A DNA stretch of 64,000 nt from Maribacter sp. HTCC2170 (lineage in GTDB: Bacteria > Bacteroidota > Bacteroidia > Flavobacteriales > Flavobacteriaceae), in NCBI RefSeq assembly GCF_000153165.2, contig NC_014472.1:493501-557500 (forward strand), read 5' to 3'. The translations under genes were made by a program, and so were the position numbers. Shown here in pieces: positions 1 through 64,000 of the stretch. Position 1 is the stretch's first letter; each line of letters opens with the position of its first letter. The notes under the pieces were generated by a model. That model was not told where the DNA came from. It was given only the letters and a program-made list of their open reading frames with translations, and made no database searches.

Positions 1-342
1 TTTATGCGTATTACGCATTTGAAAGTTCTCAGAAATTGAAAATGGGTAACCTAAATATTGAATCTCCTCATGCAAACAGGCATTTTGCGCTCCTCTTATA
101 TTTGCTACTATTGCCAATAATTTACTATCGGTCTTTGACAAATCCAATTGGGATAATACTTCAGCTGTATCTACCATCTGCGGAATTGCTTTTGGGGATA
201 CAAAACTTCCAAAATCAATAGTATCAAAACCGCACCCTAACAAGGACTGAATGTATTTTACCTTTTCATTTGTCGGAATGAATGCCTTAATGCCTTGCAT
301 AGCATCTCTAGGGCATTCAATCATTTTGACATTATCGGACAT
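1..342 (-). CDS. Hydroxymethylglutaryl-CoA lyase, C-terminus cut by the window edge
   Basis: The first 114 residues of a lyase that splits HMG-CoA into acetyl-CoA and acetoacetate, the last step of leucine breakdown. The open frame runs from an ATG at 342 to base 1 with no stop. Near the N-terminus it reads VKMIECPRDAMQG and then IDFGSFVSPKAIPQM, matching the family's E-C/S-PRD-Q-G and S-F-VSPK-PQM-D motifs; the PRD Arg and Gln line the active site. About 170 residues, including the metal-binding HxH region and the catalytic Cys loop, lie outside the window. LysE is the upstream neighbour on the same strand, 32 bp away. Family call is firm; details of the missing part cannot be checked. Confidence 0.88.
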   Translation of the reverse strand, partial: MSDNVKMIECPRDAMQGIKAFIPTNEKVKYIQSLLGCGFDTIDFGSFVSPKAIPQMVDTAEVLSQLDLSKTDSKLLAIVANIRGAQNACLHEEIQYLGYPFSISENFQMRNTHK

Positions 343-374
343 ATTTCAACCTTGAAATCATTTCAAAATTACCA

Positions 375-1001
375 TTATTTATTTGATAACAATACAAACA
401 CACCTATACCAATAAACACAAAAATCTGAAGCCATTTTAATACCAATCCAGCTTTGGAATGCTCTGTTAAATAATCTGAAATTAATCCTGAAAGCACGGC
501 TATCAAACCGAATACGACAAATGCCACAAACATGAACAACAAACCCAAAATATAGAACTGAGCAACATGACCCATTGTATCACTAAACAAAAACCCAGGA
601 AAAAAGGCCAAAAAGAAAATTGTAACCTTTGGATTTAAAACGTTCATTACAAACCCTTGTTTAAACAGTTGCAACATTCCTTTTCGGGGAACTTCATCAT
701 TACATAATTGTAATGTTGAATCACTTCTAAATACTTTATAAGCCAAATAAAAAAGATACAACGCACCCATTAATTTAATAACAAAAAATAGCTGATCGCT
801 CTCTTTAATAATAGCTGAAATTCCAAAAGCCAATAAAGTAGTATGCACCAAACAACCCGAAACCAAGCCCATGGTAGTAGCCAAACCATATTTCCTGCCA
901 TTGACAATGCTTTGAGTCAAAACGTAAATATTATCCGGCCCAGGAGCAAAAGCAAGGGCAGTAGAAGCTAAAACAAAAGCGCTCAGAATTTCGTAATTCA
1001 A
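375..1001 (-). CDS. LysE/RhtB family amino-acid exporter
   Basis: A small inner-membrane exporter of the LysE/RhtB family, which expels amino acids or related metabolites; the substrate cannot be told from sequence. It has the expected six hydrophobic segments and the N-terminal signature LAFAPGPDNIYVLTQS, followed by GLVSGCLVH, and the second-half motif VLNPKVTIFFLAFFPGF. The frame is open upstream to a TTG at 1031, but family members begin at about MNYEILSAF, which fits the TTG at 999-1001, so I chose that start (about 208 residues). It reads in the same direction as the HMG-CoA lyase fragment and could share its transcript. Confidence 0.88.
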   Translation of the reverse strand: MNYEILSAFVLASTALAFAPGPDNIYVLTQSIVNGRKYGLATTMGLVSGCLVHTTLLAFGISAIIKESDQLFFVIKLMGALYLFYLAYKVFRSDSTLQLCNDEVPRKGMLQLFKQGFVMNVLNPKVTIFFLAFFPGFLFSDTMGHVAQFYILGLLFMFVAFVVFGLIAVLSGLISDYLTEHSKAGLVLKWLQIFVFIGIGVFVLLSNK

Positions 1002-1083
1002 TACTATTGGTTTTAAAATTGAAAAATACAAAATCCTTTAAGTACTTGACAATTTTTATATCTTACCAAAAAAATATTAAATC

Positions 1084-1503
1084 ATGAAATTCATCTACAT
1101 TTCTCTAAGTGTACTTTTTACCGTGCTTACCTTAAGTTTGTGCAATCCTAGGAGCTCAAATCCAAAAACAATGAAAAACGAAATTCATAAAGCGAATGAT
1201 AGTGTTTTACGCCATGTTGTTTTGTTCAAGTTTAAAGAAGGCACCTCAGCTATAGACGTTAAAAAAGTGGAAGATGCATTTTCTGCCTTACCTACAAAAA
1301 TTCCCCAAATACTGAGTTACGAATGGGGTTTGAACAACAGCCCGGAGGGATTGGAAAAGGGATTTACCCATTGTTTTTTCTTGACTTTCAAAAGTGAAGA
1401 AGATCGAGCGATTTATTTACCGCACCCTGACCACAAAGCATTTGGACAGGTACTAACACCTTTTTTAGAAGATGTACTTGTAATCGACTATTGGACGAAA
1501 TAA
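1084..1503 (+). CDS. Dabb (stress-responsive A/B barrel) domain lipoprotein
   Basis: A 139-residue protein with a hydrophobic N-terminus ending in LSLC at about residue 20, a likely lipoprotein signal, followed by one Dabb domain (about residues 42-139). The start RHVVLFKFKEGTS and the HPDHKAFGQ segment are typical of this dimeric alpha-beta barrel family. Family members have varied or unknown roles, some in stress response, and no catalytic residue is assignable here. It is divergent from the LysE gene and convergent with pyrD, with only 8 bp between the stops, so it is probably monocistronic. An exported Dabb protein is common in Bacteroidota. The function is unknown. Confidence 0.85.
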   Translation: MKFIYISLSVLFTVLTLSLCNPRSSNPKTMKNEIHKANDSVLRHVVLFKFKEGTSAIDVKKVEDAFSALPTKIPQILSYEWGLNNSPEGLEKGFTHCFFLTFKSEEDRAIYLPHPDHKAFGQVLTPFLEDVLVIDYWTK

Positions 1504-1511
1504 GTATTAAC

Positions 1512-2552
1512 TTAGATCTTAGCAAGTAGGGCCTTATTGATTCTTTTAATCAATGCCGGACCTTCGTAGATGAATCCCGTATAAAGTTGTATCAAATCGG
1601 CTCCTGCTTCTAACTTTTCAATGGCGTCTTCAGCCGAATGAATTCCGCCAACACCAATAATCGGAAATGCCTTATTGCTTTTTTCGGAAAGAAAACGAAT
1701 TACCTCAGTACTCCGTGTTTTCAAAGGCTTTCCGCTCAATCCGCCTTTTTCTTCGGTGATAAAAAGAGAGGACTTTAAATTTTCTCTACCAATAGTAGTG
1801 TTCGTGGCAATAATCCCATCAATTTTAGTGTCTTCAACAATTTTAATAATATCCAACAACTGATCATTAGTCAAGTCAGGAGCTATTTTAAGTAAAATCG
1901 GTTTTTCTTTGTTACCAGTGCCTTTTATCGCAATCTTCTTATTCTCCTTTTTTAGTTCCTTCAACAAAGCGGTCAATGGCTCTTTATCTTGCAATTCCCT
2001 TAATCCAGGAGTATTGGGAGAGCTTACATTTACCACAAAATAATCTACATGAGGAAAAAGTGCATCGAAACAAATCAAGTAATCCTTAGTGGCCTCATCA
2101 TTGGGAGTAATCTTATTTTTTCCAATATTACCTCCTATGAGAACTTTATGCTTCTTCTTCAATCGTTCAACCGCATCAAAAACCCCACTATTGTTAAACC
2201 CCATCCTATTAATGATGGCTTGATCTGCTTTAAGTCTAAAAAGTCTCTTTTTAGGGTTGCCATCTTGTGGCTTTGGCGTAAGTGTACCAATCTCGACAAA
2301 ACCAAAGCCAAAATCTGATAGTTCATTGTATAATTTGGCATCCTTATCAAAACCTGCAGCAAGTCCCACTGGGTTTTTGAATTTTAATCCGAAAACTTCC
2401 CGTTCCAAGTTTTCGTGTTCAAAAACGTAAAATGACCTGACTAAGCCAGTTAGGCCAATTTTGCCAAAAAAACGAATTAATGAAAAAGTCAGATGATGAA
2501 CTTTTTCCGGATCTAATAAGAATAAAATAGGGCGAACGATGAGTTTATACAT
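1512..2552 (-). CDS. pyrD: Dihydroorotate dehydrogenase (quinone), class 2
   Basis: Oxidises dihydroorotate to orotate in pyrimidine synthesis, passing electrons through FMN to membrane quinone. At 346 residues it is full length for class 2. The N-terminal helix [23 protein letters not shown] is the membrane/quinone tunnel segment found only in that class. Further on come [49 protein letters not shown] (catalytic Ser of class 2) and IIGVGGI for FMN phosphate. A -7 box reads away from 2580 toward the ATG. The pyrimidine gene pyrF is also in the window (55 kb) but not linked. Confidence 0.97.
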
Positions 2553-2572
2553 GAACGAATAAAAGATTTAGG

Positions 2573-2580
2573 CAAAAGTA
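2573..2580 (-). promoter_or_regulatory. -7 box of the pyrD promoter
   Basis: On the minus strand this reads TACTTTTG, a perfect match to the Bacteroidota -7 consensus TAnnTTTG, 20 bp before the pyrD ATG. No clear -33 TTG is present at the usual spacing. Confidence 0.55.
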
Positions 2581-2640
2581 CAAACTCAATCCAATCCAGT
2601 GTCTAAGAAATGCCAATTTTGTCAACATTCATAGTTAATA

Positions 2641-3087
2641 TCATTTAGGTGGAATACTATCTCTATAACTGGTCGGAACAACCCTAAAAGGTTGCCTAAA
2701 TGCCTCGTTACACAATTCCAGATAGCGCTGGTATTGCTTTTCATTAAAAAGTTTTAGTGTCTTTATGTCAATCATTCGTTGAACAAGCTCCATACTATCA
2801 CGAATAACATTATATTTTTCTGCCAAAACCATTAATTCCGCAGCTGAACTTTGAGGGTGACGCTTTAAAATATTTTCTGCTTGATTGTTCAGCAATTCAT
2901 TTCTATACTTTAATTCTGCACTAAAATTTATCAGTTGCTCGGCTTGTATGGTGTTCAGTTGAAAAACATCTACGATAGTCTCATCTTTAGTAATACCAAC
3001 CCCGAGAACACAGTCCTCCTGGGCGGCAACATTTCCAAAAAGAAAAAGTAAAAACAATATTAATATATAAGATAATTGGATTTTCAT
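2641..3087 (-). CDS. Secreted helical protein of unknown function
   Basis: Not recognised. The likely product is 148 residues from the ATG at 3085-3087, where a classic signal peptide begins (MKIQLSYILILFLLFLFGNVAAQ); the frame extends 11 codons further upstream but that stretch is polar and would bury the signal. The mature part is mostly charged helix (about residues 40-125), with spaced Leu and Glu/Lys suggesting a helical bundle, resembling small periplasmic helical proteins in general shape only. It ends in a Pro-rich tail. It is divergent from pepT with 74 bp between starts. No domain can be named. Confidence 0.6.
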   Translation of the reverse strand: MKIQLSYILILFLLFLFGNVAAQEDCVLGVGITKDETIVDVFQLNTIQAEQLINFSAELKYRNELLNNQAENILKRHPQSSAAELMVLAEKYNVIRDSMELVQRMIDIKTLKLFNEKQYQRYLELCNEAFRQPFRVVPTSYRDSIPPK

Positions 3088-3138
3088 GCTTGTAAATTGC
3101 TGAGCTTTATATGAAACCAAAATACTAATAATAATCTG

Positions 3139-3146
3139 TATTTTTG
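3139..3146 (+). promoter_or_regulatory. -7 box of the pepT promoter
   Basis: TATTTTTG, a perfect TAnnTTTG box 15 bp before the pepT ATG. Transcription would start only about 9 nt before the start codon, giving a very short leader. Confidence 0.5.
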
Positions 3147-3161
3147 AGTAAACACCAGTAG

Positions 3162-4388
3162 ATGCAACAACTTATTGACCGTTTTTTGAGTTATGTTAAA
3201 ATTGATACTCAGAGCGACCCTAATTCAGAAACAACACCGAGTACGGAAAAACAATGGAATTTGGCCACAGAGTTGGCTTATGAATTGGAACGTATTGGAT
3301 TAAAAGATGTAATAATTGATGACAATTCATATATCATGGCGACCTTACCTAAAAACATCGAAAAGGAAGTTCCTGTCATTGGATTTATAGCACATTTTGA
3401 CACAACTCCGGATTTTAGTGGCACCAATGTAAATCCGCAGATTATCGATGATTATGATGGTAAGGATATAATCCTGAACAAGGAGAAGAACATTATTCTT
3501 TCGCCCGAATATTTTGATGATCTTAAGCAATATGAGGGCCAAACCCTTATTACTACAGATGGCACAACACTGCTTGGAGCAGATGACAAAGCAGGGATTG
3601 CCGAAATCATTACTGCGATGGAGTATTTGGTAGAACACCCTGAGATTGAACATGGTGATATTAAAATTGGGTTCACGCCAGATGAGGAAATAGGTCGCGG
3701 TGCACAGAAATTCAATACAGAAAAATTTGGTGCAGATTGGGCCTATACAATGGACGGTAGTCAAATTGGGGAATTGGAATATGAAAACTTTAATGCAGCC
3801 AGCGCCAAAGTTGTCATTAAAGGAAAGAGCGTACATCCTGGTTATGCTAAAGGAAAAATGATAAACGCCATTAGTATTGCCACTGAATTCATGGGTATTC
3901 TACCTCCTGAAGAAACACCTCAAAACACTTCTGGACGGGAAGGTTTTTTTCATGTACATCATATGCAGGGCGAAATAGAACATGCAGAGTTCGAATTGAT
4001 AATTCGTGATCATGACAGGGAACATTTTGAGAAACGAAAAAATCTACTCAAAAAGATAGCTGAGAAATTAAACACCACTTACGGGAACTGCATACAGTTG
4101 GAAATAAAGGACCAATACTTTAACATGAGAGAGAAAATTGAACCTGTTTTCCACATTGTCGAAATTGCAAAATCAGCAATGGAAGAAGTCGGCATTTCTC
4201 CAATAATTAAACCTATCAGAGGTGGGACAGATGGTTCTCAGCTCAGTTATATGGGACTGCCATGTCCAAATATTTTTGCTGGAGGTCATAATTTTCATGG
4301 CAAATATGAATATGTACCTGTAGAGAGTATGCAAAAAGCGGTTGAAGTTATCGTTAAAATTTGCGAACTTACTGCAAGCAAAATTTAG
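3162..4388 (+). CDS. pepT: Peptidase T (tripeptide aminopeptidase)
   Basis: A cytosolic zinc aminopeptidase of family M20B that removes the N-terminal residue from tripeptides. All dinuclear metal ligands are visible: [12 protein letters not shown] (His, with the helper Asp), LLGADDKAG (bridging Asp), TPDEEIGRG (catalytic Glu and ligand Glu), [17 protein letters not shown] (Asp) and [10 protein letters not shown] (His near the C-terminus). The central insert, starting around residue 210 with [14 protein letters not shown], is the dimerisation/lid domain. Length 408 matches the family. It ends just before a YdeI-like gene whose ATG lies 14 bp beyond the stop, so the two are probably co-transcribed. 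Confidence 0.97.
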
Positions 4389-4402
4389 TCAAGAGGGAAA
4401 AT

Positions 4403-4996
4403 ATGGAAAAATTGGAAGCTTACTATGCCAAGGAGCGCCCCTTTAAAGGTGCAATCAACAAATTAAGAGAATTGGCCGCAAAAACCAATGCCGTTGAAAC
4501 TTTAAAATGGGGCTCCCCCGTATATGTGGCAGATGGAAAAAACGTGTTTTGGATAGCAAGATTCAAAAATCATTTTGGATTGGGTTTTTTCAATGGTGTT
4601 TTTTTAAAAGACCCAAAAAAGGTTTTAATCAATGCGCAAGAAGCTAAAACCCAAGCAATGCGTCATTGGCATTTTAAGTCGATTGAGGAAATAAACGATG
4701 CAACGGTAATTGCTTATATGAACGAAGCCATTGATAATCAATTGAAGGGCATGCGATTAATCCCCGAAAAAAAGAAAAAGACCAAACTTGTAATTCCTAA
4801 ACTCTTGCAAGATGTATTTTCGAAAAACATTGAAACAAAAAAAGCATTTGACACACTTACACCCTATAAACAAAAAGAATATGCCAAACATATAATTTCG
4901 GCCAAACAAGAAAAAACCAAACTTTCGCGTTTGGAAAAAATAATCCCAATGATTAACGCTGGACTTGGTCTAAATGACAAATACCGTAACTGCTGA
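4403..4996 (+). CDS. YdeI/OmpD-associated family protein (DUF1801-like)
   Basis: About 197 residues. The N-terminal part (to about 115) is a DUF1801/YdhG-like domain, seen in LKWGSPVYVADGKNVFWIARFKNHFGLGFFNG. The C-terminal part is the YdeI-type helical segment: LLQDVFSKNIETKKAFDTLTPYKQKEYAKHIISAKQEKTKLSRL (motif pieces only, split over about residues 135-180). Function is unknown, although YdeI in Bacillus has been tied to antimicrobial-peptide resistance. The frame opens at 4361, overlapping pepT. I start at the ATG at 4403 because the domain begins there and it clears the pepT stop. An AAGAGGG stretch 6 bp upstream could pair with 16S rRNA, which is unusual in this window. Confidence 0.8.
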   Translation: MEKLEAYYAKERPFKGAINKLRELAAKTNAVETLKWGSPVYVADGKNVFWIARFKNHFGLGFFNGVFLKDPKKVLINAQEAKTQAMRHWHFKSIEEINDATVIAYMNEAIDNQLKGMRLIPEKKKKTKLVIPKLLQDVFSKNIETKKAFDTLTPYKQKEYAKHIISAKQEKTKLSRLEKIIPMINAGLGLNDKYRNC

Positions 4997-5031
4997 TTGT
5001 CCTAGCAAATCTTTGAGCAAGAATGTATTTT

Positions 5032-6381
5032 TTATAATGTCGGCAATTTCCAACCATTATGATAAGTTGTATTCATAAATTCATTGGCCGCCTCTTGTTT
5101 AAACTTACCCTGGGTCTTATCCCAGTAAACTCTATCACCCGATTTATAGGCAACATTGCCCATATGTGACACAAGTGCCGCATCATAACCAACTTCAATA
5201 GGTGCATTTAAAGATGAAACATCCCTACTTTTTACGGCGTTTATGAAATTAGTAGTATGTAAATCCAACCCATTGCCCTTATTATATTGCATTGGCATTG
5301 CTTCCATACGTTTTCCAGGTTCTTTTCCCCAACCTTTGAACTCATTTTCGGGGATTACCTCCCATCCTGATCTATCAAGGACCAAGGTACCATTGTTGCC
5401 AATGAAAGCAATGCCATGATTTCGACCATAATTACCGCCATCAATTCCTGTAGCATGCTCCCAGAGAATAGAAAAATCATCATACTCAAATACGGTTTGT
5501 AAAGTATCAGGGGTCTCAGAAGCATCATCAGGATAAGCAAATTTCCCACCTAAGGCCATTACTGATTTTGGCGTACCAGCTTTCATTCCATATAAAGCGT
5601 AATCAATCAAATGAACCCCCCAATCTGTCATCAATCCACCTGCATAATCCCAAAACCATCTAAAACTAAAGTGAAATCTATTTTTATTAAAATCCCTTTT
5701 CGGAGCTGGCCCTAACCACATATCGTAATCTACTCCTGCAGGCACTGGAGTATCTGGAATAATGGGAACAGGCTTCATCCATCCTTGATAGGCCCAAGCT
5801 TTCGCCAATCGTATTTCTCCTAATTTACCAGAATGGACGTATTTAATGGCATCCACAAAATGAGGTTGGCTGCGCTGCCACTGACCGATCTGTACAACAC
5901 GATCACTTGCACCAACAAAACCTTTCATAATGTTCGCCTCTTGAATAGAATTGGCAATCGGTTTTTCACAGTACACATCTTTACCAGCTTGCAAAGCATC
6001 TATTAATTGAAGGCAATGCCAATGATCTGGTGTTCCAATAACCACGACATCTATATCCTTATTTTCCAATAGTTTTCTATAATCAGTATACCATTTAGGC
6101 TTTTTGATTCCTGCTTTCTCTAATTCAGCAGTCTTTTCTCTTAAAACATTTTCATCTACATCACATAACCCTATTACATTGGTCTCGCTTATTTTAAGAA
6201 CGGAGATAAGATCTGAGAACCCCATGCCCTTGCAACCAATCAACCCAACATTAATGGTGTCATTTGGGCCTACTCTTTTTCTTATTGTTGCCAACAGTTC
6301 AATTGGGAATAAAAAGGCCGCTCCTGCTCCCGCCATAGCCAATGAACCTTTCTTCATAAAATTTCTTCTAGTGTGATGCAT
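5032..6381 (-). CDS. Gfo/Idh/MocA family oxidoreductase with a Tat signal
   Basis: A 449-residue NAD(P)-dependent oxidoreductase probably acting on sugars or sugar acids outside the cytoplasm. The start HHTRRNFMKKGSLAMAGAGAAF is a twin-arginine export signal. A Rossmann fold follows with NVGLIGCKGMG, then VVIGTPDHWH, DVYCEKPIANS (the family's EKP Lys) and the C-terminal catalytic-region WGVHLIDYAL. This Tat-exported subgroup is very common in Bacteroidota and Planctomycetota, often near sugar-degrading genes; here no such genes flank it. It lies downstream of the nusB operon terminator, so it is transcribed separately. Substrate unknown. Confidence 0.93.
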   Translation of the reverse strand: MHHTRRNFMKKGSLAMAGAGAAFLFPIELLATIRKRVGPNDTINVGLIGCKGMGFSDLISVLKISETNVIGLCDVDENVLREKTAELEKAGIKKPKWYTDYRKLLENKDIDVVVIGTPDHWHCLQLIDALQAGKDVYCEKPIANSIQEANIMKGFVGASDRVVQIGQWQRSQPHFVDAIKYVHSGKLGEIRLAKAWAYQGWMKPVPIIPDTPVPAGVDYDMWLGPAPKRDFNKNRFHFSFRWFWDYAGGLMTDWGVHLIDYALYGMKAGTPKSVMALGGKFAYPDDASETPDTLQTVFEYDDFSILWEHATGIDGGNYGRNHGIAFIGNNGTLVLDRSGWEVIPENEFKGWGKEPGKRMEAMPMQYNKGNGLDLHTTNFINAVKSRDVSSLNAPIEVGYDAALVSHMGNVAYKSGDRVYWDKTQGKFKQEAANEFMNTTYHNGWKLPTL

Positions 6382-6423
6382 AACTTATGTTTTAATACCC
6401 TATGAAGTTAGCCAATTTTTATG

Positions 6424-6454
6424 CATAAAAAAAGCCGATACAATGATCGGCTTT
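6424..6454 (-). terminator. Intrinsic terminator after yajC
   Basis: A perfect 9-bp stem AAAGCCGAT / ATCGGCTTT with a 6-nt loop; on the minus strand it is followed by a run of T. It closes the nusB-DUF1573-yajC operon 25 bp after the yajC stop. Confidence 0.8.
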
Positions 6455-6479
6455 CCTGTTTCCATTAAATTTAGAAGTA

Positions 6480-6773
6480 TTACTTTTTTGCTGGAGTATT
6501 TAGTTTTTTGCTCATCTCCATTGATATGGCCGAACGATCGAACTTGAGTTTCCCAGCCATGGTCTCAATAACACATGACGTATCTTTTTCGCTTATATCT
6601 ACGACTTTCCCATGTAGGCCGCTCTTAGTGATAATACGGTCACCTCTTTTTAATTCTGCTGAGAATTTTTTCTCATCTTTTTGCCTTTTCATTTGAGGGC
6701 GTATCATAAAAAAGTACGCTACCACGAAAATGAGGATCATCGGCATAAAATCCATTATACTACCACTTCCCAT
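6480..6773 (-). CDS. yajC: Preprotein translocase subunit YajC
   Basis: A 97-residue accessory subunit of the Sec translocon that binds SecDF at the inner membrane. One N-terminal transmembrane helix (about residues 8-22, MDFMPMILIFVVAYFFMI) ends in RPQMKRQKDEKKF, the family's signature, followed by the small cytosolic domain with LKRGDRIITKSGLHGKVVDI. It is the last gene of the nusB-DUF1573-yajC string, 25 bp after DUF1573, and is followed by a terminator. This gene order recurs across Bacteroidota. Confidence 0.95.
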   Translation of the reverse strand: MGSGSIMDFMPMILIFVVAYFFMIRPQMKRQKDEKKFSAELKRGDRIITKSGLHGKVVDISEKDTSCVIETMAGKLKFDRSAISMEMSKKLNTPAKK

Positions 6774-6798
6774 ACTATCTATTTATATAATTGATTAT

Positions 6799-7269
6799 CT
6801 ATTTAACAGGACCTAACGGCGCTGCTCCTTTAGGATTTACAAAGGCCTTTATTTTTAACATTTCGGAACCTTTGGCAGTATTCGCAATAACAGTTATTGT
6901 TTTTGTTACTTGGTTTTGGCCCGCACCATTGAATTTAACAAGTAACTCTCCTTTTGCACCTGGTGCTATTGGGTCTTTAGGTGGGTTTGGCACAGTACAG
7001 CCACAACTACTTGTTGCATTTGTAATAACCAAAGGTGCATTACCTGTATTGGTAAAAGTGAATACTGTCTCCTGAGGTGTTCCCTGCTCAATTGTTCCAA
7101 AATCATGCTCCGATTTTTCAAATTCCATCACAGGAATTTGTTTTGAAGCTTCATCGCGCTCTGCAGCTACTGCCACATTATCTGTTTTAACTTTACTTGA
7201 GGCGTTTTCCTTACATGACACAAAGGCCATCATTGACAGTAAACTTAAACCTAAAATTGCTCTTTTCAT
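6799..7269 (-). CDS. DUF1573 domain lipoprotein
   Basis: 156 residues. The signal MKRAILGLSLLSMMAFVSC ends in a lipobox Cys (about residue 19). The mature part is one DUF1573 immunoglobulin-like beta domain (about 48-150), with FEKSEHDFGTIEQGTPQE, FTFTNTGNAPLVITNATSSCGCTVP and the PGAKGELLVKFN strand. The CGCT motif is the hallmark of the family; its role is unknown. The gene sits between nusB and yajC in the same operon, with 41 and 25 bp gaps, a conserved association in Bacteroidota that hints at an envelope role linked to protein export. Confidence 0.92.
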   Translation of the reverse strand: MKRAILGLSLLSMMAFVSCKENASSKVKTDNVAVAAERDEASKQIPVMEFEKSEHDFGTIEQGTPQETVFTFTNTGNAPLVITNATSSCGCTVPNPPKDPIAPGAKGELLVKFNGAGQNQVTKTITVIANTAKGSEMLKIKAFVNPKGAAPLGPVK

Positions 7270-7310
7270 CTGTAGTAATTTTTAATTTGTTTCAAAATTA
7301 ATTAAATAAT

Positions 7311-8258
7311 TTATAATAGCCCGCGACCAACCTTTTTAAGTTTTCCTTCGGTTTTATACTCTTTTACCAGTTTATCCAAGATGCCATTAATGAAAATACT
7401 ACTTTTTGGGGTTGAGTACTCTTTAGCAATTTCCAGAAATTCGTTGATGGTCACCTTTTCTGGAATAGACGGAAAATTCAAAAGTTCGCAAATTGCCATT
7501 TTTAGTAATATAGCGTCTATATCAGCTATACGATCCTTATCCCAATTAGGTGTTTTGCCCTCAATTTCTTTTTCCCATTTGCTGTTGTTCAAAAGTGTTT
7601 TGGTCAACAATTTCTGGGCAAAATCCATATCCTCATTATCTTTCAAAAGTCTTGGCAAGAAATAGGAATCGCTTTTATCTTCACTGACCTTTTTTAACTG
7701 TTTTAAGATGAAGGTGTTAACAATAGGTATGTCATCTACCCAAGTTAGCTTATCATCTTCGAAATAGTCATATATTTTTTCGTTCGGGGCAATGACTTCT
7801 TTAAAAATAGTCGAAATAAACTCCTTGTCATCTTTAAATGTGCTCGAAGGAATAATCATATACTTAGCATAGACATCACTTTCAACTATCTCTTTATATA
7901 TGAGTTTTACGTATTCCTCATTTAAATACCAATTTTTTAATTTTCTTTTTTCCAATTCTGATTTCAAACTTTCATTATCAGACAATTTTGCCAATAATCT
8001 ATTTTTAGCAAACTTTCTTTTGTCCGGAAAAGAATCAGAACTATTGGAGAGGTATTTTTTGGAAGACAATTCTACCTTATTGCTGGCCAACTGTTGAATT
8101 TCAATCAACAGGCTCAGCATCAATAAATAAAGGGTATACATGTTCTCTATACTTACTTTCAGGAACTTTTCCTGTTTTTCCAAAGATTCATCTTTTGATT
8201 GGGTCAATGCATAGATACACTGCATAACTTTTACCCGAATGTGCCTTCTTGTAAGCAT
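7311..8258 (-). CDS. nusB: Transcription antitermination factor NusB, long Bacteroidota form
   Basis: NusB binds boxA RNA together with S10 (NusE) in rRNA antitermination complexes. At 315 residues it is about twice the length of the E. coli protein. The start MLTRRHIRVKVMQCIYAL is the conserved NusB N-terminus, and the C-terminal half (about 215-300) carries DKDRIADIDAILLKMAICELL and VTINEFLEIAKEYSTPKSSIFINGILDKL, the classical NusB core. The middle 150 residues are a Lys/Glu-rich insertion usual for Bacteroidota. It heads the operon nusB-DUF1573-yajC, behind a TAnnTTTG box at 8298-8305. Confidence 0.95.
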   Translation of the reverse strand: MLTRRHIRVKVMQCIYALTQSKDESLEKQEKFLKVSIENMYTLYLLMLSLLIEIQQLASNKVELSSKKYLSNSSDSFPDKRKFAKNRLLAKLSDNESLKSELEKRKLKNWYLNEEYVKLIYKEIVESDVYAKYMIIPSSTFKDDKEFISTIFKEVIAPNEKIYDYFEDDKLTWVDDIPIVNTFILKQLKKVSEDKSDSYFLPRLLKDNEDMDFAQKLLTKTLLNNSKWEKEIEGKTPNWDKDRIADIDAILLKMAICELLNFPSIPEKVTINEFLEIAKEYSTPKSSIFINGILDKLVKEYKTEGKLKKVGRGLL

Positions 8259-8297
8259 GTTAAAGAACTTTTACGAATTATTAATGCAAATAGGGAG

Positions 8298-8305
8298 CAA
8301 AAATA
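8298..8305 (-). promoter_or_regulatory. -7 box of the nusB operon
   Basis: Minus strand TATTTTTG, a perfect -7 box 39 bp before the nusB ATG. It faces away from the ABC exporter promoter on the other strand. Confidence 0.5.
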
Positions 8306-8367
8306 GTAATCTATTTTAAACTATGGCCTAGACTGCAATTAATATCTTATTTATAAAATTTATAACA

Positions 8368-8396
8368 TTTGGTTTTATAGCAAACTTATATCTTTG
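8368..8396 (+). promoter_or_regulatory. Complete Bacteroidota promoter of the ABC exporter
   Basis: TTTG at 8368-8371, a 17-bp spacer, then TATCTTTG at 8389-8396. Both the -33 and -7 elements match consensus. The -7 box covers the TTG at 8394-8396 that opens the long frame, so translation must begin downstream, at the ATG at 8436. Confidence 0.7.
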
Positions 8397-8435
8397 GCAA
8401 ATGGGCAAATCTCACCCCCCCGGTTGACCACTTTT

Positions 8436-10190
8436 ATGAAAGAACTCAAACATCTTAATAAATATTTCAAAAAATATTGGCTAAAACTCCTGGTTGGGAT
8501 GATAATTACGGTAGCGGCCAAAATTTTTCAATTGATAATGCCGTCCTATGCCAATAAATCAATTACTGTTGTAGAGGATTTTATCAAAGGTGAATTGACA
8601 CAAGAGGTCGCTAAAGAGATGCTACTGGAGTTTATTCTTATAATTATTGGTGCTGCGTTGCTTTCTGGTTTTTTGACATTCTTGATGCGCCAGACTATTA
8701 TTTATGTTTCTCGATATATAGAATATGATTTAAAAAATGAAATTTTTGATCATTATCAATTTCTAAGTTTAAATTTTTATAAAAAGAATAGAACTGGGGA
8801 TTTGATGAACCGTATTAGTGAGGATGTTAGCCAAGTGCGCATGTATTCAGGACCGGCTTTGATGTATGGTATGAATACCATAACATTGTTCGCATGTATT
8901 ATTCCCATTATGTTTATCAAGGCACCAACGCTAGCAGCTTATACCTTGATTCCACTCCCAATCCTATCTGTACTTATTTATCAAATAAGTAAAGTCATAC
9001 ATAAGCGAAGTACAGTGGTTCAAGAGTATCTTTCTTCACTCTCAACTTTTACACAGGAGGTTTTTTCAGGGGTTTCGGTAATTAAAGCATATGCAATTGA
9101 GCCCAAAATAAATGCAGAATTAAGTGCTTTGGCGTTAGAGGGCAAAAACAAAAGTATGGACCTAGCAAAAGTTAATGCCTGGTTTTTTCCGTTAATGATT
9201 TTACTTATTGGTATAAGTAACATTTTTGTAATATATATAGGAGGACAACAGTATATAAATGGAGAAATTGCATCTGTAGGCCTTATTATAGAGTTCATTA
9301 TTTATGTGAATATGTTGACATGGCCTGTGGCAATAGTAGGTTGGCTTACCTCAATTATCCAAAGAGCTGAAGCATCACAAAAAAGAATCAATGAATTTTT
9401 AAAAGTAGAATCTGAAATTACGAATGAGGTTTCAGAAGAAACACCTATAAAAGGAAAAATAGAATTCAAAAACGTAAGTTTTACTTACGATGACACCAAC
9501 ATAACCGCGTTAAGAAATATTTCATTCACTATTAAAGAGGGCCAAACAGTTGCGATTTTGGGCAAAACAGGCTCGGGAAAGTCAACTATTCTGGATTTAA
9601 TCGCAAGACTTTATGATGTTGGTTCTGGCCAAATATTAGTGGATGGTGAGTCTTTAAAAAAATTAAATCTCAATACCCTGCGTAAATCTATAGGCGCAGT
9701 ACCGCAAGATGCTTTCTTATTCTCGGACACGATTAAGAACAATATCAAATTTGGTGATTACGACTCATCGGATGAGGAAGTAATCCAGGTGGCAAAAAAT
9801 GCCGTTGTCCACAAAAATATCATGGATTTCAAAAATCAGTATGACACAGTTCTTGGAGAGCGTGGCATAACATTAAGCGGTGGGCAAAAACAAAGAGTAT
9901 CCATTGCTCGAGCGCTATTGAAAAATCCGCAAATATATTTATTCGATGATTGCCTCTCGGCGGTCGACACAGAGACTGAAGAGACCATTTTAAACAACCT
10001 TCAAAAGGCGTCAAGTGCCAAAACGACCATCATTGTGAGTCATCGAGTATCATCAGCGAAAAACGCAGATAAGATCTTGGTACTGGAGGATGGAAGGTTA
10101 CTGCAGGAAGGAACCCATGAAAAATTGAACAATGTAGAAGGATATTACAAGGAACTCTATATGCATCAACTAGCGGAAAAAGAAAACTAG
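8436..10190 (+). CDS. ABC exporter half-transporter (permease-ATPase fusion, MsbA-like)
   Basis: A 584-residue ABC half-transporter with six membrane helices (about 15-310) fused to one ATPase domain (about 335-580). Such proteins dimerise and export lipids, peptides or drugs; the substrate is unknown. The ATPase shows LGKTGSGKST (Walker A, near 375), LSGGQKQR (signature), LFDDCLSAVD (Walker B) and IIVSHR (switch His). Oddly, the residue after the Walker B Asp is Asp rather than the usual catalytic Glu, as in the degenerate half of heterodimeric exporters, yet no partner gene is nearby. I chose the ATG at 8436 because the promoter overlaps the earlier TTG. Confidence 0.92.
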   Translation: MKELKHLNKYFKKYWLKLLVGMIITVAAKIFQLIMPSYANKSITVVEDFIKGELTQEVAKEMLLEFILIIIGAALLSGFLTFLMRQTIIYVSRYIEYDLKNEIFDHYQFLSLNFYKKNRTGDLMNRISEDVSQVRMYSGPALMYGMNTITLFACIIPIMFIKAPTLAAYTLIPLPILSVLIYQISKVIHKRSTVVQEYLSSLSTFTQEVFSGVSVIKAYAIEPKINAELSALALEGKNKSMDLAKVNAWFFPLMILLIGISNIFVIYIGGQQYINGEIASVGLIIEFIIYVNMLTWPVAIVGWLTSIIQRAEASQKRINEFLKVESEITNEVSEETPIKGKIEFKNVSFTYDDTNITALRNISFTIKEGQTVAILGKTGSGKSTILDLIARLYDVGSGQILVDGESLKKLNLNTLRKSIGAVPQDAFLFSDTIKNNIKFGDYDSSDEEVIQVAKNAVVHKNIMDFKNQYDTVLGERGITLSGGQKQRVSIARALLKNPQIYLFDDCLSAVDTETEETILNNLQKASSAKTTIIVSHRVSSAKNADKILVLEDGRLLQEGTHEKLNNVEGYYKELYMHQLAEKEN

Positions 10191-10268
10191 AAATATTGTT
10201 GCTGAAATGGCTTTTTTTTTACACTTTTGAATGAAATTCCCCATTAATATTAACTAGACACTAACAGA

Positions 10269-10640
10269 ATGCGCGACAAAGATTTAATAGATCAAGAAGA
10301 AATACACTCCAAGGTTTTAAGAGCCGGGAGAAGAACATATTTTTTTGATGTAAGAAGTACCAAAGCGGGAGATTATTACCTTACGATTACCGAGAGTAAG
10401 AAATTTACACATGATGACGGGTCGTTTCATTATAAAAAGCACAAGATTTATCTCTATAAAGAAGACTTTACCGCCTTTAGGGAAAATGTGGAGGAAATGA
10501 TGGATTTCATCATTGATGAAAAAGGAAGTGAAGTAATCTCAGAAAGACATCAAAAAGATTTTAAAAAAGAAGAACATCAGGAGAATGGTGAGATGAAAGC
10601 TACCGAAAGTTTCACAGATGTAGATTTTGATGATATTTAA
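10269..10640 (+). CDS. DUF3276 / PUR-alpha-like nucleic-acid-binding protein
   Basis: A 123-residue Bacteroidota protein of the DUF3276 family, related to the PUR domain that binds single-stranded DNA and RNA. One PUR repeat covers about residues 12-85, with SKVLRAGRRTYFFDVRSTKAGDYYLTITESKK and IYLYKEDFTAFRENVEEMMDFI as its beta-sheet-plus-helix unit (motifs given in part). The tail (85-123) is acidic and disordered. Proteins of this type are small, abundant and probably act as dimers. It is transcribed alone between the ABC exporter and a strong terminator. The exact RNA or DNA target is unknown. Confidence 0.9.
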   Translation: MRDKDLIDQEEIHSKVLRAGRRTYFFDVRSTKAGDYYLTITESKKFTHDDGSFHYKKHKIYLYKEDFTAFRENVEEMMDFIIDEKGSEVISERHQKDFKKEEHQENGEMKATESFTDVDFDDI

Positions 10641-10660
10641 AATTTATTATTAAATAATAC

Positions 10661-10695
10661 TTAAAACGACCCTCTTTTCTCAGGGTCGTTTTTTA
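10661..10695 (+). terminator. Intrinsic terminator after the PUR-domain gene
   Basis: Stem AAACGACCCT / AGGGTCGTTT with an 8-nt loop and a T run, 22 bp after the stop codon. Confidence 0.88.
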
Positions 10696-10723
10696 TTTTT
10701 AACCTAAGCTAATTCAAACTAAA

Positions 10724-13246
10724 ATGAAAAGTATACTCCTAACGCTAGCTCTTTTGATTTCCTGCTCCGTTGCTGCGCAAGAAAATCTTGACCTTAACTA
10801 TTATCTTCCTCAAAACGTTACTTATAACACAAACATTCCGACACCTAAAGAGGTAATAGGACATGAAGTTGGTGAGTGGCATGTTACACATGACAAACTC
10901 ATGTTTTATATGCAGACCCTCGCTCAAAAAAGTGATCGGATAACCATTGAGACAAGAGGTAAGACCTTCGAGGGCAGACCAATATTGTTGCTAACTGTGA
11001 CATCACCATCAAATCATTTGAATATTGAGAAAATAAGGCAGGACCATATTGCACTAACTGAAAATGGGGCCAGTTCTTTACCAACAAACTCAATGCCCAT
11101 TGTTGTTTACCAAGGGTTTTCTATCCATGGTAATGAGCCTAGTGGTGCCAATGCGGGATTGGCATACGCCTATTATTTGGCAGCTGCCCAAGGTCCAGAA
11201 ATAGATAACCTTTTAAACAACATGGTTATTTTAATGGATCCTTCCTTCAATCCTGATGGTTTACAACGTTTTGCCTATTGGGCAAATACAAACAAAAGCA
11301 TCAACCTTGTGGCCGACAATAATGAAAGGGAATATCATGAGGTCTGGCCAGGTGGTCGTACCAATCATTATTGGTTTGACATGAATCGTGACTGGTTGCC
11401 AGTACAATTGCCAGAGAGCAGGGCTAGAATAAAGAGTTTTCATAAGTGGTTGCCTAATATATTAACCGACCATCATGAAATGGGAACTAATTCAACTTTC
11501 TTTTTTCAGCCAGGTGAGCCAACAAGAGTACACCCCTTGACCCCAAAAATGAACCAAGAGTTGACTGCAGAGATTGGAAAGTACCATGCAAAAGCGCTGG
11601 ACAAAATTGGGTCATTATACTATTCTGAAGAAAACTATGATGACTATTACTATGGAAAGGGTTCTACCTTTCCAGATGTTAATGGTAGTATCGGTATTTT
11701 ATTTGAGCAAGGAAGCTCCAGAGGGCATATTCAAGAAACTGAAAATGGGCTTTTGACATTCCCTTTCACAATACGCAATCAGTTTACCACAGCTTTGTCT
11801 ACAATTGAAGCTGCCAAGAATATGCGTGAAAAAATCTTGAACTATCAGCGCGATTTTTACAAAAATGTAAGAGCTGAAGCTGCTAAGAGCAGAACAAAAT
11901 CGATTGTTTTTGGAGATAATAAAGATGGAGCCAAAGCCTGGCATTTAGCCGAAATTCTAAAAAGACAGAAAATAAAATTCAACGAATTGGCGAACGATGT
12001 CGCAATTGGAGGAAAAAAGTATAAGAAAGGTAATAGTTACGTGGTTCCAATGAATCAAAAGAACCACCGACTTATTAAAGCCATGTTCGAAAAAAGAACT
12101 ACATTTTCGGACAGTCTTTTTTATGATATTTCAGCTTGGACTTTTCCTTTAGCATTCAACGTTGATTATTCTGAACAAAGTTCTATGACAAATGCTGGAG
12201 CTGAAATTACCAATTTTGAGCCATTGTCCGGTAATGTAAGCGGAAAAAGCAGTTATGCATATTTGTTTGAATGGAATGAATATTATACCCCTAAAGCTTT
12301 GAACAAAATAGTAGAAAAAGGTTTAAGGGCCAAAGTGGCCAAATCACCTTTTAGTTTGGAGGGCAAACAATATGATTACGGTACAATAATGGTCCCGGTT
12401 CAGAATCAAGAGTTGAATGCTGACGATTTGTACACTTTTCTAAAAGATGTAGCCAATGAAAGTATGCTTAAGATAATATCTGTTGGTACTGGACTTACCA
12501 AGGGTATTGATTTGGGTAGTAATGATTTTGATCCTATTAAAAAACAAAAGGTTGCCATACTTGTCGGTAACGGAATAAGATCATATGACGCAGGTGAAAT
12601 TTGGCATTTGTTTGATACACGTTACAACATGCAGTTAACCAAACTTGATGTGGCCTATTTAAGTAATGTGGATTTAAACAAATATACAGATTTGATTATT
12701 CCTAGCTCATGGGGAGGTGGACTATCAAAAAAGTATGCCGAAAAGATAAAAGAATGGGTTAAAGAAGGTGGCACATTGATTGGGTATAGAAGTGTTGCTG
12801 AGTGGCTTAATAAGAACGAAGTTATTAAGTTGAAGTTCAAAAAAGATACTTTAGTTGCTAAAAACATATCCTTTGCTGAAAAAGGAGATTTTAATGGTGC
12901 TCAAGTAACTGGTGGCGCCATTTTTGAAGCTAAACTAGATCTTTCACATCCCATAAATTATGGCTACAAGAATGATAGACTTGCCATGTTCAGGAACTCA
13001 AATGTTTATATTGAAGCTGATAAGAACAGTTATAACAATCCTATTCAGTATACCAATAGTCCTTTGTTGAGCGGATATATTTCAGAGGAAAATTTGGAGC
13101 TCTTGAAAAATTCAGTGCCCTTTCAAGTAAAGAGAGTTGGGAAAGGAAGGGTCATCGTATTTACTGACAATACTAATTTCAGAGCTTTTTGGTATGGGAC
13201 AAACAAATTATTAATGAATGCCATATTTTTTGGTAAGATGATGTAA
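10724..13246 (+). CDS. M14 family zinc carboxypeptidase, large secreted form
   Basis: An 840-residue exported metallopeptidase. A signal peptide (MKSILLTLALLISCSVAAQ) is followed by an M14 catalytic domain at about 45-380. Zinc ligands HGNEPSGANA (HxxE, near 138) and LTDHHEMGTN (distal His) are present, as are FDMNRDW for substrate binding and the probable catalytic Glu in GILFEQGSSRG. The C-terminal 400 residues include a ThuF/glutamine-amidotransferase-like Rossmann segment (KVAILVGNGIRSYDAGEIWHLFD) common in these proteins but of unknown role. It probably trims peptides in the periplasm or outside the cell. Its stop is 1 bp from that of the convergent acyltransferase, and a hairpin (TAAGCT/AGCTTA) spans both stops. 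Confidence 0.93.
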   Translation: MKSILLTLALLISCSVAAQENLDLNYYLPQNVTYNTNIPTPKEVIGHEVGEWHVTHDKLMFYMQTLAQKSDRITIETRGKTFEGRPILLLTVTSPSNHLNIEKIRQDHIALTENGASSLPTNSMPIVVYQGFSIHGNEPSGANAGLAYAYYLAAAQGPEIDNLLNNMVILMDPSFNPDGLQRFAYWANTNKSINLVADNNEREYHEVWPGGRTNHYWFDMNRDWLPVQLPESRARIKSFHKWLPNILTDHHEMGTNSTFFFQPGEPTRVHPLTPKMNQELTAEIGKYHAKALDKIGSLYYSEENYDDYYYGKGSTFPDVNGSIGILFEQGSSRGHIQETENGLLTFPFTIRNQFTTALSTIEAAKNMREKILNYQRDFYKNVRAEAAKSRTKSIVFGDNKDGAKAWHLAEILKRQKIKFNELANDVAIGGKKYKKGNSYVVPMNQKNHRLIKAMFEKRTTFSDSLFYDISAWTFPLAFNVDYSEQSSMTNAGAEITNFEPLSGNVSGKSSYAYLFEWNEYYTPKALNKIVEKGLRAKVAKSPFSLEGKQYDYGTIMVPVQNQELNADDLYTFLKDVANESMLKIISVGTGLTKGIDLGSNDFDPIKKQKVAILVGNGIRSYDAGEIWHLFDTRYNMQLTKLDVAYLSNVDLNKYTDLIIPSSWGGGLSKKYAEKIKEWVKEGGTLIGYRSVAEWLNKNEVIKLKFKKDTLVAKNISFAEKGDFNGAQVTGGAIFEAKLDLSHPINYGYKNDRLAMFRNSNVYIEADKNSYNNPIQYTNSPLLSGYISEENLELLKNSVPFQVKRVGKGRVIVFTDNTNFRAFWYGTNKLLMNAIFFGKMM

Positions 13247-13247
13247 G

Positions 13248-14291
13248 CTACTTTAGCTTAACGTATAAAAGATTAAATAAAACTTGGGCTGAGATAATGG
13301 TTAGAGCTATTTCTTGGCCCAATGTATATCGGAGCAGTAAATAAAGTAACAAATAATACACGGGGAAGAGTATTAAGCTCATCATAAAACGCAAAGTTGT
13401 CCTGAACTCAATATCCAATGGGATTGATTTTATTCTTTTATTCCAAAGAAGCAGAATAGGAAAATTTATAATACTGAACAATATTTTCATAAAACCAGAG
13501 ATCCAATTCGTGTTTCTTTTGATTGGCGTTACTTTAATATTTGGGTCAATACCAGAAATAATACCATTTACACTATTAGGATTTAAATAATCGACTTTTT
13601 GATTTTTTAATTGAGTTAAAACATTTTCATAGGTTTTCTCATCCGAAATATGAGTTGTAACCTTTTGCAGTCTATCATAGATTTCGTCTTTTAATTTAGC
13701 TTCGGTAGCAACTAAATCATCTGGGTCAAAACAATCTTGAACCGCAAAATCTTTACCTATATGCATAGAAACACTATCAGGAAACCCTTCAGCTTTCAAA
13801 TAGTTTAATCCAACAGGTAGAATGCGGATATCCAAATTAGGTTCCTTTTCCAAAGCACAGAAAATCATTTTAACGAAACCTTTTCGCATAGGCCACCTTA
13901 CCCTTCTTAAAATACCGTGGTTGCCCTCAGGGAAAAGCATTACGGTTTCACCATTTACCAATAAGTCTCCACATTTCTTAAAAATCGCGGGGTTGTTCTT
14001 CAAAGTATCAACGCCATCCCTGAATCTATAAATAGGCATCATTTGCAAATAATGCAAAAATTTGCTCACCAACGGTTTCTTGAATAAATCCGATCGTGCA
14101 AGAAAATAAGGATTCATTCCACAATTCATTGCAATCATCAAGGGATCCATTAATGCATTTTGATGATTTGCCAATAACATAATCGGCTTGCCTTTTGGAA
14201 TATTCTCCCTGCCAACAACCTCCATTTTAGTATAATAGAAAAACAGACCTGTTCTAAGCCAGAGTTTTACAATGTTATATCCTATTTTCAT
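13248..14291 (-). CDS. 1-acyl-sn-glycerol-3-phosphate acyltransferase family protein
   Basis: A 347-residue membrane-associated PlsC-type acyltransferase. The acceptor motif ANHQNALMDPL carries His and Asp with five residues between them, a spacing seen in a Bacteroidota GPAT-like subgroup rather than the usual HX4D. MLFPEGNHG is the phosphate-binding FPEG block. Two to three hydrophobic helices at the C-terminus (about 265-345) probably anchor it. It overlaps the end of the BASS transporter gene by 4 bp (ATGA), so the pair is translationally coupled. Whether it acylates lysophosphatidate, glycerol phosphate or an amino lipid cannot be decided here. Confidence 0.88.
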   Translation of the reverse strand: MKIGYNIVKLWLRTGLFFYYTKMEVVGRENIPKGKPIMLLANHQNALMDPLMIAMNCGMNPYFLARSDLFKKPLVSKFLHYLQMMPIYRFRDGVDTLKNNPAIFKKCGDLLVNGETVMLFPEGNHGILRRVRWPMRKGFVKMIFCALEKEPNLDIRILPVGLNYLKAEGFPDSVSMHIGKDFAVQDCFDPDDLVATEAKLKDEIYDRLQKVTTHISDEKTYENVLTQLKNQKVDYLNPNSVNGIISGIDPNIKVTPIKRNTNWISGFMKILFSIINFPILLLWNKRIKSIPLDIEFRTTLRFMMSLILFPVYYLLLYLLLRYTLGQEIALTIISAQVLFNLLYVKLK

Positions 14292-15211
14292 GACACCAAT
14301 TCTTCTTTCTTAACGGGCCTATAACCCCATACGGCCGAAAGAATCAACCCAGAGATTAAATGCCAAATTCCCCAGAAAGCCGCAAGGAGAGCCATCCCGC
14401 CCAGTCCCTCAAAAAAAGTAAATATCAACAATAAACCTAAGCCTGAATTTTGGATTCCGGTCTCAATGGTAATTGAACGTACATCCTTTTTCGAAAGACC
14501 CCCGATTTTCGCAATTGAAAAACCTGTTGCGAAAGCCACTAGATTATGAATAATGACAATCCAAAACACATAAAATATATAATCCAAAAAAATCTCTCGA
14601 TTGTTATAAAGAGCAAGGAAAATCAAAGAAATGAAGAACAACAGCGAAAGAAGTTTTAAAATTTTAGCCATTTTTTTTGCTAGAATTGGTCTAGCATGAT
14701 TAACCCACATTCCCAAAACCAGTGGAAATGCCAGCAACAAAGAGACCAGTTTAATCATTTCTAAAGGTGATATGGCAACATCTTTTAAAATTGTGGCAGT
14801 TGGACCATACATCGATCCCCACAACTGTAAATTCAAAGGTGTCATAAAAACTGCCAATAAGGTCGCCACTGCGGTCAGACTTACAGATAAAGCTGAATTC
14901 CCTTTGGCCAAATGTGTTATAAAATTCGAAATATTTCCTCCTGGGCAAGCAGCAACCATAAACATCCCCAAAGCAATGCTAGGAATAGGCTCGATTAACC
15001 AAACAAGTAAGAAGGTAATCGCTGGGAGCAAAAGAAACTGACTGAAAGCTCCAGTGAAAATAGGTTTAGGGTTTTTAAATAACCGCTTAAAATCATTCAC
15101 TGAAATCTCCAAGGCAATACCAAACATTACCAAAGCCAAAGCAATATTCATTACCCACAGCGCCTGGCTATTGAAATTAATATGAACATTGTCAAGTATG
15201 GTTTCGGTCAA
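14288..15211 (-). CDS. Bile acid:sodium symporter (BASS) family transporter
   Basis: About 307 residues with nine to ten hydrophobic segments. WVMNIALALVMFGIALEISVNDF at the start of the membrane part and CPGGNISNFITHLAKGNSALSVSLTAV in the middle are hallmark BASS segments; members import organic acids with sodium. The frame is open to an ATG at 15307, but that would overlap csaA by 92 bp, so I propose the TTG at 15209-15211, 4 bp after the csaA stop. It lies between csaA and a PlsC-type gene, with a 4-bp overlap to the latter, in one operon. Substrate unknown. The start choice is an inference. Confidence 0.8.
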   Translation of the reverse strand: MTETILDNVHINFNSQALWVMNIALALVMFGIALEISVNDFKRLFKNPKPIFTGAFSQFLLLPAITFLLVWLIEPIPSIALGMFMVAACPGGNISNFITHLAKGNSALSVSLTAVATLLAVFMTPLNLQLWGSMYGPTATILKDVAISPLEMIKLVSLLLAFPLVLGMWVNHARPILAKKMAKILKLLSLLFFISLIFLALYNNREIFLDYIFYVFWIVIIHNLVAFATGFSIAKIGGLSKKDVRSITIETGIQNSGLGLLLIFTFFEGLGGMALLAAFWGIWHLISGLILSAVWGYRPVKKEELVS

Positions 15212-15215
15212 ACAG

Positions 15216-15554
15216 TCAAGATATTTTGAGTCCGTTAGTAACAGACGATTCTGGTTGAAGCAAAACAACATCTTTCCCTTCAACTGCTCCCAAGATAAGA
15301 CATTCACTCATAAAGCTTGCAATTTGTTTTTTCGGAAAATTGATAACTGCAATAATTTGTCTGCCCAAAAGTTTTTCCTTCTCATATAAAGATGTAATCT
15401 GTGCGGAAGATTTTTTTATACCTATTTCAGCACCAAAATCAATCTTAACCTGATAGGCTGGATTTCGGGCTTCGGGAAAATCCAGAACCTCTATAATGGT
15501 TCCCACTCTCATATCAATTTTTGAAAAGTCCGCCCAGTTTATTGTTTCACTCAT
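15216..15554 (-). CDS. csaA: CsaA-type tRNA-binding domain protein
   Basis: A 112-residue protein consisting of one OB-fold tRNA-binding domain, like that at the C-terminus of bacterial MetRS. It has the features of CsaA: INWADFSKIDMRVGTIIEVLDFPEARNPAYQVKIDFG, IKKSSAQIT and the central VINFPKKQIASFMSECLILGA (quoted in part). In Bacillus, CsaA has chaperone-like activity and binds tRNA; its role in Bacteroidota is untested. First gene of a csaA-BASS-plsC group. It is divergent from the thioredoxin-like gene. Confidence 0.93.
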   Translation of the reverse strand: MSETINWADFSKIDMRVGTIIEVLDFPEARNPAYQVKIDFGAEIGIKKSSAQITSLYEKEKLLGRQIIAVINFPKKQIASFMSECLILGAVEGKDVVLLQPESSVTNGLKIS

Positions 15555-15661
15555 TCGAAACTTTGATTTTATTTCAATTGTTCAATTTAAAAAATAGCAA
15601 ATCAGATTACAAAAAATTGGCGAATTACTTTTAACTTTAGCTACAACTAAAAGACAACTAA

Positions 15662-16222
15662 ATGGCAAATACCCCCAGTAATATGCTGCCTTTAGGCACA
15701 AAAGCACCTGCGTTTGATTTAATGGATACCGTGTCTGGAAAAATTCTTTCGTTGAGTTCATTAAAAGGGGAAAAAGGAACTGTCATCATGTTCATTTGCA
15801 ATCATTGTCCCTTTGTAATCCATATTAATCCTGAAATATCGAAAATGGCAAAAACCTATCAGGAAGTTGGGATTTCGTTCGTTGCTATATCAAGTAATGA
15901 TGTCGTGAATTACCCCCAGGATGCTCCTCACTTGATGAAACAAACGGCAATTACGGAAGGGTATATTTTCCCTTATCTCTACGATGAGTCCCAAGAAGTA
16001 GCAATTTCCTATGAAGCAGCCTGTACGCCAGACATCTACCTGTTCGATGATAATTTGAACCTTTTTTATAGGGGGCAATTGGATGATTCGCGACCAGGAA
16101 ACGGCTTACCAGTTACTGGAAAAGATTTAAGAAGTGCAATTGAAGCCCTTATTCATGGTAAAGAAGCCAATACCATACAAAAACCTAGTATTGGCTGCAA
16201 TATAAAATGGTTTAAAAAGTAG
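15662..16222 (+). CDS. Thioredoxin-fold protein of the AhpC/TSA type
   Basis: A 186-residue cytoplasmic thioredoxin-fold protein, without a signal peptide. The fold starts at about residue 10 (LGTKAPAFDLMDTVSGK). FICNHCPFVIHI holds a CxxC redox pair (CNHC) in the position of the thioredoxin active site, and EAACTPDIYLFD supplies the cis-Pro loop. This subgroup is often annotated as thioredoxin family or redoxin; it may act as a disulfide reductase or peroxidase. It lies alone, divergent from csaA, in a neighbourhood with a bacillithiol transferase-like gene and a peroxiredoxin, suggesting a local thiol-redox theme. Confidence 0.9.
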   Translation: MANTPSNMLPLGTKAPAFDLMDTVSGKILSLSSLKGEKGTVIMFICNHCPFVIHINPEISKMAKTYQEVGISFVAISSNDVVNYPQDAPHLMKQTAITEGYIFPYLYDESQEVAISYEAACTPDIYLFDDNLNLFYRGQLDDSRPGNGLPVTGKDLRSAIEALIHGKEANTIQKPSIGCNIKWFKK

Positions 16223-16251
16223 TGGTAATCAATCTAAATCCTCTTGGATTT

Positions 16252-16794
16252 CTACCAATCATTACGATCAAGTAATCCTTGAATATGTGCGCAATGGTGC
16301 TTACTATGCCAAGCATATTTACCAATATTCTCCATTACAGTCACCTGGGCATTGCCATCTGGGTGAACATAGTACTTTTCCAAATCTTGGTCAGTCAACC
16401 CTTTTAACAGAAAAACAAGTTTCGCATGTAGCGCTTTTAGATATACCAAAGACAGTTGAATAGGTGCCGTTTTCGCATCAAACAAACTGCTCCATTCTTT
16501 CTCTTCATAGGCTTTTATGAGTGGTGCGTTCTCTGTTAATGCCCATTTAAAACGAGTATAACTATGATGGTGGCTATCTGCTATATGATGCACTAATTGT
16601 CGAACTGTCCATCCTCCAGGTCTATAAGGGGTTTCTAATTGCTCTTCTGATAAATCTATTACCAAATTCTCCAGATTGATAGGCAATTCTTCCAATATCC
16701 CAATCCAATTAAGAATGACTTTTTTTGTGACTTCTGAGGGGTATTCAAATTGTCCTATAGGATATTTTAATTTTTCAATGTCCATGGCTTCCAT
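16252..16794 (-). CDS. YfiT/BstA-like bacillithiol transferase (DinB superfamily)
   Basis: A 180-residue four-helix DinB-fold protein. The three metal-binding His residues are in place: QLVHHIADSHHH (first) and AWHSKHHCAHIQGL (others), and the start YPIGQFEYP is the family signature. Bacillus YfiT/BstA transfers bacillithiol to electrophiles in detoxification; Bacteroidota members are annotated likewise, and some species of this phylum make bacillithiol. It is convergent with the redoxin gene and divergent from the peroxiredoxin. Activity is inferred from the family only. Confidence 0.88.
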   Translation of the reverse strand: MEAMDIEKLKYPIGQFEYPSEVTKKVILNWIGILEELPINLENLVIDLSEEQLETPYRPGGWTVRQLVHHIADSHHHSYTRFKWALTENAPLIKAYEEKEWSSLFDAKTAPIQLSLVYLKALHAKLVFLLKGLTDQDLEKYYVHPDGNAQVTVMENIGKYAWHSKHHCAHIQGLLDRNDW

Positions 16795-16903
16795 AAACCA
16801 AAAATAGAAAATTTAATACAGTTTTAACTTGGATCTAAAGGGTCATGATTTCATTATCGATTAATTTTATGTTCTAACTGATTAGAAATTTAAAAACATT
16901 AAT

Positions 16904-17542
16904 ATGGCAACGATAAGATTAGGTGACAACGCTCCGGATTTTACTGCGGACAGCTCAATGGGAACTATTAATTTCTACGATTACTTAGGAGAAAGCTGGG
17001 GAATTCTTTTCTCACATCCAGCAGATTTCACTCCTGTTTGTACAACAGAATTAGGTACCGCTGCTAAATTCAAGGATGAATTTGACAAACGTAATGTAAA
17101 AATGCTCGCTTTGAGTGTTGATGGTGCAGATTCGCACAATGAGTGGATCAAAGACATAAATGAAGTGCAGCATACAACAGTTAACTTTCCAATAATTGCT
17201 GATGAGGACAAAAAGGTTTCTGATATGTATGATATGATTCATCCAAAAGCAGACAATAACCTAACTGTTCGCTCAGTGTTTATTATTGCTCCAGACAAAA
17301 CGGTAAAATTAATGCTTACCTATCCCGCTTCAACTGGCCGTAATTTTTATGAGCTTTTAAGAGTGGTAGATTCCTTGCAGTTAACTGCATATCATAAGGT
17401 AGCTACACCGGCGAATTGGGAACATGGTCAAGATGTGGTGGTAAGTCCGGCGATTCCAACAAATGAGGCACGTGAAATGTTTGATAAAGGTGTTGAAGAA
17501 ATAAAACCATATTTAAGAATGACACCAGACCCAACTTCCTAA
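16904..17542 (+). CDS. Peroxiredoxin, Prx6 (1-Cys) type
   Basis: A 212-residue cytosolic peroxidase that reduces hydrogen peroxide and organic hydroperoxides. The peroxidatic Cys sits in HPADFTPVCTTELG (about residue 46), and SVDGADSHNEWIKDI, the HPKADNNLTVRSVFIIAP segment and LLRVVDSLQL are Prx6 features; the long C-terminal arm (about 165-212) is the subgroup's dimer arm. No second conserved Cys is seen, as expected for 1-Cys enzymes. Monocistronic; downstream a GC-rich hairpin (17560-17588) without a T run may stop transcription. Confidence 0.95.
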   Translation: MATIRLGDNAPDFTADSSMGTINFYDYLGESWGILFSHPADFTPVCTTELGTAAKFKDEFDKRNVKMLALSVDGADSHNEWIKDINEVQHTTVNFPIIADEDKKVSDMYDMIHPKADNNLTVRSVFIIAPDKTVKLMLTYPASTGRNFYELLRVVDSLQLTAYHKVATPANWEHGQDVVVSPAIPTNEAREMFDKGVEEIKPYLRMTPDPTS

Positions 17543-17658
17543 GTTTATAACAAACTTTAGCCCCAAAAAGGTATAGTGTTTGGGGGTCAAATGCTTAATC
17601 CAAAGGGCTTAACATAAAGATAACTTACGAATTATCATACAATTAAAATTTTTAACCC

Positions 17659-17666
17659 TACATTTG
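17659..17666 (+). promoter_or_regulatory. -7 box of the cold-shock gene
   Basis: TACATTTG, a perfect -7 box 31 bp before the ATG at 17697. The leader would be about 24 nt, much shorter than the long structured leaders of enteric cspA. Confidence 0.55.
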
Positions 17667-17696
17667 CACTTTAATTAATATTTAATAATTTTTATT

Positions 17697-17891
17697 ATGA
17701 GTAAAGGAACAGTTAAATTCTTCAATGATTCAAAAGGATATGGTTTTATCACTGAAGATGGTTCAAACGAAGATCATTTTGTACACATTTCAGGCTTAAT
17801 CGATGAAGTTCGTGAAGGTGATGTTGTAGAATTTGAACTACAACAAGGTAAAAAAGGATTGAACGCCGTTAATGTGAAGGTAGTTGACTAG
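17697..17891 (+). CDS. Cold-shock protein, CspA family
   Basis: A 64-residue single cold-shock domain that binds single-stranded RNA and DNA and melts RNA structure. Both RNA-binding motifs are visible: KGYGFIT (RNP1) and DHFVHIS (RNP2; first residue Asp in place of the usual Val). The start SKGTVKFFNDSKGYGF is typical. Flavobacteria carry several such genes, and this short form need not be cold-induced. It is followed by a strong terminator, then by two microprotein genes. Confidence 0.96.
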   Translation: MSKGTVKFFNDSKGYGFITEDGSNEDHFVHISGLIDEVREGDVVEFELQQGKKGLNAVNVKVVD

Positions 17892-17913
17892 GTAACGATT
17901 TTAACTTTTTTAT

Positions 17914-17949
17914 ATGGCCCCCGATGATATTTCATTGGGGGTTTTTTTT
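17914..17949 (+). terminator. Intrinsic terminator after the cold-shock gene
   Basis: Stem CCCCCGATG / CATTGGGGG (one G-T pair) with a 6-nt loop and eight T, 26 bp after the stop. Confidence 0.88.
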
Positions 17950-18052
17950 GAAACTATTTTAGTAAAAAAATACGCAACCTTTAGGTATCGAAAGAATCTA
18001 TTTGTTAAATAACAATCCCCTCTCGTATCATTTATCATTAACCAAAAATCTC

Positions 18053-18142
18053 ATGGGAACTTTTTTAACAATCGTGTTTTCGCTTCTAATAATTAACATT
18101 ATGCTCTTACTTTTGAGCACAGGAGGAGCGAAATCGAGGTAA
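18053..18142 (+). CDS. Membrane microprotein 1 of the FLTI family (29 residues)
   Basis: A tiny frame too short for standard gene finders: ATG at 18053, TAA at 18140-18142. It encodes one hydrophobic helix (residues 4-23) that starts FLTIVFSLLIIN and ends in a short tail GGAKSR. The next small frame (18232) and another at 33276 share the pattern M-x-T/S-FLTI-x3-L-x2-IN-x6-S at identical positions (Phe4, Leu5, Thr6, Ile7, Leu11, Ile14, Asn15, Ser22), followed by Lys/Arg. This conservation across three loci argues that it is a real gene. Asn15 would lie in mid-membrane, a common helix-pairing residue. Function unknown. Confidence 0.6.
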   Translation: MGTFLTIVFSLLIINIMLLLLSTGGAKSR

Positions 18143-18231
18143 TTACTTAAATCACAGGCAAAAGGTAGGGTTTTTACATATTCAACTGTTATATATATGA
18201 ATACATTATAAACCCCTTAATCTCTTTTGTT

Positions 18232-18324
18232 ATGCCTTCTTTTTTAACTATACTCTTATCTTTAGTACTAATAAATGTTGTTTTATTTGTTGCAAGTTTG
18301 GGCCAACAATCCAAAAAACGATGA
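18232..18324 (+). CDS. Membrane microprotein 2 of the FLTI family (30 residues)
   Basis: ATG at 18232, TGA at 18322-18324. A single predicted transmembrane helix beginning FLTILLSLVLIN, then a basic tail QQSKKR. It is a paralogue of the microprotein 89 bp upstream, matching it without gaps over the first 22 residues, and of the longer one at 33276. The positive C-terminal tail predicts an N-out, C-in orientation. It is followed by a terminator at 18341-18368, supporting transcription through this point. Function unknown. Confidence 0.6.
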   Translation: MPSFLTILLSLVLINVVLFVASLGQQSKKR

Positions 18325-18340
18325 GAATAATTCAATCAAA

Positions 18341-18368
18341 AAAGCCTCAGTGAATTACTGAGGCCTTT
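18341..18368. terminator. Terminator between microprotein 2 and the convergent PPIase gene
   Basis: Stem GCCTCAGT / ACTGAGGC with a 5-nt loop, flanked by A runs on the left and T-rich sequence on the right, so it can serve both strands. Confidence 0.75.
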
Positions 18369-18391
18369 ATATTTAAATGGGTTACTGGATA

Positions 18392-19324
18392 TTACTTAAC
18401 CTCCATCAATTCTACATCAAAAATCAAAGTTGCGTCAGGTGGAATAACTCCTCCCGCACCGGCACTACCATAACCTAAATTGGATGGAATTACAAAACGT
18501 GCTTTATCACCAACTACTAATAAAGAAATACCTTCATCCCAACCAGCGATTACTTGACCAACGCCTAATTGAAAATCAATTGGTTGGTTACGCTTATATG
18601 ACGAGTCAAAAACCTGGCCGCTCAGCAATGAACCTTCATAATGAACAGAAACTGTTCTCCCAGATTCGGCCTTGTCGCCAGTACCTTTTTGAATAATTTT
18701 ATATCGAAGTCCGCTTTCAGTTTCATCAAAACCCGCTGCCACTTTATCTAATTCGGCTACTTGTCTCTCTTTCTCCTCTGCCATTCTTTTTTCTCTAGAG
18801 CTTTCAAAACTTTTAAAAGATCCTAAAGCATCCCATTTTTCTGCCTCATCTCCCACTCTAACAATTTCCAAGCTTTCAATAGAATCGGCTTGGGCTATAA
18901 CGTCAACAACTTCTTGACCAGCCTCAACATGACCAAAAACTGTATGTTTGTTATCTAACCAAGGAGTCGGAACATGGGTAATGAAAAACTGACTGCCGTT
19001 TGTTCCCGGGCCAGCATTTGCCATTGAGAGTACACCAGGTGTATCATGGGTAAGTTCAGGGTGAAATTCATCATCGAACTTGTATCCAGGATCTCCGGTA
19101 CCAGTACCTAACGGACAACCACCTTGAATCATGAAATCAGGTATTACCCTATGGAATTTTAGACCATTGTAATATGGCTCCCCTGTTGATTTGGCCTTAT
19201 TTTCTAACTTACCCTCTGCTAGAGCGACAAAGTTACCAACCGTTCCTGGTGTTTTATCGTGAGTAAGTTTTACTAATATCTCTCCTTTCGAAGTATTGAA
19301 TTTTGCGTAGATTCCGTCTTGCAT
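18392..19324 (-). CDS. Cyclophilin-FKBP fusion peptidyl-prolyl isomerase
   Basis: One 310-residue protein with two unrelated prolyl isomerase domains. Residues about 1-165 are a cyclophilin: [13 protein letters not shown] (catalytic Arg and Phe/Gln), [17 protein letters not shown] and LDNKHTVFG. Residues about 198-310 are an [35 protein letters not shown] and [19 protein letters not shown] charged helical linker (about 165-195) joins them. No signal peptide, so cytosolic. The fusion is recurrent in Bacteroidota; it likely speeds folding of diverse clients. It has its own -7 box (19348-19355) and terminator. Confidence 0.95.
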
Positions 19325-19347
19325 TTTGCACTATTTTTTATGAGCGG

Positions 19348-19355
19348 CAAAGGTA
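19348..19355 (-). promoter_or_regulatory. -7 box of the PPIase gene
   Basis: Minus strand TACCTTTG, a perfect -7 box 23 bp before the ATG. Confidence 0.5.
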
Positions 19356-19404
19356 AGTAATTTAGTCTTGAGATTAGAACTCAACCAAAACAAATCTACA
19401 GCAG

Positions 19405-20805
19405 TTATCCTTTAATTTTGGGTGGTTTTACAATACCATATTTATCAAACAGATAAATAAGACTCGTCATTGTTGCCGCTCCTAGTTCCAACTCTCTTTT
19501 GTTAACATGCTCGAACGTATCATTTTCAGCATGGTGGTGATCAAAATATCTTTGGGAATCAGGCCTTAGCCCTGCTAAAACCATTTCATCATTTTTGAGA
19601 GGTCCTATATCGGCTCCACTTCCTCCTCTAACGAACATATGAATAAGATAAGGCTCAAATAACTTTTTCCAACTTTGTACTTGTTCAAAATTAGAATCGG
19701 AGCAATCAAAAGAAAAGCCTCGCGGAGTAAATCCACCAGCGTCGCTTTCGAGTGCAAAAACATGATTTTCATTTTTATCCTTTGCGACCTCAGCATACTT
19801 ATTACCGCCTCGAAGTCCATTTTCTTCATTCATAAATAAAACAACCCTAATAGTTCTTTGAGGTCGATATCCACTTTCCTTCAAAAGCCTCAACACATCC
19901 ATACTCTGAACACAGCCTGCACCATCGTCATGTGAACCGTCACCTAAATCCCACGAATCTAAGTGCCCACCAACAATCATAATCTCATTCGGGTATTTAC
20001 TTCCTTGTATTTCCCCTATTACATTGAAAGATTCAACATCTTCAAATTGCTTACAGTTCTGCTTAAAATAGAATTTAGTAATTGGGCTCAACTTCAATGT
20101 TGTACTCAAAAGTTCTGCACCATTGGTACTTATCGCTGCAGCGGGAATACGTTTTGAAGCATCCGTATCTCCATAACTCATAGATCCTGTATGGGGCAAA
20201 TCATCCAATCTTAAGTTCATAGACCGCACAATCACACCAACCGCACCAAACTTAGCAGCCTCACTAGCACCAGCATACCTCTGATCCACACAACCTGAAT
20301 ACGATTGAAAAGTACTTATAAGAGTAGGGTCCATCGGCTTATTATAAAAAACAATTTTACCAGCAATTTTATCTTTTCCAAGTTTTGCTAATTGTTCTAT
20401 ACCGTTTACTTCAATAATATTGGCCTTTAAACCTCCTAAAGGTGTTGCTACTGATCCACCTAAAGCACAGATGGGAACATCACTTGTTATTCCTGGGGCA
20501 GTCTCAAAATATGCAAATTCCGGAGTTCCTCGTACCCATTTAGGTACCATGACCGACTGTAACCAAACACGATCAACCCCCAATGAATCTAATTGCGTTT
20601 TCGTATAATCGACAGCCTGCTGTGCTTGAACAGAACCAGATAGTCTACCTCCAATTTGATTTGACAAATGGTTAAGCCAATCATATGCTTTGCCTTTCGT
20701 AAGAGCAGCATCATATATTGCTTTGATTTGTTTTTCATCCTCGGATTGAGAAAATCCGTTCCAAACAGTAAGTAAGACAATCAGGGTAAGCTTTATAAAC
20801 CTCAT
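19405..20805 (-). CDS. M28 family zinc aminopeptidase, secreted
   Basis: A 466-residue exported peptidase. A signal peptide (to about residue 19) is followed by a prodomain/PA-like insert (about 110-260) and the M28 catalytic domain. Metal ligands: GGHLDSWDLG (His, helper Asp), GSHDDGAG (bridging Asp), MNEENGLRG (catalytic and ligand Glu), ALESDAGGF (Asp) and DHHHAENDTFEHV (last His). It probably removes N-terminal residues from peptides in the periplasm or outside. Its ATG overlaps the stop of ppk2 by 4 bp (ATGA), so the two are coupled although functionally unrelated. Confidence 0.94.
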   Translation of the reverse strand: MRFIKLTLIVLLTVWNGFSQSEDEKQIKAIYDAALTKGKAYDWLNHLSNQIGGRLSGSVQAQQAVDYTKTQLDSLGVDRVWLQSVMVPKWVRGTPEFAYFETAPGITSDVPICALGGSVATPLGGLKANIIEVNGIEQLAKLGKDKIAGKIVFYNKPMDPTLISTFQSYSGCVDQRYAGASEAAKFGAVGVIVRSMNLRLDDLPHTGSMSYGDTDASKRIPAAAISTNGAELLSTTLKLSPITKFYFKQNCKQFEDVESFNVIGEIQGSKYPNEIMIVGGHLDSWDLGDGSHDDGAGCVQSMDVLRLLKESGYRPQRTIRVVLFMNEENGLRGGNKYAEVAKDKNENHVFALESDAGGFTPRGFSFDCSDSNFEQVQSWKKLFEPYLIHMFVRGGSGADIGPLKNDEMVLAGLRPDSQRYFDHHHAENDTFEHVNKRELELGAATMTSLIYLFDKYGIVKPPKIKG

Positions 20806-21680
20806 TCGTTTTCTAATTGTTGATTATAGGTTTCTAAATTAGCCTTTATTTTATCATCAAGTTCAGGTTCGACGATATCTTTGTATTTTTTTAACTCTTC
20901 CAATAAGACCTGTGCTACAATTACCCTGGCCGCCTTTTTGTTATCCGCTGGCACAACAAACCAAGGTGCATGTTCTTTTGAGGTATTGTTTATTGCTTCT
21001 TGATAGCATCGTTGGTATTCTTCCCATAGCTTTCTTTCTTTTAGATCACCTGGGGAAAACTTCCAGTTTTTTTCCTTCAAGCGCAGCCTTCTCAACAAAC
21101 GTTGTCTTTGTTCTTCTTTAGACAGATGCAAAAAGAATTTGAAAACAATGGTTCCGTTATCAACTATATGCTTCTCGAAGTTATTTATTTGTTCAAAACG
21201 AGCATCCCAAAACTTTTGGTCAATATCTGAAACGGAGTTAACGCTAGGTATGTTCTCTCCCAAAATATATTCTGGATGAACACGGGTTACCAAAACATTC
21301 TCATAGTGTGTTCGGTTAAAAACACCAAATTTACCTCTCGCTGGCAAGGCAATATAATGTCTCCATATATAATCGTGCTTCAACTCCAACTCAGTGGGCA
21401 CTTTAAAGCTATGTACAACAACACCTCGTACATTAAAATCTTTGAATACTTCCCTAATTAAACTATCCTTCCCAGAGGTATCCATCCCCTGCAAGCAGAC
21501 CAAAACACTGTATTTTCCGTGTGCATAAAGTGTATCTTGAAAATCCCCCAGATCTTCTCGAATCTTCTCAAGGTCCTTCTTCAATTCCTTATCCGTAACT
21601 CCAAAATTTTCAAAGGTTGGTATTTCAGCAAGATTTACATCTTTAATGGCTTTGTATGCATTAATATCTACATTCTTCAT
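20802..21680 (-). CDS. Polyphosphate kinase 2 family protein
   Basis: A cytosolic P-loop kinase that uses inorganic polyphosphate to phosphorylate nucleotides. It has VCLQGMDTSGKDSLIREVF (Walker A-type GxDxxGK), the FNRTHYENVLVTRVHPE block (Walker B-like, binding-loop Arg), and the lid with RLLRRLRLKEKNWKFS. About 292 residues, the length of one-domain PPK2. Whether it prefers AMP, ADP or both (class I, II or III) cannot be settled by eye. I chose the ATG at 21680, where homologues begin; another ATG lies at 21716. A 4-bp overlap couples it to the M28 peptidase gene downstream. Confidence 0.92.
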   Translation of the reverse strand: MKNVDINAYKAIKDVNLAEIPTFENFGVTDKELKKDLEKIREDLGDFQDTLYAHGKYSVLVCLQGMDTSGKDSLIREVFKDFNVRGVVVHSFKVPTELELKHDYIWRHYIALPARGKFGVFNRTHYENVLVTRVHPEYILGENIPSVNSVSDIDQKFWDARFEQINNFEKHIVDNGTIVFKFFLHLSKEEQRQRLLRRLRLKEKNWKFSPGDLKERKLWEEYQRCYQEAINNTSKEHAPWFVVPADNKKAARVIVAQVLLEELKKYKDIVEPELDDKIKANLETYNQQLENE

Positions 21681-21878
21681 GCCCTGAATATAAAATATTT
21701 TATCGTTGAAATGCATAATATGTTAAAAAAAACGACCGTTCAACCTAGATTTTCACTCCTAACCTAAATTATAGGAAACTTCCTGCATTCCATCGAAAAA
21801 AATGGGCTATACAGAACGCTATAACTACTTTTACCATGTATTATTCCCAAATTTTACAACTCATAAAATGCCTATATT

Positions 21879-22565
21879 ATGAAGAAATACTACTCAGTAT
21901 CAATAATTGTATTGGTTTTCTTTTTCTCTTCTTTCAAGGTAGACAAGGCATGTGAATATGCTGGTTCTAACATTAATTACGTAAAGAAACAAACTGAAAA
22001 AGCAATTGCTGTCGACGACATCAATCAAGCTAGGTACTTTGCTTATAAAGCTTTGAACGCCATTGAAAAATCCAAAAAGCAATTAAAGGAATGCGGTTGT
22101 GAATATGCTGCTGAAAGCATAGCCGAGGGGCTTGCCAATCTAAAACTGGCAACAAAAGCCACATCATTGAACGGCACCAGAATTCTATTGAACAGGGCAC
22201 TTGAAAATACCTTGGGCGGAATAGAATCTCTTGAAGAACATGAATTACATGATAGCCAGTATGGGAGTGATCTATTGGCTATGAACACCGTAGTCTCAGA
22301 AGAGAAAAAGATGGCAATGAAAAAACCTGGGAAAAAGGATTTTGAGCGAAAAATCGATATTTCACTTGAAAAATATAGAGCATCCCTAAACGAAATAGTC
22401 AATTCAGTAGATTGCAGTGAAGCACGAGCCTTTGCTCAAAACATATATACACATTGTGAGCAACAGCTGCTGATTCAAAACCTGACTGAAGGTAAAAAGT
22501 ATTATAACTTACGAACCAAGGAAATTACGGCCGAGGCTTTGGAAAAACTTAATGAATGTAAATAA
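21879..22565 (+). CDS. Secreted Cys-containing helical protein of unknown function
   Basis: Not recognised. 228 residues with a signal-like N-terminus (MKKYYSVSIIVLVFFFSSF) and a mature part that looks all-helical. Cys residues recur at helix ends: KACEYAG, ECGCEYAAE, VDCSEARA, HCEQQ and the last NECK, suggesting disulfides and a duplicated helical repeat (the first and last thirds both read CEYA/CSEARA-type turns). It is divergent from ppk2 and its stop is only 7 bp from that of the convergent sigma-54 activator. A periplasmic location is inferred. Confidence 0.6.
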   Translation: MKKYYSVSIIVLVFFFSSFKVDKACEYAGSNINYVKKQTEKAIAVDDINQARYFAYKALNAIEKSKKQLKECGCEYAAESIAEGLANLKLATKATSLNGTRILLNRALENTLGGIESLEEHELHDSQYGSDLLAMNTVVSEEKKMAMKKPGKKDFERKIDISLEKYRASLNEIVNSVDCSEARAFAQNIYTHCEQQLLIQNLTEGKKYYNLRTKEITAEALEKLNECK

Positions 22566-22572
22566 TCAAATC

Positions 22573-23736
22573 CTATTTACTGGCAAAGAGTTTTACATCT
22601 TCTTCCGTCACTTCTTGACCACCTAAAATAATCAAGCGCTCAACAACATTTCTCAATTCTCTAATGTTACCTGTCCAGTCGTAGCCTTTTAATAGCTTAA
22701 TTGCATTTTTCGAAAATCCTTTAGGAGAAATGCCTTGTTCACTTGCTATTTTGCTCGCAAAATGATTAATCAAAAGAGGAATGTCTTCCCTCCTGTCATT
22801 AAGTGAAGGCACCTTAATCAAGATTACTGCAAGGCGATGGTATAAATCTTCCCTGAACTTATTTTCCTTTATCTCTTTTGCAAGGTCTTTGTTTGTTGCT
22901 GCAATTACCCTTACGTTTACTTTGATATCTTTATCAGAGCCTACCCTCGAAATTTTATTCTCTTGTAAAGCGCGAAGTACCTTGGCCTGTGCCGAAAGGC
23001 TCATATCACCAATTTCATCCAAAAATATGGTTCCTTTATTTGCGGCTTCAAATTTACCTGCTCTATCTTTTACGGCCGAAGTAAAGGCACCTTTCACATG
23101 ACCGAACAATTCGCTCTCAATAAGCTCTGAAGGTATGGCCGCACAATTTACTTCAATGAAAGGTGCTGAGCTTCTAGGGCTCTTTTCATGTACCCAATGG
23201 GCAACCAGTTCTTTTCCTGTACCGTTAGAACCTGTTACAAGTACCCTAGCATCAGTTGGGGCTACTTTTTCAATTATATCCTTAATGGCGTTGATTTCTT
23301 TACTCTCGCCAATCATCTCATAATTCTTGCTGACCTTTTTCTTCAAGATTTTATTTTCAACCACCAATTCCTTTCTATCCAAGGCATTACGAACTGTGGT
23401 TAAAAGGCGGTTTAAATCGGGAGGTTTTGATATGTAGTCGAACGCCCCCAAACGCATGGTATTAACGGCAGTATCCAGGTCTCCATGCCCAGAAATCATA
23501 ATAAATGGTATTTCGGGTTTTATCTTACTTGCCGCTTCGAGCACCTCAACACCGTCCATTTTTGGCATTTTAATATCACACAAAACCAAGTCATAGTCAT
23601 TGTTTTTAATGGCTTCAATTCCTCTCAAACCATCTTCGGCTTCTTCAACCTGATAAGAATCGCTTTCTTCCGAAAGTATTTTCACCAATACTCTACGAAT
23701 GGCTGACTCGTCCTCTACAACTAAAATTTTTGACAT
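22573..23736 (-). CDS. Sigma-54-dependent response regulator without a DNA-binding domain
   Basis: A 387-residue NtrC-type regulator. The receiver domain (1-120) has the phospho-acceptor Asp54 in VLCDIKMPKMDG and the conserved Lys in FDYISKPPD. The AAA+ domain (about 140-375) has Walker A GSNGTGKE (167-174), the sigma-54 contact loop as GAFTSA (214-219; usually GAFTGA), Walker B TIFLDE and the Arg-finger region. The protein stops at EEDVKLFASK, where a Fis-type helix-turn-helix would normally follow. It would have to activate sigma-54 polymerase from solution or with a partner. No histidine kinase gene is adjacent. The ATG at 23736 was preferred to a TTG at 23742. Confidence 0.93.
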   Translation of the reverse strand: MSKILVVEDESAIRRVLVKILSEESDSYQVEEAEDGLRGIEAIKNNDYDLVLCDIKMPKMDGVEVLEAASKIKPEIPFIMISGHGDLDTAVNTMRLGAFDYISKPPDLNRLLTTVRNALDRKELVVENKILKKKVSKNYEMIGESKEINAIKDIIEKVAPTDARVLVTGSNGTGKELVAHWVHEKSPRSSAPFIEVNCAAIPSELIESELFGHVKGAFTSAVKDRAGKFEAANKGTIFLDEIGDMSLSAQAKVLRALQENKISRVGSDKDIKVNVRVIAATNKDLAKEIKENKFREDLYHRLAVILIKVPSLNDRREDIPLLINHFASKIASEQGISPKGFSKNAIKLLKGYDWTGNIRELRNVVERLIILGGQEVTEEDVKLFASK

Positions 23737-23747
23737 ATTCAAATTAT

Positions 23748-24641
23748 TTATATTCCTATTCTAAACCCAGTCCTAAAATACAAACTAGGCTCATCATTCA
23801 ATGTAAAAATATCATTTCTATCGTTATCCCGTAACACGCCATCTTGAAATAAGGTGTGCCCAACATAACCGTAGAACGACATATTTTTGGATATGTTATA
23901 TTGATACCCCATTGTAAATAATGCCGCTGATGATGAGATAGAAGATGCAAAGCCTGTATTTGGGAGAATGATGTTATTTTGAAGATTAACGAAATATCCG
24001 TCCAGGATAAATTCGGCCTGAATCATATGATTTTTTTTCAAATGATGTTTCAAACCTGTTTTGGGTACACCGATCACATATGTCCATTTGGGGTGGAATT
24101 TTTTTTCGAAATATATGATAGGTAATGGTATTCTAAGAGCCACAGTAGAATTGTAAGCAATTCCCATTACCAAACGCATTGGTTTTTCAATATTCTGTTT
24201 GTCCTTAAAAGCACCAACCGTAACGTTCACTGATACATCACCATTCTCAAGGCTATTGGTCAAGGTAGACGACAATCTTGGAGTAGCTACACCTATAAAA
24301 CGCCAATCCTCGTTGTGCTTATAAACATAGGCAAGATTAAAGTCCACGACATGAAGATTTTTTATCCCCTGGACATCAAAAGGGGCTTGGTCACCTATTT
24401 TATAGGCCAAATAATTATACTCGGCTCCAAGAATAATATTATCAGTTTCTCGAACTTTGATTGGGGCATTTGCCACCAATTTAAACCGAGAGAGTTCTGC
24501 TTCGGCCTTATTTTGTGGCATCAACATATATTCCAATCTAAAAATATCCGGTGATTGTGCGTTTCCAAGTTGAAAGCAACAAACCGCCAAAATATAACCG
24601 ATTGACTTTATACTTTTTTTAAGCAATATTGTAATTTTCAT
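23748..24641 (-). CDS. DUF6268 family outer-membrane beta-barrel protein
   Basis: 297 residues with a signal peptide ending near GNAQ (about residue 29) and then alternating amphipathic strands ending in an aromatic-rich C-terminus (YFRTGFRIGI), as in outer-membrane barrels. The strand pattern, with LGAEYNYLAYKIG, DFNLAYVYKHNEDWRFIGVATPRLSS and FYGYVGHTLFQDGVLRD (in part), fits DUF6268, a Bacteroidota barrel family of unknown role. It lies 11 bp upstream of the sigma-54 activator gene and probably shares a transcript with it. Confidence 0.75.
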   Translation of the reverse strand: MKITILLKKSIKSIGYILAVCCFQLGNAQSPDIFRLEYMLMPQNKAEAELSRFKLVANAPIKVRETDNIILGAEYNYLAYKIGDQAPFDVQGIKNLHVVDFNLAYVYKHNEDWRFIGVATPRLSSTLTNSLENGDVSVNVTVGAFKDKQNIEKPMRLVMGIAYNSTVALRIPLPIIYFEKKFHPKWTYVIGVPKTGLKHHLKKNHMIQAEFILDGYFVNLQNNIILPNTGFASSISSSAALFTMGYQYNISKNMSFYGYVGHTLFQDGVLRDNDRNDIFTLNDEPSLYFRTGFRIGI

Positions 24642-24686
24642 TAGCCATTACACAATCATCCTGGGGTATGTCCCATATCTCTAACA

Positions 24687-26027
24687 TCAATATTTAATCC
24701 ATTTGAACAGTTCTTTGTAACTGGGTTTCTTGCCGTACATAAGAATTCCTACCCTATAAATCTTAGCTGCTAACCAAACGATACCAATAAACGTTATAAT
24801 CAACAATAGAATTGAAGTTATCAGTTCCCAAACGGGGACACCACCGTCACCTATTCCTCCGGGCAACCTCATGAGCATAACAATTGGTGAAGTTAGAGGA
24901 AATAGCGAGAAGCCAACAGCAATTGGACCATGTGGATTACTAAAAACAGAGAAGAATCCAACATAAATGGCCAACATTAACGGTAAAATAATCGGAAATA
25001 TAAATTGCTGAGTATCCGTTTCATTGTCCACGGCGGCACCTATTGCTGCATAGATAGAGCTATAAATCAAGTAACCCAATATAAAATAAACCACGAAAAA
25101 GCATATAAGCATAAACCAAGGTATTTTGTAAAGTTCTTGGGCATAGGCCTGCATAGTCTCATTTACAGAGGGTACAGGCGGTGCCATATTTTCAGCAAGG
25201 CCGTTGGTTATATCAGTCCCACTATTCAAGGCCGAAGGATCAATATCGAAAATCGAAAACGCAACCATTAAAAGTAGTGTTGCTGAAACTATCCAAATGG
25301 CAAACTGTGTTATACCTGCCAAAGATGTCCCGATTATCTTCCCCATCATTAATTGAAATGGCTTAACTGAGGATATAATCACCTCGATAATTCGACTGGT
25401 TTTCTCTTCGATTACACTACGCATAACAAAACCACCATAAATAATAATGAACATCATAATTAGATAGCCAAATCCGCCCCCGATAATTGCCTTGATCTCA
25501 TTAATACCCTTAAGGTTTTGCTGCCCATCAAAGGTTGCCGTATTTATTTCGTAATCTTTATCCATTGATGCAAACTCCTCGGTCGACACACCCAAATCCT
25601 GCAATCTTCTTTCCCTTAAGCGACTTTGAAATATACTTTCCAACTTACTTAGGACCGAACTACTTGGAGCTTCTTTTGTATAGAAATAAGTATTCTCTGT
25701 CACCTTTTCAAGTTTACTTTCGTCAGGAATATGCAGAAGTCCATAATACCCTATTTGAGATGTTGAGTCCTTAGCTTCTTGTAATGTAACATCTCTAAAG
25801 TGAACATAAGACGTACCCTCGGTAGTATGAAAATCATTAGAGAAATAACCACTCTCATTAAACACCCCTATTATCCGTTTTTCATTATCGTTTATTTTTG
25901 TTAGATATGCTATAAGTACAATCATACCAACCATTAAAATTGGACTTAAAAAAGTCATGATAACAAATGACTTATTCCGAACCTTAGCCAAATACTCCCG
26001 TTTTATGATCAATGGTAACTTATTCAT
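24687..26027 (-). CDS. ABC-2 type transporter permease (NatB-like)
   Basis: About 446 residues with one N-terminal and five or six C-terminal hydrophobic segments separated by a large extracytoplasmic loop, as in ABC-2 permeases such as NatB. The family motifs INEIKAIIGGGFGYLIMMFIIIYGGFVMRSVIEEKTSRIIEVIISSVKPFQLMMGKIIG (quoted in part: VIEEKTSRIIEVIISS, QLMMGKIIG) are clear. The frame is open to 26090, but the ATG at 26025-26027 overlaps the upstream ATPase stop by 8 bp (ATGAATAA) and begins the conserved MNKLPLIIKREYLAKVRNK, so I chose it. It forms an exporter with that ATPase; substrate (sodium, drug or lipid) unknown. Confidence 0.92.
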   Translation of the reverse strand: MNKLPLIIKREYLAKVRNKSFVIMTFLSPILMVGMIVLIAYLTKINDNEKRIIGVFNESGYFSNDFHTTEGTSYVHFRDVTLQEAKDSTSQIGYYGLLHIPDESKLEKVTENTYFYTKEAPSSSVLSKLESIFQSRLRERRLQDLGVSTEEFASMDKDYEINTATFDGQQNLKGINEIKAIIGGGFGYLIMMFIIIYGGFVMRSVIEEKTSRIIEVIISSVKPFQLMMGKIIGTSLAGITQFAIWIVSATLLLMVAFSIFDIDPSALNSGTDITNGLAENMAPPVPSVNETMQAYAQELYKIPWFMLICFFVVYFILGYLIYSSIYAAIGAAVDNETDTQQFIFPIILPLMLAIYVGFFSVFSNPHGPIAVGFSLFPLTSPIVMLMRLPGGIGDGGVPVWELITSILLLIITFIGIVWLAAKIYRVGILMYGKKPSYKELFKWIKY

Positions 26028-26955
26028 TTGCATCTTTACTTTGAACAGTTTGAATAAATATCTCGTTGGCAGAAGGAATGGTCTCAACAAATTGGTTCAC
26101 ATTGGCCTTGTTGGCCAAAAATGTCAACATTTCACCTGAATCATTGGTTGGTAACTGCACAGTGAAATCCAATTGGTTTTCCAGTGGATTAATTTCAGAA
26201 GCAGTCAAATCAAATTTACCTGACAGCTCCCTTAATAAGGCGTCTGGGTTTTTTACCTCAAGCCCAACATTGTAGATGTTGTTTTTATATTCCTTTTTAA
26301 TATTGGATAGTTTTCCGTCAAGAATTTTCTCAGACTGATGAATCAGTGCTATATATTCACAGAGCTCTTCAACCGATTCCATTCGATGAGTCGAAAAGAT
26401 GATGGACGTACCGTTTTCTTTTAAATTCAGGATTTCGTCCTTAATAATGTTTGCATTTATGGGATCAAAGCCACTAAAAGGCTCATCGAAAATGAGCAAT
26501 TTAGGTTCATGGAGAACGGTAACAATAAATTGAATCTTTTGGGCCATACCTTTGGATAGTTCTTGAACTTTCTTGTTCCACCAATCCCCTATATCCAGTT
26601 TTTCGAACCAATATTTCAACCGTTTTTTAGCCTCAGATTTACTCAACCCTTTTAACTGGGCCAAATACAAGGCTTGTTCGCCTACTTTCATACTCTTGTA
26701 CAATCCTCTTTCTTCCGGTAAATAGCCTATTACAGAAATATGCTTAGGCTTCAACAATTCACCATCAAAATACACCTCTCCCGAATCTGGATGGGTAATC
26801 TGGTTGATAATCCGTATTAATGTTGTTTTACCAGCACCATTAGGACCAAGCAGGCCATAAATACTGTTCTCAGGAATTTCCAAGGAAACTTTGTTAAGAG
26901 CAATATGTTTCCCGAATTGTTTGGTAACCTCTTTAGTAACCAAAATGTTGTTCAT
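26020..26955 (-). CDS. ABC transporter ATP-binding protein partnered with the ABC-2 permease
   Basis: A 311-residue ATPase that powers the overlapping ABC-2 permease. LLGPNGAGKTTLIRI (Walker A), LSKGMAQKIQF (signature, with Lys-Gly in place of Gly-Gly, a usual variant), LLIFDEPFSGFDP (Walker B and catalytic Glu) and IIFSTHRMESVEEL (switch His) are intact. The C-terminal 80 residues form the DUF4162-type accessory domain (NIYNVGLEVKNPDALLREL region). Its start is preceded by a -7 box at 26970-26977. Confidence 0.94.
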   Translation of the reverse strand: MNNILVTKEVTKQFGKHIALNKVSLEIPENSIYGLLGPNGAGKTTLIRIINQITHPDSGEVYFDGELLKPKHISVIGYLPEERGLYKSMKVGEQALYLAQLKGLSKSEAKKRLKYWFEKLDIGDWWNKKVQELSKGMAQKIQFIVTVLHEPKLLIFDEPFSGFDPINANIIKDEILNLKENGTSIIFSTHRMESVEELCEYIALIHQSEKILDGKLSNIKKEYKNNIYNVGLEVKNPDALLRELSGKFDLTASEINPLENQLDFTVQLPTNDSGEMLTFLANKANVNQFVETIPSANEIFIQTVQSKDANE

Positions 26956-26969
26956 GTAAGCAATTTTGC

Positions 26970-26977
26970 CAAAGATA
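26970..26977 (-). promoter_or_regulatory. -7 box of the ABC-2 exporter operon
   Basis: Minus strand TATCTTTG, a perfect -7 box 14 bp before the ATG, implying a nearly leaderless mRNA. Confidence 0.5.
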
Positions 26978-27015
26978 TAGAATTGCTTTAAACTAAGAAC
27001 CTCCTAAAAAACAAA

Positions 27016-27052
27016 ACCCACCCTTAATCAAATTAAGGATGGGAAAAAAATT
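27016..27052 (-). terminator. Second terminator after dnaJ
   Basis: Stem CCCACCCTTAAT / ATTAAGGATGGG (one mismatch), 3-nt loop; on the minus strand it is followed by TTTTGTTTTTT. It lies 16 bp beyond the first terminator and may act as a backstop. Confidence 0.78.
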
Positions 27053-27068
27053 GCTATGAAAAAGAAAA

Positions 27069-27092
27069 TTAATATTGGTTTCCCAATATTAA
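27069..27092 (-). terminator. First terminator after dnaJ
   Basis: A perfect 10-bp stem TTAATATTGG / CCAATATTAA with a GAAA tetraloop on the minus-strand RNA, followed by TTTTCTTTTTC, 42 bp after the dnaJ stop. Confidence 0.7.
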
Positions 27093-27134
27093 ATCAAATA
27101 TACGTTTTTTATTTAATACTTAATTTGTTCTCCT

Positions 27135-28259
27135 TTAAGAGAACATATCTTTCACTTTCTCGAAGAATGACTTGTCAGATTTCTCTGGTTTAGGCTCAAA
27201 ATTATCATTACCACTCATTCGTTCAAAAAACTCTTTTTGCTCCTTATTAAGTTCTTTAGGAGTCCAAACATTTACATGCACCAAAAGGTCTCCACTACCA
27301 TAACCATTAATACTGGAAATACCCTTGCCCCTTAGTCTCAATATTTTACCAGATTGAATTCCCGGTTCTAGTTTAATTCGAACCTTACCGCCTACGGCAT
27401 CAATCTCTTTAGAGGTACCTAAAACGGCTTCTGAAATACTTATATAAAGGTCGTAGTGTAAATTATCACCCTCTCTTTTTAGAGTAGCATGATCTTGTGT
27501 TTCAATCGCAACTAACAAATCTCCAGGGATTCCGTTTCCGGGAGCTTCATTCCCCTTACCAGGAACTTTTAACTGCATGCCGTCTTCTACGCCGGCAGGT
27601 ATTTTAATAGATACCGTTTCTTCGTTTACTTTTAAACCTTGAGCATCAGCATCACTCGGCCTATTATCTATTACTTGTCCACTACCTGCACAAGAACTAC
27701 ACGCGGCCGCTGTTTGCATTCTACCTAAAATGGTATTGGTCACCTTTGTAACTTGACCTCTTCCTCCGCAAGTACTACATGTTTTGTATGTTACCCCTGC
27801 CGCTTGCATCTTTCGGCGAACTTTAACTTTTTTTTCAACACCGTTGGCCACTTCTTCCAAAGTCAACTTCACCCTGATTCTCAAGTTACTTCCTTTTACC
27901 CTTCGCTGGCCACCGCCACCAAAGCCACCGAAACCACTAAATCCGCCGCCGCCGCCAAAGGCTCCACCGAAAATATCCCCAAATTGACTAAAGATATCAT
28001 CCATGTTCATTCCGCCACCGCCGAAGCCGCCGCCACCCTCAAATGCAGCATGACCATATTGATCATACCTAGCTTTTTTATCAGGATTACTAAGTACCTC
28101 ATAGGCCTCCGCAGATTTCTTGAAAAGCTCCTCTGCCTTGGCGTCACCAGGATTTTTATCAGGATGATGCTTCAAAGCCTTTTTACGGTATGCCTTCTTT
28201 ATTTCCGCGGCCGTGGCATTCTTATCAATGCCCAATATTTCATAATAATCTTCCTTCAT
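27135..28259 (-). CDS. dnaJ: Molecular chaperone DnaJ with a half-sized zinc finger
   Basis: Co-chaperone that delivers clients to DnaK and triggers its ATPase. 374 residues: J-domain (1-68) with HPD at 32-34, Gly/Phe-rich linker (73-120), then the central region and the C-terminal client-binding domains. Only two CxxCxGxG motifs are present (161-168 CSTCGGRG and 187-194 CSSCAGSG) rather than four, so just one zinc site can form. That reduced finger is usual in Flavobacteriia. It follows grpE by 9 bp and closes the grpE-dnaJ operon; dnaK is not in the window. Confidence 0.96.
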
Positions 28260-28268
28260 GTTCGATTT

Positions 28269-28829
28269 TTAGTTTCCAACAACCACTTTTGGATGACGAA
28301 TTATCCTATCTCCCAATTTATACCCTCTTTCAACTACATCAATGATCTTGCCTTTCAATTTTTTATTTGGTGCTGGTATTTGAGTAATTGCATCATGTAT
28401 TTCGGCATCGAAAGTATCTCCCTCCTTAGTTCCTACATCTTCCATGCCTTTAGATTTTAAAGTCTCTCGTAGCTTTCCATTGATTAACTCAACACCCTTA
28501 AACATTTCTTTATCCTCCGATTTGGACAATTCTTTTAAAGCTCGTTCAAAATCATCTAGAACAGGCAGTAATGAGACTATGACCTCTTGCCCAGCAGTCT
28601 TGAACAAATCCATTCTTTCTTTGGATGTGCGCCTTTTATAATTTTCAAACTCAGCGAACAAGCGAAGAAATTTGTCCTTCTCCTTAGCCAGTTCTTCTTG
28701 AAGCTTTTCCTCTACAGACAAATTTTGTTCCTCCTTAGAAGCTCCTTCTTGTCCGTTTTCGATATCTATATTCATTTGCTCTTCAGAGATAGGCTCATTT
28801 ACCTCTTTGGCTTTATCTTTCTTACCCAT
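28269..28829 (-). CDS. grpE: Nucleotide exchange factor GrpE
   Basis: Releases ADP from DnaK in the heat-shock folding cycle. 186 residues: a charged, disordered start (1-40), the long dimerising coiled coil (about 40-95, LQEELAKEKDKFLRLFAEFENYKRRTSKE in part) and the C-terminal beta domain with VELINGKLRETLKSKGMEDV, DTFDAEIHDAITQIP and the terminal DVVERGYKLGDRIIRHPKVVV signature. First gene of the grpE-dnaJ operon, behind a -7 box at 28866-28873. No CIRCE-like inverted repeat is visible upstream. Confidence 0.97.
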   Translation of the reverse strand: MGKKDKAKEVNEPISEEQMNIDIENGQEGASKEEQNLSVEEKLQEELAKEKDKFLRLFAEFENYKRRTSKERMDLFKTAGQEVIVSLLPVLDDFERALKELSKSEDKEMFKGVELINGKLRETLKSKGMEDVGTKEGDTFDAEIHDAITQIPAPNKKLKGKIIDVVERGYKLGDRIIRHPKVVVGN

Positions 28830-28865
28830 TTAGTATAAAAGTTTTAATCTTGATTTGTAAGATGG

Positions 28866-28873
28866 CAAAAGTA
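28866..28873 (-). promoter_or_regulatory. -7 box of the grpE-dnaJ operon
   Basis: Minus strand TACTTTTG, a perfect -7 box 36 bp before the grpE ATG. Confidence 0.5.
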
Positions 28874-28971
28874 CTGCCATTTCTTTAAAAATGTCAAAAT
28901 GTCATCAATCTTTATGAAATTATCATTCAACCAACTATAAACGAAGAATTGTGGTGGTCATAAAACAGCAT

Positions 28972-29934
28972 TCATGATAAAAAATCTTCAGTCTCAAAGT
29001 CATTGACTGAATTATTTTCATACCCACCATTATAAAATTGTTGAAGTGCATTTGCAAAATTGGGGTACTCGAACGCAAAACCTTCCTCAGCTATTTTTTT
29101 ACTACTCACTCTTTGACTGGCAAAAAGCAAATAGGACATTTCCCCAAGTACCAATTTCATGAAAAGCCAAGGAATATTAGGCAAAAGAAGCGGCTTATTG
29201 AATACCTTAGCAACTTCATGGACCATTTTCTTGTGCGTTATCGGGTTTGGACTTACCCCATTGTATGTACCACATAACTGGTTTTCAACGATAAATAAAA
29301 ATAGTCTGGCCAAATCGACTATATGAATCCATGACTGCCATTGTTTACCATTACCAAAAGTTGACCCAACAAAGGATTTTATTGGTTTTGCCAATTCTGG
29401 TAATACACCTCCATCTTTAGACAGCACCATCCCTATTCTTACTTTTGAAAAAGGAATCCCGAAGTGTTCCAATGTATCAATTTCCTTTTCCCATTCATGA
29501 ACTACCTCACCCAAAAAACTATCGTCAATCCTAAGTTCCTCTTCTGTATAAAAATGACTTAATGAACTTGGGTAAATACCAATGGCCGATGCTGAAACAA
29601 ATGATGTGATCTTTTTCGAATCGGTTTTACCCAAAGCATAGTTCAAAGTTTTTATAGCATTTATTCGGCTACTAAGAATTTCGTTTTTATTATCGGCCGT
29701 CCACTTTTTTGCAATACTTGATCCGGCTAGGTTAATTATGGCAGTTACCCCTTCAAAACAACTAAGGTCTATTTCATTCTGATCAGGGTTCCAATAATAG
29801 CCATTGAAATTGTCGTTAGAAACTATTTTAGTCCTATCGGTGGTCAAATAATTCACAGGAATGCCTTGCTTGTTGCTTAATTCAACAATCGCGCGTCCTA
29901 TTAGACCTGTTGCCCCTGTAATCAATAGCTTCAT
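28972..29934 (-). CDS. TIGR01777 family NAD-dependent epimerase-like protein
   Basis: A 320-residue extended short-chain dehydrogenase fold protein like E. coli YfcH. The nucleotide-binding start MKLLITGATGLIGRAIVE is followed by INLAGSSIAKKWTADNKNEILSSRINA, the family's signature, then SASAIGIY and FSKVRIGMVLSKDGGVLPELAKP. The C-terminal DUF1731-type segment (about 245-300, PNIPWLFMKLVLGEM) is present. YfcH-like proteins have no agreed reaction. It is monocistronic, and its -7 box ends 4 bp before the ATG. Confidence 0.93.
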   Translation of the reverse strand: MKLLITGATGLIGRAIVELSNKQGIPVNYLTTDRTKIVSNDNFNGYYWNPDQNEIDLSCFEGVTAIINLAGSSIAKKWTADNKNEILSSRINAIKTLNYALGKTDSKKITSFVSASAIGIYPSSLSHFYTEEELRIDDSFLGEVVHEWEKEIDTLEHFGIPFSKVRIGMVLSKDGGVLPELAKPIKSFVGSTFGNGKQWQSWIHIVDLARLFLFIVENQLCGTYNGVSPNPITHKKMVHEVAKVFNKPLLLPNIPWLFMKLVLGEMSYLLFASQRVSSKKIAEEGFAFEYPNFANALQQFYNGGYENNSVNDFETEDFLS

Positions 29935-29938
29935 ATTG

Positions 29939-29946
29939 CAAAGGTA
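29939..29946 (-). promoter_or_regulatory. -7 box at the start of the TIGR01777 gene
   Basis: Minus strand TACCTTTG, only 4 bp before the ATG at 29934. Transcription would start at or just inside the start codon, so this mRNA would be leaderless if the box is used. Confidence 0.4.
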
Positions 29947-30055
29947 GAGGATTTACATTCCGTAATAATCGATTTTAATTTCGATTTAACACAGATAAAC
30001 CATTAATGTTAAGCTGGATAAGAGAAAATGTGATTTTACAGTCAAGATTTTGACT

Positions 30056-30718
30056 TTATGGTTTCGTCGCTCTCAGCATTTCACGTTTTCCGGGAGGTCC
30101 AGGTAACCTCTCAACCTCAAAACCAACCGCTTGCATGGCCCTTCTAACACTTCCCTTGGCTGCATATGTAACCAAAATACCGCCTTTTTTTAGTGCTATG
30201 AACATGATTTCAAAAACTTCTTCGGTCCACAATTCTGGTTGCACCCGGGCACCAAATGCATCAAAATAAACTAAATCGTAGCTGTGTTGATATTTTACTT
30301 GCTTAAAATCACATTGCTCTTTATGAAGCTCAAAGGTTTTTGAAATTGAAACATTTTTTTCCCAATCCGTTTCGTGCATCTGTTTAAAAGCATCATTATA
30401 ATCTTGTGCTTTTAATTCGGAAACATAATTCAATAGAGAAAGTTCTTCTTGCGATACAGGGTACGCCTCAATACCTCTATAATTAATTTTCAGGCCCAAT
30501 TTGGAAGCTTCCAGAAAAGTGATGAAAGCGTTCAGCCCGGTTCCAAAACCTATTTCTAAAATATGGAGGTCCTGGTTTTTGAATAAGTTTAATCCGTGTT
30601 TAATAAAAACATGGTAAGCCTCTTGAATAGCACCATGTTTTGAGTGGTATTGCTCATTCCAATCCTTTATTTGGATGGTTTTTGAGCCATCTGCCGTAGT
30701 TATTATTTCCCGTTGCAT
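30056..30718 (-). CDS. mnmD: MnmD, tRNA 5-methylaminomethyl-2-thiouridine methyltransferase domain protein
   Basis: A 220-residue SAM-dependent methyltransferase equal to the first domain of MnmC; it methylates 5-aminomethyl-2-thiouridine at the tRNA wobble position. ILEIGFGTGLNAF is the SAM site; VYFDAFGARVQPELWTEEVFE and YAAKGSVRRAMQAVGFEVERLPGPPGKREMLRA are the MnmC methyltransferase signature. The oxidase half of MnmC is absent, as in other bacteria with stand-alone MnmD. Its ATG overlaps the stop of the DUF4920 gene (TAATG), so the two are co-translated. Confidence 0.94.
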   Translation of the reverse strand: MQREIITTADGSKTIQIKDWNEQYHSKHGAIQEAYHVFIKHGLNLFKNQDLHILEIGFGTGLNAFITFLEASKLGLKINYRGIEAYPVSQEELSLLNYVSELKAQDYNDAFKQMHETDWEKNVSISKTFELHKEQCDFKQVKYQHSYDLVYFDAFGARVQPELWTEEVFEIMFIALKKGGILVTYAAKGSVRRAMQAVGFEVERLPGPPGKREMLRATKP

Positions 30719-31221
30719 TACTCTTTTAAAAGCACTCCGTCTGCTTCAAAACCAAAAGTTTTTTTCGGCTCTGTTATTTTGGCAATTTCCTCTGCAGATT
30801 TACCGCCATCTTCGGCGTAGTGCTTTTGGTCCTCAACACTCATTTCCTCAACAAATGCATAACCGTTTACAATTACTTCTTTCCCAGCAATGTCTTTGGG
30901 CATAAAAAAACCATAATCTTTAAACTTAACCATAGCCTCCTCACCACCTTCCAACTCAACTTTCATCCAACAACCCTTCGCCTGGCATACATCTTTAACA
31001 ACACCACTAAATTTAACTTGTACAGTATCGGCAACTACCATTTCTCCATACTTTTTCATCATTTCGAGGTTGGAAATACTACCATCATCCAAAATTTTCT
31101 CCCCAAACGATACCAACTGACCCATATTCTCTGGGTTTTCAGCAACTTCCTGCTTGGTTTCCTGACCTTTGCATGAAAAAATCAATAACAATAGCACAAC
31201 TAAAATGTTAAAACCTTTCAT
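30718..31221 (-). CDS. DUF4920 domain lipoprotein
   Basis: 167 residues. The start MKGFNILVVLLLLIFSC ends in a lipobox Cys; I chose that ATG (31219-31221) because the 13 extra upstream codons are not signal-like. The mature domain (about 40-165) matches DUF4920: VKFSGVVKDVCQAKGCWMKVELEGGEEAMVKFKDYGFFMP in part, with paired Cys in VCQAKGCW, then KEVIVNGYAFVEEMSVEDQKHYAEDGG. The family resembles OB-fold periplasmic proteins, and the Cys pair may bind metal. Translationally coupled to mnmD. Confidence 0.88.
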   Translation of the reverse strand: MKGFNILVVLLLLIFSCKGQETKQEVAENPENMGQLVSFGEKILDDGSISNLEMMKKYGEMVVADTVQVKFSGVVKDVCQAKGCWMKVELEGGEEAMVKFKDYGFFMPKDIAGKEVIVNGYAFVEEMSVEDQKHYAEDGGKSAEEIAKITEPKKTFGFEADGVLLKE

Positions 31222-31326
31222 AATTCCTAAATTTTCTAAATCTATTGTAAAAATGGACATTTTTGAATGAAAAAAGAAGATCGGATTGCGATATTTTTCT
31301 AATTTTATTCGATAAATTTCAATCCG

Positions 31327-32391
31327 ATGGAGACGAGTACAAAAAATTTAAAAGTTCAAAAGGCCAAAACCTCCAAAATAAATGAAGTAGATTTTGATAA
31401 CTTGGCTTTTGGAAGTGTTTTTACAGATCACATGTTGGTCTGCAAATACAAAAATGGCGCTTGGGAACTACCCGAGATTAAACCTTATCAACCCATTACC
31501 TTGGATCCTTCGGCAAAAATATTTCATTACGGACAATCTATTTTTGAAGGAATGAAGGCTTATAAGGACGAAAAGGACATTGTTTGGCTTTTTCGCCCTT
31601 TGGATAATTGCAAGAGATTGAACGTTTCTGCGAAACGAATGGCTATTCCTGAATTACCTGAAGACTATTTCATGGACGGTCTGGTTGAACTTTTGAACTT
31701 GGAAAAAGATTGGATTCCGCAGAGTGCTGGAAGTTCATTATATATTAGACCATTTATTTTTGCTTCAGGAAATGGGTTTCATGCATCCCCAGCAGATGAA
31801 TACACTTTTATAATTGCTTGTGCACCATCGGGAGCCTATTTTTCTGGAAAGGTCAAAGTATTGATTGAAGAAAAATATTCAAGATCCGCCAATGGCGGCG
31901 TAGGGTATGCCAAAGCCGGTGGTAATTATGCAGGACAGTTTTACCCAACACAACTGGCAGTTGAAAAAGGATACAACCAAGTCATTTGGACTGATGACAA
32001 CACCCATGAATATATAGAGGAAGCAGGTGCGATGAATATATTCGTAAGAATAAATGACACATTGATCACCGGGCCGACAAGTGATAGAATACTTGATGGC
32101 ATCACCCGAAAGAGTATTTTGAAAATAGCCAAGGACGAAGGTATTCCTTTTCAAGTTCGTAAAATAACAGTAATAGAGGTTGTAGAAGCTGCAAAAGACG
32201 GATCATTGAAAGAAATGTTCGGTGCAGGAACCGCTGCTGTGATCTCACCAATAAGTACATTTGGTTATAGGGATACGGATTATGACTTACCAGAAATGCC
32301 GGAAGGATATGCAACTAGACTTAAGAAAAGAATAACGGATATTCAATACAACCGAAGTGAAGATAAATTTGGTTGGCGATACAAAGTGTAA
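31327..32391 (+). CDS. ilvE: Branched-chain amino acid aminotransferase
   Basis: PLP enzyme interconverting leucine, isoleucine and valine with their 2-oxo acids. 354 residues, fold type IV. The PLP-binding Lys is Lys196 in GYAKAGGNYAG. Also present are FHYGQSIFEGMKAY, LYIRPFIFASG and the phosphate-binding end region MFGAGTAAVISPIS. The length and KAGGNYA context fit the eukaryote-like BCAT class found in Bacteroidota. Monocistronic, with a bidirectional terminator shared with the convergent MazG-like gene. Together with the HMG-CoA lyase at the left edge it hints at leucine catabolism, though unlinked. Confidence 0.96.
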   Translation: METSTKNLKVQKAKTSKINEVDFDNLAFGSVFTDHMLVCKYKNGAWELPEIKPYQPITLDPSAKIFHYGQSIFEGMKAYKDEKDIVWLFRPLDNCKRLNVSAKRMAIPELPEDYFMDGLVELLNLEKDWIPQSAGSSLYIRPFIFASGNGFHASPADEYTFIIACAPSGAYFSGKVKVLIEEKYSRSANGGVGYAKAGGNYAGQFYPTQLAVEKGYNQVIWTDDNTHEYIEEAGAMNIFVRINDTLITGPTSDRILDGITRKSILKIAKDEGIPFQVRKITVIEVVEAAKDGSLKEMFGAGTAAVISPISTFGYRDTDYDLPEMPEGYATRLKKRITDIQYNRSEDKFGWRYKV

Positions 32392-32392
32392 C

Positions 32393-32422
32393 AAAAAAGG
32401 GACCAATGGTCCCTTTTTTTAT
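32393..32422. terminator. Bidirectional terminator between ilvE and the MazG-like gene
   Basis: AAAAAGGGACC / GGTCCCTTTTT with a 3-nt loop; A run to the left and T run to the right make it symmetrical. It overlaps the stop codon of the MazG-like gene by a few bases. Confidence 0.88.
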
Positions 32423-32805
32423 TTATCCAGTATACTCTCAATATTCGGTTTAAAATAATTGGGGCCTTTTAGAACTTTCCCATCTTCTCTATAAATTGGC
32501 TTGCCATCAGCACCCAATTTACTCATGTTACTACGCTGAATTTCCTCAAAGACTTCCTCAATCTTATACTGCATACCATGTTCTAGAATAGTACCGCACA
32601 ATATGTAAAGCATATCTCCTAGCGCATCGGCCACCTCAACTAAATCATTTTCATTGGCTGCCTCAAAATATTCTTTGTTCTCTTCATCCATTAGGTTGTA
32701 TCTCAACAAATTTTTCTCTTTGCCCAAGTTGGCCCTCATTGTCTCTGACACTCCCAATCCGAATGAATTGTGAAATAATTCAACCGCGCTTATTTTATGC
32801 TTCAT
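32419..32805 (-). CDS. MazG-like nucleotide pyrophosphohydrolase
   Basis: 128 residues, one all-alpha NTP pyrophosphatase domain of the MazG/phosphoribosyl-ATP pyrophosphatase superfamily. The metal-binding ExxE...ExxD pattern is visible as MDEENKEYFEA and VEVADALGDMLYILCGT. The C-terminal tail GKPIYREDGKVLKGPNYFKPNI recurs in this subgroup, which probably cleans up non-canonical nucleotides. Convergent with ilvE and sharing its terminator. Substrate unproven. Confidence 0.88.
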   Translation of the reverse strand: MKHKISAVELFHNSFGLGVSETMRANLGKEKNLLRYNLMDEENKEYFEAANENDLVEVADALGDMLYILCGTILEHGMQYKIEEVFEEIQRSNMSKLGADGKPIYREDGKVLKGPNYFKPNIESILDK

Positions 32806-32971
32806 ATTTATACATTTAGATTAGCTTTGCATAAAAATATAAAACAAGAAAAGAAGTATTAAATCAATTTATCCACGATCACATGATATTAATCGTTGAT
32901 TAAGTAGGTGAAGCGACTAAATTCAGTGCATTGTATTTTTTTCATTAATGAATAACTAATTATAATTGTTT

Positions 32972-33160
32972 ATGTTCAGTACCGGGCAGTTGGTATTTGC
33001 CATTTCTTTCATCATCGTTTTTTCCATCGTAATTGCCCTTACCTATAAAAAGGACAAAAAATTACATTCCAAAAACTACAAAGGAGTTAAGTGGGTGGGA
33101 ATAATCTTTATAATCTTCTTGTTAATCCTATTCTTAATTAAGTATTTACTTAAGAATTAA
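32972..33160 (+). CDS. Small two-helix membrane protein
   Basis: 62 residues from the ATG at 32972; a TTG two codons earlier opens the frame. Two hydrophobic helices: GQLVFAISFIIVFSIVIALTY (about 5-25, quoted in part) and WVGIIFIIFLLILFLIKYLL (about 41-60), joined by a basic loop KKDKKLHSKNYKG, so both ends would face the periplasm. Similar small proteins are frequent in flavobacteria but have no assigned function. It is 115 bp upstream of a member of the FLTI microprotein family. Confidence 0.7.
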   Translation: MFSTGQLVFAISFIIVFSIVIALTYKKDKKLHSKNYKGVKWVGIIFIIFLLILFLIKYLLKN

Positions 33161-33241
33161 CGTAATATTTACGTATACCACAAAAAACATCACTTTGACA
33201 ACAATTTGAGTATTTTATCCCGTATATAATACCAAACAACG

Positions 33242-33249
33242 TAATTTTG
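33242..33249 (+). promoter_or_regulatory. -7 box of the third FLTI microprotein gene
   Basis: TAATTTTG, a perfect -7 box 26 bp before the ATG at 33276. It supports transcription of this small frame from its own promoter. Confidence 0.5.
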
Positions 33250-33275
33250 CGTTATTCATCTAAAGTGCTAAACAA

Positions 33276-33455
33276 ATGGTGACATTTCTTACAATAGTTT
33301 TTATTCTGGTTTGTATCAACGTAGCTATTATGCTTACAAGCCTATACGTTGTCTATAAAAGAGATAATAAAGTACAGAAAAGCATTACAGATTCTACCAT
33401 TTCAAAAATCTATCCTTTAGATTTATTTACTACTAGCTACAAGAAAGCGGTTTAG
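33276..33455 (+). CDS. Membrane microprotein 3 of the FLTI family, with a C-terminal extension (59 residues)
   Basis: ATG at 33276, TAG at 33453-33455. The first 22 residues begin FLTIVFILVCINVAIML after Met-Val-Thr and align without gaps to the microproteins at 18053 and 18232: Phe4, Leu5, Thr6, Ile7, Leu11, Ile14, Asn15 and Ser22 are identical in all three. Unlike those, it goes on for about 35 polar residues (YKRDNKVQKSITDST, then SKIYPLDLFTTSYKKAV), a cytosolic tail if the positive-inside rule holds. It has its own -7 box. Function unknown. Confidence 0.65.
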   Translation: MVTFLTIVFILVCINVAIMLTSLYVVYKRDNKVQKSITDSTISKIYPLDLFTTSYKKAV

Positions 33456-33548
33456 TTATTACCTTTAAACAATTATCAGATTAACTATTTAGCCCAATTA
33501 GAGTCACAACCTCTGATTAATGGGATGTTCTTATTTTGTGTAAGATAA

Positions 33549-33926
33549 ATGAAACAATTATTACTTGTGTTTTTAGGTGGTGGTTTGGGCAGTTTGCTCA
33601 GGTACGTTGTTTCCAAAACATTCAATAATTATTTTCAGCACTTTTATCTGGGCACTTTTTTGGTCAATGTTATAGGGTGTCTAATAATAGGTATAGTTTT
33701 AGGATTATCATTTAAGAACAATATCCTTTCCCAAAATCAAACATTATTATTAACCACAGGTTTTTGTGGTGGTTTCACAACTTTTTCAACTTTCGCACTT
33801 GAAAATCAATCCTTATTAAAAACAGGCGAAATTCTTCACTTCTCTGTTTATACCCTTTCAAGTATTGCCGTTGGAATTGCTGCAGTGCTTATCGGTTTAT
33901 GGGTTTCCAAGTTTTTTTTGACCTAG
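33549..33926 (+). CDS. crcB: Fluoride efflux channel CrcB (Fluc)
   Basis: A 125-residue four-helix membrane protein that forms dual-topology dimers and exports fluoride. The signatures GGGLGSLLRYVVSK, GTFLVNVIGCLIIG (the Asn and central sodium region) and TTGFCGGFTTFSTFALE (Phe box and Thr/Ser fluoride track) are all present. A single copy suffices for a homodimer. No fluoride riboswitch core is recognisable in the 93 bp upstream. Confidence 0.96.
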   Translation: MKQLLLVFLGGGLGSLLRYVVSKTFNNYFQHFYLGTFLVNVIGCLIIGIVLGLSFKNNILSQNQTLLLTTGFCGGFTTFSTFALENQSLLKTGEILHFSVYTLSSIAVGIAAVLIGLWVSKFFLT

Positions 33927-34068
33927 ACATTATAGACTTTGTCCTTTTGTCAGAACTAGAGAGCAGTCCTAGTTTCCTCCCCCGAATTATATGAGCCCAC
34001 TCCTTTCCTATTAACACCTCCTGTTTCAATACAGTTATATTATAATTATTAATGTTTTTTTAATCAAT

Positions 34069-34087
34069 ACCCATATTTTTTATGGGT
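34069..34087. promoter_or_regulatory. Palindrome 1 upstream of glnB
   Basis: ACCCATA / TATGGGT with a 5-nt T spacer. It is a near copy of the palindrome 52 bp downstream and lies upstream of the likely transcription start, so it probably works as DNA, as an operator. Centre at 34078. Confidence 0.5.
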
Positions 34088-34120
34088 GTTAATTATTATA
34101 ATCATAATTATATAATATAT

Positions 34121-34140
34121 ACCCCTATTTTTTTAGGGGT
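34121..34140. promoter_or_regulatory. Palindrome 2 overlapping the glnB -33 region
   Basis: ACCCCTA / TAGGGGT with a 6-nt T spacer; flanking bases extend pairing to 10 bp. Its right arm occupies the -33 position of the -7 box at 34157. Centre at 34130.5, five DNA turns from palindrome 1. Confidence 0.55.
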
Positions 34141-34156
34141 GTACCACAATAAAATA

Positions 34157-34164
34157 TACATTTG
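34157..34164 (+). promoter_or_regulatory. -7 box of the glnB-amtB operon
   Basis: TACATTTG, a perfect -7 box 19 bp before the glnB ATG. No TTG stands at -33; palindrome 2 is there instead, which suggests that a bound regulator replaces or blocks sigma contact. Confidence 0.6.
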
Positions 34165-34183
34165 GATTTTTAAACAACAAATT

Positions 34184-34522
34184 ATGAAGCAAATCGAAGC
34201 AATTATTAGAAAATCAAAATTTGATGATGTCAAAAAAGCATTGCATCAGATTGAGGTCAATTTTTTTAGCTACTGGGACGTCACCGGTGTTGGCAATGAG
34301 AAACAAGGACATGTCTATAGAGGCATTTCCTATAGTACAAGCGATATACAAAGAAGATATTTATCGATTGTGGTTTCTGATGAATTCTTAGAAAGAACGG
34401 TAGAAACAATACTGGAATCTGCGTACACTGGCAATGTAGGTGATGGCAAAGTATTTGTTTCAGAAATACTGGAAGCCTACAGAATACGAACAAAAGAAAA
34501 CGGCAAAACCGGAATAAACTAA
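34184..34522 (+). CDS. P-II family nitrogen regulator
   Basis: A 112-residue trimeric sensor of ATP, ADP and 2-oxoglutarate that gates the AmtB ammonium channel encoded 26 bp downstream. The start is the ATG at 34184; the longer frame upstream crosses the promoter. YTGNVGDGKVFVS (81-93) is the intact B-loop ATP site. The T-loop (about 37-55) keeps GHVYRGISY, with Tyr50 at the position of the uridylylated Tyr51, but the rest (STSDIQRRYL) lacks the usual V-x-F/L-x-PK, so its AmtB contact or modification may differ. GlnK-like by context. Confidence 0.93.
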   Translation: MKQIEAIIRKSKFDDVKKALHQIEVNFFSYWDVTGVGNEKQGHVYRGISYSTSDIQRRYLSIVVSDEFLERTVETILESAYTGNVGDGKVFVSEILEAYRIRTKENGKTGIN

Positions 34523-34548
34523 AATTTAAACTACTAAACTTTTTCAAA

Positions 34549-35793
34549 ATGGACGCAGGATTATTTACAGCAAATAATGTTTGGATGATGGTTTGTACCG
34601 CTCTCGTTTTCTTTATGCACACAGGATTTGCATTTTTAGAGATTGGACTTACCAGAGAAAAGAACACAATTAATATACTTTTTAAAAATGTCTTTATTAT
34701 ATGCGTGGGACTATTACTCTATTATATTGGAGGTTTTAACTTAATGTACCCTGGAGATTTTAATGGATTTCTTGGGTTTGGAGGATTTGGATTGCCAATC
34801 GGCGAAGACGGACTCACGCCAGAATATGCTGACGGGGGTTATACATATTGGACAGATTTTCTTTTTCAAGGAATGTTCGCAGCCACTGCTGCAACTATTG
34901 TTTCAGGAGCAGTCGCCGAGCGAGTAAAACTAGGAGCCTTTATGATATTTGTTCTTTTCTATGTAGGCCTCGTATACCCTATCGTAGGGTCTTGGCAATG
35001 GGGAGGAGGATTCCTTTCCACACTAGGGGGCGATGATGCCGGTTTTTATGATTTCGCAGGATCCACCTTAGTACATTCTGTTGGCGGATGGGGAGCATTG
35101 ATTGCAATTATGCTATTAGGCGCAAGAGTTGGCAAATTCGGTGAAGACGGAAAGGCAAAAGCGATACCAGGTCACAACATTCCGCTTGCCGCCGCCGGTG
35201 TTTTGATTCTTTGGTTAGGTTGGTTTGGTTTTAACGGAGGATCTGTATTATCAGCAGATCCTGCATTAACATCTTTGGTACTGGTAACGACAAGTTTAGC
35301 GGCAGCTGCTGGAGGTGTTTCAGCGTTTGCAACCTCAACAATTTTGCACAAGAATTTTGATTTAACAATGTTTCTAAATGGTATTTTAGGAGGACTGGTT
35401 GGTATTACGGCTGGTGCCGATTTAATGTCCCCGCTTGAAGCAATTGCAATTGGTTTGATTGCTGGTGTTATTATTGTTTTAGGTGTATCATTCATAGATA
35501 AACTGAAATTGGATGATCCTGTCGGCGCAGTTACAGTGCATCTTATATGTGGTATTTGGGGAACTTTGGCAGTAGGTGTTTTTGGAGACAAAGCAGGATT
35601 AGATCAATTGTTCTACCAACTTGTTGGTGTAGGCGCTGCTGCGGTTTTCTGTTGTCTAACAGCATTCGTCATCATCTTTACCCTTAAGAAAACCATGGGA
35701 ATACGAGTCTCGAGAGAAGAAGAAATCGAAGGATTGGATATTCATGAACATGGTATGGATGCGTATCCCGATTTTAGGATGAATCAACATTAA
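34549..35793 (+). CDS. amt: Ammonium transporter AmtB
   Basis: A 414-residue channel with eleven predicted helices that conducts ammonium/ammonia as a trimer. The recruitment Asp168 in YDFAGSTLVHSVGG and the first pore His (176) are there, as is the twin His in VTVHLICGIWGTLAVG and the Phe/Trp-gate region. No signal peptide, but the N-terminal helix begins immediately. Coupled with the P-II gene upstream, the standard GlnK-AmtB arrangement in which P-II blocks the channel. Followed by a strong terminator. Confidence 0.97.
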   Translation: MDAGLFTANNVWMMVCTALVFFMHTGFAFLEIGLTREKNTINILFKNVFIICVGLLLYYIGGFNLMYPGDFNGFLGFGGFGLPIGEDGLTPEYADGGYTYWTDFLFQGMFAATAATIVSGAVAERVKLGAFMIFVLFYVGLVYPIVGSWQWGGGFLSTLGGDDAGFYDFAGSTLVHSVGGWGALIAIMLLGARVGKFGEDGKAKAIPGHNIPLAAAGVLILWLGWFGFNGGSVLSADPALTSLVLVTTSLAAAAGGVSAFATSTILHKNFDLTMFLNGILGGLVGITAGADLMSPLEAIAIGLIAGVIIVLGVSFIDKLKLDDPVGAVTVHLICGIWGTLAVGVFGDKAGLDQLFYQLVGVGAAAVFCCLTAFVIIFTLKKTMGIRVSREEEIEGLDIHEHGMDAYPDFRMNQH

Positions 35794-35797
35794 AAAA

Positions 35798-35826
35798 AGA
35801 CGGAGCGTTTTGCAGAACGCTCCGTT
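35798..35826 (+). terminator. Terminator after amtB
   Basis: Stem ACGGAGCGTT / AGAACGCTCCGT with a short loop, 6 bp after the stop; the T tract is weak, so some read-through into the porin gene is possible. Confidence 0.72.
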
Positions 35827-35903
35827 AGTAACCATTTCAACACAATTCTCAATTCATTATTAGTCAAATGTCTCATTAAATGAGACAATTAAATCATTGA
35901 AAT

Positions 35904-36914
35904 ATGAAAATAATTACAAATACAAATTTCGTAAAAAAAATTTTTCTTTTAGCAATCTTATTGATATCAATAGTATCTAATGCCCAAGAGGAAGAAGAAA
36001 TTAAAAAAGTTTCGATAAGTGGTAGCGTAGATGCTTATTACCAAACCAACTTGAGTGCTTCGGACAGTGAACCTCAGTCTTTTGGGACTTCCTTTGCCAA
36101 TGAACTGGGTTTCGCCATGGGAATGGCTAATATTATAGCCTCGTATGAAGGCGAAAAAACCGGCGCAGTTGCCGATGTGACTTTTGGACCAAGGGGTGAA
36201 TCTGCCACAGGAGGCTATAACCTTAACCAACTATATGCCTATTGGAATGTATCAGAAGGAACAACTTTAACAATGGGCAGGTTTAATACTTTCTTAGGCT
36301 ACGAGGTTATTTCTCCTATTGGAAATTTTAACTACAGTACTTCCTATTTATTCTCAAATGGTCCCTTTTCACATGTTGGGGCAAAGGCTGATTTCACATT
36401 GGGAGAGGGCACTAGTTTAATGCTTGCAGTAATGAATGTTACAGACACTAATAATAACCTTACTGGAGTTTACTCATTGGGAGCTCAATTTGGTTTTTCA
36501 GGACAATATTTGAATCTCTACTATGATGGCGGCGAAGTGTTGGGCTTTGAAGTAGATTATACTGGTGGTTTTGATTTATCGGATGATTTCTTTTTAGGAA
36601 TCAACGCTGCATACGCAGATAACGAAGGTGAAGGCTTTTCAGGTATTGCATTATATCCGCAACTCGCAACCTCTGATGATTTTTCATTGGGGCTTAGGGG
36701 TGAATACTTTGCGGTACGTTCAGATTTAATTAGCGATGACCCAAGTGTATTTGCAGCAACCCTGACCGGTAGTTATACCGTTGACAATTTGATTATTAAG
36801 CCAGAAATCAGGTTAGACAGCTGGGGTAACGATGTTGAGCCTTATTTAGATGCTGATGGCGCCACCTCTAAAAGCCTTTCAACATTCTTGATTGCGGCCA
36901 TTTACTCTTTCTAA
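35904..36914 (+). CDS. Outer-membrane beta-barrel porin (BBP2-like) next to amtB
   Basis: A 336-residue exported barrel. Signal peptide to about residue 27 (LLISIVSNAQ), an acidic stretch, then alternating strands from ISGSVDAYYQTNLSAS to the aromatic end LIAAIYSF. LNQLYAYWNVSEGTTLTMGRFNTFLGYEVISP and SYLFSNGPFSHVGAKADF (in part) fit the OmpL-like beta-barrel porin-2 family. Its place behind glnB-amtB is a recurrent arrangement in Bacteroidota and suggests that it admits ammonium or small nitrogen compounds through the outer membrane; that role is inferred. Confidence 0.82.
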   Translation: MKIITNTNFVKKIFLLAILLISIVSNAQEEEEIKKVSISGSVDAYYQTNLSASDSEPQSFGTSFANELGFAMGMANIIASYEGEKTGAVADVTFGPRGESATGGYNLNQLYAYWNVSEGTTLTMGRFNTFLGYEVISPIGNFNYSTSYLFSNGPFSHVGAKADFTLGEGTSLMLAVMNVTDTNNNLTGVYSLGAQFGFSGQYLNLYYDGGEVLGFEVDYTGGFDLSDDFFLGINAAYADNEGEGFSGIALYPQLATSDDFSLGLRGEYFAVRSDLISDDPSVFAATLTGSYTVDNLIIKPEIRLDSWGNDVEPYLDADGATSKSLSTFLIAAIYSF

Positions 36915-36949
36915 TATTTAATTGATCTTATAATAGTTTAAATTGATTT

Positions 36950-36979
36950 AAAACCCTGGTCCCATAGATCAGGGTTTTA
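36950..36979. terminator. Bidirectional terminator between the porin and DUF1684 genes
   Basis: AAAACCCTG / CAGGGTTTT with an 11-nt loop, A-rich left flank and T-rich right flank, between two convergent genes. Confidence 0.78.
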
Positions 36980-37633
36980 TTCTTTACCATACTTAAAGTC
37001 CTTTACTCCCGCCCTCACCTCGGTATTTAATGAGTTTACACCAGGCACAATAGGACAGGAATATTTTTTGTTATAAGCACAATAGGGGTTATAAGCTTTG
37101 TTAAAGTCTATAACTATTGTATCATCCGAGGGTATTGAAAGATCTATATATCTTCCACCAGGATAGGTTTCATCGCCATTGGTACCATCAAGAAAAGGCA
37201 GAAAAAGATAATCTCTATACTCGTCCTCAAGCATTAATTTCTTGTTTTGATAAACTTCTAATTTATGCTCTATTCCATTTAGCTTAAAATGAGCAATGCC
37301 ATAAACCACTTCTTCAGACTTGCGATCCGTTGTCGTTGGCATTAAAAAAGGTAAAGCCTCAGGAGTCAAAACAAATTTGGCCCGTACTATATAAGTTGTA
37401 TCCGGTTCATAAAAATCAAGGGTTTCAAAATCTTTGCGAAATCTATCAGCCAAAGGCGAAGTGTCTGGGTTCTTAAACTCTTCATTTAAGTTAGATTGAA
37501 AATTTAAAATTTCATTCAGAGCATCAACCTTTACAAACTCTTTTTCGTTTTGTTTTTCATCATGATACTTTTTACCATCCTTACAACTAAAAAATACTGA
37601 TAGCATGAATAACCCAAAAACCAAATACTTCAT
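36977..37633 (-). CDS. DUF1684 domain lipoprotein
   Basis: 218 residues, with a lipoprotein signal (MKYLVFGLFMLSVFFSC, Cys at about 17). The DUF1684 domain fills the rest: the central HFKLNGIEHKLEVYQNK, LFLPFLDGTNGDETYPGGRYIDL and the C-terminal IDFNKAYNPYCAYNKKYSCPIVP, whose two Cys and PYC motif are the family hallmark. The family has no agreed function. Monocistronic and convergent with the porin gene. Confidence 0.9.
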   Translation of the reverse strand: MKYLVFGLFMLSVFFSCKDGKKYHDEKQNEKEFVKVDALNEILNFQSNLNEEFKNPDTSPLADRFRKDFETLDFYEPDTTYIVRAKFVLTPEALPFLMPTTTDRKSEEVVYGIAHFKLNGIEHKLEVYQNKKLMLEDEYRDYLFLPFLDGTNGDETYPGGRYIDLSIPSDDTIVIDFNKAYNPYCAYNKKYSCPIVPGVNSLNTEVRAGVKDFKYGKE

Positions 37634-37805
37634 TTAAATCGAATTTATAATCAAAAATACAACTTATGATAATTTTGGTTAGATTTGGTTTTAGTTAAAA
37701 ATTACCAATGAAGCAAATATCGATTTATAAAAAACTGAATGTGTATCCTCCAAAATGGATCCAGTGCAACTATGTTTAAAATCGAATTGAATTTTTAAAT
37801 ATTTA

Positions 37806-37832
37806 AAGCCTGGCAAATTGTTAGGCTTTTTT
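37806..37832 (+). terminator. Terminator-like hairpin just before the MFS gene
   Basis: AAGCCT / AGGCTT with an 11-nt loop and seven T, ending 17 bp before the MFS start codon. It could end a short untranslated transcript or attenuate the MFS-DJ-1 operon. Confidence 0.5.
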
Positions 37833-37848
37833 TATGCAATGAATTAAA

Positions 37849-39051
37849 ATGAAACAATTCTATACCAATTATTTAAACTCTTTCAGAGGGCTATCAAAAG
37901 AAGTATGGTGGCTCGCACTTATTACATTGGTAAATAGGGCAGGTACTATGGTGATACCTTTTCTATCATTATATCTTACCCAAAATCTGGGTTTTACACT
38001 TGAAAATGTCGGCAGTATTATGACCAGTTTTGGGCTTGGCTCATTAGTAGGTGCCTGGTTAGGAGGCAAATTAACTGATAAGCTTGGCTATTACAAGGTC
38101 ATGTTGATTAGTCTTCTTTCTACCGGTTTACTTTTTATCGCGATTCAGTTTCTTGAAGGCTTCTGGGCCATTTGTATTGGCATTTTTATTCTTATGATTT
38201 TTGCTGACTCCTTTAGACCTGCCGTTTATGTTGCATTGAATGCTTTTAGCAAAAAAGAAAATAAAACACGCTCTGTCTCCTTAATAAGACTTGCAATAAA
38301 TCTAGGGTTTTCCGCTGGTCCTGCACTTGGCGGAATCATTATAAGTTCAATCGGATATCAAGGGCTGTTCTGGATAGATGGTCTAACCTGTGTAACAGCC
38401 GGTATTCTATTGTTAGTTGTACTTCATCCTAAAAAATCAACTGTATTGGACAGCATCCATCATGCATCACCAAAATCTGCATACCAGGACTCAAAATACT
38501 TATTGTTCATTGCCTCAATGGTCTTGTTCGGATTTGCTTTTGTACAGTATTTTTCAACAATGCCGGTATATTATAGTGAAATTCATTCCCTTACTGAATT
38601 TCAAATTGGAATGCTGCTCGCGCTCAATGGGTTCTTCATATTTGTTTTTGAAATGCCTCTGATCAAGTTTATGGAAAGTAGACCTTGGTCCAAAATTTCG
38701 AACATAATACTTGGACTCATTTTGACTGGCCTAAGTTTTTTGATTCTTAATCTTATTTCTTGGATTGGGGTTCTTACTGTTGGTATGCTCCTAATGACCA
38801 TAGGTGAGATGATTGCATTTCCATTTTCAAATGCCTTTGCCATGGATCGTGCCAAAAGGGGAAATCAAGGCGAATACATGGCCCTTTACAGTATTTCATT
38901 CTCTATTGCACATGTTTTTGGTCACAATACTGGTATGCAAAGTGTTGCTCGCTTTGGTTATGATATAACATGGTATGGTGTTATGGTGGTTTGTTTTTTG
39001 GGAATTGTGCTACTTTTACTTTTAAAGAACTCAATTCTAAAGCATAAATAA
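37849..39051 (+). CDS. Major facilitator superfamily transporter
   Basis: A 400-residue secondary transporter with twelve predicted helices. The loop 2-3 signature reads GAWLGGKLTDKLGYYKVML, and helix 4-5 has RPAVYVALNAFSKKENKTRSVSLIRLAINLGFSAGPALGG (in part), as in drug-efflux type MFS proteins. Its stop overlaps the ATG of the DJ-1-like lipoprotein (TAATG). Substrate unknown. Confidence 0.92.
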   Translation: MKQFYTNYLNSFRGLSKEVWWLALITLVNRAGTMVIPFLSLYLTQNLGFTLENVGSIMTSFGLGSLVGAWLGGKLTDKLGYYKVMLISLLSTGLLFIAIQFLEGFWAICIGIFILMIFADSFRPAVYVALNAFSKKENKTRSVSLIRLAINLGFSAGPALGGIIISSIGYQGLFWIDGLTCVTAGILLLVVLHPKKSTVLDSIHHASPKSAYQDSKYLLFIASMVLFGFAFVQYFSTMPVYYSEIHSLTEFQIGMLLALNGFFIFVFEMPLIKFMESRPWSKISNIILGLILTGLSFLILNLISWIGVLTVGMLLMTIGEMIAFPFSNAFAMDRAKRGNQGEYMALYSISFSIAHVFGHNTGMQSVARFGYDITWYGVMVVCFLGIVLLLLLKNSILKHK

Positions 39052-39788
39052 TGAGAACTATATTATTGACCATATTCATATGCCTCTTTTTTCTTGGATG
39101 TAATTTTAAAAAAGACTCGCAAACAACAGTGGTAGAGAACAAGCGGCATTTACCCAAATTGGAACAAAATAGATATAACGTAGCTTTTCTTATTATGGAT
39201 GGCACTTATAACACCGAATTCACTGCCCCCTTTGACATATTTCAGCATACACAATTCAGAAAGGGTATTAAAGCAATGAACACTTTTACGGTTGCCAATA
39301 CATTAGACCCAATAACCACTTTTGAGGGTGTGCGGGTATTACCCGATTTTGACTATACCAATGATTCTCTTCCTCATATAGATATACTTGTGGTTCCAAG
39401 TGCCGAACACCACCTTGATTCAGACTTAAAGGACAACCAAATGTTGAATTTTATCAAAAAAGTTGATGAAAATGCGCTGTACATGACCTCACATTGCGAC
39501 GGTGCATTTGTACTTGCACAGGCGGGAGTTTTAGATGATGTGACATCAACAACATTCCCAAGTGATATAGCATTGTATCGCAAAACATTTCCTCAGTTAA
39601 GTGTTGAGGACAATGTTCTCTTTGTTCATGACGGTAAATATATAACCTCTGCTGGAGGAGCTAAAAGTTTTGAAGCCGCCCTGTATTTATGTGAAGTACT
39701 CTATGGAAAAGAAATTACAGAATCCTTAGCAAAGGGATTGGTTATTGATTGGGATATTACCAAAGTATCACATCTTACTCTTCAATGA
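39051..39788 (+). CDS. DJ-1/PfpI family lipoprotein (GlxA-like)
   Basis: 245 residues. The start MRTILLTIFICLFFLGC is a lipoprotein signal, unusual because most DJ-1/PfpI proteins are cytosolic. The domain (about 42-235) begins YNVAFLIMDGTYNTEFTAPFDIFQHT and carries the nucleophile Cys in MTSHCDGAFVLAQAG, the elbow of this superfamily, plus ITSAGGAKSFEAALYL. It resembles the amidotransferase domain of GlxA-type regulators but has no AraC domain. Coupled to the MFS gene by a 1-bp overlap. Role unknown: perhaps a periplasmic glyoxalase, chaperone or amidase. Confidence 0.85.
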   Translation: MRTILLTIFICLFFLGCNFKKDSQTTVVENKRHLPKLEQNRYNVAFLIMDGTYNTEFTAPFDIFQHTQFRKGIKAMNTFTVANTLDPITTFEGVRVLPDFDYTNDSLPHIDILVVPSAEHHLDSDLKDNQMLNFIKKVDENALYMTSHCDGAFVLAQAGVLDDVTSTTFPSDIALYRKTFPQLSVEDNVLFVHDGKYITSAGGAKSFEAALYLCEVLYGKEITESLAKGLVIDWDITKVSHLTLQ

Positions 39789-41187
39789 TTTCATACCTGG
39801 CTTTTTTCAAATATTTTTCTACTAATTTATTAAACTCTGGTGTTATTCTAAATAAAGCAGTATTTTCCAATGAATAAAGCTCATCTGAATTCGAATACCC
39901 TAGTTTCAGCAGCTCTTCTAAATAATAAAGGGAAGTCCCATAGTCTTCAACTTTGGCATTTAAAGAAATAACCTTTAAATAATAAGAAAAATCATCGGGA
40001 GTTGTGATGGTCTTCAACATCCAAAGATAGTTGAGTCCTTCCTCATCGATTGGAGAATTTTCATTAATAATGTCAATACTATCGGCAATTAGGGCATTTA
40101 AATAACCCTCCAACCTTACTCCCATTTGCCTTTGGGATATATTATCACTTTCCTTGAACTTTTTCAGTACACCCATTTGATAATTCCACCATCCTAAATT
40201 ATTATAGTTATAGGTAAAAACATCTTCTTCAAGAGCATAGTCGTACTCAGACTTAACAAAGGACTCCTTAAATAGAACTGAGTTCTGGTTTCGTTTTTGA
40301 CTTTTAAAAGCTTGACTTCGTCGTATAGTTTTTAAACTGTTTTTTAAAGAATCAACCTTTAACAATGGTCTATAAATCTTCAATATATCTTCTAACTTTT
40401 GATGGGCTATTAAAAATCTATTTTCAGAAATTAAATTGTTGGTATTATTTAAATCCCGCAGATATGTGTCTTTTATAAAAACAGAATCTCTAGGTATTAT
40501 ATTTTTAGACATTGCTTCCAAATCAAAAATCTCAATGGCCCGGGAAAGCAATTGTTGAGAGGGCCATTTATGACCTCCATCAAAAACCAAGGTTTCATTA
40601 GGGAATTTCATTAAATTGAAAAGGCTTTCCTGTTTCCTTATTTCAGGGTAATTAAAGTCTTCATTACCAACAATACCAATAAAGTGGAAACGTTTTTTAC
40701 TTGACAACAAATCCCTATTCCCTACCGAGGCGCCACATGAAATAACCCCTTTAATATTATTCAAAAAGATAGGCATCGCAGAAGCCATTCTAGCACCCCC
40801 ATCAAAACCAGCTGTGTAAATTCTCTCTTTATGTATTCTGAACATCGAAAACACGGCATCGAACATTCTCTTGGTTATAAGCACGTTTTGGGTAATCGAT
40901 AGGGTATCATTCACTTTGTTCGAAGCAGCAATTATGTAGTTGTTTTTTTCAGCGGCCCCAGAAAGCATGCTAAGCACCTTTTTACCCCTACCCTGCATAT
41001 CAAAAACGAAAATTACAGGCCACACTTTAGCAGTATCAAATTTGGTAGGTAAAAAGAGCGCAAAATCTTCAGAAATTGTATCATTTACAGCAATGCGATC
41101 CATAATCATACCCTTCTTGAGTGTTAGCTGCTGTGCTGATGATAAAAAGGAAACGCTTAAGGTAAGTACAAGTAATATTTTTTTCAT
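39775..41187 (-). CDS. Secreted alpha/beta-hydrolase-fold protein with a helical C-terminal half
   Basis: 470 residues. A signal peptide (MKKILLVLTLSVSFLSSAQ) is followed by an esterase-like alpha/beta fold (about 40-225): LPTKFDTAKVWPVIFVFDMQGRG and RIYTAGFDGGARMASAMP. At the nucleophile elbow (G-x-S-x-G in true esterases) it has GFDGG, an Asp instead of Ser, so it may be non-catalytic or use another chemistry. Residues about 230-470 are helical with a TPR-like end (TSLYYLEELLKLGYSNSDELYSLENTALFRI, in part). Overlaps the end of the convergent DJ-1 gene by 14 bp. Function unknown. Confidence 0.7.
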   Translation of the reverse strand: MKKILLVLTLSVSFLSSAQQLTLKKGMIMDRIAVNDTISEDFALFLPTKFDTAKVWPVIFVFDMQGRGKKVLSMLSGAAEKNNYIIAASNKVNDTLSITQNVLITKRMFDAVFSMFRIHKERIYTAGFDGGARMASAMPIFLNNIKGVISCGASVGNRDLLSSKKRFHFIGIVGNEDFNYPEIRKQESLFNLMKFPNETLVFDGGHKWPSQQLLSRAIEIFDLEAMSKNIIPRDSVFIKDTYLRDLNNTNNLISENRFLIAHQKLEDILKIYRPLLKVDSLKNSLKTIRRSQAFKSQKRNQNSVLFKESFVKSEYDYALEEDVFTYNYNNLGWWNYQMGVLKKFKESDNISQRQMGVRLEGYLNALIADSIDIINENSPIDEEGLNYLWMLKTITTPDDFSYYLKVISLNAKVEDYGTSLYYLEELLKLGYSNSDELYSLENTALFRITPEFNKLVEKYLKKARYEIIEE

Positions 41188-41248
41188 ACAGAATGGTACA
41201 TCAAAAATCTCGCCAAAATGAACCTGTCAAAGATACAAATAAGGTAAT

Positions 41249-42073
41249 TCATTCACCAATATTACCAATTTCGATTCCTTCGGAATAGGCAACCTTTATT
41301 TCATTTGTGCTAAAGGCGCTTTTTATTGCCTCATTGGTCTGAAAAGTCACCTCCCAATAATCATCCGGCAAAACGTAAGGCCTCACCAATAATTGTATAC
41401 TATGGGAATCAAAAGTATTGATGCCAATCTCTGGTAATGGGTCATTGAGTACTTTCGGAATCCTTGATAATGTATCCAGTATTATTATTTTAACCTTAGG
41501 GAAACTCTCTGCATAAGGCATGGTCACTTCTAACTCTAACCTTATCATCCCTTTTTCAGAATAATTGGTCACAACGGAGTCAGTCACTTTCGAATTGGGA
41601 ATAATTAAAATCTTATTTCCCGGTGTAAGCACATCGGTACTGAAAATACCTATTTCCTCAACCCTACCGAACTTGTCTTCCAATTGAATCCAATCACCGA
41701 TCTTATATGGTTTAAAGGTCAAAATTAAAATCCCCGAGGCAAAATTCCCCAGGCTTCCTTGAAGTGCCATACCAACAGCAAAACCTGCGGCAGCTAAAAT
41801 GGCCACAAGGCCAGTCAAGTCTGCCCCTATAACCATCGCAATTGTAAAAAGAACAACTCCTTTAAGAATTACTGATAACGTCGATGACAAAAATGGACGC
41901 AAAGTTTCTGAAAAACCCGCCTTCTCCAGAGCTAAGTTCACCCAATGAACCAATTTCTTTGCTACTTTAAATCCAATCCAAAGGATTAGAATAGCCAAAA
42001 GAATCTTGGGCAAAAAGAAAACCGCCTTATCAATTGCTATTTGAATATATTCATTGATTTTATCCATGTCCAT
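41249..42073 (-). CDS. Small-conductance mechanosensitive channel (MscS family)
   Basis: A 274-residue heptameric channel that opens under membrane tension to save cells from osmotic downshock. Three predicted helices fill the first 130 residues; the pore helix AAAGFAVGMALQGSLGNFASGILIL is the Ala/Gly-packed MscS TM3, followed by the beta domain (KIGDWIQLEDKFGRVEEIGIFSTDVL) and an alpha-beta C-terminus. The length equals E. coli MscS. Monocistronic. Confidence 0.95.
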   Translation of the reverse strand: MDMDKINEYIQIAIDKAVFFLPKILLAILILWIGFKVAKKLVHWVNLALEKAGFSETLRPFLSSTLSVILKGVVLFTIAMVIGADLTGLVAILAAAGFAVGMALQGSLGNFASGILILTFKPYKIGDWIQLEDKFGRVEEIGIFSTDVLTPGNKILIIPNSKVTDSVVTNYSEKGMIRLELEVTMPYAESFPKVKIIILDTLSRIPKVLNDPLPEIGINTFDSHSIQLLVRPYVLPDDYWEVTFQTNEAIKSAFSTNEIKVAYSEGIEIGNIGE

Positions 42074-42140
42074 AGAATAAAATAAGTGATTAATTACATT
42101 AGTCGCAAATCAATTCATAGAATAGTTCAAAAAGGCGTTC

Positions 42141-42593
42141 CTATTTGTTAATGGGCGCACTGGAAATCACATCAGATAGTATAATATGGGTTCTGGTTTC
42201 ACCGTATTGTATTAATTTATCAATGAACTTTTCTAAATGAAATTGGTCTTTCAATACAACCTCCATTACAATATTCTCATTACCCGTTACTCTATAACAA
42301 TTAATGACCTCTTTAAATTTACCCACCGTAGCCAAAAAAGGCTTTAATTTACCCATAAACGCCCTTAAAGTTATTATTGCCTTTAGTTGATGACCGGTTA
42401 GCGTATGTGAAACTGTAGACTTATACCCAAGTATCACACCCAAATCCTCAAGTTTCTTTACTCGTTCTGCAACTGCCGGTGGTGTAAGACCTACTTTTCG
42501 GCCAATGCTGGCGAATGATTCCCTTGCATTTTCTTGAAGACATTCAAGTATTCGCCAATTCAGATCATCGATAGAAGTATTTAAAGAATTCAT
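42141..42593 (-). CDS. Lrp/AsnC family transcriptional regulator
   Basis: 150 residues: an N-terminal helix-turn-helix (about 4-60; DDLNWRILECLQENARESFASIGRKVGLTPPAVAERVKKLEDLGVI in part) and a C-terminal RAM ligand-binding domain (about 70-145). The family binds amino acids and usually controls neighbouring amino-acid genes. The ATG at 42593 is preferred: the -7 box at 42618-42625 overlaps the longer frame's start. It is divergent from the gene at 42703, its likely target. Confidence 0.93.
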   Translation of the reverse strand: MNSLNTSIDDLNWRILECLQENARESFASIGRKVGLTPPAVAERVKKLEDLGVILGYKSTVSHTLTGHQLKAIITLRAFMGKLKPFLATVGKFKEVINCYRVTGNENIVMEVVLKDQFHLEKFIDKLIQYGETRTHIILSDVISSAPINK

Positions 42594-42617
42594 GTTTAAA
42601 TATTTTATAATCAAAAG

Positions 42618-42625
42618 CAAAAATA
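42618..42625 (-). promoter_or_regulatory. -7 box of the Lrp-family gene
   Basis: Minus strand TATTTTTG, a perfect -7 box 24 bp before the ATG at 42593, in the 109-bp divergent region. Confidence 0.5.
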
Positions 42626-42702
42626 ATAAATCACCTTTAAATCAAAAGATAAATTTTAGATATCCACCGTAACTTTATGGTAATAAAATTGCTATTTATA
42701 TT

Positions 42703-43116
42703 ATGTCCCGTAAAAATCTAAGAACAGTTCCTGTCTATAGGAAGGCTCTTGAACTTTGTGCTATGAGCAGAGAGATTGCGTCATATGTCACGTTCAACAA
42801 GGATTTACTAAAACTTTATAAATCCAATAGTCTTAGAGATATAATAGCAGATTCTTTATTGACCGATACCATTCTTATTCCTCAGAAAATTGCTCAGACC
42901 GAATTCTCTTTATCCCAAGATGAGAAAATAAAAAATGTCTCTTATATCAATATCATGATTAAGAATATAAATTCATACTGCACGGGGTTGGAGCGTGATG
43001 GGGTAAAAGAAAAAGAATATTTGAACCTCTTGAGACAAGAAATAAAGAGTTTTAGGGAATCGTTTAAAAAATGGACTGGTACGTTACCAAATAACGGAAA
43101 TGCATCGCTCTCCTAA
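42703..43116 (+). CDS. Helical-bundle protein of unknown function
   Basis: 137 residues, no signal peptide, nearly all helix. The start VPVYRKALELCAMSREIASYV and the middle LTDTILIPQKIAQTEFSLS resemble in pattern the four-helix bundle family related to 23S rRNA intervening-sequence proteins (a Tyr/Lys-rich first helix, then IPxxIA); the similarity is weak. It stands divergently from the Lrp-family regulator with 109 bp between them and upstream of purU. Not recognised with confidence. Confidence 0.6.
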   Translation: MSRKNLRTVPVYRKALELCAMSREIASYVTFNKDLLKLYKSNSLRDIIADSLLTDTILIPQKIAQTEFSLSQDEKIKNVSYINIMIKNINSYCTGLERDGVKEKEYLNLLRQEIKSFRESFKKWTGTLPNNGNASLS

Positions 43117-43183
43117 TAGGGGCCCATCATAATTCACCAAGAAAATTCAACAATATTATAATAGTTTGATGTTATTTATGTTC

Positions 43184-43191
43184 TAATTTTG
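43184..43191 (+). promoter_or_regulatory. -7 box of purU
   Basis: TAATTTTG, a perfect -7 box. It overlaps the TTG at 43189 that opens the purU frame, so translation should start downstream, at the TTG at 43210. Confidence 0.5.
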
Positions 43192-43209
43192 AGAACTAAA
43201 GCATTACTG

Positions 43210-44061
43210 TTGAAAACTACTATACTTATTCATTGCCCAGATCAATCAGGAATTATTAGTGCTGTAACGACTTTTATTCATTCAAGAGGGGGGAATATTA
43301 CCTATCTAGATCAGCATGTAGACCAACAGGCCGATGTGTTTTTTATGCGATTGGAAAGCGATTTTAAAAAAAATGCGTTCCAACCTATTGATTTCAAAAA
43401 TGAATTTAATTCAACTTTGGCTGATCACTATCAAATGGAATGGAGTTTGGATTTAGACGAAACCCTGCCCAAAATGGCCATTTTCGTTTCTAAATATAAT
43501 CACTGTCTTTATGATATCTTAAGTAGGTTCAATTCCGGTGAATTAAACGTTGAAATCCCATTTATAATAAGCAATCATGAAGATTTAGGTTATATCGCAA
43601 ATCAGTTTAAAATTCCATTTTATCATATTCCAGTCACAAAAGATTCAAAACAAGAAGCCGAAAAGAAACAATTACGGCTTTTGAAAGAACATAAAGTTGA
43701 TTTTGTGGTGTTAGCTAGATATATGCAAATTATAAGTAGTGGGTTGATCAATGAATTTCCTAATAAAATAATTAACATCCACCATTCTTTCTTGCCTGCA
43801 TTTGCAGGTGCAAAGCCGTACCATGCAGCATTTGAAAGAGGGGTCAAGATTATTGGTGCCACCAGCCATTATGTTACCGAAGAGTTGGATGCCGGACCAA
43901 TTATTGAACAAGATGTAACAACGGTATCCCATTCCCATACCATCAAAGATTTTATTGCCAAAGGCCGAGATCTTGAAAAAATAGTGTTGTCAAGAGCGGT
44001 AGCCCAACATATTGAGCGTAAAACCATGGTCTATAATAACAAAACAGTAATATTTTCTTAA
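43210..44061 (+). CDS. purU: Formyltetrahydrofolate deformylase
   Basis: Hydrolyses 10-formyltetrahydrofolate to formate and tetrahydrofolate, balancing the one-carbon pool and feeding formate to purine synthesis. About 283 residues: an ACT domain (1-80, beginning KTTILIHCPDQSGIISAVTTFI in part) and the PurN-like catalytic domain (about 85-283) with VVLARYMQIIS, IINIHHSFLPAFAGAKPYH (catalytic Asn and His) and EELDAGPIIEQD (catalytic Asp). The start is a TTG at 43210: homologues begin there and the promoter box covers the earlier TTG. Confidence 0.95.
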   Translation: MKTTILIHCPDQSGIISAVTTFIHSRGGNITYLDQHVDQQADVFFMRLESDFKKNAFQPIDFKNEFNSTLADHYQMEWSLDLDETLPKMAIFVSKYNHCLYDILSRFNSGELNVEIPFIISNHEDLGYIANQFKIPFYHIPVTKDSKQEAEKKQLRLLKEHKVDFVVLARYMQIISSGLINEFPNKIINIHHSFLPAFAGAKPYHAAFERGVKIIGATSHYVTEELDAGPIIEQDVTTVSHSHTIKDFIAKGRDLEKIVLSRAVAQHIERKTMVYNNKTVIFS

Positions 44062-44084
44062 CAGGTTAAAACAAAAAAATAAAG

Positions 44085-44792
44085 ATGAAAAGAAAAATAA
44101 TGATCTTAATTGTTTTATTTCAGGCAGTGGCCTGTGGAGAGCTACAGCAAGTTGTAAATCAGCTACCGCAGGGGGGTAATGGAGTAAGCAATTTGGAAAT
44201 TGGGCAAGGACTTAGGGAAGCACTTGACTTGGGCATCGACAAACAAGTTAGCAAACTAACTGCTACTGATGGATTTTATAAAAATGAATTGGTAAAAATA
44301 TTATTACCCGATGAACTTCAAAAGGTGGATAAAACCTTAAGAGATATAGGACTGGGTAATTTGGCTGATGAGGGCTTAAAAGTCCTCAACCGGGCTGCCG
44401 AAGATGCGGTTAAAGAGGCCACACCAATATTTATTAACGCCGTAAAAGGTATTACTTTCAATGATGCAAAAAATATTTTATTGGGGGATGACGACGCCGC
44501 AACCCAATACCTTACCAATGCAACCCAAAATGCTTTGTACACCAAGTTTAATCCCGTTATCAAGAATTCATTCGAAAAAGTTGGAGCTGATCAAATCTGG
44601 AGCAATTTAATAAATAGGTACAACAGCATACCGCTTACTAAAAAAGTAAATCCGGACTTAACGGACTATGTAACCAATGAGGCTTTGAATGGTGTGTATA
44701 CTATGATAGCTATAGAAGAGAAAGAGATTAGAACAAAGGTATCGTCCCGAACTACCGATTTGCTTAGAAAAGTATTTACACTACAAGATTAA
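44085..44792 (+). CDS. DUF4197 domain lipoprotein
   Basis: 235 residues with a lipoprotein signal (Cys at about residue 17 in FQAVACGE). The rest matches DUF4197: EIGQGLREALDLGIDKQVSKLTATDGFYKNELVKILLP, FINAVKGITFNDAKNILLGDDDAATQYL and the C-terminal DYVTNEALNGVYTMIAIEEKEIR (all in part). The family is found in the envelope of many Gram-negatives without a known role. 24 bp after purU and probably co-transcribed with it. Confidence 0.9.
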   Translation: MKRKIMILIVLFQAVACGELQQVVNQLPQGGNGVSNLEIGQGLREALDLGIDKQVSKLTATDGFYKNELVKILLPDELQKVDKTLRDIGLGNLADEGLKVLNRAAEDAVKEATPIFINAVKGITFNDAKNILLGDDDAATQYLTNATQNALYTKFNPVIKNSFEKVGADQIWSNLINRYNSIPLTKKVNPDLTDYVTNEALNGVYTMIAIEEKEIRTKVSSRTTDLLRKVFTLQD

Positions 44793-44956
44793 CTCAAAAA
44801 AATCACTCAGAACCAGACAATAAAACTGTTAAAATTCCGTTTTACAAAAAAAGCAATAATTTCCTATTGCTAATCTTTAGTTAGCATTTAGAATTATATA
44901 ATAAAAGATTTTTATACCGAATTATTTGAGTTAGTAATTTTTTGAGTTAGTTAGTT

Positions 44957-44985
44957 AAAACCGGTGGGAGCACCGGTTTTTTTTT
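44957..44985 (+). terminator. Strong intrinsic terminator
   Basis: Perfect 10-bp stem AAAACCGGTG / CACCGGTTTT, GGAG loop, nine T. Confidence 0.9.
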
Positions 44986-45075
44986 ATTCACTAACGTTAA
45001 GAATAGTTTAAAATTAGCAAGCTTAAACATTAGAAGTTTTAACGTTTTTCTGCTGAATTTTAACTTATCTCAGGG

Positions 45076-45106
45076 GTAAACTATTATCGGGGATTACTCT
45101 TTTAAG
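45076..45106 (+). promoter_or_regulatory. Degenerate operator-like site upstream of the AraC-type gene (copy D)
   Basis: GTAAACTATTATCGG at 45076-45090 matches the first half-site of the three operators at 46604, 46984 and 53069; the second half is poorly kept (ends TTTTAAG) and 3 bp closer. It lies 62 bp before the ATG at 45169, which would allow autoregulation. Uncertain. Confidence 0.35.
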
Positions 45107-45168
45107 TTTTTTTTAAGATTTGAACTTCATTTATTGATTAACTTGAAACGAGCTAATTCATCAATCAA

Positions 45169-46596
45169 ATGAGGCATATAGGAATCTTAATCACATTCTT
45201 TTTATTATGCATAAAAGCCTATCCTGCCGTACCTATCGAACATAAGGAGAGTTTTTATAATAATAAAATCTTACCCAATTTTATATTTTCAACAACTTCA
45301 AACTTATTTGAGGAAGATGAGGTCTATGGTCAATCACCAATTTTAGACAATGGAATAACAAAAATTTCTTTAGGATTAAACACATTTTCGTTAAACGTCA
45401 TTGAGCCTACATTGTTCTCAAATAATACCTCTGCGGCGAATATTTCACAATCAATCACAAATGATTATCCACCAAGAATTAACCTTTCGTCATTCTTGTA
45501 TCTATATGTGGCTTTAATTGGCTTTTATATTGCCGCCGTTCTACAATTCAATAAAAAAATAGATCGCATCGCAAAAATATTGATAAGTTGTTTCATATTC
45601 ATTCACTCTATATTCATTCTTCATATTTGTTTGAATATGACCAATTATCACTATCAATATCCTCATTCATTCAGGATGTCCACCTTATTTTCATTTCTTT
45701 ATGGTCCCCTGTTATATTTCTATTTCAAGAGAATCACCCAACAATATCAATTTAAAAAAGAAGATCTATTGCATTTGACCCCAACACTTCTTTTGTTATT
45801 TGTGTTGTTCCCTACCTATATTTTGCCTTCTGACGAAAAACTAACCTTGATGATAGAAAGGGTTTCTCTGGGTAGAAGTGTAACTGATTTGGCCATCATC
45901 GTTTTTAAACTTTTGTCATTGACTATTTATGGTTACTTCATTCGCAAGGTATATTTGAATTCCAAATCAAATAAAGGGTTGGGCAAACAAAACAGATTAT
46001 GGCAATCAAATCTTTATACAATTCATTTCATTTATATAGGCAGCTATGCGGCATATGGAATTTTACTAAGTAACGGCATAACCTCTGGATTTTTATATCA
46101 TTTACAAGTAATATTAATGGCATTAATGGTAATGTATCTTGGATATTCCGCCAATGTTCAACCTAATGTTTTTAGCGGAATTTTCACTCTTAGCGATAAG
46201 TATTTCTTCAAATACGAAAAATCAGGACTTACAAACAGCTTGTCCCAGGAATTAAAAACCCTCTTATTGGATTTATTGAACAAAGAAAAAATATATAGGG
46301 AGAATAATATCAATCTGGAAAAATTAGCGAACAGATTGAATACGACCAGACATAATGCTTCACAAGTCATTAATGAGCATTTTGATATGAATTTCCATGA
46401 ATTGATCAATAAGTATCGAATAGATGAAGCAAAAGATATTTTTAATAGGGACTACCAAAGAAACCTGAATATAATTGACGTTGCATATGAAGTTGGGTAC
46501 AATAACAAAGTGACTTTCAACAAAGCATTTAAAAAAGATACCAACTTAACCCCCAGCGAATACCAAAGAGTTGCTCTAAAAGCAACAACAATGTAA
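45169..46596 (+). CDS. Membrane-anchored AraC-type transcriptional regulator
   Basis: 475 residues in three parts. A signal-like N-terminus leads to an extracytoplasmic stretch (about 20-100). Then come seven or so hydrophobic helices (about 104-330; first INLSSFLYLYVALIGFYIAAV). The C-terminal 105 residues are an AraC DNA-binding domain with two helix-turn-helix units: INLEKLANRLNTTRHNASQVI and IIDVAYEVGYNNKVTFNKAFKK, ending LTPSEYQ. It should sense a signal at the membrane and act on DNA directly. Its location, next to a susCD operon and direct-repeat operators, makes it the likely local activator. Confidence 0.92.
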   Translation: MRHIGILITFFLLCIKAYPAVPIEHKESFYNNKILPNFIFSTTSNLFEEDEVYGQSPILDNGITKISLGLNTFSLNVIEPTLFSNNTSAANISQSITNDYPPRINLSSFLYLYVALIGFYIAAVLQFNKKIDRIAKILISCFIFIHSIFILHICLNMTNYHYQYPHSFRMSTLFSFLYGPLLYFYFKRITQQYQFKKEDLLHLTPTLLLLFVLFPTYILPSDEKLTLMIERVSLGRSVTDLAIIVFKLLSLTIYGYFIRKVYLNSKSNKGLGKQNRLWQSNLYTIHFIYIGSYAAYGILLSNGITSGFLYHLQVILMALMVMYLGYSANVQPNVFSGIFTLSDKYFFKYEKSGLTNSLSQELKTLLLDLLNKEKIYRENNINLEKLANRLNTTRHNASQVINEHFDMNFHELINKYRIDEAKDIFNRDYQRNLNIIDVAYEVGYNNKVTFNKAFKKDTNLTPSEYQRVALKATTM

Positions 46597-46603
46597 AAAA
46601 TCA

Positions 46604-46637
46604 GTAATCATACATCGGAAACGTAAACGTTTATAAG
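46604..46637 (+). promoter_or_regulatory. Direct-repeat operator, copy A
   Basis: Half-sites GTAATCATACATCGG and GTAAACGTTTATAAG, 19 bp apart start to start. A -7-like box TTATTTTG follows at 46665-46672, 27 bp after the operator, the same layout as in copies B and C. A GGAAA...TTTCC inverted repeat brackets the second half-site. Confidence 0.65.
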
Positions 46638-46679
46638 ACTTTCCTATTAATTCCTCTATTGCCCTTTATTTTGATGGAC

Positions 46680-46806
46680 ACTACTATAATGTAAAGCAGC
46701 TCTGAAAACTTACTTGTATTGTATTAGAAAACTTCTTTTTAATAATTAGAGTGACGTTTGAATTAGTCATCAAACATGTTCAGGGCTGCGCTTTATATTT
46801 ACTTTC
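46680..46806 (+). ncRNA. Orphan leader-like structured element, copy A
   Basis: About 120 nt downstream of operator A and its -7 box. A long-range stem pairs GCAGCTCTGA (46696-46705) with TCAGGGCTGC (46780-46789), extended by AAAGC / GCTTT. Inside is a small hairpin TTTGA / TCAAA. It is closely similar to copy C and more distantly to the susC leader (copy B), but no gene follows within 390 bp. It could be a small RNA or a relic leader. No T-run terminator is visible. Confidence 0.45.
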
Positions 46807-46983
46807 ACTCCTCTAAAAAATCAGCTAATCACGGCACTAATCACTTGAGTCCATCTAAAATGACTTTGAATATTTTAGTTCAAATCGCTTTCAAATCACT
46901 GCAAATCAAATATTTAAACTAACTACTACGCCACAAATAATATAACATAAGGGACTCCTTCTGTTATAAAAGGTAAATTAAGA

Positions 46984-47017
46984 GTAAACATTCATCGGAA
47001 AAGTAAACGTTTATAAG
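46984..47017 (+). promoter_or_regulatory. Direct-repeat operator, copy B, of the susC promoter
   Basis: Half-sites GTAAACATTCATCGG and GTAAACGTTTATAAG, 19 bp apart. A -7-like box TTTCTTTG stands at 47046-47053, 28 bp after the operator and about 145 bp before the susC ATG. No TTG at -33, consistent with an activator-dependent promoter whose activator sits against the -33 region. Confidence 0.7.
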
Positions 47018-47059
47018 TCTTTCCCAAAATTATGTTAAGAGGATGTTTCTTTGACCCGA

Positions 47060-47198
47060 ATGACTAATTAAATGTTGACAGCTCTATTGTAAATACAATA
47101 TGAATACATCTTATCAAAATGTAATCATAGATTGAATCTCTATTCAAATTTAGGCTGCACAAAAGTCACTTCATAACTAACTCATTAAAATTCTAAGT
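47060..47198 (+). promoter_or_regulatory. Structured 5-prime leader of susC, copy B of the repeated element
   Basis: Leader of about 138 nt between the inferred transcription start and the susC ATG. CAGCTCTA (47079-47086) can pair with TAGGCTG (47151-47157) with one bulged base, the same long-range stem as in copies A and C. The inner hairpin reads ATTGAAT / ATTCAAT-type, again base-paired though its letters differ. A regulatory role, for example sRNA-controlled translation, is inferred. Confidence 0.5.
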
Positions 47199-50100
47199 AT
47201 GAAAAAAAAATGTATTTGGGTGTTTATGCTTTATTTAATTGGATTGTCCTCAGCATACGCACAAGAAAAAACAGTTTCCGGTAATGTAACGGATCAGGCA
47301 GGCGTACCCTTGCCCGGTGTGAACATTCTAATAAAAGAAACTACAACAGGTATCCAAACTGATTTTGATGGCAACTATGCCATACAAGCAAGCCAAGGTC
47401 AAGTTCTTGTCTTTTCCTATATAGGGCAAAAAACAGTTGAGGTTACCATCGGGGCAAGCAACGTAATTAATATACAAATGGATGAGGCAGCAGAATCGCT
47501 TGAAGAGGTTGTTGTCACCGCTCAGGGTATTAGGCGTGAGAAAAAGGCATTAGGTTATGCCGTTACTACATTAGACGGAGAAGATGTCGCCAAAAGGCCT
47601 GAAACTGATGTTGCCCGTGCATTATCTGGCCAAATCCCCGGTGTAAATATTCTTGGTGGTAGTGGTCTTGCAGGTAGTGGAACCAATATTACAATTAGAG
47701 GTTTCTCAACAATGACAGGAAGCAACCAACCACTAATTATTGTTGATGGTGTTCCGTTTTCAAATGCCACAAACGAGACAAGTACCTTTTCTACAAGTGA
47801 ATCTGGGAACAATTCAGCTAGTAGATTGTTGGATTTAGACCCTAATAATATTTCAAATTTAAGTGTTTTAAAAGGTCTAAGTGCAACTGTTCTTTATGGC
47901 GAGCAAGGTAGGAACGGTGTTATTCTTATAACCACAAAAAGTGGCTCATCAAATTCAACACAAAATAAGCTTGAGGTAACTGTGAACTCATCTTATTACA
48001 TAGAACAAATCGCCTCTTTGCCTGATTATCAAGACAGATATGGTGGTGGCTGGCAACAAAGTAGAGGAAAAGCCTTTAGTAATTGGGGTTCTGAATTCAC
48101 CACACCTTATGAGCAAATATTACATGTTTATTCGGGAAATGCTTACAGTTCTGTTCAGCAAGGTGGAGGAAATTTTAACGCCTCATTCCCACAATTCGCC
48201 GGTGTAACAACATATGAGTACAAGCCTTATGACAGTGTTAAGAATTTCTTCAATACTGGTTACACAGCCGTTAACAATATTAATGTCACAAAGTCAACCG
48301 AAAATGCCAGCTTCAACTTGAGTTATTCGAATAGTGACCAAAAAGGGTTTACGCCAAACAACACCCTTAGAAGAAACAATTTCAGCGTTGGTGGAACAGC
48401 AAAATTATCCAACAAGTTCACTTTTAGTGGCACCATGAATTATGTGAATACCGATAAAAAAAATCCACCAAACGCCGCAAGTACAGGATCTAGTAATGTC
48501 AGTTCTGGGGGATCAGGAATATTTGCAAACGTATTGTATACTCCACGTTCAGTTGATCTTATGGGACTCCCGTTCGAAGATGACCAACATAGGAGTGTTT
48601 ATTATAGAACAACCAATAGTATCCAAAACCCAAGATGGACAGCGGAAAATGAGATTGATGCGGAGATTACCGATAGAGTGTTTTTCTCTATGGCTGGCAC
48701 ATACAAATTCAATGATTATCTGTCCGCGACCTGGAGATCGGGTTTCGATGGTTATAATGAAACATCTTCATTCAGTGTGAACAAAGGGGGTATATATCTT
48801 CCCGATGGTTTGTATTACGAATCTAGAAATACCGGAAAAATTTGGGATCACTCGCTTCTAATAAATCTTTCAAAAGATTTCAGTGATAACTTCAATCTGT
48901 CATTTGATGCCGGGTTCAACTCTAGAAGAAACACTTTCAACTCTTCCAGTGTTCAGTATGACAAGCAATTGGTCTATGGTTCATTTTTTGCCAATAATTT
49001 CGAGGACAAAGTAGCAACAGACTTATTTCAATCACAAGAAAACGTTTTTGGTGCTTTTGGTTCAGCTACATTGGGATATAAGAATTTTGCTTATTTGAAT
49101 ATTGCCGGTAGAAACGATTGGGCTTCTACACATGAAACAGGCAACAATTCATTGTTTTATCCTAGTGCCAGTTTATCATTTGTTCCAACCTCGGCATTCT
49201 CTGGACTTAAGAGTAATAACGGGTTGAATTATCTTAAACTGCGTGTCGGCTACGGAAGCTCCGCAAATTTTGCAGATCCTTACGTCACCAGAGATAGATT
49301 AGGTGTTTCTGCAAAAGCATGGCTAGACGCAAACGGAAATGCAGTCAACATTAATGGTAGCCCTGTCAATATAAATGATAGTGGAATCAATCGCCTAGGA
49401 AATCCAAACTTGAAGCCTGAGCTGGTCACAGAGGTAGAATTAGGTCTTGAATTAAAAGCCTTTAAAAATAGAATAGGACTTGAAGCAAGCGTCTATTCAA
49501 AAGAAGCAACCGACCAAATTCTCGATAAAAGACTGGATCCGTCAAGTGGTTATACAGTTACAGCGATAAATGCAGGTAAATTAAAAACTGAAGGGATTGA
49601 AGTAGGATTTAATGCCATTCCTGTTAGAACTGAGAATTTTCAATGGGATTTTATCTTAAACTATGATGCTTACGAAAGTATTGTAACGGAATTACCAGGT
49701 GGTGAAGAAGATGCATTATTCTTGTCTGGTCCTTTTTCCAATTTAGGGAACTTCGCTATTCAAGGGAAACCATTTAATGTAATGCAAGGGGTATTGGTTC
49801 AGAGAGATGCTGCGGGCAACCCAATTGTTGGAACTGATGGACTTTATCTAACAGAAGATGAGCTAGGCATCATCGGAGACCCCAATCCAGATTGGCGCGG
49901 GAGCTTCATTAATAACATCTCATATAAAGATCTAAGCTTTTCTATGCAATGGGATTACACCCATGGAGGCGATATGTATTCCGCTACCGCAAATACCATT
50001 ACCATAAGAGGTTTGGCCGGAGAAACTGATTTTGATCGATCAATTCCTGTTGTTGCAGCAGGTGTAAAACAAGATGGATCTGTGAATGATATCCAAATTA

Positions 50101-50411
50101 CAGCGAATGACCAATACTGGGAAAATTATGGACAAGATGAGTTTAAGGTTTACGATGCAACACATTTAAGATTAAGGGAGGTCTCACTTTCTTATAGCTT
50201 ACCTAAGAAGGCCTTAGAAAATACTCCGTTTGGCAACATAACTTTTTCTGCAACAGGCAACAATTTATGGTTTAAGGCTTTCAATTTTCCTGACTCCATA
50301 AATTTTGACCCAGCTATTTCCAGTGAAGGAGTAGGAAATTCACGGGGGTTTGATTTACTGACAGGACCAACTGCCAAAAGGTATGGTTTATCTGTAAGAG
50401 CGTCATTTTAA
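47199..50411 (+). CDS. SusC/RagA family TonB-dependent outer-membrane transporter
   Basis: A 1070-residue TonB-dependent importer that works with the SusD-like lipoprotein encoded 21 bp downstream. Signal peptide to about 22 (SSAYAQ); carboxypeptidase-D-like domain (about 26-105: VSGNVTDQAGVPLPGVNILIKETTTG in part); the plug (about 112-250, with EEVVVTAQGIRREKKALGYAV, SGQIPGVNI and LKGLSATVLYGEQGRNGVILITTK, all in part); then a 22-strand barrel ending in aromatic RYGLSVRASF. Its substrate is unknown: no glycosidase, sulfatase or peptidase gene is linked. Transcribed from the operator-B promoter. Confidence 0.96.
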   Translation: MKKKCIWVFMLYLIGLSSAYAQEKTVSGNVTDQAGVPLPGVNILIKETTTGIQTDFDGNYAIQASQGQVLVFSYIGQKTVEVTIGASNVINIQMDEAAESLEEVVVTAQGIRREKKALGYAVTTLDGEDVAKRPETDVARALSGQIPGVNILGGSGLAGSGTNITIRGFSTMTGSNQPLIIVDGVPFSNATNETSTFSTSESGNNSASRLLDLDPNNISNLSVLKGLSATVLYGEQGRNGVILITTKSGSSNSTQNKLEVTVNSSYYIEQIASLPDYQDRYGGGWQQSRGKAFSNWGSEFTTPYEQILHVYSGNAYSSVQQGGGNFNASFPQFAGVTTYEYKPYDSVKNFFNTGYTAVNNINVTKSTENASFNLSYSNSDQKGFTPNNTLRRNNFSVGGTAKLSNKFTFSGTMNYVNTDKKNPPNAASTGSSNVSSGGSGIFANVLYTPRSVDLMGLPFEDDQHRSVYYRTTNSIQNPRWTAENEIDAEITDRVFFSMAGTYKFNDYLSATWRSGFDGYNETSSFSVNKGGIYLPDGLYYESRNTGKIWDHSLLINLSKDFSDNFNLSFDAGFNSRRNTFNSSSVQYDKQLVYGSFFANNFEDKVATDLFQSQENVFGAFGSATLGYKNFAYLNIAGRNDWASTHETGNNSLFYPSASLSFVPTSAFSGLKSNNGLNYLKLRVGYGSSANFADPYVTRDRLGVSAKAWLDANGNAVNINGSPVNINDSGINRLGNPNLKPELVTEVELGLELKAFKNRIGLEASVYSKEATDQILDKRLDPSSGYTVTAINAGKLKTEGIEVGFNAIPVRTENFQWDFILNYDAYESIVTELPGGEEDALFLSGPFSNLGNFAIQGKPFNVMQGVLVQRDAAGNPIVGTDGLYLTEDELGIIGDPNPDWRGSFINNISYKDLSFSMQWDYTHGGDMYSATANTITIRGLAGETDFDRSIPVVAAGVKQDGSVNDIQITANDQYWENYGQDEFKVYDATHLRLREVSLSYSLPKKALENTPFGNITFSATGNNLWFKAFNFPDSINFDPAISSEGVGNSRGFDLLTGPTAKRYGLSVRASF

Positions 50412-50432
50412 AAACAAAAACATTAAATAACT

Positions 50433-52100
50433 ATGAGTACAAAATATAAAATATCTATAGCCATTTGTGCAATGTTTGTTCTGTTAGGCTCTTGTGAGTC
50501 GGTAGATTTAAACGTGAACAATGACCCAAATAATGCTTCACCGGACAATTCAGACGTCAATTTACTATTGAATGGTGCCATGCTGAACTTTACATCATGG
50601 ATTGGTGAAGAGGATGAAGATAACCGTGAAGGATTTCAAGCAGGAATGCAGGTTGTTAGAATGCTCCATATGTTTGGGCCTTTGTATGAAAATGCTTTTG
50701 AGCCGGGAGATTTTGATGATGTTTGGAGGCAAAGTTTTTCCGGTCACTTATCTGATATTCAGACCATTAAAAAGAATGCAATTGAAAATAATTTATCGCA
50801 TCATTTAGGGGTGGCTCAAATTTTGGAGTCCTATACGCTAACTGTTTTGGTTGATTATTTTGGTGACATCCCTTATTCAGAGGCATTCGCCGGGGCTGAA
50901 AATTTTGACGCTGCGCTGGATGATGACGCTGCTGTTTATGGTATTGCCATGTCATTGCTAGATGAGGCAATTGCAAACTTAGCACTTTCTCCAGCTTCAA
51001 GTATTTCTTCGACAGGAGATTTGTTCTACTTCGGTGATTTAGATAAATGGACCACCTTAGCAAAAACTTTAAAATTAAGAATTTACAACAATACGAGGTT
51101 GGTTGATTCTAATGCCCTAGCAGGGATAAACGCGCTTTTGGCTGATGGTGATCTTATCGATTCAGCCAGTGAAGATTTTACGGTTTTTTATGGCACCAAT
51201 TCATCCTCACCTGATATCAGACATCCTCAATTCATTAATAATTATGAAAACACTCCTAGTGGTGAGTATATGTCAATGTATTTTATGAATCTATTGGTAA
51301 ATGGTTTCGATTCCCCTGATCCAAGGACAAGATATTATATCTATAGACAGGTTGATGAATATCCTCCTGCCGATGCCCAAGGTATATTTGATTTTCCATG
51401 TTTAGCGGAAAGTTATCCTACGCATTATGTTCCCGGTGTTGACCCGTTCTGTACTTCTATCGGTGATGGTTACTGGGGTAGAATTCATGGGGATAACCAA
51501 GGTCTGCCTTCAGATTCTGACAAGATAACGACTTGGGGCACCTACCCAATTGGTGGAAAATTTGATGATGATTCATTCTCAGCAGTTACTAAATCCTCAG
51601 GAATGAGTGGTGCCGGAATTCAACCGATTATGTTATCATCTTTCGTGTACCTAATGAGGGCCGAAGCCGCCTTAACGCTAGGAACAACAGATGATGCAGC
51701 TGCAATGTTAGAAGCTGGCATTAGAGCTTCTTTAAATAAGGTTATCAATTTTGACAGTAGTATAAATAGTCCGTTGGCCGCTACAGCGACGAATATTGAT
51801 GATTATGTGAACGAAATTATAACTGATTATGGAGCAGGATCTGATGCAGAAAAACTCAATATTATTATGACGCAAGCATTTATATCATCTTGGGGTAACC
51901 CAGTTGAGGCGTACAATAATTATAGGAGAACAGGAATGCCGCTAAACTTGCAGCCAACGCAAACCTCAACACCTGGCGCTTTCATTAGGTCATTTAAATA
52001 CCCTTCTGTCGCAATAGACAACAATCCAAATATCAATCCTAAAGAAAATCAAGGTGTAAAGGTATTTTGGGATACTAATTCAACAAACTTAGATTTTTAA
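50433..52100 (+). CDS. SusD/RagB family surface lipoprotein
   Basis: A 555-residue lipoprotein that forms the lid of the SusC transporter and captures substrate at the surface. The lipobox Cys is in LLGSCES (about residue 22), followed by acidic/Asn-rich residues typical of surface export. TPR-like helices with LGVAQILESYTLTVLVDYFGDIPYSEA and LDKWTTLAKTLKLRIYNN (in part) fit the SusD-like_2 branch, often linked with peptide or non-glycan uptake as well as glycans. Follows susC by 21 bp and precedes a third lipoprotein by 11 bp. Confidence 0.94.
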   Translation: MSTKYKISIAICAMFVLLGSCESVDLNVNNDPNNASPDNSDVNLLLNGAMLNFTSWIGEEDEDNREGFQAGMQVVRMLHMFGPLYENAFEPGDFDDVWRQSFSGHLSDIQTIKKNAIENNLSHHLGVAQILESYTLTVLVDYFGDIPYSEAFAGAENFDAALDDDAAVYGIAMSLLDEAIANLALSPASSISSTGDLFYFGDLDKWTTLAKTLKLRIYNNTRLVDSNALAGINALLADGDLIDSASEDFTVFYGTNSSSPDIRHPQFINNYENTPSGEYMSMYFMNLLVNGFDSPDPRTRYYIYRQVDEYPPADAQGIFDFPCLAESYPTHYVPGVDPFCTSIGDGYWGRIHGDNQGLPSDSDKITTWGTYPIGGKFDDDSFSAVTKSSGMSGAGIQPIMLSSFVYLMRAEAALTLGTTDDAAAMLEAGIRASLNKVINFDSSINSPLAATATNIDDYVNEIITDYGAGSDAEKLNIIMTQAFISSWGNPVEAYNNYRRTGMPLNLQPTQTSTPGAFIRSFKYPSVAIDNNPNINPKENQGVKVFWDTNSTNLDF

Positions 52101-52111
52101 AAAATAGACTT

Positions 52112-52987
52112 ATGAAAAGAATTATAAAACTAATTGCATTGCCTTGTATTCTACTGGGCTTCATATCTTGTGAAGATGAAGATAAGGCCCGTATTACACC
52201 TTACGCCGATGAGACTCAGGGAGCATTCTTAAGAACTATTGACGCTGGTGGAGTAATAAATAGGACCGACATAGCTGGTTCATCTTATTCAATAACAGGG
52301 GAATTAGTAGCCGCCAGTAACGATGATGTTTCAAATGTAGAAATTATGGTTGAGTTCGTTGACCGAACCACAGATGATGATCCAGGAACAAACGATGATG
52401 AGTCGATAGATCCTGTTTTAGTTGCTTCTGCTGATGTTTCAACTTTCGTTAGTAATTCAAATGGTTTGCCAGAAACCACTTTTGATATTGGCATATCAGA
52501 TGCTACTACTGCTTTAGGTTTGGATCTTGGAGATATTGAGGGAGGTGATCAATTTCTCTTTTGGGTGGTCATAAATATGCAAGATGGCACAAAGTTCGAA
52601 AAAGGAAATAGCGGTGATAGTGTTACAGGAGAACTGTTTTTTAGTTCCCCAATGGTTTACACTGGCTCTGTAGTTTGTATTCTTCCTATGCCCCCAGCTG
52701 GAGATTGGATAATTGAAATGGTTGATTCCTATGGCGATGGTTGGGACGGAGCTTTTATAACGGCAACTATTAATGGCACTGGAACTGACTATACGGCAAC
52801 CGATTTTGGCACAAACCATACGGTTAATGTACCTCAGGGCTCATCGTCACTAATTTTCACATATACGCCAGGTAATTTTGAATCAGAACATTCATTCACA
52901 ATAAAAGCTCCTAGTGGCAATATTGTTTCAGAACAAGGTCCTGGTCCAACAGCTGGCGAAATCACTCTTAATCTTTGCAATGAATAA
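52112..52987 (+). CDS. Surface lipoprotein of the susCD operon with a DSYGDGWDGA motif
   Basis: 291 residues; lipobox Cys20 in LLGFISC followed by an acidic EDEDK, a surface-export-like signal. Residues about 35-180 form a beta domain unlike any I can name. The C-terminal 100 residues carry DSYGDGWDGAF (205-215), a Gly/Asp loop seen in various Bacteroidota extracellular beta-sandwich domains and likely to bind calcium, then a strand-rich end. Third gene of the operon. It probably binds the imported substrate at the cell surface, as SusE/SusF do. Function inferred only from position. Confidence 0.7.
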   Translation: MKRIIKLIALPCILLGFISCEDEDKARITPYADETQGAFLRTIDAGGVINRTDIAGSSYSITGELVAASNDDVSNVEIMVEFVDRTTDDDPGTNDDESIDPVLVASADVSTFVSNSNGLPETTFDIGISDATTALGLDLGDIEGGDQFLFWVVINMQDGTKFEKGNSGDSVTGELFFSSPMVYTGSVVCILPMPPAGDWIIEMVDSYGDGWDGAFITATINGTGTDYTATDFGTNHTVNVPQGSSSLIFTYTPGNFESEHSFTIKAPSGNIVSEQGPGPTAGEITLNLCNE

Positions 52988-53005
52988 ATAACATTTTAAT
53001 AGAAA

Positions 53006-53042
53006 ATGGCCATCTATAACCTCATTTTTAGATGGCTGTTTC
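53006..53042 (+). terminator. Terminator of the susCD operon
   Basis: GCCATCTA / TAGATGGC with a 12-nt loop, 21 bp after the last stop. The T tract is weak (TGTTTC). Confidence 0.6.
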
Positions 53043-53068
53043 AATTCTAGAAATAATGTAAACAAAGG

Positions 53069-53102
53069 GTAAACTTATATCGGTAATGGAAACGTTTATA
53101 AG
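53069..53102 (+). promoter_or_regulatory. Direct-repeat operator, copy C
   Basis: Half-sites GTAAACTTATATCGG and GGAAACGTTTATAAG, 19 bp apart. GGTAATG / CATTACC (53082-53088 with 53103-53109) forms a perfect 7-bp inverted repeat bracketing the second half-site. A -7-like box AATCTTTG is at 53131-53138, 28 bp after the operator. No coding gene follows on this strand. Confidence 0.65.
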
Positions 53103-53144
53103 CATTACCCAATTGAATGGAAATAGTGACAATCTTTGTATTCA

Positions 53145-53265
53145 ATTAACCAATTAAATGTAAAGCAGTCCTGAGGCCTACTCCTAAAAATATTATAGTA
53201 TCTCAGTTTTTAGAGTAATTATTTGAATTAGCTATCAAAATATTCAGGGCTGCCATTTACATAAA
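53145..53265 (+). ncRNA. Orphan leader-like structured element, copy C
   Basis: GCAGTCCTGA (53165-53174) pairs with TCAGGGCTGC (53244-53253), and ATGTAAA before it pairs with TTTACAT after it, giving a 17-bp stem with a 2-nt bulge. The inner hairpin is TTTGA / TCAAA. Compared with copy A, the G-T wobble in the stem has moved by one position while pairing is kept. It runs up to the stop codon of the convergent DUF1579-like gene, so a transcript would be antisense to that gene's end if it continued. Confidence 0.5.
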
Positions 53266-53276
53266 TCCACCCTTAC

Positions 53277-53789
53277 TTATTCAACTTTTTTGTAAAGACC
53301 ATCAAAAGCTACACTAATTACTTTTCCCTCGTGGGTTATCTCCCATAATTGACGTACAGTGCCGTCATCATTCGAGGTCCAAGTGATTCTATTCTTAATT
53401 AATACACCACTCTTGTTTTTCACTTCTGTCGAGGAAAGTATCATCTGATTCTTCTTTCTATTACCTTTTAGTTTTAAATGAGCTCCAGAGTTATCAACCC
53501 ATAATTGTTCCCATTCTTCGGCTACTTTGTTATAAAAATTTGTACTTGTCCCAGTATACCCGTCTTTAGCACTGACCCAATTTTCACGGACAACACAATC
53601 CCCTTCCGATTTTACTATTGTGCTTTTACCGGCAGCACTTCCGTCGGGATTTACAACGTCCCACGAACCTATCCAAAAATCAAACGCTTTGTGGTTTTCT
53701 GAGCAACAATTACAAGAATCTTGTGCTATTCCAGAGAAGCCAAATATTAACAAAAAACAAATGAGAAAGTGAGTTCTAAGCTTTTTCAT
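53277..53789 (-). CDS. DUF1579-like secreted protein
   Basis: 170 residues: a signal peptide (to about residue 22, FSGIAQ), a Cys cluster DSCNCCSE, and a calycin-like beta barrel starting FDFWIGSWDVVNPDGSAAGKSTI, which is typical of DUF1579-type proteins, with ENWVSAKDGYTGTSTNFYN and a closing VISVAFDGLYKKV. Members have no known reaction and may bind small hydrophobic ligands. The CNCC before the domain could bind metal or form disulfides. 18 bp after the hydrolase gene, in the same operon. Confidence 0.8.
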   Translation of the reverse strand: MKKLRTHFLICFLLIFGFSGIAQDSCNCCSENHKAFDFWIGSWDVVNPDGSAAGKSTIVKSEGDCVVRENWVSAKDGYTGTSTNFYNKVAEEWEQLWVDNSGAHLKLKGNRKKNQMILSSTEVKNKSGVLIKNRITWTSNDDGTVRQLWEITHEGKVISVAFDGLYKKVE

Positions 53790-53807
53790 ATATGGAATAG
53801 AAAACGG

Positions 53808-54596
53808 TTATGAATGACTTGCATCACTCACATAACCAATAACCAGGTGATTGAAAATTTGAGGTTGTTCCACATTCACAACATGCCCACAATGTTCAAT
53901 AGTCAAAAGGCTACAAGTAGTGTGCTTTTGCACAATTTTCTTGACCGCTGGAAGAAATAGATAGTCTTCGCCCCCCATAACATACAAAGTTGGAATCTTA
54001 ATATCGGCGGCACGGAACAACCGCAGCAAAGGGTTTATTTCTGAGGTCAATTTAAACCATCTTGTAAACTCTTTTTGATATATTTTTTTCGCCTCTCTAA
54101 CAAATAGTAGTCGAGACTCTTTATGGTTTCGATAAGGCATTATAATAAATGCAAAGAACTTATAAAGCCAAAGATAAGGGATAATGGATTTAAAGATAAT
54201 CCCCAATCTCATTAGTATTTGAGAACGTATTCCGAGTTTCATAATAGCCCCGCCCATCACCATACTCACAACGCGGTGTGGGTGTTTCTCTGCCAAATTG
54301 CGAATTAAGATGGTACCCAAAGAGATCCCCACATAATGTGAGTTCTCAATTTTCAAATGGTCTACTACCTCTACAATATCATCAGTAATTGCATCAAATG
54401 TATACTTGTCATTAAACGCATCCTTTAGACTGGGTTTAGAATCTCCATGTCCTCTTAGATCTAATAATAATACGTTAAAATGCTTTCTGAATTCCCTAAC
54501 CTGTTTATACCAAATAGAAGAGCTTCCCCCCGCCCCATGTACGAAGGTCACCCAAGTTGTGGATTCTTGGTGCAGATATGTATTGTAACTTAACAA
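53808..54596 (-). CDS. Alpha/beta hydrolase
   Basis: 262 residues of the alpha/beta-hydrolase fold. The oxyanion start TFVHGAGGSSSIW, the nucleophile elbow VGISLGTI (Ser between Ile and Leu), the acid in the YVMGGEDYLF strand region, and the catalytic His in IEHCGHVVNVEQP are all visible. The frame begins with a TTG at 54596; no ATG lies upstream of the HGAGG block, and homologues begin about here. Esterase, lipase or C-C hydrolase activity cannot be distinguished. Probably co-transcribed with the DUF1579-like gene. Confidence 0.88.
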   Translation of the reverse strand: MLSYNTYLHQESTTWVTFVHGAGGSSSIWYKQVREFRKHFNVLLLDLRGHGDSKPSLKDAFNDKYTFDAITDDIVEVVDHLKIENSHYVGISLGTILIRNLAEKHPHRVVSMVMGGAIMKLGIRSQILMRLGIIFKSIIPYLWLYKFFAFIIMPYRNHKESRLLFVREAKKIYQKEFTRWFKLTSEINPLLRLFRAADIKIPTLYVMGGEDYLFLPAVKKIVQKHTTCSLLTIEHCGHVVNVEQPQIFNHLVIGYVSDASHS

Positions 54597-54797
54597 AGTG
54601 TTCTCTTAAAGCGTCCCTTTTAAGGAATCTTGCAATGTATTAAAACTTTTGATAGCCCGTTTGCTTTGTAAGTTTTTTTAACAATTTTCACCTTACTTTT
54701 TGTCAACATCATTAAGGAATTGTTAATAAATAGACAAATTACCTGAAAACTAGTTGTTCGTCAACCATATCGACATCTAAAACAGCTATTTGCCTCG

Positions 54798-54805
54798 TAT
54801 ATTTG
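54798..54805 (+). promoter_or_regulatory. -7 box of the 64-residue gene
   Basis: TATATTTG, a perfect -7 box 18 bp before the ATG at 54824. It supports expression of this small gene. The rest of the 227-bp region holds nothing I can name. Confidence 0.5.
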
Positions 54806-54823
54806 TAAGAACTATTAATTATT

Positions 54824-55018
54824 ATGGAAAAGCAATATTGCAGAGTCGGATCTATTACTCCGATGACAACAGGAAATCAGGCTATTTCGCTCTTAGAGTA
54901 TCAATATCAGTGCTTTAAGGAAAAAGCATCAAATATTAAATATAATAACACTAAGTTAGGTGAGTTTTTTGAGCAAAAAGCGAAAAAAATTCAAAAAACC
55001 CTTGAGGAATTTGTATAA
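54824..55018 (+). CDS. Small protein of unknown function (64 residues)
   Basis: Not recognised. 64 residues, soluble, helical in the second half (ISLLEYQYQCFKEKASNI and LGEFFEQKAKKIQKTLEEFV), with a short polar start KQYCRVGSITPM. It has its own -7 box and ends 3 bp before the stop of convergent pyrF. Small size but clean codon use and promoter make a real gene likely. Confidence 0.6.
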   Translation: MEKQYCRVGSITPMTTGNQAISLLEYQYQCFKEKASNIKYNNTKLGEFFEQKAKKIQKTLEEFV

Positions 55019-55021
55019 CAA

Positions 55022-55846
55022 TTATTGGCCAAAAGAATCAAGTTCTTCCTCCATTTGTTGTTGTAATTCCATTGCCTTTTTTGCAGCTTCTATCGCAAAA
55101 TCAGAGTTTTTTGAGGCATAAATAATTCCTCTAGAGGAATTCACCAACAAACCAATTTGGTTGTTCATCCCGTAATGGCAAACTTCCTTTAGACTACCTC
55201 CTTGAGCTCCCACACCGGGAACCAACAGAAAACTGTCTGGAACAATCTTTCGAATATCGCCGAGGCAACTTGCTTTGGTCGCGCCCACTACATACATCAA
55301 ATTCTCCGAATTTTTATAACTAAGCGACGTCTGTAAAACTTTCTTGTACAATTCTACTCCGTCGACTTTATTGGTTTGAAAATCATAGGCTCCTTCATTT
55401 GAAGTCAAGGCCAACAAAATCGAGTGCTTGTTTTCAAAAGCTAAAAATGGCTCCACAGAATCTTTCCCCATATAGGGAGCAATAGTCACTGAATCGAAGC
55501 CCATTTCGTCAAAAAAGGCTTTTGCATATCTCGTAGAGGTATTCCCAATATCACCACGTTTGGCATCCGCTATTGTGAATATTTCCGGGTGATTCTCATT
55601 AAGGTAATTGATGGTTTTTTCCAAAGACTTCCACCCTTTAAGACCGTATGCCTCGTAAAATGCAGTATTTGGTTTATAAGCCACACATAAATGATGGGTG
55701 GCATCGATTATGGCTTTATTAAAAGTAAAAATGGGGTCTTCTTCCTCTAATAAATGTGTTGGGATTTTGTCTAAATCTGTATCCAAACCAATACAGAGAA
55801 AAGATTTTTTTTTGTTGATCTGTTCAACGAGTTTTTCAATCTTCAT
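55022..55846 (-). CDS. pyrF: Orotidine 5-phosphate decarboxylase
   Basis: Last step of UMP synthesis. 274 residues, the longer type-2 form. [15 protein letters not shown] is the start; [23 protein letters not shown] carries the catalytic Asp-Lys-Asp residues; [13 protein letters not shown] and [11 protein letters not shown] bind phosphate. It lies 10 bp after prfA in the same direction, so prfA and pyrF are co-transcribed, an arrangement frequent in Flavobacteriia. Confidence 0.97.
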
Positions 55847-55856
55847 TCAATAACAA

Positions 55857-56933
55857 TTAAAATATCTCTGAAGCTTCTTTAAGTTTTTCCGTATTCTCTA
55901 CCAAGCTTAACTCATCAATGATTTTTTGAATATCACCATTGATAATATTCTGCAAATCGTAAAGTGTTAAACCAATCCTGTGATCAGTAACACGACCTTG
56001 AGCATAGTTATAGGTCCTAATTTTAGCTGACCGGTCCCCACTACTTACCTGAGAATTTCGTTTCGCCGCATCTTCCTCTTGTTTTCTGGCTAACTCTAGA
56101 TCATATAATCTTGAGCGCAAAACCCTAAAAGCCTTGTCTTTATTTTTATGCTGGGATTTTTGATCTTGACACTGTGCCACCAACCCAGTAGGAATATGGG
56201 TAAGGCGTACTGCCGAATATGTTGTGTTCACCGACTGACCACCTGGGCCAGAAGAGCAGAAAAAATCAATCCTAACATCTTTTGGATCAATCTGTACATC
56301 AAAATCCTCAGCCTCGGGTAAAACCATAACGGTTGCGGCACTTGTATGCACCCGACCTTGTGTTTCTGTTTGCGGAACACGTTGAACACGGTGAACACCT
56401 GCTTCAAATTTTAAAGTGCCATAAACATCCGCCCCACTCACCTCAAACTGTATTTCTTTATAACCACCACTGGTACCTTCACTTAAATCTATTACATTGG
56501 TTTTCCAACCTCTACCTTCACAATATTTGGTGTACATTCTAAAGAGATCACCTGCAAAAATACTAGCTTCATCACCTCCCGTTCCTGCCCTAATCTCAAC
56601 GACAACATCTTTGGCGTCTTCAGGGTCTTTTGGAATCAACATCAGCTTTATATCCTCCTCTAATTTTGGCAAAGCCGTTTTTGCTTCATCTAATTGCATT
56701 TTTGCCATTTCCAACATTTCGGCATCGCTCCCATCAGAGATAATCTCTTCTGCCTCTTGAATGTTGTTTGTAAGTTCAACATAGGCATCACGTTTTTCCA
56801 TAAGGTCTTTTAGATCCTTATATTCCTTGGTTAATTGGACATACCTTTTTTGATCCGAAATCACATCAGGTTGTATAATTAGGTCGGAAACCTCATCAAA
56901 ACGCTGTTTTACAATATTTAATTTATCAATCAT
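55857..56933 (-). CDS. prfA: Peptide chain release factor 1
   Basis: Recognises UAA and UAG stop codons and releases the finished peptide. 358 residues from the ATG at 56933, where homologues begin ([19 protein letters not shown]). The peptidyl-transfer motif GGQ sits in [20 protein letters not shown]. The codon-recognition motif PxT is PQTE in [32 protein letters not shown] begins domain 2. The upstream 15 codons of the open frame are not conserved and were left out. Confidence 0.97.
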
Positions 56934-57035
56934 AATCTTTACGCTGTTGGAATGCGAATTTACGATAAATTTACACACTCGTAGTACGAAAATATTAAGT
57001 TAAGTACGACAGCTTATGAACAAATAATAGGAACT

Positions 57036-58316
57036 TTAATCTCCAACAAAGGTAGTTCCCAAACTAAAAATAAAGGAATCCAAACCATCGCTTCGGTCAT
57101 ATTTACCAAACCTAAAATCAATGGTCTTTAATCCAAAAGTAAAAACCTTGGCGCTGGTGAAAATATCTTTATACCTGATTCCCATCCCATATTGATGCGA
57201 ATCATAGGCCGAAAGATCATAATCGGAAGTATAAAAATCCAAACTGGAAATTGCAGCTTCTTTTGCATAAAAATAATCCGCTGCCGTTTGGCTGTAATAT
57301 CTATAATTTGGATAAAAGGTGAATTTATCTGTTAGTTTAATAGGGACTTCCAGACTTGCAGTGTGAGCCGTAATACCCCAATCATCTGAATAATACCTGT
57401 AATAACTACGCAATACAAACAAATCGTTGACATAATAATTTAAACGAGCTCCGATAGGAATTTTAAAACGACTATTGGGCAATTGCTCAACATTATCCGC
57501 TAATTGAAAATCTTCAATAAAGAAATCATTCACATCACCAAAATATACTCTTTGGTGAGGTGTACTCAGTAATCCACTTTGCGACACAATATCCATAAAA
57601 ATAGAACCTTGCATTCTTTGGCTTAGGATTTGAGAAAAACTTAAAGAAAGTGAGTATGAATTTCTTGTTTCATCATTGAATGCATTAAAAACTGGATTGT
57701 AAGTACCGGTGCCCGTTATCCTAGAATCTGAAAAACCACCCCGTAATTCAACGGGATATTGAGGAATCCAATTATCTAAAAACACTTGAAGGTCCGCAGA
57801 TACCTCAGTATTCTTTTCGTTAAACAAACGAGTATATCCTCCCCCAAAACCAATTGAAAAATAATCATATTCAGAAGAGACATAGGCTTGGGCCCTATAA
57901 ACCGAGTTTCTATCATCAGAACTATGCTCATAGGAAGGGTTAAAATGGGCTAAAACATCACTTTGGGAAGCTCCAGAAGATGCACTGAACGGGCTTGCTC
58001 GTCTACTGTTTTTATCGAACGGATCCACATTGCTGGTAGAAGCTGAGGAATATGCGGATATACCTGCATCAACGGTAAGGACATCATCGGCATTCAAAGG
58101 AATTTTAACCACAATGCTCGATGTAGCATCTGTAAGTTTTTCGGTACCTTCTCCCCCCGATACAGCAGCGTTCTGACCATCTTGATCGTAAAAACTGAAC
58201 AACAAATCAATTTCAGCAGTCTCAAGCACTCTTTTCTTGTAACTATTCGTATTGCCATCTTGGGCAAAACTCCCGCTGATTATTAAAATAAAAAATAAAA
58301 CCCAGAGATTTTTCAA
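57036..58316 (-). CDS. DUF3570 family outer-membrane protein
   Basis: 426 residues with a signal peptide (ending GSFAQ, about 19) and many amphipathic strands, ending IFSLGTTFVGD: probably an outer-membrane barrel. The family is DUF3570, regularly found with DUF4266, ApbE and thioredoxin genes, as here. Residues 114-117 are SGAS, recalling the acceptor motif that ApbE flavinylates, but the usual Asp before it is missing. It begins with TTG. A 119-bp gap containing a hairpin separates it from the DUF4266 gene. Role in the redox cluster unknown. Confidence 0.85.
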   Translation of the reverse strand: MKNLWVLFFILIISGSFAQDGNTNSYKKRVLETAEIDLLFSFYDQDGQNAAVSGGEGTEKLTDATSSIVVKIPLNADDVLTVDAGISAYSSASTSNVDPFDKNSRRASPFSASSGASQSDVLAHFNPSYEHSSDDRNSVYRAQAYVSSEYDYFSIGFGGGYTRLFNEKNTEVSADLQVFLDNWIPQYPVELRGGFSDSRITGTGTYNPVFNAFNDETRNSYSLSLSFSQILSQRMQGSIFMDIVSQSGLLSTPHQRVYFGDVNDFFIEDFQLADNVEQLPNSRFKIPIGARLNYYVNDLFVLRSYYRYYSDDWGITAHTASLEVPIKLTDKFTFYPNYRYYSQTAADYFYAKEAAISSLDFYTSDYDLSAYDSHQYGMGIRYKDIFTSAKVFTFGLKTIDFRFGKYDRSDGLDSFIFSLGTTFVGD

Positions 58317-58383
58317 TGATGTATGAAGTTATTCATTAGTACCTTAGTAAAAAATGACCCCTCCGATAGTCGGGATAAATTCA

Positions 58384-58432
58384 AACCTATTATTTCAACT
58401 ACACCACCAATAGTATTGTTGAAATAGGGTTT
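58384..58432 (-). promoter_or_regulatory. Long imperfect hairpin between the DUF4266 and DUF3570 genes
   Basis: TATTTCAAC pairs with GTTGAAATA, with flanking AACC / GGTT, around an 18-nt loop. In the DUF3570 leader on the minus strand; it may protect the mRNA end or tune expression of the two genes. No T run follows. Confidence 0.35.
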
Positions 58433-58435
58433 TTC

Positions 58436-58645
58436 TTAATTACATCCGCATCCTCCACCAGATTTCCCTCCATTGGCACCTGCGGCTGCCTCACGATATA
58501 TTTGAAAAATAGTCTCAAAACGTTCAGAACTTTTCGCACCCAACGCCATTTCTTCATCATTAAGGTATACTTTATCATACTCTTTTACCACCACACACGA
58601 AGTTGATAATATCGCGAATAATAGAATAACGAAGACCTTTTTCAT
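58436..58645 (-). CDS. DUF4266 small lipoprotein
   Basis: 69 residues: lipoprotein signal with Cys at about 17 (ILSTSCVVV), a short helical middle (EEMALGAKSSERFETIFQIYREAAAG) and a Gly/Cys tail GGKSGGGCGCN. The exposed Cys-Gly-Cys end is the striking feature and is kept in this family. Being a lipoprotein in a cluster with ApbE, thioredoxin and a Rieske protein, it could be a metal- or redox-active peptide; that is inference. 10 bp or less from apbE. Confidence 0.88.
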   Translation of the reverse strand: MKKVFVILLFAILSTSCVVVKEYDKVYLNDEEMALGAKSSERFETIFQIYREAAAGANGGKSGGGCGCN

Positions 58646-58654
58646 ATTTTAAAG

Positions 58655-59650
58655 TTACGGATTATTATCAAACAGAATTCCCCTACTCTTGTGGATTTTA
58701 TTTTTGCTATCCACTATGATTACTTCCGCCTCGGGGAGTTGATTAATCAACCCCAAACCCGCTTCCTTTCCCATAATATAGACCGCGGTTGCTAAAGCAT
58801 CACATAACTCAGCATCTTTCGCGAAAATGGAAACACTGTTTATACCTTGAGATGGATAGCCAGTTCTTGGATCAATGATATGGGAATACCTTTTACCGTT
58901 GATAATCACATATTTTTCATAATTGCCAGAAGTAGCAACGGAAGACTCAATTACAGGAAGCCATGAGAATATTCTGTCTTTACTAAGAGGGTTGGCGATA
59001 CCTATCAACCATTTTTCTCCACTTGCTTTAGTTCCCCATGTTGTCAAATCACCTGAGGCATTAATGATGCCTGCTATAACTTGCTTTGAAACTAAAAGCT
59101 TCTTAGCCTTATCTGCAGCATATCCCTTGCCAATGCCCCCAAATGATATTTTCATTCCAACATCCTTTAGGAATACCGTATTTTTTTCCTTATCCAAAAT
59201 TATTCTTTCGCTACCAATTTTGGTAATTGATTCTCTTACCTCCTTTTGTGTCGGTTTATACCGCATACTACCATCGAATTTCCAAACCTCATCCATAGAA
59301 GCATATGAAATATCAAAGGCACCATCGGTTAGAATAGAAATCTGTTTAGCCCTTTCTATAAGTTTAAAAAGCTCTAAGCTTACTTTTACCGGTTTTATTC
59401 CGGCATTCCTATTTACAAGTGAAGTTTCTGATTCAGGGTCCCAAGAAGAAATAAGTTTTTCAATTCGTGTTATCTCCGCAATCGCCTGATCAATATTAAT
59501 ATACCCAATCTCCTCATTCATGGCCACAACAGTAATATCAAAACGACTACCCATTAACTTTTGGGTCCTATGAACGGTAATATATTTACGCTCCTGCCCA
59601 AAACCTGCAAAGACAAAGAAAATCAATAACAGGGGAAGAACTTTTTTCAC
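58655..59650 (-). CDS. apbE: FAD:protein FMN transferase, ApbE family
   Basis: Exported enzyme that attaches FMN from FAD to Thr/Ser of extracytoplasmic proteins. 331 residues, signal peptide to about 18. MGSRFDITVVAM, SFGGIGKGYAADKAK (FAD/Mg site), YSHIIDPRTGYPSQG and DALATAVYIMGKEAG are the family motifs. The start is GTG, overlapping the stop of the thioredoxin gene (GTGA). No protein with a clear FMN-binding domain is in the window, so its target is either DUF3570/DUF4266 or encoded elsewhere. Confidence 0.94.
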   Translation of the reverse strand: MKKVLPLLLIFFVFAGFGQERKYITVHRTQKLMGSRFDITVVAMNEEIGYINIDQAIAEITRIEKLISSWDPESETSLVNRNAGIKPVKVSLELFKLIERAKQISILTDGAFDISYASMDEVWKFDGSMRYKPTQKEVRESITKIGSERIILDKEKNTVFLKDVGMKISFGGIGKGYAADKAKKLLVSKQVIAGIINASGDLTTWGTKASGEKWLIGIANPLSKDRIFSWLPVIESSVATSGNYEKYVIINGKRYSHIIDPRTGYPSQGINSVSIFAKDAELCDALATAVYIMGKEAGLGLINQLPEAEVIIVDSKNKIHKSRGILFDNNP

Positions 59651-60081
59651 TTTACGAAAGAATTTAAAAGTGACATGTACTGATCAGGAGAAAGTTTTTT
59701 ATACCCGGTATTTCCCAATACTTCTTCGTTTGAGTTCAACACTGTTACTAATGGAAAATGCCCGTTGGGGTTATATTTTTTGGCCAATTTGTCGTTTTGA
59801 CCCTTTATTTCATCTGAAAGTCGGTTAACCTTCTTCCTCGGAAAATCTGCCTTGTAAAGCACATAATGTTCGTCTGCATAGGTTTTGAATTCTTCCGATT
59901 GCCAAATATCCCTTTCTAATTTGATGCAGGGAGCACACCAATCTGAACCAGAAAAAACTAGAATTATTGGTTTTTTTTCTTGTTTGGATAACAATAGGGC
60001 CTGCTCAAATGAGGACTCCCAATTTTGGGCAGCGCCCACAATCGAGCATAGCATAACCAGTATGAAGGTCAACTTTTTCAT
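59647..60081 (-). CDS. Secreted thioredoxin-family protein
   Basis: 144 residues: a signal peptide (to about 18, SIVGAAQ) and one thioredoxin fold with the active site SGSDWCAPCIKLERDIW (WCAPC). No extra domain. It would act in the periplasm, reducing disulfides or delivering electrons, here probably within the DUF4266/DUF3570/ApbE cluster. Overlaps apbE by 4 bp and follows the Rieske gene by 23 bp. Confidence 0.92.
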   Translation of the reverse strand: MKKLTFILVMLCSIVGAAQNWESSFEQALLLSKQEKKPIILVFSGSDWCAPCIKLERDIWQSEEFKTYADEHYVLYKADFPRKKVNRLSDEIKGQNDKLAKKYNPNGHFPLVTVLNSNEEVLGNTGYKKLSPDQYMSLLNSFVK

Positions 60082-60104
60082 AATAAATTTTGAGGCACAT
60101 AAAT

Positions 60105-60545
60105 TTACTCAAAAACTCGGAGATTATCTCCATTGAGTTCAGTATTATAAACTATTAAAGGCTTGGCAGCATTGTTATCTACTTGATTCAAAGGGGCTCC
60201 ATCAAGGGCAAACCTTGATCCATGTACATCACAATGAAAAATGCCCCCATCGTTGGTCAGGAAACGCACTTGATCATAAGATTGATGGCTACAGACTTGA
60301 CTGGCAGCAACAAAATTCCCTTCCAAGTCCTTAACAACCACGACCAAATTTTTTAATATAAAACTGCCATTATCGGCAAGTTGAGCACCTTCAGTGGAGT
60401 TTAAATCAATTGTAAAATCAATTCCTGTAGGTATTTCTACAATATCACCATTTTCGTCATCCTTTGAACAACCATGCATACAGGGAAAAGTTAATGCAAA
60501 AGCCGCACCGGCACCCAAACTTCTTAGAAATTCCTTTCTTTCCAT
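60105..60545 (-). CDS. Rieske [2Fe-2S] lipoprotein or Tat substrate
   Basis: 146 residues. The N-terminus MERKEFLRSLGAGAAFALTF is export-like, resembling a Tat signal with only one Arg, and a lipobox-like Cys (about 26, MHGCSK) follows. The Rieske cluster ligands are Cys85 and His87 (CSH) and Cys105 and His108 (CDVH); the Cys pair that makes the disulfide in high-potential Rieske proteins is absent, so it is the low-potential ferredoxin type. First gene of the five-gene redox cluster that runs to 57036. Confidence 0.9.
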   Translation of the reverse strand: MERKEFLRSLGAGAAFALTFPCMHGCSKDDENGDIVEIPTGIDFTIDLNSTEGAQLADNGSFILKNLVVVVKDLEGNFVAASQVCSHQSYDQVRFLTNDGGIFHCDVHGSRFALDGAPLNQVDNNAAKPLIVYNTELNGDNLRVFE

Positions 60546-60594
60546 AGCTACGTATTTATAATAAACAACGTAGTAATTGTGCTAATCGTATGCT

Positions 60595-61773
60595 TTAATA
60601 TACAAAGGATCCAAACTCACTATTTATCGTGAGTTTCTTTTCTGGACCATCTTCTACCCTACCAACGATTCTAGCATCTACGTCAAAACTCTTTGATATT
60701 TCAATCAAATCCTGTGCCACAGTCTCATTCGTATAAATCTCTAAACGATGCCCACAATTGAAAACCTGGTACATTTCTCGCCAATCGGTTCCTGATTGTT
60801 CCTGAATCAATTTGAACAAGGGAGGTATAGGAAATAGATTATCCTTGATTATATGAAGATTTTCAACAAAGTGAAGTATTTTGGTTTGGGCCCCACCACT
60901 ACAGTGTACCATACCATGAATATTGGTAGAGGTATATTTGGAGAGCATTTTTTTAACTATAGGGGCATAAGTCCGAGTTGGGGATAACACTAATTTACCC
61001 GCATCAATAGGAGAATCTGATACATGCTCTGTTAATTTGACATTTCCCGAATACACTAAATCTTCAGGCACAGCGGCGTCATAACTCTCTGGGTATTTTT
61101 CAGCTAAATATTTAGAAAAAACATCGTGCCGTGCGGATGTCAAACCATTACTTCCCATACCACCATTATATTCCTTTTCATAAATAGCTTGTCCAAAAGA
61201 TTCTAACCCAACAATTACATCGCCAGCTTTGATATTGGCATTATCTATAACCTCTTTACGTTTTAATCTCGCAGTTACAGTGGAATCAACTATTATGGTT
61301 CTGACCAAATCACCTACATCGGCAGTTTCCCCACCAGTAGAATGTATCACCATTCCATGTTTTGCCAAATCAGCAATCAGTTCTTCAGTACCATTGATAA
61401 TTGCAGAAATAACCTCGCCAGGTATCAAATTCTTGTTTCTACCGATGGTAGAGGACAACATAATATTATCGGTTGCACCAACACAAATCAAATCATCGAT
61501 ATTCATGATAAGAGCATCCTGGGCAATACCTTTCCAAACAGAAATATCCCCAGTTTCTTTCCAATACATATAAGCTAAGGACGACTTTGTCCCAGCACCA
61601 TCGGCATGCATCACCAAACAAAATTCATCATCATTGGTAAGATAGTCAGGAACTATTTTACAAAAAGCTTTTGGAAACAACCCTTTATCAATGTTTTTAA
61701 TAGCATTATGCACATCTTCCTTGGAGGCCGAAACCCCACGTTGATTATATCTTTCGCTGTTTGAAGAACTCAT
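60595..61773 (-). CDS. purM: Phosphoribosylformylglycinamidine cyclo-ligase (AIR synthetase)
   Basis: Purine synthesis enzyme that closes the imidazole ring of AIR using ATP. 392 residues, the longer form usual in Bacteroidota (about 345 in E. coli). The start RYNQRGVSASKEDVHNAI is the PurM signature, then LVMHADGAGTKSSLAY, IGRNKNLIPGEVISAIING, and IHGMVHCSGGAQTKIL near the C-terminal part. A -7 box at 61790-61797 precedes it. Confidence 0.95.
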   Translation of the reverse strand: MSSSNSERYNQRGVSASKEDVHNAIKNIDKGLFPKAFCKIVPDYLTNDDEFCLVMHADGAGTKSSLAYMYWKETGDISVWKGIAQDALIMNIDDLICVGATDNIMLSSTIGRNKNLIPGEVISAIINGTEELIADLAKHGMVIHSTGGETADVGDLVRTIIVDSTVTARLKRKEVIDNANIKAGDVIVGLESFGQAIYEKEYNGGMGSNGLTSARHDVFSKYLAEKYPESYDAAVPEDLVYSGNVKLTEHVSDSPIDAGKLVLSPTRTYAPIVKKMLSKYTSTNIHGMVHCSGGAQTKILHFVENLHIIKDNLFPIPPLFKLIQEQSGTDWREMYQVFNCGHRLEIYTNETVAQDLIEISKSFDVDARIVGRVEDGPEKKLTINSEFGSFVY

Positions 61774-61789
61774 TTTCTGTAGTTTGTGG

Positions 61790-61797
61790 CAAAAATA
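61790..61797 (-). promoter_or_regulatory. -7 box of purM
   Basis: Minus strand TATTTTTG, a perfect -7 box 16 bp before the purM ATG. A T tract 19 bp upstream stands in for the -33 element. No purine riboswitch fits in the short leader. Confidence 0.5.
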
Positions 61798-61807
61798 GTG
61801 GATTAGT

Positions 61808-61836
61808 TAAAAAAGCCCGCTAGTTGCGAGCTTTTA
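61808..61836 (-). terminator. Terminator after the glutamine synthetase gene
   Basis: AAAAGCCCGC / GCGAGCTTTT (one mismatch) with a 5-nt loop, followed on the minus strand by TTTTTTAAC, 46 bp after the stop. Confidence 0.78.
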
Positions 61837-61882
61837 TATTTATTTATTTGAAGGATTTTATTCCTTTATCTAATAATTTTAA

Positions 61883-64000
61883 TTACTTGGCAAAAAGCAA
61901 TTCACGATATTTAGTCAATGGCCAGAGTTCATCATCAACCAATCGCTCCAATTTATCACTTCGATATCTGATCTCATCGAAATAGGGTTTTACCTTTTCG
62001 CAATACGCATAAGCTTTCTTATGGCTATCTGTCATCTTGTTTGCCTTCTTACGCTCTTCCACCATGGCATCAGTCTTACTTTTCAAAATATCCAAATGCT
62101 CAGAAATCTCTTGAATAATCACCAATTGACTATTGGCATAATCTTTATAAGAGGCTCCGAAAACGTCTTTTAAACCCATAACATTATCAATCAATCTATT
62201 TTGGTATTCAATAACCGACGGAATGATATAACTGTAAATAAGTTCATTAAAGACTCTCCCCTCAATTTGCACATGAAGAATATAAGCTTCCAGTTCAACT
62301 TCTTGACGTGCCTTTATCTCGACCCCACTCATCACTTTCATTGATTCAAAAAGAGCCAAACTCTCTTTCGAAGTCAATACTTGTAGAGCATCAGGTGTAT
62401 TTTTATTGTTACTTAGTTTTCGTTTCTTGGCCTCTTTTTCCCATTCCGAACTATACCCATCCCCATCAAAACGTATCCTCTTTGATGTTTTAATATATTC
62501 TCTCAAAACATTAAAAATAGCCTCGTCTTTTTTGAGGTTCTTTTTATCTACCAATATATCGACCTCTTTTTTAAAGTCTATTAGCTGTTTTGCCACTATA
62601 GTGTTCAAAACGGTCATTGGTTTGGCGCAATTGGTTTTGGAGCCAACTCCACGCATCTCAAACTTATTTCCTGTAAAAGCGAATGGTGAAGTTCTATTTC
62701 GATCCGTGTTATCGAGCATTATCTCAGGAATCTTGCCCACCACGTTCAATTTAAGCTCTGTTTTTTCTTCAGGAGATAATTTACCCTTTGAGACACCTTC
62801 CAACTCGTCAAGGACCCCGTTTAATTGTTTTCCTATAAAAATCGAAAGTATGGCAGGTGGAGCTTCATTTGTACCCAATCTATGATCATTACTTGCAGAT
62901 GCAATTGATGAACGTAACAATTCTTCATATTCGTCAACAGCCTTTATCGTATTCACGAAGAAGGTAAGAAACTGAAGGTTCTTCATAGGAGTAGAACCCG
63001 GACTCAAAAGATTAACCCCGGTGTCAGTTGCCAAAGACCAATTATTATGCTTACCAGATCCGTTGATTCCTGCGAATGGCTTTTCATGAAAAAGTACCTT
63101 TAAACTGTGTTTTTCAGCAACTTTTTCCATTACATCCATCAAGAGTAAATTATGATCTACGGCCAAATTCGCTTCTTCAAAAACCGGAGCCAGCTCAAAT
63201 TGATTAGGAGCTACCTCATTATGTCTTGTCTTTACAGGTATACCCAATTTGGTGCATTCAACTTCAAGTTCTTTCATAAAACTCAGTACCCTACTCGGTA
63301 TTACCCCAAAATAATGATCATCTAACTGTTGTCCTTTTGCTGCGGTTTGCCCAATCAAGGTGCGCCCTGTCATCACAATATCTGGCCTCGATTGTGCTAG
63401 AGACTTATCAATCAAGAAATATTCTTGCTCCCATCCTAAAGTTGCATTTACCTTGGACACATTTTTATCAAAGTATTTCGCCACCGCGGTCGCTGCTTGA
63501 TCCACTGAATGCAACGCCCTTAACAGAGGTGCTTTATTGTCCAACGCCTCACCTGTATACGCAACAAAGATTGTGGGAATACACAAGGTAGTTCCATATA
63601 TAAATGCAGGGGACGTAGGATCCCAGGCAGTATACCCCCTTGCTTCAAACGTATTGCGAATGCCACCGTGTGGAAAACTAGAGGCATCTGGCTCCTGTTG
63701 CACCAACTGCCCTCCTCCAAAGGTTTCTAAAGCCCTCCCATCTGGTAAGAGGTCAAAAAATGCATCATGTTTTTCGGCTGTAGAACCCGTTAATGGCTGA
63801 AACCAATGTGTATAATGTGTGGCCCCATTATTTATTGCCCAACCCTTGATTGCCTCTGCAACTTGGTCAGCTATCTTGCGATCTATTTTTGAACCAGAAA
63901 CAATGGCACTTTTTACACTTGCCAAAGCATCTTTGGTCAAATGTTGAAGCATTTTGTCCTCATTGAAGACGTTGGAAGCAAATTGTTCGGAACGCCTCCC
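61883..64000 (-). CDS. Type III glutamine synthetase, N-terminus cut by the window edge
   Basis: Makes glutamine from glutamate, ammonia and ATP; the GSIII class is a dodecamer typical of Bacteroidota and cyanobacteria. The frame is open from the stop at 61883 to base 64000 (705 residues seen), so the start lies outside; the first residues visible read [15 protein letters not shown], the region about 20-30 residues into homologues. GSIII features: [24 protein letters not shown] region, [57 protein letters not shown] and [16 protein letters not shown] (all in part). Followed by a terminator, transcribed alone, unlinked from the glnB-amtB operon. Confidence 0.96.
   Translation of the reverse strand, partial: [705 protein letters not shown]

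Follow-up and report, generated by a model that had tools for sequence, protein, structure and literature searches.

Two structured RNAs beside a Maribacter susCD operon carry hairpins complementary to the susC and araC leaders

We analyzed a 64,000-nt stretch (the window) of the Maribacter sp. HTCC2170 genome (GCF_000153165.2, contig NC_014472.1, 493,501-557,500; coordinates below are those of the window) and found that two orphan copies of a structured element, RNA A and RNA C, belong to an RNA family with conserved and covarying structure. Conserved sites complementary to their hairpins lie in the susC and araC leaders, and across genomes the type of site is associated with the type of loop. 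Because exposed loops match the starts of the transporter and regulator mRNAs, uptake is probably tuned by base-pairing. We therefore consider it reasonably probable that A and C are structured RNAs that tune the uptake system by pairing with the susC and araC mRNAs under a shared AraC activator.

All features of the locus described here are on the plus strand. The araC gene (45169-46596) encodes a 475-residue regulator with a C-terminal AraC-type helix-turn-helix (Pfam HTH_18, E 5.9e-16, and HTH_AraC) and an N-terminal half that looks hydrophobic by eye. It is followed by susC, which encodes a SusC/RagA TonB-dependent receptor (47199-50411; TIGR04056, 561.8 bits), a susD-like lipoprotein gene (50433-52100; SusD-like_2, E 1e-40) and a third operon gene for a putative lipoprotein without a family match (52112-52987). 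As the initial annotation had recognized, a promoter unit occurs three times, with boxes before RNA A (46614-46637), susC (46994-47017) and RNA C (53079-53102). When we searched the 3.87-Mb genome with a 23-position pattern allowing up to two mismatches, these three boxes were the only matches, and controls gave none. A variant, GTAAAC..ATCGGGG..TTAC, lies upstream of araC (45076-45106), and a similar box is found 5' of araC in relatives, which suggests that araC is autoregulated. The AraC-type regulator, which is probably membrane-bound, would bind the common box and turn on RNA A, susC and RNA C as well as its own gene. The 3' UTR of the DUF4197 gene contains GAGTTAG repeats, which we considered as a possible further small RNA.

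RNA A (46686-46799) and RNA C (53155-53263) each contain a long-range stem (P1), P2 and a P3 hairpin. The predicted fold of A (-32.7 kcal/mol, z -5.2) and that of C (-29.4 kcal/mol, z -4.6) were each equalled in stability by none of 200 shuffles, and the outer stem and inner TTTGA/TCAAA hairpin predicted for both copies are present, with a U-G pair at different positions in the two. Our covariance model scored A at 97.4 bits and C at 115.6 bits; both were among the 12 copies from which it was built. The P3 hairpins lie at 46757-46774 in A (loop ATTAGTCA, 46762-46769) and 53222-53239 in C (loop ATTAGCTA, 53227-53234), and the unpaired probability of A's loop is 0.98-1.0.

The initial annotation had extended this structure to a third copy, B, in the susC leader. 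The degenerate element at 47070-47166 gave little sign of it: the region 47060-47198 had a z of -0.8, 45 of 200 shuffles were at least as stable, and the A/C covariance model did not match it at E 0.5. In six aligned B leaders from relatives, conservation covers the promoter and roughly the first 40 nt and does not extend to the 3' half. We therefore rejected a shared A/C/B fold for this genome, although it holds in some relatives: four other genomes (L117, L128, L130 and L167) have the full element in the susC leader, ending 14-29 nt before susC, so the window's B appears to have decayed from such a copy. The idea that A and C mimic the susC leader finds no support here, because B lacks the structure to be mimicked. 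Where the model also matched the minus strand at the same places, the match mirrored the inverted repeat, and we left it out of the counts.

Of 397 Flavobacteriaceae genomes sampled, 33 have copies of the family, our own included, and these come from 25 of 237 genera; a second family-wide search recovered largely the same genomes. Compensating changes could not be judged from the three copies on which they had been proposed, but across 51 copies all 11 pairs of P1 show changes on both sides, and 95.4% of the stem's cells are paired, a value equalled in none of 500 shuffles. The P3 hairpin is nearly invariant across the family in both stem and loop. At the gathering score, Rfam gave no matches in the window and only tRNAs in the loci of five relatives; a relaxed threshold gave one unrelated match (E 0.82).

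In many genera, orphan copies again stand in the same two positions, one following araC and the other following susCD. In many loci the flanks are conserved (purU, DUF4197 and araC; a 170-aa gene, a hydrolase, pyrF and prfA), and the SusC encoded between them often shares 38-50% identity over its first ~250-390 residues and ~25% later. This recurrence, frequently within a conserved locus whose susCD cargo varies, makes the copies look maintained. Such an arrangement could also arise if A and C were DNA homology blocks around an exchangeable susCD cassette, conserved through recombination and with any RNA function secondary, and loci that have a single RNA but lack susC would fit as well. Recombination homology, however, does not need P1 pairing to be kept despite letter changes, nor does it account for the promoter box retained by many orphan copies, and we regard this explanation as improbable.

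We give still less credence to the proposal, raised in the initial annotation, that A and C are remnant leaders of other, lost susCD operons. Full copies do serve as susC leaders in relatives, B resembles a decayed copy, and araC with one RNA occurs without adjoining susC in several loci (L074, L075, L079, L106/L214, L110, L122 and L218). Operon loss is nevertheless unlikely as a general account and very improbable for A and C: across many genera, orphans with stem and loop occupy the two positions named above, and they mostly adjoin full-length, diverse susCD matches rather than decayed susC fragments, the exception being L206, where susC is in pieces.

We then considered pairing. A's P3 loop has a 10-nt complement, ATGACTAATT, at the very start of the susC leader (47060-47069), 139 nt before the start codon. 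We used net pairing energies in place of the full RNA:leader duplex energy, which ignores the RNAs' own folding; with the susC leader these were -5.4 kcal/mol for A and +0.5 for C. Across relatives the conserved, exposed complement appears to track its target by locus: all 24 loci with a matching trans RNA have the susC site, against 3 of 19 loci lacking such an RNA, although these counts contain only three well-supported independent contrasts. In a kinship test the three pairs gave a mean agreement of 2.9 (sign test, p 0.25); site and loop states were entered by hand, and L164 (too short), L208 and L216 were left out.

The association can be resolved by loop type in 31 loci that have a definable susC 5' region and at least one other RNA in the same genome; loci lacking susC or a second RNA fall outside this table, and four partner loci were merged within their genome. 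All 20 loci that have a trans TAGTCAT RNA contain a TGACTA/GACTAAT site, against none of the 11 that lack one, a rule derived from the same 31 loci on which it was counted. The A loop of L071, TGGTCAT, was scored as non-TAGTCAT; counted otherwise, the figures become 20/21 versus 0/10. L068, whose A loop is TAGTCATT, has only the GACTAAT site. A second site, GATAGCT, is present in six of six loci with an A-type TAGCTAT loop versus 0 of 16 others, and four loci without a TAGTCAT RNA (L023, L064, L070 and L071) have the TAGCTAT-RNA site in its place.

Both rules were fixed before further genomes were fetched; the first was correct in 9 of 12 loci and the second in all four loci scored for it. Scoring of the first was done by eye (L204-L213, L215 and L216; L214, L217, L218 and L219-L223 went unscored). 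This rule gave five right and three wrong calls in L204-L211, whose susC leaders had not been inspected before. All four calls were right in L212, L213, L215 and L216, where prior exposure was greater: both halves of L212 and L213 had been listed beforehand, though outside the 31-locus table, as had the leader but not the partner of L215, and L216 was new in both halves with its leader already fetched. Some observations count against the pairing model. L208-L210 keep TGACTAATT and have no A RNA by model or eye, and leaders of the third operon gene contain a complement of at least 9 nt in 5 of 29 genomes. On balance, the earlier suggestion of small RNAs able to pair with the susC leader from behind the same box fits the 10-nt complement and the way in which the site follows loop type, and A's loop probably pairs with the 5' start of the susC mRNA in cells.

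The hairpin of RNA C, by comparison, fits araC best. The site AGCTAATTCA in the araC leader (45151-45160), whose first base lies 18 nt before the start codon, is complementary to C's P3 hairpin, and the predicted net energy with this leader is -4.2 kcal/mol for C and -0.7 for A. The motif CTAATTCA occurs in 35 of 48 araC leaders versus 2 of 168 control leaders, and in 29 of those 35 it begins 17-27 nt before the ATG. The 48 leaders were listed by hand, one locus per genome, from araC matches of at least 40% identity over more than 200 residues (that of L062 from the second ATG). Loci with only a short araC paralogue were left out; those of L080 and L084-L086, for example, have a complement of 5-6 nt. 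In L079, L215 and L216 the araC site is ACTAATTCA rather than GCTAATTCA, and the orphan RNA there reads TTAGT. We had predicted CTAATTCA in newly fetched araC leaders, and found it in 8 of 13, a figure that rises to 10 of 13 when a single G-U pair is tolerated (L204-L207, L209-L216 and L218; the L208 stretch lacks the araC start). Several findings count against araC pairing. Across the genome, 9-nt araC-type sites within 34 nt of an ATG number 22, versus 10 for the reversed pattern. The site is absent from 13 of the 48 leaders, including L074, L075 and L110, which have araC and one RNA without susC, and from most short Allomuricauda/Flagellimonas-type araC paralogues (complement 4-6 nt); L017, L082 and L122 break the base-by-base match with araC. 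On the comparative evidence as a whole, C's hairpin probably pairs with the araC mRNA in cells.

The same data bear on a different function for the element, as a mainly cis-acting susC leader, in which a ligand- or protein-sensing attenuator would use P3 as its binding site and orphan copies would be titrating decoys. In 40 of 107 listed rows the RNA ends 14-62 nt before susC, and the family by its position also acts as a susC leader in many relatives. A protein site would suit the near-invariant P3 stem and loop, which survives where an mRNA site was not found, as in Allomuricauda/Flagellimonas-type leaders, where P3 is conserved and no susC site was seen. Neither the way in which susC sites vary with the loops of the locus's other RNAs nor the enrichment of araC sites is predicted by this explanation, and we judge it rather unlikely, if less so than the recombination and operon-loss accounts.

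Under the base-pairing model that we prefer, A and C would be genes of RNAs of about 110-140 nt, with putative ends and transcription, each closed by P1 and displaying P3 with its 8-nt loop. A's loop ATTAGTCA would pair with the susC mRNA over its first ~10 nt and alter how stable that mRNA is or how its leader folds; the hairpin of C, TGAATTAGCT, would pair with the araC mRNA 9-18 nt before the start codon and may lower its translation, closing a negative feedback loop, with the sign of each effect being a prediction. The initial annotation had proposed a feed-forward circuit. The shared box is consistent with this proposal, which missed the araC mRNA as second partner; since C's hairpin fits that mRNA best, feedback on the activator is no less probable than pure feed-forward. 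More speculatively, a few loop letters (AGTCAT versus AGCTAT) on a fixed scaffold might form an address code that directs paralogous RNAs to transporter and activator mRNAs, with loop type and position swapping between lineages alongside matching target changes while the transporter cargo is replaced wholesale. Such a code, which we put forward as a tentative possibility, would place an incoming susCD operon under existing control. The locus is a natural experiment in how regulation is retained through transporter exchange. Because loops and sites are short, pairing is directly testable by swaps of a few bases.

In our searches of the open-licence PMC literature no listing named such an RNA, and what we found there on small-RNA control of SusCD uptake concerns gut Bacteroides. 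Here a family without an Rfam match occurs in marine Flavobacteriaceae with two apparent mRNA partners in one locus, the transporter's activator included. Rfp18 of Flavobacterium psychrophilum is a structured small RNA predicted to pair through one stem-loop with mRNAs for metalloproteases and an adhesin (PMC9723704); unlike A and C, it has no araC or susC link in the passages describing it. DonS-type RNAs of Bacteroides (78-128 nt) control susC homologues but are cis-antisense and divergently encoded to susC (PMC7366714), whereas A and C are on susC's own strand, outside the gene and without overlap. The FopS RNAs of Bacteroides thetaiotaomicron are 14 paralogues of about 65-70 nt, with canonical promoters and bound by RbpB; their 5' ends pair near the beginning of susC-like mRNAs from nutrient-uptake operons, at the translation start region (PMC11697453). 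A and C likewise are paralogous RNAs of Bacteroidota, and A's loop has a conserved complement in a susC-like mRNA. Compared by description, they differ from FopS in their greater length (about 110-140 nt), closing stem and complement within a hairpin loop, in a susC site 139 nt upstream of the start codon, with the araC site alone near one, and in lying beside the araC-susCD locus with a box common to susC and the activator mRNA as a second likely partner. In that last respect they recall InvR of Salmonella, a locus-encoded small RNA under AraC-like proteins that pairs at the ribosome binding site of the hilA activator mRNA (PMC11925239). InvR belongs to another phylum, is a different RNA with an Hfq-linked target, and its abstract describes no paired paralogues with separate partners; what the two systems appear to share is an RNA of the locus, under AraC-type control, whose predicted partner is the activator mRNA of that same locus.

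The genome of Maribacter sp. HTCC2170 comprises 3,868,304 bases in one contig, and the locus reads purU, DUF4197, araC, RNA A, leader B, susC, susD, a putative lipoprotein gene and RNA C. Downstream of RNA C lie a 170-aa gene and then an alpha/beta hydrolase gene, on the opposite strand. A (46686-46799) and C (53155-53263) are orphan copies that flank the susCD operon, B is the leader of susC (start at 47199), and araC (45169-46596, forward strand) encodes an AraC-type regulator. As the initial annotation had it, A, B and C are each preceded by a similar promoter unit; the first of these shares 84% and 76% identity with the other two. The shared promoter pattern, or box, occurs three times genome-wide with up to two mismatches and is absent from a reversed control. 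A variant box is also seen in the sequence upstream of araC (45076-45106).

A conserved structure had been proposed for all three copies, and we found that it holds for A and C and only weakly for B. In the predicted fold, each orphan RNA is closed by a long-range outer stem (P1) and contains a middle arm (P2) and a short hairpin with an 8-nt loop (P3). The z values are -5.2 for A and -4.6 for C, and none of 200 shuffles of either was equally stable. B showed no such fold (z -0.8 against shuffles) and was unmatched by a covariance model made from 12 A and C copies. In an alignment of copies from relatives, B leaders retain the promoter, transcript start and 5' arm, and the 3' half is not conserved. 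The expected compensating changes emerged with more copies: in a 51-copy alignment, which was fitted to the covariance model and is therefore biased towards it, P1 had two-sided changes at 11 of 11 pairs with 95.4% of cells paired, and none of 500 shuffles attained any of the five measures. An unfitted alignment of 12 copies had two-sided changes at 4 of 18 pairs. P3 is nearly invariant, which argues for recognition rather than covariation.

A DNA search with copy C gave matches in 7 of 60 genomes, including its own, and stretches fetched from those relatives carried the order araC, A-type copy (after araC), susC, C-type copy (after the operon) as far as the contigs reach; no A-type copy was seen in the stretch fetched from G022. 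Covariance model R1 at E 0.01 detected a copy in 33 of 397 Flavobacteriaceae genomes, own included (25 of 237 genera), a count that rests on strict filters by which weak matches are lost. Within the genus, 5 of 12 genomes have a copy, own included. In a collection of 84,980 species, each represented by a single genome, the pattern TTATTTGAATTAGYYATCAA occurred in 93 stretches, and 63 among 80 of these had a model match at E 6e-4. The titles of the 80 are mostly Flavobacteriaceae; L138, L149, L156 and L168, with other titles, had no model match. No Rfam family matches the A/C RNA, nor was such a family found in the open-licence PMC literature searched.

Orphan copies recur among relatives. The 107 rows listed divide into 29 A-type copies, without susC directly behind, 40 leaders directly before susC that end 14-62 nt upstream of the susC start, and a further 38 at other places, a large share of which are C-type. 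Loci L117, L128, L130 and L167 carry an A-type copy plus a full susC leader copy; L074, L075, L079, L106/L214, L110, L122 and L218 have a copy behind araC, and no susC was found beside it. Flanking genes are conserved in many loci (DUF4197, for example, is 66-87% identical). SusC is often 38-50% identical to that of the window over the first ~250-390 residues and about 24-29% beyond, a pattern seen in L061-L064, L070, L073, L077, L078, L102, L104 and others; identity is higher elsewhere (80% in L090, 88% in L140). The fetched stretches of Allomuricauda/Flagellimonas-type loci (e.g. L080, L084-L086) yielded none of the conserved flanking genes. Where these flanks are shared, their conservation beside a divergent SusC suggests that the RNAs surround exchangeable cargo, and the susCD operon looks like an exchange site. 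The operon looks broken in Maribacter litopenaei (L206), where the susC and susD matches are each fragmented.

In A, the P3 loop reads ATTAGTCA and is predicted to be unpaired with a probability of 0.98-1.0 across the ensemble. The susC promoter is closely followed by ATGACTAATT (47060-47069), the complement of AATTAGTCAT. The 64 kb contain this site twice, here and on the opposite strand, where it is the A loop itself; at least two matches arose in 6 of 100 shuffles. With transcript ends assumed, the predicted net energy is -5.4 for A-susC versus +0.5 for C-susC. Across 31 loci, a TGACTA or GACTAAT site was present in 20/20 with a trans TAGTCAT RNA versus 0/11 without (Fisher 1.2e-8), and TAGCTAA or AGCTAATT in 4/11 without that RNA versus 0/20 with one (0.010); a GATAGCT site accompanied the A-type loop TAGCTAT in 6/6 loci versus 0/16 others (1.3e-5), all three values ignoring kinship. 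Because these rules were derived from the same loci, we fixed them and tested them on further genomes. The first (TAGTCAT RNA with TGACTA/GACTAAT) was correct in 9 of 12 loci, only 8 of which had a susC leader not inspected beforehand, and in 5 of those 8; the failures, L208, L209 and L210, keep the site with the A RNA undetected. The second (TAGCTAT loop with GATAGCT) was correct in 4 of 4. Overall, the first-rule site is present in 24/24 loci with the matching RNA versus 3/19 without. A tree of araC from 40 loci has the RNA state changing 6 times and the site 5 times. Well-supported branches provide three independent pairs for the first rule, of which 2.9 agree on average and none is opposite, too few for significance, and one pair for the second.

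The araC leader contains AGCTAATTCA, a complement of the C hairpin TGAATTAGCT; its first base lies 18 nt ahead of the start codon. The window has three occurrences of this 10-mer (in the araC leader, in an M14 carboxypeptidase leader and in C itself) versus 0.31 expected, and the predicted net energy is -4.2 for C-araC versus -0.7 for A-araC, transcript ends again assumed. The 70 nt preceding araC contain CTAATTCA in 35 of 48 genomes, against 2 of 168 control leaders from the same loci (4e-27, ignoring kinship). Of the 35 sites, 31 have G as the preceding base, that of L082 has C, and those of L079, L215 and L216 have A; in these last three the orphan RNA reads TTAGT, not TTAGC. L017, L082 and L122 deviate from a base-by-base match of RNA and araC site. 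An earlier count on 40-nt leaders found exact complements of at least 9 nt to the genome's own RNAs in 20/54 araC leaders, in 2/199 leaders of seven other genes and also in 5/29 leaders of the third operon gene. Nine-nt araC-type sites near an ATG number 22 genome-wide versus 10 in a control and are thus not rare, so the argument rests on conservation rather than on a single match.

The third operon gene (Lip) has araC- or susC-like sites upstream in L019, L065, L066, L080 and the window. In the region 10707-10724, 17 nt before the ATG of a gene for an M14 zinc carboxypeptidase (Pfam PF00246), AGCTAATTCAAA offers 12 nt of complementarity to the C hairpin, and the mRNA of this gene is a possible third partner. 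The DUF4197 3' UTR (44922-44984, between DUF4197 and araC) contains TTATTTGAGTTAGTAATTTTTTGAGTTAGTTAGTTAAAA, followed by a terminator-like CCGGTG..CACCGG hairpin and a T run; the element resembles P3, was matched in 15 of the 60 genomes searched, own included, and is possibly a 3' UTR-derived sRNA. TAACTCA, found in the window in the region 47176-47184 and complementary to the GAGTTAG repeats of the DUF4197 3' UTR, stands no more than 60 nt ahead of the start in 20/52 susC leaders versus 0/182 control leaders.

Judging from these sequence comparisons, we lean towards a family that exerts base-pairing control of the susCD locus in an unusual two-partner arrangement. A and C would act in trans, each pairing through a hairpin seed. 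C would be expected to repress araC, since its site sits in the ribosome loading region. Because the susC site is at the mRNA 5' end, A would more likely alter stability or leader folding than block translation directly, and we do not commit to a sign. With a box shared by araC, A, susC and C, the outcome would be negative feedback on the activator and coupled adjustment of the transporter. DonS-type RNAs, by contrast, are described as antisense (PMC7366714). FopS of Bacteroides also targets susC mRNAs, and as far as the cited account extends it differs from A and C in size, seed, site and promoters (PMC11697453). For feedback on an activator mRNA, the nearest functional parallel is InvR (PMC11925239).
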